Shown here one piece after another: positions 1-18,441 of a stretch of DNA of 18,441 nucleotides. This DNA is from Candidatus Delongbacteria bacterium (GTDB lineage: Bacteria; UBA4055): the NCBI GenBank assembly GCA_016937995.1, contig JAFGVM010000044.1:1-18441 (forward strand), read 5' to 3'. The notes beneath the pieces were generated by a model. The model saw only the letters and a program-made list of their open reading frames with translations. It searched no databases and was not told the origin of the DNA. The number at the start of each line of letters is the position of its first letter. Position 1 is the stretch's first letter. The translations under genes were made by a program, and so were the position numbers.

Positions 1-115
1 TAGTTTCAAGAAGTTCAAGGAGGTCTGATGATTTAAAACAGGAGCTTAGATTTACTAAGTGACTGTGAATAAATCAGTGGTCCGACGCAGAAATTCAAAG
101 AAAATAAGTAGAAAT

Positions 116-496
116 TTAGTCCTTACGTTCTTTATTGTTCTTACAACCGATACACAAAGTTGCATGAGGAACTATTTCCAGACGTTTCTTATCGATCAGG
201 TCACCACAACTTCTACAGATACCGTATGCACCGGTTTCGATCCTTCTTAGGGCTTTATCAAGATTTGAAATGAACTTACCTTCTCTCTGAGCCATATAAA
301 AATCAAGCTCACGAGCCTGATGTTCAGTACCCATTTCATCTGTATGAGTTTCTCCGGTTTGAGATACTATGGATTCAGCACCACTCTCAATACTGTGATC
401 GATTATTTCCTTGGTTTCTTCGATCTGATCAATAATGATCTTCTTGAACTTCTCCAGTTCTCTTTTTGTGTAGCTTTTTTTGATCTTCGTTGCCAT
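116..496 (-). CDS. TraR/DksA-family zinc-finger protein
   Basis: A 126-residue protein of the DksA/TraR family. These proteins reach into the secondary channel of RNA polymerase or act as small zinc-finger regulators. Residues 8-85 are charged and helical, as expected for the coiled coil. The C-terminal four-cysteine zinc finger is complete: C94, C97, C115 and C118, with the family signature YGICRSCG before it. The acidic tip motif of true DksA (DxxDxA) is not evident, so a direct ppGpp/DksA role should not be assumed. The gene lies 33 bp after ileS on the same strand and is probably co-transcribed with it. Its ribosome binding site is weak (AAGG about 8 bases before ATG). In other bacteria a TraR-like gene often follows ileS and precedes lspA, but I see no lspA start in the 115 bases left of this gene. 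Confidence 0.9.
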   Translation of the reverse strand: MATKIKKSYTKRELEKFKKIIIDQIEETKEIIDHSIESGAESIVSQTGETHTDEMGTEHQARELDFYMAQREGKFISNLDKALRRIETGAYGICRSCGDLIDKKRLEIVPHATLCIGCKNNKERKD

Positions 497-529
497 AATG
501 ATACCTTATTATTTTAAGTTCAATAACTT

Positions 530-3500
530 TTAAACCTTTTCCACTGTAAAATAGCACTGATGTCCGTTTATGTCCATTTCAACACCTGAATTGATCACTG
601 AGTCATCTTTCACTATTTCGACTGAAAGAGTTTCATTTGATATGTATTCTGTCTGAGATAATATTGCTTTCGTCAATTCTTCATCTGATGAGAATTTAAC
701 CGTTATTCTGTCTGAAATCTCAAATCCGCTGTCTTTTCTCAGATTTTGTAATCTGTTTATTATCTCTCTTGCATGACCTTCTGATAATAGCTCAGGAGTT
801 ATACGTGTATCAAGAGAAACTGTTATATCCCCTTCTGAAGCTGAGAACACACCTTCTTTCTGGTTGTGCTGTATAAATAAATCTTCCAGAACTATTTCTT
901 CGTCAAGCAGTTTAACGCTACCGCCCTTTTCTATTACTCTAATGTCCTCTACAGTAAGTTTTGAGATCAGTGCTGCTATATCCTTAACTTTATTTCCATA
1001 TTTCTTACCGATAACTCTGAAGTTCGCTTTAGTGGTTATTTCTACGAGCTCATCTTCTTTTTCTGTTATGAATACTTCTTTTATATTTAGTTCTTCAAGT
1101 ATCAGGTCTTTCATTTCTTCAACCGCTTTCTTGGTTACATCTCTATTTGCCACGACAGTTATTGATTGAAGAGCCTGTCTTATTTTTATATTTTTGTCAT
1201 TTCGAAGAATTCTTCCGAGTTTTACGACAGTTTGAACAAAAGCCATTTCCTCTTCAAGTTCAGTATTTATGAAACTCTCGTCAACTTCAGGGAAATCACA
1301 TAAATGGACCGATTCTTTTGAATTCGGGAAAACAGACAGCTCGAGGTTCTGGTATATTTCTTCAGCCACGAATGGCATTACTGGTGCTATCAGCTTTGTC
1401 AATATTGAAAGTACTTCATAAAGCGTTTCGTATGCATTGTATTTATCTGTATCATTCTCGCTTTTCCAGAATCTTCTCTTTGATCTCCTTATATACCAGT
1501 TCGTTAGGGAATCTATAAAATCGACCATAGCCGGAAGAACGTTGTATAACTTGTAAGCTGACATTTGCTCATTGACTTCTTTAGTTAAACTTTGAAGTGA
1601 TGACATTATCCATTTATCCAGCTTATTTGTAAGGTCCTCAGCTTTAAAGAATGAATTATTCGGGGTCCAGTTGTCAATTTTAGCATATGGTATCAGAAAG
1701 CTGTAGCTGTTCCATAAAGGAAGCATTACTTTTTTTATAACATCAAGTATTCCTGCTTCACTAAATCTCAGGTTCTCTGCTCTTACTGCAGGAGAATTTA
1801 TCAGATACATTCTCATTGCATCAGCACCGTATTTATCCATTACTTCAGTAACCGGTGGATAATTCTTCTTGGATTTAGACATTTTACTGCCGTCTTCGGC
1901 CAGAACAGTACCATTCACTATTACGTTCATGAAAGCAGGCTTGTTGAATAAAGCTGTGGATATTACAAGAAGCTTATTGAACCATCCTCTTGTTTGATCG
2001 ATACCTTCAGCTATAAAATCACATGGAAAGTTCTCATCGAACCTTTCTTTATCTTCAAATGGATAATGATTCTGGGCATATGGCATTGATCCTGATTCGA
2101 ACCAGCAGTCAAGAACTTCAGGTATCCTGTGCATTGTACCACCGCAGGAACACTTCATTGTCATTTCGTCAACAAAATGCTTGTGGATATCTGTTATTTC
2201 TGAAAGACCGGTCCTTTTTTTCAGTTCTTCAACCGACCCGATACATTCCCTTTCCTCGCAATCATCACATATCCATACCGGTAGTGGTGCTCCCCAGTAT
2301 CTGCTTCTGGATATATGCCAATCAGGCATTTGCTCCAACAATTTACCGAATCTGCCTTCTTTTATATTTTCAGGTACCCAGTTTATCTGATCATTGTTTT
2401 TCAGCATATCCTTTATAATGGTCTTAACTTCCATGACCCAGCTGTCTGTAGCCTTCTGTAATAACGGAGTATCACATCTCCAGCAATGAGGATAGCTGTG
2501 CTGGATGGTTTCGTGTTTTATCATTTTTCCGGATGCTTTAAGGTCTTTTATTATGACTTTATCCGCATCCTTTATATACATTCCCTCATAATCGGGAACT
2601 TCACTGTTGAACTTACCCATATCATCCACAGGATTAAGAACAGGTATATTGAATTTTTTACCTACCTCAAAATCCTCCATTCCGAAAGCCGGTGCCTGAT
2701 GAACGATCCCTGTTCCATCTTCTGTTGAAACATAGTCAGCTTCTATCACAGTATGTATAAATTCATCCTGCTCTTTGTAATAATCGAAAAGTGGTTCATA
2801 TCTTAAACCGACAAGATCAGAACCTTTAACCTCTTTAACTATTTCGTATTCTTCTTCAGATTTATAATACACTGAAAGTCTGTTCTTAGCGAAAACATAT
2901 ACTTTTTCATTATTAACAGGCTTTACAAAACAATAATCAATTTCATTATTCACTGCTAAAGCAGCATTTGAAGGCAATGTCCACGGAGTCGTGGTCCACG
3001 CTGTAAGATAAAGTTGTTCCTCTCCTTTCACCTTGAACACGACCGTAACTGCAGGATCCTGTACATCCTTGTAACCCTGAGTTGATTCATGATTTGATAG
3101 CGGAGTTGAACATCTTGGGCAGAATGGATTTACCCTGTAGCCTTTTTTTATAAGGTCTTTATCCCATATCTGCTTAAATACCCACCAGACAGATTCCATG
3201 TATTCTATATCCATGGTCTTATAATCGTTCACAAAATCGACCCATCTGCCTGTTCTGTCAATTATCGTTTCCCACTCGTTCACATATTTTAAAACTATGC
3301 TTCTACAGGATTCGTTGAATTTATCAACCCCCATATCCTCTATATCTTTCTTGGATTCAAAATTAAGCTCTTTTTCAACTTCATACTCCACAGGAAGTCC
3401 ATGACAATCCCATCCGAATCTACGTGAAACATACTTACCTTTCATTGTCCAGTATCTCGGCATCACATCCTTCAATGTTCCCCCAACAAGATGACCATAA

Positions 3501-3664
3501 TGAGGTAATCCTGTTGCGAACGGAGGGCCATCGTAGAATACGTACTCTTTCTGACCTTTTCTTTGATCCATTGATTTCTTAAAAGTATTATTTTTCTTCC
3601 AGAATTTTAGAGTTTCCTCTTCCATTTTAGGAAAATTTATTTTTGGATCTACATCTTTAAACAT
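530..3664 (-). CDS. ileS: Isoleucyl-tRNA synthetase, eukaryote-like type 2
   Basis: A full-length class I aminoacyl-tRNA synthetase of 1044 residues that charges tRNA-Ile in the cytoplasm. The ATP-binding HIGH motif appears as HYGH at residues 55-58 inside PPFATGLPHYGHL. KMSKS is at 594-598 (DGSKMSKS). The CP1 editing domain shows the threonine-rich TAWTTTPWTLPSN (221-233) and GTGIVHQAPAFG (317-328). Cysteine pairs near 182-185, 394-397 and 466-469 could bind zinc. The HYGH form and the flanking GTLKD match the eukaryote/archaeal-like IleRS2 branch rather than the common bacterial form (typically HIGH within PPYANGDIHIGH). By family knowledge, IleRS2 enzymes often resist mupirocin. A GAAGG ribosome binding site lies about 10 bases before ATG. 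The gene follows the exported protein at 3683-4336 by 18 bp. Confidence 0.97.
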   Translation of the reverse strand: MFKDVDPKINFPKMEEETLKFWKKNNTFKKSMDQRKGQKEYVFYDGPPFATGLPHYGHLVGGTLKDVMPRYWTMKGKYVSRRFGWDCHGLPVEYEVEKELNFESKKDIEDMGVDKFNESCRSIVLKYVNEWETIIDRTGRWVDFVNDYKTMDIEYMESVWWVFKQIWDKDLIKKGYRVNPFCPRCSTPLSNHESTQGYKDVQDPAVTVVFKVKGEEQLYLTAWTTTPWTLPSNAALAVNNEIDYCFVKPVNNEKVYVFAKNRLSVYYKSEEEYEIVKEVKGSDLVGLRYEPLFDYYKEQDEFIHTVIEADYVSTEDGTGIVHQAPAFGMEDFEVGKKFNIPVLNPVDDMGKFNSEVPDYEGMYIKDADKVIIKDLKASGKMIKHETIQHSYPHCWRCDTPLLQKATDSWVMEVKTIIKDMLKNNDQINWVPENIKEGRFGKLLEQMPDWHISRSRYWGAPLPVWICDDCEERECIGSVEELKKRTGLSEITDIHKHFVDEMTMKCSCGGTMHRIPEVLDCWFESGSMPYAQNHYPFEDKERFDENFPCDFIAEGIDQTRGWFNKLLVISTALFNKPAFMNVIVNGTVLAEDGSKMSKSKKNYPPVTEVMDKYGADAMRMYLINSPAVRAENLRFSEAGILDVIKKVMLPLWNSYSFLIPYAKIDNWTPNNSFFKAEDLTNKLDKWIMSSLQSLTKEVNEQMSAYKLYNVLPAMVDFIDSLTNWYIRRSKRRFWKSENDTDKYNAYETLYEVLSILTKLIAPVMPFVAEEIYQNLELSVFPNSKESVHLCDFPEVDESFINTELEEEMAFVQTVVKLGRILRNDKNIKIRQALQSITVVANRDVTKKAVEEMKDLILEELNIKEVFITEKEDELVEITTKANFRVIGKKYGNKVKDIAALISKLTVEDIRVIEKGGSVKLLDEEIVLEDLFIQHNQKEGVFSASEGDITVSLDTRITPELLSEGHAREIINRLQNLRKDSGFEISDRITVKFSSDEELTKAILSQTEYISNETLSVEIVKDDSVINSGVEMDINGHQCYFTVEKV

Positions 3665-3682
3665 TTTATATTTACCTTCAAT

Positions 3683-4336
3683 TTATTTTTTCATTTCAGT
3701 AAAACCTTTCGGTCTTTCCAGTATTTTTTTATTTATTTTTATTTCTTTAGCTTCCAGTGTTTCTTTAATGGAAGTGATCATTCCCTGTATCCTGGCTACT
3801 TCTTTTATTACCACACCGCCTGTGTTCTTGATCTTTTCAAGCATTTTCTGAATATTCGGAGCATTTTTATTCATTTTTTCCTGCTGCTTGAAAAGCAGAT
3901 CATTCGGAAGCCCGGTATCTTTAGATATGTATAGTTCTAATTCCATCTCCATACCCATAAGTTTTACTTTACCAAGATACTTTTCAGTATTCCATTTTCC
4001 TATTTTTTCTTCTTTCCCCTGAGGGAAAATATTAAATTCCTCGAATTGAGAATCAGCGTACATTGCAACACCAGCCAATTCTTCAGCATTCTTTTCCAGA
4101 TATGTACTATCGACAAGATTGTAGAATGTATACGATGAATCATTTGTAAATTGAACACTTACCTCATCTTTCACTATGATTATATCCTCAAGAACATAAG
4201 TTTCCTGAACAAGAGTATCGTTAAGATTTGTTGTGTGATTTGGCGATATTATCAGTTGTTTGAAATAATAGTCTTTTGAAAACAATAATGCTGCTGATAA
4301 TGCAAACATTAGCAACTGTAGAGTTCTGTTGAACAT
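3683..4336 (-). CDS. Exported DUF4412-like protein
   Basis: A 217-residue protein of unknown function. The first 20 or so residues form a hydrophobic signal sequence or anchor (LLMFALSAALLFSK), so it is probably periplasmic or membrane-tethered. The middle part (about 105-145) contains KIGKWNTEKYLGKVKLMGMEM followed by LELYISKDTGLP. This resembles the DUF4412 pattern of a 'tag-modified' beta-rich periplasmic domain that ends in a W/Y-x-S-x-D-x-G-x-P turn. That assignment is by eye. The C-terminal 70 residues are lysine-rich and helical, with a possible coiled coil near 150-165. The gene sits 18 bp upstream of ileS on the same strand, so the two are likely co-transcribed. I see no link in function. 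The start is the first ATG, with GAAGG/AGG a short distance upstream. Confidence 0.7.
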   Translation of the reverse strand: MFNRTLQLLMFALSAALLFSKDYYFKQLIISPNHTTNLNDTLVQETYVLEDIIIVKDEVSVQFTNDSSYTFYNLVDSTYLEKNAEELAGVAMYADSQFEEFNIFPQGKEEKIGKWNTEKYLGKVKLMGMEMELELYISKDTGLPNDLLFKQQEKMNKNAPNIQKMLEKIKNTGGVVIKEVARIQGMITSIKETLEAKEIKINKKILERPKGFTEMKK

Positions 4337-4440
4337 ACCTATACCTTCTATAGTTTTATTAATTCTTTTATTAATGCGAAGAATATAGCGGGTAATTGCT
4401 ATAATATCAAGTACAAAATTAATTCAGGAAATGCAGTCAA

Positions 4441-4566
4441 CTAGAAATGAAATCTATCTTTTATGATCTTTGCAACTTCTTCTGCTGAAAGATCAGTGTT
4501 GTCAATTTTGATATAGTTTTCTCTTTTTATCTCACCATCTTTGGATGTCATTCTGTACTTTTCCAT
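4441..4566 (-). pseudogene. C-terminal remnant of a P-loop nucleotide-kinase-like protein
   Basis: A 41-residue open frame, starting at an ATG, that reads like the end of a cytidylate/adenylate-kinase-like protein. The stretch ENYIKIDNTDLSAEEVAKII matches the usual final strand, 'IDNT' turn and last helix of small P-loop kinases. The P-loop, lid and core are absent. The same frame can be followed a few codons upstream, to about 4578, where it hits a TGA inside the heptamer repeat that ends the neighbouring 443-residue gene. No ribosome binding site precedes the ATG. The simplest reading is a gene truncated at the repeat boundary. A tiny real ORF is possible but less likely. Confidence 0.5.
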
Positions 4567-4576
4567 ACTGTTTATA

Positions 4577-4600
4577 ACTCATCACTTACCACTTATCACT
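4577..4600 (-). repeat. Degenerate heptamer repeat, copy A
   Basis: On the minus strand this holds three successive 7-base units of the type AGTGRTN, followed by a partial unit AGTTAT. It encodes the last residues (V-I-S-G-K) and the TGA stop of the 443-residue upstream gene. It then abuts the truncated kinase fragment. It belongs to the same family as the repeats at 10874-10907 and 17953-18037. Confidence 0.65.
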
Positions 4601-5913
4601 AGTCTATTGAACCAACTCTCCTTATCCTTCCGATATTCACTCGGTGTAGCGATCTTATAATCGTAAAAAACCGTTATCTGCCCATCGTAAATAGTCACAA
4701 CAGTAGCAAAATATGACAATTTGCTCTTATTTCTTCCGGTTATTAGCTCAATAGATCTCTTTTTATCAGGTGAAATTAAGGCTTCGGCTAAAAAAGATTT
4801 TATCCTTTCAGAACATATCCTCACGTCATCCGTGATCTCTATGAACTCATCCTCTGACATTTTCTTAACATTATCATCCTTGATAATAAAATCTGTCTTT
4901 GAGAATTTGATCGTATTAATACCTTGAGTTGTCGTTAATAGATCCTTTACAAAAGATCTTAAATGGATATTTTCAGTTTTCTTTGAAACATAGCTTCTAT
5001 TTACATCTTTTTCATATATATCGGCAGTCAGTAAAATTTCATCTTTTAAAATATCATACTCAAAACCGTTCCCGCTCCCGCAGAAAAATTCTTTAACTTG
5101 AGAGATATCGGTCTGTTTTATATCTTCTGAAACGTTAGAAACTGTTAATGTGTCTGTATCGGTTTGAACAACAGCAGCCACATCACCTGTTGTTGAAGCA
5201 GTATCTGCATTTACGATATTTTTGGACTCAACTACTTTGTTGTCAGCTATAGCTGTTGAGTGATCATTTAAAGAGTAGAACCAGTGATTCTTATCTCTAT
5301 AGGAATTTTTTCCAACGAAAACTCTGTAATCCGGATATAGTGTGAATTGCTTATCAAAAACTGTCAGCTTAGTTGAAAAATATGCAACCTGGTCAATACT
5401 TTTACCCCAGATCCACTCAATTGAACTTTTTCTCTCAGAGTTTAAAACAGTTGTCTCCAATATTTTTCTCAACATATCAGTATTTTTATACTCAGGATAT
5501 TTATCTAACTCCTTGTAAGTATTGTCCGCAAGATTTACCTTACCCGACCCGTTATCAAATTGTAATTTATTTATCCTGATTATCTTTGACCTTGCAATAA
5601 TTTCACTGATCAGATCTATCAACTCATCAATGGTCAGATACTTTTTTTCTCCGAACCTGAACTTTATTCCATGCAAATAATAGAAATCAACAGGGAAAGG
5701 TTCAAATAATTGCTTACTTTCCTCAAGTTGCTCAAGAACACCGGTCAGACCCTCTTTTCCAGTATCCGATAACATTTTACCAACAAGTTCATTTACAAGT
5801 AATGAATCATTTTTTAAATCTAGCAGTCTTTCTTCTTTTGTCTTTGAAAAACAGATTAGTGCGGGTAAAAGTATGAATACTATTAAATATTTTATGGGTT
5901 CTTTTCTATTCAT
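4582..5913 (-). CDS. Exported protein with internally duplicated domain, unknown function
   Basis: A 443-residue protein I do not recognise. Residues 8-22 are a hydrophobic export signal. The cysteine at 21 (ALICFSK) could be lipidated, but the lipobox is not canonical. The mature part holds two copies of a roughly 120-residue module (about 92-216 and 318-438). Each module has an N-terminal helix, an INKLQF/INTIKF strand, a helix, the motif RKSSIEWIWG or KKRSIELITG, then a YFSTKLTVFD or YFATVVTIYD strand, and ends in YRDKNHWF or YRKDKESWF. A T/S/D-rich linker (217-275) separates the modules. No ribosome binding site is seen before the ATG. It is still the only start that keeps the signal peptide. 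The last codons and the stop come from the heptamer repeat. A periplasmic binding or scaffold role is a guess. Confidence 0.75.
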   Translation of the reverse strand: MNRKEPIKYLIVFILLPALICFSKTKEERLLDLKNDSLLVNELVGKMLSDTGKEGLTGVLEQLEESKQLFEPFPVDFYYLHGIKFRFGEKKYLTIDELIDLISEIIARSKIIRINKLQFDNGSGKVNLADNTYKELDKYPEYKNTDMLRKILETTVLNSERKSSIEWIWGKSIDQVAYFSTKLTVFDKQFTLYPDYRVFVGKNSYRDKNHWFYSLNDHSTAIADNKVVESKNIVNADTASTTGDVAAVVQTDTDTLTVSNVSEDIKQTDISQVKEFFCGSGNGFEYDILKDEILLTADIYEKDVNRSYVSKKTENIHLRSFVKDLLTTTQGINTIKFSKTDFIIKDDNVKKMSEDEFIEITDDVRICSERIKSFLAEALISPDKKRSIELITGRNKSKLSYFATVVTIYDGQITVFYDYKIATPSEYRKDKESWFNRLVISGK

Positions 5914-6022
5914 TTGAGAAAAATAATGTTTTTTGGCTATAAATGTAAGTGTAAATTAAAAATAATTGAAATAAATTGATTTTTTTTGAACTTTATTATT
6001 TTGAACAGTGTATAAGAGTTGT

Positions 6023-6088
6023 AAAAATTATTTAACTATTATTCATTACTCCTCCTCCTATTTAACTCCCTTGCAAAAGGGAGTTTTT
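6023..6088 (+). ncRNA. Candidate small RNA with anti-Shine-Dalgarno tract
   Basis: The plus strand between two minus-strand genes has a complete intrinsic terminator at 6064-6088 but no plus-strand gene before it. A possible promoter precedes it: TTGAAC at 5986-5991 and TATAAG at 6011-6016. The 19-base spacer is longer than ideal. A transcript from about 6023 would be roughly 66 nt, with an A/U-rich 5' part, an unpaired CUCCUCCUCC tract (6049-6058) and the terminator hairpin. Single-stranded CUCCU tracts are the seed of several known small RNAs that mask ribosome binding sites. Alternatively, the minus strand of the same tract (GGAGGAGGAG) is simply a purine-rich leader. Confidence 0.35.
6064..6088 (+). 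terminator. Intrinsic terminator, plus strand
   Basis: A perfect 9-bp stem, AACTCCCTT with AAGGGAGTT, closed by a GCAA (GNRA) tetraloop and followed by further T residues. On the minus strand the stem is followed only by AAA, so it works in the plus direction. No plus-strand gene lies upstream, which is the main reason to suspect a small RNA. Confidence 0.75.
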
Positions 6089-6094
6089 AATTAT

Positions 6095-6124
6095 AAAAAA
6101 AGCAGGTTATTAACCTGCTTTTTT
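6095..6124. terminator. Bidirectional intrinsic terminator
   Basis: An 8-bp stem, AGCAGGTT with AACCTGCT, and a 3-base loop, flanked by A6 on the left and T5 on the right. It therefore reads as a terminator on both strands. On the minus strand it lies directly after the stop of the HesB-like selenoprotein gene (6129). This supports the reading that the gene extends to that stop rather than ending at the internal TGA. Confidence 0.9.
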
Positions 6125-6128
6125 GTTT

Positions 6129-6440
6129 CTAACATGAACCCCCGAAGGATTCTTTCATCCTGATCGAGAAACCCGATCCGTAATATTTGTTCTCAGTATA
6201 ATCCAGCTTTGCTCCACCGTATCTACTCAAAAGTTTTTCACTCCGTGTATCTATGACAAAATCGATTTCCTCGATCTTTGTAATAATATCATCATCATGC
6301 TTTGAATCTAAGGCTATACCTAGCCTTGGACCACCTCAACCAACACCATCAATATAGACTCTTACATAAAGATCTTTATTTTCCGGTTTTGATAAAATGG
6401 AATTTACCTCTTGTAAAGCTGATTTTGTTACTTCTAACAT
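6129..6440 (-). CDS. HesB/IscA-like selenoprotein (in-frame TGA = Sec35)
   Basis: A 103-residue protein of the HesB/IscA A-type iron-sulfur carrier family, read through one in-frame TGA at 6336-6338. Translation around it gives YIDGVG-[TGA]-GGPRLGIALD. Family members usually carry the first cluster-ligand cysteine of the HesB domain at this position (GCGGP). A family of HesB-like selenoproteins with Sec here is known (TIGR01911). The frame before the TGA and the frame after it are both good HesB-like sequence, so this is not a degraded gene. Downstream conserved features include the DFVID strand, SRYGGAKLDY, the GSGFSI strand and a C-terminal GGSC, with C103 as the other likely ligand. A SECIS-like hairpin starts at the TGA. 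The gene has its own sigma-70 promoter (6476-6504) and a terminator right after the stop. The start is ATG at 6440, with TAGGT a short distance upstream. The Sec reading needs SelA, SelB, SelC and SelD elsewhere in the genome. Confidence 0.88.
6302..6338 (-). promoter_or_regulatory. Bacterial SECIS-like hairpin
   Basis: The RNA from the TGA onward folds into a hairpin. The apical stem is a perfect 7 bp, AAGGCUA with UAGCCUU (6310-6316 and 6321-6327), with the loop GGUA. The lower part can pair UGAG with UUCA (6335-6338 and 6302-6305), separated from the apical stem by an internal loop. About 15 bases separate the TGA from the apical loop. This spacing, and the GGU at the start of the loop, match what SelB needs in known bacterial SECIS elements. 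The stem lies inside coding sequence, as is usual in bacteria. Confidence 0.82.
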
Positions 6441-6475
6441 TTTTGTACCTATTGATTATTTAAAATCACAGTCCG

Positions 6476-6504
6476 AATATAGCAATATTATTAACAAAAA
6501 ACAA
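6476..6504 (-). promoter_or_regulatory. Sigma-70 promoter of the HesB-like selenoprotein gene
   Basis: On the minus strand, TTGTTT (-35, 6499-6504) and TATATT (-10, 6476-6481) are separated by exactly 17 bases. Transcription would start near 6469, giving a leader of about 29 bases. The -10 box is identical to those proposed for purL, arcC and the lol operon in this window. Confidence 0.55.
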
Positions 6505-6551
6505 ATGATAAATCATATATTTTTTTAAGTAAATTGATCCATAAATCCAAA

Positions 6552-7826
6552 CTATATCGTATCAAACAGTTCTTTGAAAGAATCTATTTTCGAAACCTTT
6601 CTTTTCAATTTCGATTCAAGATCACTTACAGATAGATCATCCAGAAATAAATCGTTAAAATTCAAGCAGGTATCCGGTATAAGCAGGATATCAGAAGTTG
6701 AATTATTCTCTTGGACAGTATTTATAATATCATGACCTGAAAGAAGACCTGCTACAGTAATTTCACTGCCTAATAATTTGTTTTCTACCTTAAACAATTC
6801 AATCTGAAGATTTTTAATTTTACTTAATGCAGGAATAACATATTTGTTCATTATCGGATAGAAAGAGTATCCCGTTACTATTGTCACTTTTGTTTTCTTT
6901 TTCAATTTATCAGGAAATTCCTTAACATCCTCAAGGAATTGATCAATAAAGCTTCTTACCATACCTATACCGTCTTCATATTGCTGATAATCTTCATAAT
7001 AGTCATCTTCAGGTATCTCATAACCAGCTTTTAAAAAGAACTCATCTGCCGGGAACACAAACCTGGTACCCATTTCCTTGAAAAAGCTCTCCTGATAATT
7101 CGATATCTGATCTATGATCTTTTTTGCATCACTTTTTGTTACAGATCTGATATGGGGTAGATCATCTCTGTGCTTTGTTTTTCCGACCGGAACTACAGCA
7201 ATGGATGCAACATGAGGGTATAATTTCTTTAAGGTAAATATTGTCTCTTCAAGAATTTCACCATCATTAAGTTCGGGACAAAGAACTATTTGTGTATGCA
7301 TCTCGATATTATTCTTTGCAAGGAAAGTCATTTTACTGATTAGTCCGTCATCTTTTTTTATCCCAAGCATTTTCTTACGGATATCAGACCTTACTGCATG
7401 GACCGAAATATAAATCGGACTAAGCTTCATATCAGCTATTCTTTGTAATTCTTTATCTGTTGTTTTCGTTAATGTAAAGTAACTTCCGTCCAGAAAAGAA
7501 AGCCGGTAATCCTCATCCTTTACATACAATGATCTTCTGAGACCTTCAGGATTTTGAGTGACAAAGCAAAAAATACAATCATTACCGCAGTGCCTTACTT
7601 TAATTTCCTCGACCGTAATACCATTACTTCCACTTTCTAAAAATGTAACTATTTTGGTATTTTCTCTATTCGTGAAAGATATTTTTAATGGTTCGTCTGC
7701 CGAATAAAATCTAAAATCTAAAATATCATTGATCTCATGACCGTTAATACTATCAATTGAAAAAAGAGAAGAAATTCCAGCTTTATATGCAGGTGATCCT
7801 TTCTCTATTTTTATTATTTTTAACAT
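6552..7826 (-). CDS. PDZ-radical SAM protein, DUF512 family
   Basis: A 424-residue Fe-S protein of the COG1625/DUF512 group (TIGR03279-like). An N-terminal PDZ-like domain (about 1-65, with KGSPAYKAGISS) leads into a radical SAM core. Its cluster motif C80-x3-C84-x2-C87 lies within RHCGNDCIFCFVTQNPEG. Next come FLDGSYFTLT (110-119) and SPIYISVHA, and then the DUF512 C-terminal domain. The substrate of this family is unknown as far as I know. The start codon lies 6 bp after the purL stop, and its ribosome binding site (TTAGG) overlaps the end of purL, so the two are translationally linked. A terminator between this gene and the HesB-like gene is not clear. An A/T-rich imperfect hairpin near 6500-6530 is possible. 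Confidence 0.9.
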   Translation of the reverse strand: MLKIIKIEKGSPAYKAGISSLFSIDSINGHEINDILDFRFYSADEPLKISFTNRENTKIVTFLESGSNGITVEEIKVRHCGNDCIFCFVTQNPEGLRRSLYVKDEDYRLSFLDGSYFTLTKTTDKELQRIADMKLSPIYISVHAVRSDIRKKMLGIKKDDGLISKMTFLAKNNIEMHTQIVLCPELNDGEILEETIFTLKKLYPHVASIAVVPVGKTKHRDDLPHIRSVTKSDAKKIIDQISNYQESFFKEMGTRFVFPADEFFLKAGYEIPEDDYYEDYQQYEDGIGMVRSFIDQFLEDVKEFPDKLKKKTKVTIVTGYSFYPIMNKYVIPALSKIKNLQIELFKVENKLLGSEITVAGLLSGHDIINTVQENNSTSDILLIPDTCLNFNDLFLDDLSVSDLESKLKRKVSKIDSFKELFDTI

Positions 7827-7832
7827 TATCGC

Positions 7833-10667
7833 CTAATCGAAATACTTCGTAAAAGGTTCTTTCCAAAGTTTTTCCAGTTCTGAAATTTCCAGATCGATGA
7901 TCTTACCTTTATGATCGTTCACTATCGCTTTTGGAATCGATGTTGTAGTTCCGATCTGGACAGCCAACTCTGACTCTATCAATCTATCAGCAGCATTAAG
8001 ATCTTTCATTTCAAGAATAAAAGCAGCAGGAACTTCTGCAAATAAAGTCCTTACTTTATCTTTTACCTGAATGTTGAATCCTTTTTTGCCTGCGATTGCC
8101 ATTTCTATAAGAGTGATAATAGAACCGCCTTCACTGACATCTGAAGCTGATATTATATCACCTTTCTGAATTGACTCATATATCCTGTAAAAAATGTCCT
8201 TTGCTGTTTCCATTTTGATCTCAGGTACTCTGGTACCTAGCTGCCCAAGTCTTTCAGAGAAAATTGAACCTCCAAGAAAGGCCTGATTATAATCTCCCAT
8301 CAGCAATATCGGAGATCCCGCTTTTTTAAGATCCGGGGAAATAGTTTTTTTCCAGTCATCATTTACAGACCTTGCTGAAACACATACCACCGGAGGGACT
8401 TCTATGAAAATGTCTTTTGATTTATATGTCGAAGAAAGTGAATCTTTTCCGGAAATTATCGGTGTTTTGAAAAATTTACAGGCCTTTGTGAGAGCCATTG
8501 CAGATTTGTATAGATCTGAAAGGTTGGTCTCGGTAGGTTTCGGCCAAATATGATTTTCTATCATGAAAGTTCTGTCAGGATCCCCACCCAGTGCAATTAC
8601 GTTGCTCATAGCTTCATAATATGCCCAAAGTGAACCTGCATAAGAATCTATCCTGTTAAGAACCGGATTCAGACCGTGACCCAGAATCAATGCAGCATCT
8701 GAATTTGCTAGAGGTTTCATTACAGCCCCGCCGGTAGGGCCGTCATTATTCTTACCGCATAAAGGACCTTCAACACAAGTTCCCTGAACACCATGATCAT
8801 ATTGCCTTATTACAGGTTCTTTTGATGCTATATTTAAATGCGATATAATATCTTTTGTCGCTTCTTCGTAGTCTATCTCCTCTTCGTAATATTCCGCATC
8901 TTTCAATCCTTCTTTCTTGTATGTGGTTGCAGTAATAGTCTCAAGAGGTTGACCGTCATGTAAAAATTCCATATCCAGATCACATACCAGCTCACCATCA
9001 TCATAGATAGTCAGTCTTTTTGTGTCTGTAGCTTTACCGAGAACAAAATATTCAACATTATATTTTTTGCAGACTTTGTCTATTTTGTTTAAATGCTCTT
9101 CTGGTACAGTGGCTACCATCCTTTCCTGTGATTCAGAGATCCATTTTTCAAAAGATGAAAGACCTGGATATTTAAGTGGAATATTTTCGAGGTGTACTTC
9201 AGCACCTGTTTTCTCTCCCATCTCTCCCACCGCTGAGGAATAACCACCGGCACCACAGTCTGTCAAGGCTGTGAACAGGTCCATGTTTCTGAGTTCTATA
9301 AGACAGTCAAATGTTCTTTTTTCCTCAATGGCATTACCTATCTGAACCGCTCCACTGTTCAATTGGGATGTTTTCTCTGTCATTTCTGCTGATGAGAAAG
9401 TAGCTCCGTGAATTCCGTCCTGACCTGTTTTTCCACCGAAAGAAATGAAAAGATCTCCCTTTTTACACTGCCCTTTCTTTGCATATTTCAAAGGAATTAT
9501 CCCGTCCGCACCAACGAGAACTGTAGGTTTAGGACCAAAATCTTTATGAAAATGAAACGAACCGTTATTTGTCGGGATACCCATTCTATTCCCGTAGTCA
9601 CGAACCCCTTCTATCACTCCTGTAAGGATCCTTCTAGGATGTAAACATCCCGGAAGTACATCTTTTATATCCATATCAGGATCACCCAGGCAGAAGATAT
9701 TTATAGATGAAATGTTCTTTGCTCCCTTCCCTGTTCCCGCAATATCCCTGATCACGCCACCTGTGCCTGTCATAGCTCCACCGTACGGATCGAGTCCGGA
9801 AGGAGAATTATGGGTTTCAGCTTTTATACATATACCGTATTCAACACCGTCTGCTTCAGCGAATCTGAAAACACCTGAGTTATCCTCAAATTTTGAAATT
9901 ACATCTGGATGATTGATCTCTTTCTCAGCATCCCTCACAAGACCGATTATTGATCTTTTTTCCTGTCCATCAAGTATCACTTTTGCTTTAAAGGTTTTAT
10001 GCCCGCAATGCTCTGACCATGTTTGTGCCAGGGTTTCAAGTTCAACATCAAATGCATCTCTTCCCAATTTCTTATAATAATCCTTGATCGTTCTCATTTC
10101 TTTCAAAGTTAAAAAAAGCTTATAATCAGAAAGTTCCATCAACTCTTCATCTGTCATTGTTCTGATCGGAATTATCTGTGTCTTTTCTGAATGAAGATTA
10201 ACTAAAAGATTCTTAGGTGGTGCTAACAGTTCCATTTGTATCTGGGAATTCATCAATAACCTGTTCTTTATAGTTGAAAGTTCAACATCTGAAAGCTCAT
10301 TTATGAAACAATACGTAAAAGAAACTGCTGTAGCTTGCACTTTATATCCAGAATCAATAAGGTTATCATGAACCGTTTCAGCTTCAGGATTCATCACACC
10401 CGGCTGGAAAGCTATTTCAGTTCTTTTTGTATGATCTTTATAAAAATCATCATTGATCAAATATTCTTCCGTGATAGGGCATGCTAAAATATTTTTTGCT
10501 ATATCTGTTGCTTCTGTTTCAGACAGTCCCTGCAAGTAGAAATTTTTAATGATCTTCAAATGATGTATATCTGTATTAAGGAATTCTTTGATCTGGTGTT
10601 TAAAGTGCTTCTCTTTTGGATCACCCACTTTTGATATTACTGATATTTTTTGGATCTGAACAGGCAT
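7833..10667 (-). CDS. purL: Phosphoribosylformylglycinamidine synthase, PurS-PurL fusion type
   Basis: The ATP-dependent amidation step of purine synthesis: FGAR + glutamine + ATP to FGAM. I place the start at the ATG at 10667 (944 residues), because AGAGGA sits 6 bases before it. The in-frame ATG at 10700 (955 residues) has no ribosome binding site. The first 160 or so residues look like PurS-type domains fused to the synthetase. WSEHCGHK (217-224) and KAETHNSPS (282-290), followed by a GTGG-rich loop ending in IRDI, are the conserved ATP/Mg-binding motifs. GPTGGAVMKPL marks the second half. There is no C-terminal glutaminase domain, so a separate PurQ is expected elsewhere. The length falls between small PurL (about 750) and the large fused PurL (about 1300). 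The gene heads the operon with the DUF512 protein. Confidence 0.95.
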   Translation of the reverse strand: MPVQIQKISVISKVGDPKEKHFKHQIKEFLNTDIHHLKIIKNFYLQGLSETEATDIAKNILACPITEEYLINDDFYKDHTKRTEIAFQPGVMNPEAETVHDNLIDSGYKVQATAVSFTYCFINELSDVELSTIKNRLLMNSQIQMELLAPPKNLLVNLHSEKTQIIPIRTMTDEELMELSDYKLFLTLKEMRTIKDYYKKLGRDAFDVELETLAQTWSEHCGHKTFKAKVILDGQEKRSIIGLVRDAEKEINHPDVISKFEDNSGVFRFAEADGVEYGICIKAETHNSPSGLDPYGGAMTGTGGVIRDIAGTGKGAKNISSINIFCLGDPDMDIKDVLPGCLHPRRILTGVIEGVRDYGNRMGIPTNNGSFHFHKDFGPKPTVLVGADGIIPLKYAKKGQCKKGDLFISFGGKTGQDGIHGATFSSAEMTEKTSQLNSGAVQIGNAIEEKRTFDCLIELRNMDLFTALTDCGAGGYSSAVGEMGEKTGAEVHLENIPLKYPGLSSFEKWISESQERMVATVPEEHLNKIDKVCKKYNVEYFVLGKATDTKRLTIYDDGELVCDLDMEFLHDGQPLETITATTYKKEGLKDAEYYEEEIDYEEATKDIISHLNIASKEPVIRQYDHGVQGTCVEGPLCGKNNDGPTGGAVMKPLANSDAALILGHGLNPVLNRIDSYAGSLWAYYEAMSNVIALGGDPDRTFMIENHIWPKPTETNLSDLYKSAMALTKACKFFKTPIISGKDSLSSTYKSKDIFIEVPPVVCVSARSVNDDWKKTISPDLKKAGSPILLMGDYNQAFLGGSIFSERLGQLGTRVPEIKMETAKDIFYRIYESIQKGDIISASDVSEGGSIITLIEMAIAGKKGFNIQVKDKVRTLFAEVPAAFILEMKDLNAADRLIESELAVQIGTTTSIPKAIVNDHKGKIIDLEISELEKLWKEPFTKYFD

Positions 10668-10716
10668 GATATCCTCTGGATTATTATAAAGATGGTACAT
10701 TAATTTTCACAGGGAA

Positions 10717-10745
10717 AATATAAGTATTCAGTGGTATATTAGCAA
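10717..10745 (-). promoter_or_regulatory. Sigma-70 promoter of purL operon
   Basis: On the minus strand, TTGCTA (10740-10745) and TATATT (10717-10722) are 17 bases apart. The predicted start near 10710 lies upstream of the ATG at 10667, giving a leader of about 43 bases with the AGAGGA ribosome binding site. A second TATAAT near 10685 lacks a -35 box and would leave almost no leader. Confidence 0.5.
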
Positions 10746-10873
10746 GGCTTAATCAATTGAAAATATACAATTTTCGGTTGGCAATTCAGTAAATTTCATA
10801 CCAGGAAATCAATTCTGCTATAATACTTCTATTATTCAACTTACGATTTCATGAAATTATCGTAGCCAACGTT

Positions 10874-10907
10874 CAAACTAATCACTGACTACTGTTCACT
10901 ATTCTCT
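10874..10907 (-). repeat. Degenerate heptamer repeat, copy B
   Basis: Read on the minus strand, it starts with AGAGAAT, continues with three more 7-base units (AGTGAAC, AGTAGTC, AGTGATT types) and is capped by AGTTTG, for 34 bases in all. It shares its first nine bases (AGAGAATAG) and its last eight (TTAGTTTG) with the repeat at 17963-17989. It is exactly one 7-base unit longer. It lies just upstream of the arcC promoter. Confidence 0.65.
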
Positions 10908-10931
10908 GATAAAAAACCCTAATATAATGTA

Positions 10932-10960
10932 TTGACATGGTATAATAAAAGCTTTATATT
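10932..10960 (+). promoter_or_regulatory. Sigma-70 promoter upstream of arcC
   Basis: A consensus -35 TTGACA (10932-10937), a spacer of exactly 17 bases and the -10 TATATT (10955-10960). It is the best promoter match in the window. Transcription should start near 10967-10971, giving a leader of about 110 bases before arcC, with a terminator hairpin inside it. Confidence 0.7.
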
Positions 10961-10981
10961 TTTTCTCTCTAGCACAAAATT

Positions 10982-11003
10982 CCTTATGAAATAAGGTTTT
11001 TTT
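10982..11003 (+). terminator. Intrinsic terminator or attenuator in arcC leader
   Basis: The stem CCTTAT with ATAAGG, a GAA loop and seven T residues, in the plus direction only. It lies about 15 bases after the predicted transcription start and 77 bases before the arcC start. It would either attenuate the arcC-kor-ndk operon or end a very short RNA. The stem is short (6 bp), so read-through is likely to be substantial. Confidence 0.6.
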
Positions 11004-11079
11004 GTTTTTAGAGCGATATATTATATTTGGAGCGAATAAAAGTAGCTCGTGAGTTGAAAATTTAAAATTAAGAGAGAAA

Positions 11080-12024
11080 ATGTACAACAAAAGAGTAGTC
11101 ATTGCTATCGGGGGAAACTCTTTAACTCCTACAGATAACACGAACTGGATCGGATCACAATTCAAAAATACCAGAACCAGTATCGATTCGATCATAACCT
11201 TGATCGAAAAAGGTTATTCTGTAGTGGTTTCCCATGGGAACGGACCTCAAGTAGGTGTTGCGTTGAGAAGAGTTGAAGAAACAAGGGATATCTTACCTGA
11301 GATACCTCTGGGTATCCTGGTTGCTGAAACTGAAGGCAGTATGGGTTACATGATCGAGCAAAGTTTGCAAAATAAGCTTTTTGACAAGGGTATCAGAACA
11401 CCTGTGACAACTATATTGACTCAGGTTCTGGTCGACAAAGACGATCCTGCATTACTTGACCCTACAAAATACATCGGAAGCTTTTACTCTGAAGAAGAAG
11501 CTAAACAGTTAGCTGATGAAAATGGATGGACAGTTAAAAAAGATTCTGACAGAGGCTATCGTAGAGTTGTTGGTTCTCCAAAACCTCTCGCAATCATAAA
11601 TAAACCGACCTTGAGAAGTTTGGTTGACAGCGGGATCATCGTGATCGCCGGAGGTGGCGGTGGTATACCGGTTTATCTGGATGATGATAAGCATTTTAAC
11701 GGACTTGATGCTGTTATTGATAAGGATAGGGCAAGTGCACTTATCGGTAATGTGATCGATGCGGATGAATTGTATATCCTAACAGCTGTTGATAAGGTCT
11801 GTCTTAATTTCGGAACACCGGAACAGGTGGCATTGGACCATATGACCGCAGATGAAGCTGACAAATATTTAAATGAAGGTCATTTCCCTTACGGCAGTAT
11901 GGGACCAAAGATCAAATCGGCTATTGAATTTATTAAAGGTGGTGGTAAGAGGGTTATAATCACAGCTATTGATAAACTGGTCGAAGCGGTAGAAGGTAAG
12001 AACGGTACAAGCATAACTAACTAA
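11080..12024 (+). CDS. arcC: Carbamate kinase
   Basis: A 314-residue amino-acid-kinase-fold enzyme that converts carbamoyl phosphate + ADP to ATP + carbamate (reversible), in the cytoplasm. Family motifs are in place: VVIAIGGNSL (6-15), SHGNGPQVG (51-59), the D-P-T-K-Y-I-G-S-F-Y segment (127-136), AGGGGGIP (190-197) and DKDRAS (214-219). The length matches the family (about 310). It is the first gene of a tight plus-strand operon with korDABC and ndk (25 bp to korD). No arginine deiminase or ornithine carbamoyltransferase is nearby, so the source of carbamoyl phosphate is not shown. Breakdown of arginine, citrulline, purines or allantoin are all possible. The ribosome binding site is weak (AGAGAG about 5 bases before ATG). 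Confidence 0.95.
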   Translation: MYNKRVVIAIGGNSLTPTDNTNWIGSQFKNTRTSIDSIITLIEKGYSVVVSHGNGPQVGVALRRVEETRDILPEIPLGILVAETEGSMGYMIEQSLQNKLFDKGIRTPVTTILTQVLVDKDDPALLDPTKYIGSFYSEEEAKQLADENGWTVKKDSDRGYRRVVGSPKPLAIINKPTLRSLVDSGIIVIAGGGGGIPVYLDDDKHFNGLDAVIDKDRASALIGNVIDADELYILTAVDKVCLNFGTPEQVALDHMTADEADKYLNEGHFPYGSMGPKIKSAIEFIKGGGKRVIITAIDKLVEAVEGKNGTSITN

Positions 12025-12049
12025 AGTTAAAAAAACTCAGGAAGAAATT

Positions 12050-12325
12050 ATGAGTGAAAAGATCAAACTTCCCGACGGATTCAGAAGCTGGGAAGCTGAC
12101 GTAAAGATCGGTAAGAAAGAAGACAAAGTGACTATCGGTCACTGGGCGGAAGGCTGCAAAGGATGTGCTATCTGTGTAGATGTGTGTCCTAAAAAAGTCT
12201 GGAAGCTTATCGAAGCAAAAAATAAATGGAATGGACAACTTGTAATTGTGGATAAACCGGATGCATGTATAAAATGTATGCTTTGCGAGATACACTGCCC
12301 GGATTTCTGTATAAAGATATTTTAA
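12050..12325 (+). CDS. korD: 2-oxoacid:ferredoxin oxidoreductase, delta (ferredoxin-like) subunit
   Basis: A 91-residue protein with two [4Fe-4S] motifs: C36-x2-C39-x2-C42-x3-C46-P and C73-x2-C76-x2-C79-x3-C83-P, plus C87. It is the electron-transfer subunit that passes electrons from the TPP/Fe-S core to soluble ferredoxin. The N-terminal 30 residues are a short extension. The order D-A-B-C with the three genes that follow is typical of 2-oxoglutarate:ferredoxin oxidoreductase clusters. AGGAAG precedes the ATG by a few bases. Confidence 0.92.
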   Translation: MSEKIKLPDGFRSWEADVKIGKKEDKVTIGHWAEGCKGCAICVDVCPKKVWKLIEAKNKWNGQLVIVDKPDACIKCMLCEIHCPDFCIKIF

Positions 12326-12350
12326 TTAAAAAAATTCACGAGGTAAAACC

Positions 12351-13484
12351 TTGAAGAAAAATATAAAATTTTACTCCGGAGCTGAATTAGTTGCAAAGGC
12401 AGCTATTGATGCAGGTTGTAGATTCTTCGGAGGATATCCTATCACTCCATCATCAGAGATCGCTGAACATATGGCTAAAGAATTACCTAAAGTTGGTGGA
12501 ACGTTCATTCAAATGGAAGATGAAATAGCAGCTATGGGTTCTGTAATAGGAGCATCTCTTGCCGGTAAAAAATCATTAACTGCTACAAGTGGTCCGGGAT
12601 TCTCTTTAAAACAGGAAAATCTGGGTTATGCCTATATGGCTGAAGTTCCTGTTGTTATTTGTAACGTTATGCGTGGCGGTCCTTCCACAGGTCTTCCGAC
12701 AGCCTTAGCACAGGCTGATATTATGCAGGCAAAATGGGGTACTCACGGGGATCATCCCGTTATTGCTTTAACTCCTGCATACTTAGAGGAAGTTTACGAA
12801 TTAACTATCAAAGCTTTCAATTATTCTGAGATATACAGAATACCTGTTATTCTTCTGCTTGATGAGTTGATAGCACACTTAAGTACTGCAATTGAACTAC
12901 CTGATAAAGACCTTCTTGTTATCAAGGACAGAAGAAAACCTACTGTGACACCTGATAAATATTTCCCTTACGATACAGCTTATGGTGATGTGCCACCTAT
13001 GGCTAATTTCTTTGAAGGATACCGTTATCATGTTACAGGTCTAAGTCACAACAAGACCGGTTTCCCTACAACAGACCCGGATCTTGTACAGGCAGACCAG
13101 GAAAGACATCTTAGAAAAGTAAATGCAAACAAAGGTAAGATAATAGACTTTGAATCATATAAAATGAAAGATGCTGATATTGTTGTATTTGCTTATGGTT
13201 CAACCTCAAGAGCGGCAAGGGTAGCAATTGATAATGCAAGAAAACTTGATATTAAAGTTGGTATGGTGAGATTAAGAGTGATCTGGCCTTTACCTGAAGC
13301 TGAAATATTGAAACTTTGCAGCAAAGTGAAAGCTATAATTGTTCCTGAGATGAATATGGGTCAGCTGAGTAATGTGATCGAAAAATATGCAGCGGACAGA
13401 ACAAAGATCGTAAGAATAAATCATGTTGGTGGAGTTCCTATCCACCCAAGTAACATACTTGACGTTATTAAGGAGGTGAGATAA
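12351..13484 (+). CDS. korA: 2-oxoacid (2-oxoglutarate):ferredoxin oxidoreductase, alpha subunit
   Basis: A 377-residue subunit containing the pyrimidine-binding half of the thiamine pyrophosphate site. GGYPITPSSE (27-36) and the EDEIAAMGSVIGAS segment (57-70) are the family's substrate and TPP contacts. TSGPGFSLKQENLGYAYMAE follows, and the C-terminal transketolase-like domain includes VPEMNMGQL. Translation starts at TTG at 12351. GAGGT lies 6 bases upstream, and no better start is available. Its last base overlaps the korB start by one base. Substrate preference (2-oxoglutarate versus branched-chain or pyruvate) cannot be proven by eye. The DABC order favours 2-oxoglutarate. Confidence 0.93.
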   Translation: MKKNIKFYSGAELVAKAAIDAGCRFFGGYPITPSSEIAEHMAKELPKVGGTFIQMEDEIAAMGSVIGASLAGKKSLTATSGPGFSLKQENLGYAYMAEVPVVICNVMRGGPSTGLPTALAQADIMQAKWGTHGDHPVIALTPAYLEEVYELTIKAFNYSEIYRIPVILLLDELIAHLSTAIELPDKDLLVIKDRRKPTVTPDKYFPYDTAYGDVPPMANFFEGYRYHVTGLSHNKTGFPTTDPDLVQADQERHLRKVNANKGKIIDFESYKMKDADIVVFAYGSTSRAARVAIDNARKLDIKVGMVRLRVIWPLPEAEILKLCSKVKAIIVPEMNMGQLSNVIEKYAADRTKIVRINHVGGVPIHPSNILDVIKEVR

Positions 13485-14335
13485 TGGCTTTTGATTATGA
13501 AAAGTATCTTCGAATGGACAAGATACCTCACCTTTGGTGTCCAGGTTGTGGAATAGGTGTAGTTTTGAAAGCAATGCTAAGAGCAATGGAAAATGTTAAC
13601 TGGGAAAGAAATGATACAGCATTCGTTTCAGGTATCGGTTGTACAAGTAGAGCTCCAGGATATATAGACTGTAATACCTTACATACTACTCATGGTAGAG
13701 GTCTGACTTTCGCTACAGGTATTAAAATGGCCCAACCAGATAAAAATCTTGTTATTTTTTCTGGTGACGGAGACGCAACTGCTATTGGTGGGAACCATTT
13801 TATCCATGCTTGCAGAAGAAATATTGACATGACCCTTATAGTTGTGAATAACAATATCTACGGAATGACAGGAGGTCAGCATTCTCCTACAACACCTATA
13901 GGCTTTAAAGCTAGTACGACTATATACGGTAATGTTGACCCTAGTTTTGATATTTGTCTTCTTGCAAGAGCAGCAGGAGCGACTTACGTAGCCAGGTCTA
14001 CTGTAAATAAAGGTAGAACTCTAGAACAGTATATTCAAAGAGGATTTGAGAATAAAGGTTTTTCTGTGATCGAAGCTGTTTCCAACTGCCATACTCAGTT
14101 CGGAAGAAAAAATAATATGAGCGATCCTATTTCATCCAGAAAATGGATAGAGGACAGGGAGATCCCTTTAGCTAAAGCCAGAGATATGAAAGCTGAAGAC
14201 CTGAAGAACATGGTGATCACTGGTGAGTTCATCACAGAAAAAAGTGATCTTGAAAGATGGGAAAACTATAACAGAGCCGAAAAAGAATATACTGAGGCTT
14301 ACAGCGATATTATCAAAAAAGTGAAAAAAAAATAA
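13484..14335 (+). CDS. korB: 2-oxoacid (2-oxoglutarate):ferredoxin oxidoreductase, beta subunit
   Basis: A 283-residue TPP-diphosphate and Fe-S binding subunit. WCPGCGIG (18-25) supplies C19 and C22, and C53 in SGIGCTS is the next cluster ligand. A cysteine in AVSNCHTQFG (about 206) is the likely fourth. GDGDATAIGGNH (94-105) and VNNNIYGMTGGQ (121-132) form the TPP/Mg site. The start ATG overlaps the korA stop (TAATG) and is preceded by AAGGAGGTGAG, a strong ribosome binding site, so the subunits are probably made in equal amounts. Confidence 0.94.
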   Translation: MAFDYEKYLRMDKIPHLWCPGCGIGVVLKAMLRAMENVNWERNDTAFVSGIGCTSRAPGYIDCNTLHTTHGRGLTFATGIKMAQPDKNLVIFSGDGDATAIGGNHFIHACRRNIDMTLIVVNNNIYGMTGGQHSPTTPIGFKASTTIYGNVDPSFDICLLARAAGATYVARSTVNKGRTLEQYIQRGFENKGFSVIEAVSNCHTQFGRKNNMSDPISSRKWIEDREIPLAKARDMKAEDLKNMVITGEFITEKSDLERWENYNRAEKEYTEAYSDIIKKVKKK

Positions 14336-14361
14336 TTCTGAAAACTACTTGGAGATAAATA

Positions 14362-14970
14362 ATGAAACAAAGCCACTATGAAGCCAGATTTGCGGGAGTT
14401 GGAGGTCAGGGTGTTATACTTGCAGGCAAGATATTAGCTTATGGTATGGTTAATTTTGAAGAGTGTCAGGCTATTCAAACACCTACATACACTGCTCAAG
14501 TAAGGGGTGGTGCCACAAAAGTAGACGTTGTTCTGGATAAAAAACATATCGAATATCCACGGACTGAGAATATTGACTTCTTCCTATCATTACATCAGAA
14601 ATCTTTCGATATTTACTTTAAAGATCTTAAAGATGATGCTATTGTTGTAGTTGATCCTAATCTTACACCGAATATTCCAAAAGACATTCCGCAGCAGGTA
14701 TTTCTTGTCGATCTTGTTGAGATCGCAAAAAAAGAGATGGGAAAAGCACTTTACGCTGCAGTTTTAGCTGTCGGGTTCTTTGCCGGTATCACAAAAATGA
14801 TAAAAGAGAAGAACGTCCAGAAATCAGTGATCGATAATTCCCCTAAAGGAACCGAAGTTGAGAATCTGAAAGCTGTTAAAATAGGATACGCTTTAGCGAA
14901 AGAAGCATTGAAAAGAAAAGAGGATCTTGTTCGTTTAACTCTGAAAGATATCGATAAGAACAAACTATAA
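14362..14970 (+). CDS. korC: 2-oxoacid:ferredoxin oxidoreductase, gamma subunit
   Basis: A 202-residue gamma subunit. FAGVGGQGVILAGKILAYG (11-29) is the family's glycine-rich N-terminal motif. QTPTYTAQVRGGATKVDVV (39-57) is the second conserved block. The catalytic core of the enzyme is thus complete: alpha, beta, gamma and the ferredoxin-like delta. The gene starts 26 bp after korB, with TTGGAG upstream of the ATG, and is followed after 19 bp by ndk. Confidence 0.93.
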   Translation: MKQSHYEARFAGVGGQGVILAGKILAYGMVNFEECQAIQTPTYTAQVRGGATKVDVVLDKKHIEYPRTENIDFFLSLHQKSFDIYFKDLKDDAIVVVDPNLTPNIPKDIPQQVFLVDLVEIAKKEMGKALYAAVLAVGFFAGITKMIKEKNVQKSVIDNSPKGTEVENLKAVKIGYALAKEALKRKEDLVRLTLKDIDKNKL

Positions 14971-14989
14971 AATAATTTTCGGAGCGATT

Positions 14990-15427
14990 ATGCTGGAACT
15001 CAGTTTGGTTATGGTGAAACCGCATGCTTTTAATAAAAAGAAACTTGGTAAAATTGTTTCTATGCTGGAACAGAATGAATTCTCAATTGTTGGTCTAAAA
15101 TCCATAAAATTATCTAAGGAACTTGCTCGAAGATTTTATTTTGTTCATGAGGGAAAAGAGTTCTTTGAAAGATTGATAACCTATATGAGCTCAGACACGA
15201 TCGCAGCGATCTGTGTACAAAAAGAGAATTGTGTAAAAGACCTGAGAAAATTAGTCGGTGCTACTGACCCTACTAAAGCAGCGGAAGGAACTATTAGAAG
15301 AGAAGTCGGTGAGAATGTTGAAGCGAACGGTGTTCATGCTTCTGATTGTATCGAAAATGCGAAGAAAGAGATCAGATTTTTCTTTTCTGATATCGAATTA
15401 TTTTCATTCCAATACCTGGATTACTAA
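14990..15427 (+). CDS. ndk: Nucleoside diphosphate kinase
   Basis: A 145-residue enzyme that moves the gamma phosphate between nucleoside triphosphates and diphosphates. VMVKPHAF (7-14) is the N-terminal motif with the ATP-contacting K10. ATDPTKAAEGTIRREVG (91-107) is the nucleotide loop. NGVHASD (113-119) holds the catalytic H116. The length is typical. It is the last gene of the arcC-kor operon and is followed by an intrinsic terminator 22 bases later. Its place beside carbamate kinase and the kor genes suggests a role in balancing GTP and ATP formed by substrate-level phosphorylation (inference). A GGAG ribosome binding site precedes the ATG. Confidence 0.96.
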   Translation: MLELSLVMVKPHAFNKKKLGKIVSMLEQNEFSIVGLKSIKLSKELARRFYFVHEGKEFFERLITYMSSDTIAAICVQKENCVKDLRKLVGATDPTKAAEGTIRREVGENVEANGVHASDCIENAKKEIRFFFSDIELFSFQYLDY

Positions 15428-15449
15428 TATTAAAAGAAGCATTTTTACT

Positions 15450-15475
15450 AAGGCAGGTTTTTCCTGCCTTTTTTT
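15450..15475 (+). terminator. Intrinsic terminator of arcC-korDABC-ndk operon
   Basis: An 8-bp stem, AAGGCAGG with CCTGCCTT, a T5 loop and a run of T residues. It lies 22 bases after the ndk stop and before the lol promoter. Confidence 0.93.
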
Positions 15476-15493
15476 ATGTCCCTTTTTATTCCG

Positions 15494-15522
15494 TTGTAAT
15501 AAATCATTAAAGATATTATATT
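15494..15522 (+). promoter_or_regulatory. Sigma-70 promoter of lolC/E-lolD-mcsA
   Basis: TTGTAA (15494-15499), 17 bases, TATATT (15517-15522), between the ndk terminator and the permease gene. The predicted start near 15529 gives a leader of about 30 bases. Confidence 0.55.
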
Positions 15523-15558
15523 TATTAGGTTAATAACTATTACAGGTTGATCGTATAT

Positions 15559-16782
15559 ATGTCATCATTTGAATTTTTCATTGCAAAGAGATACATAAAA
15601 AGCAAAAGTAAGACAGCTTTTATTTCAACTATTACATACATTTCTTTCTTCGGAATTATGCTTGGTGTCGCCGTTTTGAGTATCGTAATGTCTGTAATGA
15701 ACGGTTTTGAGACTGAGGTAAAGACAAGGTTCATTGCAAATGATTCACATCTGAGATTAAGAGCTTTCAGGGACAGACCTTTTGAATACAATGAAAAAGT
15801 AAGAGCAGTTATTAAATCTGACTCTACAATAACTGGAGCATCACCGTATATCGAAATGTACAGCATGGTCAAAAGTAATGACTATACTGAAGGTGCTTTG
15901 GTAAGAGGTATAGATGTTGATACTATCCAGGACACTTCTCCTTTGAAAAGTCAGCTCATTGCAGGCAGTTTTGAGTTCGAGAATGATAGCAATGAATATC
16001 CGGGTATCATTTTAGGAAAAGGACTTGCTGATAAGACCGGAACTATTCCGGGAGATGTTATAAGAATAATATCCCCTGCTCTAAGTTCAACATTCTCACA
16101 ACCTCCTGTAAAATCATTTCAGGTCACAGGTGTATTTGAAACAGGACTTGCTGAAATAGACGGTGGACTTTGCTATATTGCTTTATCTCACGCACAAAAA
16201 TTATATAAAATGCCCGATAAGGTCAACGGTGTTTATCTCAAACTATCATCTCTTGACCATACTGATAGAACAAAAGAGAAATTGAATCAGGAACTTGAAT
16301 TTCCTATGAACTGTATAAGCTGGAAAGATCTTCACAGTAATCTGTTCGCGTGGTTCGAGATCGAGAAAATGATGATGGCAACTATACTCAGCTTGATAAT
16401 TATCATAGCGGCTTTTAATATTCTGTCTAGTTTAATTATGATAGTGATGGAGAAAAAACAGGAAGTCGGGATACTAATGGCAATGGGAGCAAATAAATAT
16501 CAGGTAATGAGAATATTTATATATCAGGGTATGATCATAGGAGTCATAGGAACTATTCTCGGGCTTGTAATCGGTATCGGTATAAGCTGGTTGCAACTGG
16601 AATATCAGATAGTATCCTTACCGGGAGATATCTACTTTATCACTGCACTTCCTGTACAGATGAAGTTAAATGATTTTGTTATTATCGGTCTGGTTTCATT
16701 GGTACTGACCTTTTTATCTACAATATACCCTTCACGCCAGGCAAGTAAAATGCTTCCTGCAGAAACAATAAGGAATGAATGA
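15559..16782 (+). CDS. Lipoprotein-releasing ABC transporter permease (LolC/LolE/LolF family)
   Basis: An inner-membrane permease of about 407 residues. With LolD it extracts lipoproteins from the inner membrane for delivery to the outer membrane. The start FFIAKRYIKSKSK is the family hallmark. TM1 (about 20-48) is followed by a large periplasmic domain (about 50-260). Three more TM segments follow, beginning with MMATILSLIIIIAAFNILSS, and the protein ends in PSRQASKMLPAETIRNE, typical of FtsX-like permeases. I prefer ATG at 15559. The in-frame TTG at 15547 would sit directly on AGG with no spacing. Only one permease gene is present. If no second copy exists, it may work as a homodimer (LolF type). 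It overlaps or touches lolD. Confidence 0.88.
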   Translation: MSSFEFFIAKRYIKSKSKTAFISTITYISFFGIMLGVAVLSIVMSVMNGFETEVKTRFIANDSHLRLRAFRDRPFEYNEKVRAVIKSDSTITGASPYIEMYSMVKSNDYTEGALVRGIDVDTIQDTSPLKSQLIAGSFEFENDSNEYPGIILGKGLADKTGTIPGDVIRIISPALSSTFSQPPVKSFQVTGVFETGLAEIDGGLCYIALSHAQKLYKMPDKVNGVYLKLSSLDHTDRTKEKLNQELEFPMNCISWKDLHSNLFAWFEIEKMMMATILSLIIIIAAFNILSSLIMIVMEKKQEVGILMAMGANKYQVMRIFIYQGMIIGVIGTILGLVIGIGISWLQLEYQIVSLPGDIYFITALPVQMKLNDFVIIGLVSLVLTFLSTIYPSRQASKMLPAETIRNE

Positions 16783-16783
16783 T

Positions 16784-17446
16784 ATGTTATTGAAAGTACA
16801 AGATCTATATAAAAGTTATCAGCTCAGCAAAAGAGATATTCCTGTTCTAAAAGGTGTCAATCTTGAACTTGAACAGGGTGAGATCATTGCCATAATGGGA
16901 AAAAGCGGTGCGGGTAAATCGACATTGTTGAATATTATCGGAACACTTGATAAACCCCAGAAAGGTATTATTGAATTCAATGGTGAGAACATTCTTAAGT
17001 ATTCAGAGAAACAACTGGCTAATTTCAGGAATAAGAACATTGGTTTTGTATTTCAATTCCATTATCTACTTCCTGAATTCACTGCTCTGGAAAATATTAT
17101 GCTTCCAGGACTCATAAGAGGTGAAAATATGCCTGATTTAAGAGGACGTGCAAAAAAATTACTACAATTAATAGAACTTTCTGACAGAGAAGAACATAGA
17201 AGTGGAGAACTTTCCGGTGGTGAACAGCAGAGAATCGCATTTGCACGAGCTTTGATAAATAAACCTTCACTGATACTTGCAGATGAACCTTCCGGGAATC
17301 TGGATAATACTTCATCAGAGAAGCTGCATGATATTATGTGGTCTTTTGCCAGAGAGAACAATACCTCGTTTATCGTAGTAACACATGATGAGGCACTTGC
17401 AAAGAAAGCGGATAGAATCATTAACATTATAGACGGAGTTATCTAA
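16784..17446 (+). CDS. lolD: Lipoprotein-releasing ABC transporter ATPase
   Basis: A 220-residue ATPase with all ABC motifs: Walker A GKSGAGKST (39-47), the Q-loop at Q91, signature LSGGEQQR (143-150), Walker B LILADEPSGNLD (163-174) and the switch histidine in VVTHDE. The sequence is closest in style to LolD/MacB-type ATPases, and it directly follows the permease. I choose the ATG at 16784, because AAGGA lies 9 bases before it. The ATG at 16775 overlaps the permease stop and has no spacing from AAGGA. Its stop codon overlaps the mcsA start (TAATG). Confidence 0.92.
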   Translation: MLLKVQDLYKSYQLSKRDIPVLKGVNLELEQGEIIAIMGKSGAGKSTLLNIIGTLDKPQKGIIEFNGENILKYSEKQLANFRNKNIGFVFQFHYLLPEFTALENIMLPGLIRGENMPDLRGRAKKLLQLIELSDREEHRSGELSGGEQQRIAFARALINKPSLILADEPSGNLDNTSSEKLHDIMWSFARENNTSFIVVTHDEALAKKADRIINIIDGVI

Positions 17447-17964
17447 TGAAATGTGATAAATGTGGAGCTCCAAACGTAGTGACGAAAATAGTAATACAGG
17501 GTGAAAAGGAAGCTGAAGAGCTGAACCTGTGTCCTGCATGTTTTCAGAACTTTATCAAAGAACATCCGGAAATAAAGAACGGGCAAATGGGTAAATCCCT
17601 GAATGAATTTTTACTTGGAACTTTGAATTTGTTCAGCTCAGGCTCGAACAAAGATATTTCTCATCTACACAATGATGTTGGATCTACTATCAAAACCTGT
17701 GCAAATTGCGGAACAGGTATCGATAGAGTTACCAAATCAAACAGAGTCGGTTGTCCAGACTGTTATGAAGTTTTTGCTGTGGAGATTGATGATATTTTAC
17801 ATGAAGAGATCGGAAATAACAGACTTACACTAGACTATGATACACAATCAAAAGAAGAAAAAGTATTCATTCTTAGAGATAAATTAAATTCTGCAGTGAA
17901 AGATGAGGATTACGAACTTGCAGCATTACTTCGTGACGAAATAAAGAAAATAAATAGGGATTAG
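17446..17964 (+). CDS. mcsA: McsA-like zinc-finger / UVR-motif protein
   Basis: A 172-residue protein with four CxxC pairs (C3/C6, C29/C32, C85/C88, C103/C106). A C-terminal UVR motif (about 137-171) includes LRDKLNSAVKDEDYELAALLRDEI. This is the layout of McsA, the activator of the protein arginine kinase McsB in Clp-dependent proteolysis and metal/heat stress. mcsB normally follows mcsA. Here the next gene is an unrelated exported protein, so the partner must be elsewhere or missing. The gene is coupled to lolD by a 1-base overlap. Its last three codons (N-R-D) and the TAG stop lie inside a heptamer repeat, which suggests that the repeat reshaped the gene's 3' end. Confidence 0.85.
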   Translation: MKCDKCGAPNVVTKIVIQGEKEAEELNLCPACFQNFIKEHPEIKNGQMGKSLNEFLLGTLNLFSSGSNKDISHLHNDVGSTIKTCANCGTGIDRVTKSNRVGCPDCYEVFAVEIDDILHEEIGNNRLTLDYDTQSKEEKVFILRDKLNSAVKDEDYELAALLRDEIKKINRD

Positions 17965-18037
17965 AGAATAGGGATTAGGGGTTAGTTTGTTTGAAATTAT
18001 ACTGCAAACTAATCCCTAGCCCCTAACCTCTATCCCC
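17953..18037. repeat. Heptamer repeats, copies C and D, forming an inverted pair
   Basis: Two arrays of 7-base AGGGATT-type units face each other. The plus-strand array (17953-17989) begins with the direct repeat AATAGGGATTAG (17953-17964 and 17967-17978) and ends in TTAGTTTG. The minus-strand array (18037-18005) ends in the same TTAGTTTG. The arms fold into a stem of about 20 pairs (17969-17989 with 18005-18025; 1 mismatch, 2 G-U) around a 15-base loop. No T-run follows, so it is not a classic terminator, but it could stabilise or stop the mcsA transcript. The left edge encodes the end of mcsA. Confidence 0.75.
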
Positions 18038-18059
18038 TTGATTAAAACAGGAGGCATAT

Positions 18060-18434
18060 ATGAAAAAATTATCAACAACTATACTAATCCTTATGATCTC
18101 AATTATCGCTTTTGCTCAGGAATCATCATGGCAACAGTCTGAAACTATCAACATACAGCTTGGTGTCAGAGACAAGAATTCTAATCTTGCTTCTTATGAA
18201 GCTACTTTTAAAGTTACTGAGACTAATACCGACAAAGCTGTTGAAACAACTATCACAGTTACAGCAGACCAGTGGGGATTTGTTAATTTTCCTGAAGATT
18301 TTGGTGTAGATGCTTTAAAAGGTGATTATGACTGGACCTGTACTGTAGCAGGAAAAATTGTTACTTATGGGAAGTTCGATTTTAAAAAGACCGGAAACAT
18401 GGCCAGAGTTTTGACCTATAAGAAGATTAAGTAA
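18060..18434 (+). CDS. Small exported protein of unknown function
   Basis: A 124-residue protein with a clear signal peptide (MKKLSTTILILMISIIAFAQ, cleavage probably after AFA) and a mature part of about 104 residues. The mature part is rich in T, V and aromatic residues in alternating patterns (ATFKVTETNTD, VETTITVTADQWGFVNFP), which suggests a small beta-sandwich such as an Ig/fibronectin-like or carboxypeptidase-regulatory-like fold. I do not recognise the family. The ribosome binding site is strong (AGGAGG, 6 bases before ATG), unlike most neighbours, so it may be well expressed. It follows mcsA after a 95-base gap filled by the repeat hairpin. Whether it belongs to the same transcript is unclear. 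Confidence 0.75.
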   Translation: MKKLSTTILILMISIIAFAQESSWQQSETINIQLGVRDKNSNLASYEATFKVTETNTDKAVETTITVTADQWGFVNFPEDFGVDALKGDYDWTCTVAGKIVTYGKFDFKKTGNMARVLTYKKIK

Positions 18435-18441
18435 AGTCAGA

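Follow-up and report, generated by a model that had tools for sequence, protein, structure and literature searches.

The gene at positions 6129–6440, on the minus strand of the window (the whole 18,441-nucleotide stretch of Delongbacteria DNA analysed here), very probably encodes a genuine HesB-like selenoprotein, with an in-frame TGA read as selenocysteine (Sec). Its product is probably an Fe-S carrier, a role that is less certain than the nature of the gene. HesB-like selenoproteins were first reported in 2005–2006 (PMC1242214, PMC1794560), with 11 Sec members of the family listed (PMC1794560). A 2026 review gives the HesB-like protein in its Table 1, with the motif UxGP and the model TIGR01911 (PMC13188914), in agreement with the original prediction that a HesB-like family with Sec at the first-ligand position is already known. 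Judged by sequence comparison, the gene described here belongs to a divergent clade of this published kind.

The read-through frame starts at an ATG (6440–6438), ends at a TAG (6131–6129) and has 103 codons before the stop. Its sole interruption is the TGA at 6338–6336, which is codon 35, and reading the frame thus bears out the single broken frame that had been proposed. The length of open frame around the TGA is weak evidence: of the 888 TGAs in the window, 3 have as much open frame on either side (34 codons or more ahead, 67 or more behind), and the other two are antisense to ileS. What goes beyond chance is the homology, which runs on across the TGA. The profile NF038090 (IscA_HesB_Se) matches the read-through product at 3.5e-18 and 65.8 bits, with residues 1–103 aligned on positions 1–99 of 101, so that HesB-like sequence does lie on both sides. 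Under the standard code the UGA would be a true stop, giving a peptide of only 34 amino acids and a remainder that is separately started. This is highly improbable, since a single domain spans both sides of the UGA and since both halves are conserved, together with the hairpin described below.

NF038090 is the best full-length match, but its curated cut-off is 85 bits, and the best score in the phylum is 72.3, so that none of the 12 copies found there reaches it. TIGR01911 (HesB_rel_seleno) matches the read-through protein at 4.3e-11 and 43.3 bits, against a curated cut-off of 66.35. The match to TIGR00049 (2.9e-12) is likewise under the curated cut-off, and the Pfam match is under the gathering score. 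The profile searches suggested at the outset therefore did give matches, with NF038090 the closest, but not a score above the TIGR01911 cut-off. Because the whole clade scores below the cut-offs of both TIGR01911 and NF038090, it is regarded here as a divergent new member. A search of the window's genome with the TIGR01911 profile found only this locus, with "1 TGA" inside. The Sec motif is UGGP, which fits UxGP at the first-ligand position. A pattern search of genome contigs for forms with Cys spelled at the Sec column returned only Cys forms from Metaclostridioides, and a search of viral contigs found no relative of the gene.

The conservation of the Sec codon was analysed in 13 genomes of the phylum, all from one family. 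The gene is present in 10 of them, in a total of 12 copies, and the codon is TGA in 11 of these. The twelfth copy, in G002, is a tandem paralogue with TGT (Cys), directly upstream of a TGA copy. A check for homologues with neither Cys nor Sec in this column therefore came down on the side of the prediction, since the codon is TGA in ten genomes and the paralogue has Cys. A profile alignment with PDB sequences puts residue 35 opposite Cys35, the first ligand of E. coli IscA, and opposite its counterparts in HI1723 and AQ_1857, which is where the TGA had been expected to fall. Between the window and its congener G012, dN is 0.15 and dS 0.81 ahead of the TGA, and 0.17 and 1.27 beyond it, and on these rates both halves are under purifying selection.

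A single base change would suffice to turn the TGT or TGC of an ordinary Cys gene into TGA, either in a pseudogene or through an error in an assembly that is split into 99 contigs. This explanation was rejected and its probability is minute: independent genomes share the TGA, which stands in 11 copies from ten genomes assembled separately and is surrounded by synonymous differences, selection has acted on either side, and the genome contains Sec machinery. A sequencing error at the TGA would also have to be repeated in the separately assembled genomes of other species, and is very unlikely.

Two further arrangements were seen within the set. The Cys and Sec versions of G002 lie in tandem at L017 1501–1830 and 1855–2175, 24 bases apart. 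In G003 (L021 303–614) there is a second TGA after the terminal Cys, where the relatives end; it is probably an ordinary stop, in which case UGA would serve as both Sec and stop within one gene.

The window's genome (G000) is 97% complete, in 99 contigs. The original prediction called for a check of its Sec machinery, and all four components were found, each over its cut-off: selA (549 bits), selB (334 bits), selD (354 bits, with an in-frame TGA of its own) and a tRNA-Sec with the anticodon TCA (UCA). In the phylum selA is present in all 13 genomes and selD in 12 of 13, with a TGA inside in 11 of those 12; the match in G007 is partial only. A frame that reads through TGA would also be seen if the codon had been reassigned genome-wide (code 4 or 25), to be read here as Trp or Gly. 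This too was rejected, because TGA stops other genes: it ends 2 of the 16 genes in the window, and the recoding in the HesB gene is therefore local. The presence of tRNA-Sec(UCA) and SelB, and the Cys aligned with this residue in the paralogue and in IscA, argue in the same direction and leave reassignment with a negligible probability.

Decoding of UGA codon 35 as Sec would then be carried out by SelB and tRNA-Sec(UCA), and steered by a hairpin at 6308–6329 (minus strand), a putative bacterial SECIS with the stem AAGGCUA/UAGCCUU and the apical loop GGUA, which starts 16 nt downstream of the UGA. Bacterial SECIS elements share a G in a small apical loop (PMC1088965), and all 11 TGA copies have a hairpin with a G in the apical loop at SECIS distance, although in the three copies from genus g7 it is a shorter variant, GGGC-GUC-GCCC. 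In the window, 98% of synonymous recodings of the hairpin region are less stable than the natural sequence. The same comparison gives p values of 0.001–0.07 for most of the other TGA copies, and in G003 the hairpin is no more stable than the recodings (p 0.74); at the same position the Cys paralogue folds no better than chance (p 0.66). Codons 39–41 are always AGG-CTA-GGT in the eight copies with the common hairpin, which come from five genera. This is a codon identity of 1.00, compared to a mean of 0.34 at other invariant amino acids (permutation p = 0.002), for codons and copies that were selected after the alignment had been seen; over residues 38–44 in all 11 copies, including those of g7, there is no excess (0.46 vs 0.51). 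Covariation is weak, with no double changes, and carries no information, as the stem is almost invariant. RNAalifold run on all 11 copies gives a poor mixed consensus because g7 has a different hairpin, and Rfam at gathering thresholds gave no match in the window or the selB locus.

The structure of the product was predicted using AlphaFold2, with a pLDDT of 87.7. The best Foldseek matches of the model are IscA (E 1.6e-6) and SufA (E 1.4e-5), and the sequence identity of the structural matches is 14–36%. The protein is thus predicted to have the A-type fold. Its predicted ligands are only Sec35 and Cys103, which is conserved and is the last residue, in contrast to the three-Cys set of a Cys close to residue 35 plus a CxC at the C-terminus. 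The CxC tail of IscA is cut to one terminal Cys, and the classical three-Cys set is therefore unavailable within one subunit. The copies linked to a DUF512 gene (see below) have short tails, in which the one Cys is the last residue or lies beside it, while the homologues in G001 and G002 keep Cys-rich tails. G001 and G002 are also the only genomes with SufBD. It is absent from the other 11 of the 13, where the scaffolds, if any are present, are only of the IscU/NifU type. A search of G000 did not find SufBD but identified two NifU_N proteins, and no A-type protein besides the HesB selenoprotein was found in that genome. The organism would appear to live anaerobically, as we infer from 2-oxoacid:ferredoxin-oxidoreductase-like genes at 12050–14970, whose translations were read by eye.

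We therefore very probably have a Sec-containing protein of the A type, as originally predicted from the sequence and now supported by the conserved TGA and the machinery; the Fe-S or redox role that was predicted with it is one that we infer. We favour a mechanism in which the product takes the fold of an A-type Fe-S carrier, with Sec in place of the first Cys ligand, and would use Sec35 and Cys103 to hold or pass on iron or an Fe-S cluster, supplied by the IscU/NifU-type scaffolds of an anaerobe. An alternative shares the selenoprotein part of this explanation and differs on function: Sec is inserted, but into a redox or metal(loid)-handling protein that uses Sec-Cys selenenylsulphide chemistry and is no Fe-S carrier. 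The missing CxC tail is consistent with this, as Sec and the terminal Cys form a possible redox pair, and uncharacterised selenoproteins are mostly thought to be redox-active (PMC13188914). The loss of the gene is also tolerated in G004. However, the A-type fold and ligand position are retained, no other A-type protein was found in G000, and the tails of the G001 and G002 homologues are still rich in Cys. A redox function is thus possible but rather unlikely, and the carrier is the reading that we retain.

The gene was originally described as bracketed by a promoter and a terminator. The terminator holds up well: directly 3' of the gene, at 6096–6124 (minus strand), is an intrinsic terminator with a 13-bp stem and a U-tract (-14.8 kcal/mol, z -5.55). 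The promoter does not, with 4 promoter-like matches against 4.0 expected by chance. The neighbouring genes are on the same strand. Upstream is a PDZ/radical SAM/DUF512 protein, TIGR03279-like (6552–7826), preceded by PurL (7833–10700); downstream is a conserved protein of 443 amino acids with no assigned function and no Pfam match (4582–5913). The order PurL, DUF512 protein, HesB(Sec), conserved unknown is kept in eight other loci of the phylum (L019, L021–L027), and in G001 and G002 the HesB gene is located outside the DUF512 block. In G004, which is 95% complete and keeps selA and selD, HesB is absent and the genes for the DUF512 protein and the conserved unknown are 11 bases apart (L040 1256–1268). 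This clean absence indicates that the gene can be lost.

DUF512 is a cobalamin-binding domain. Proteins with PDZ, radical SAM and C-terminal cobalamin-binding DUF512 domains have a known structure but no known substrate, and their PDZ cleft may bind a C-terminus (PMC11659888). The adjoining enzyme is a candidate client for the HesB protein, although a partnership between the two is a guess from gene order, and a search of the literature found no paper with both DUF512 and a selenoprotein. A further reading is conceivable, if improbable: in this phylum the selenoprotein would as a rule be the sole A-type carrier, and its DUF512-linked, short-tailed form with a single Cys would work specifically with the PDZ-radical SAM-cobalamin enzyme, whose Fe-S cluster or redox state it might serve, perhaps with its C-terminus held in the PDZ domain.

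HesB-like selenoproteins have been on lists for twenty years, and their function is still to be demonstrated. The present clade is a useful test case, with a genome (G000) where no A-type protein other than the Sec form was found, a Cys/Sec pair side by side (G002), a relative that has cleanly lost the gene from this very site (G004), and a conserved neighbour of a solved structure type (DUF512). It is worth adding that the fixed cut-offs of curated models miss the whole clade, and such genes are therefore likely to be truncated or dropped in annotation. The finding itself is a modest one, being well supported, unsurprising and useful mainly as a test system.

NF038090 gives the protein its best full-length match, but the protein stays outside the curated limit, as does the whole clade. 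The carriers IscA, SufA and ErpA (1r94, 1x0g, 2d2a, 2apn) share its fold and first-ligand position, whereas here Sec replaces Cys at residue 35 and the CxC tail is missing. It differs from the HesB-like selenoproteins of TIGR01911 in its score, in its DUF512-linked locus and in its tail, which is short and has its one Cys at the end, and yet it resembles them in the A-type fold, in Sec at the first ligand within a UxGP motif, in the SECIS-like hairpin, and in belonging to an organism with the full Sec trait.
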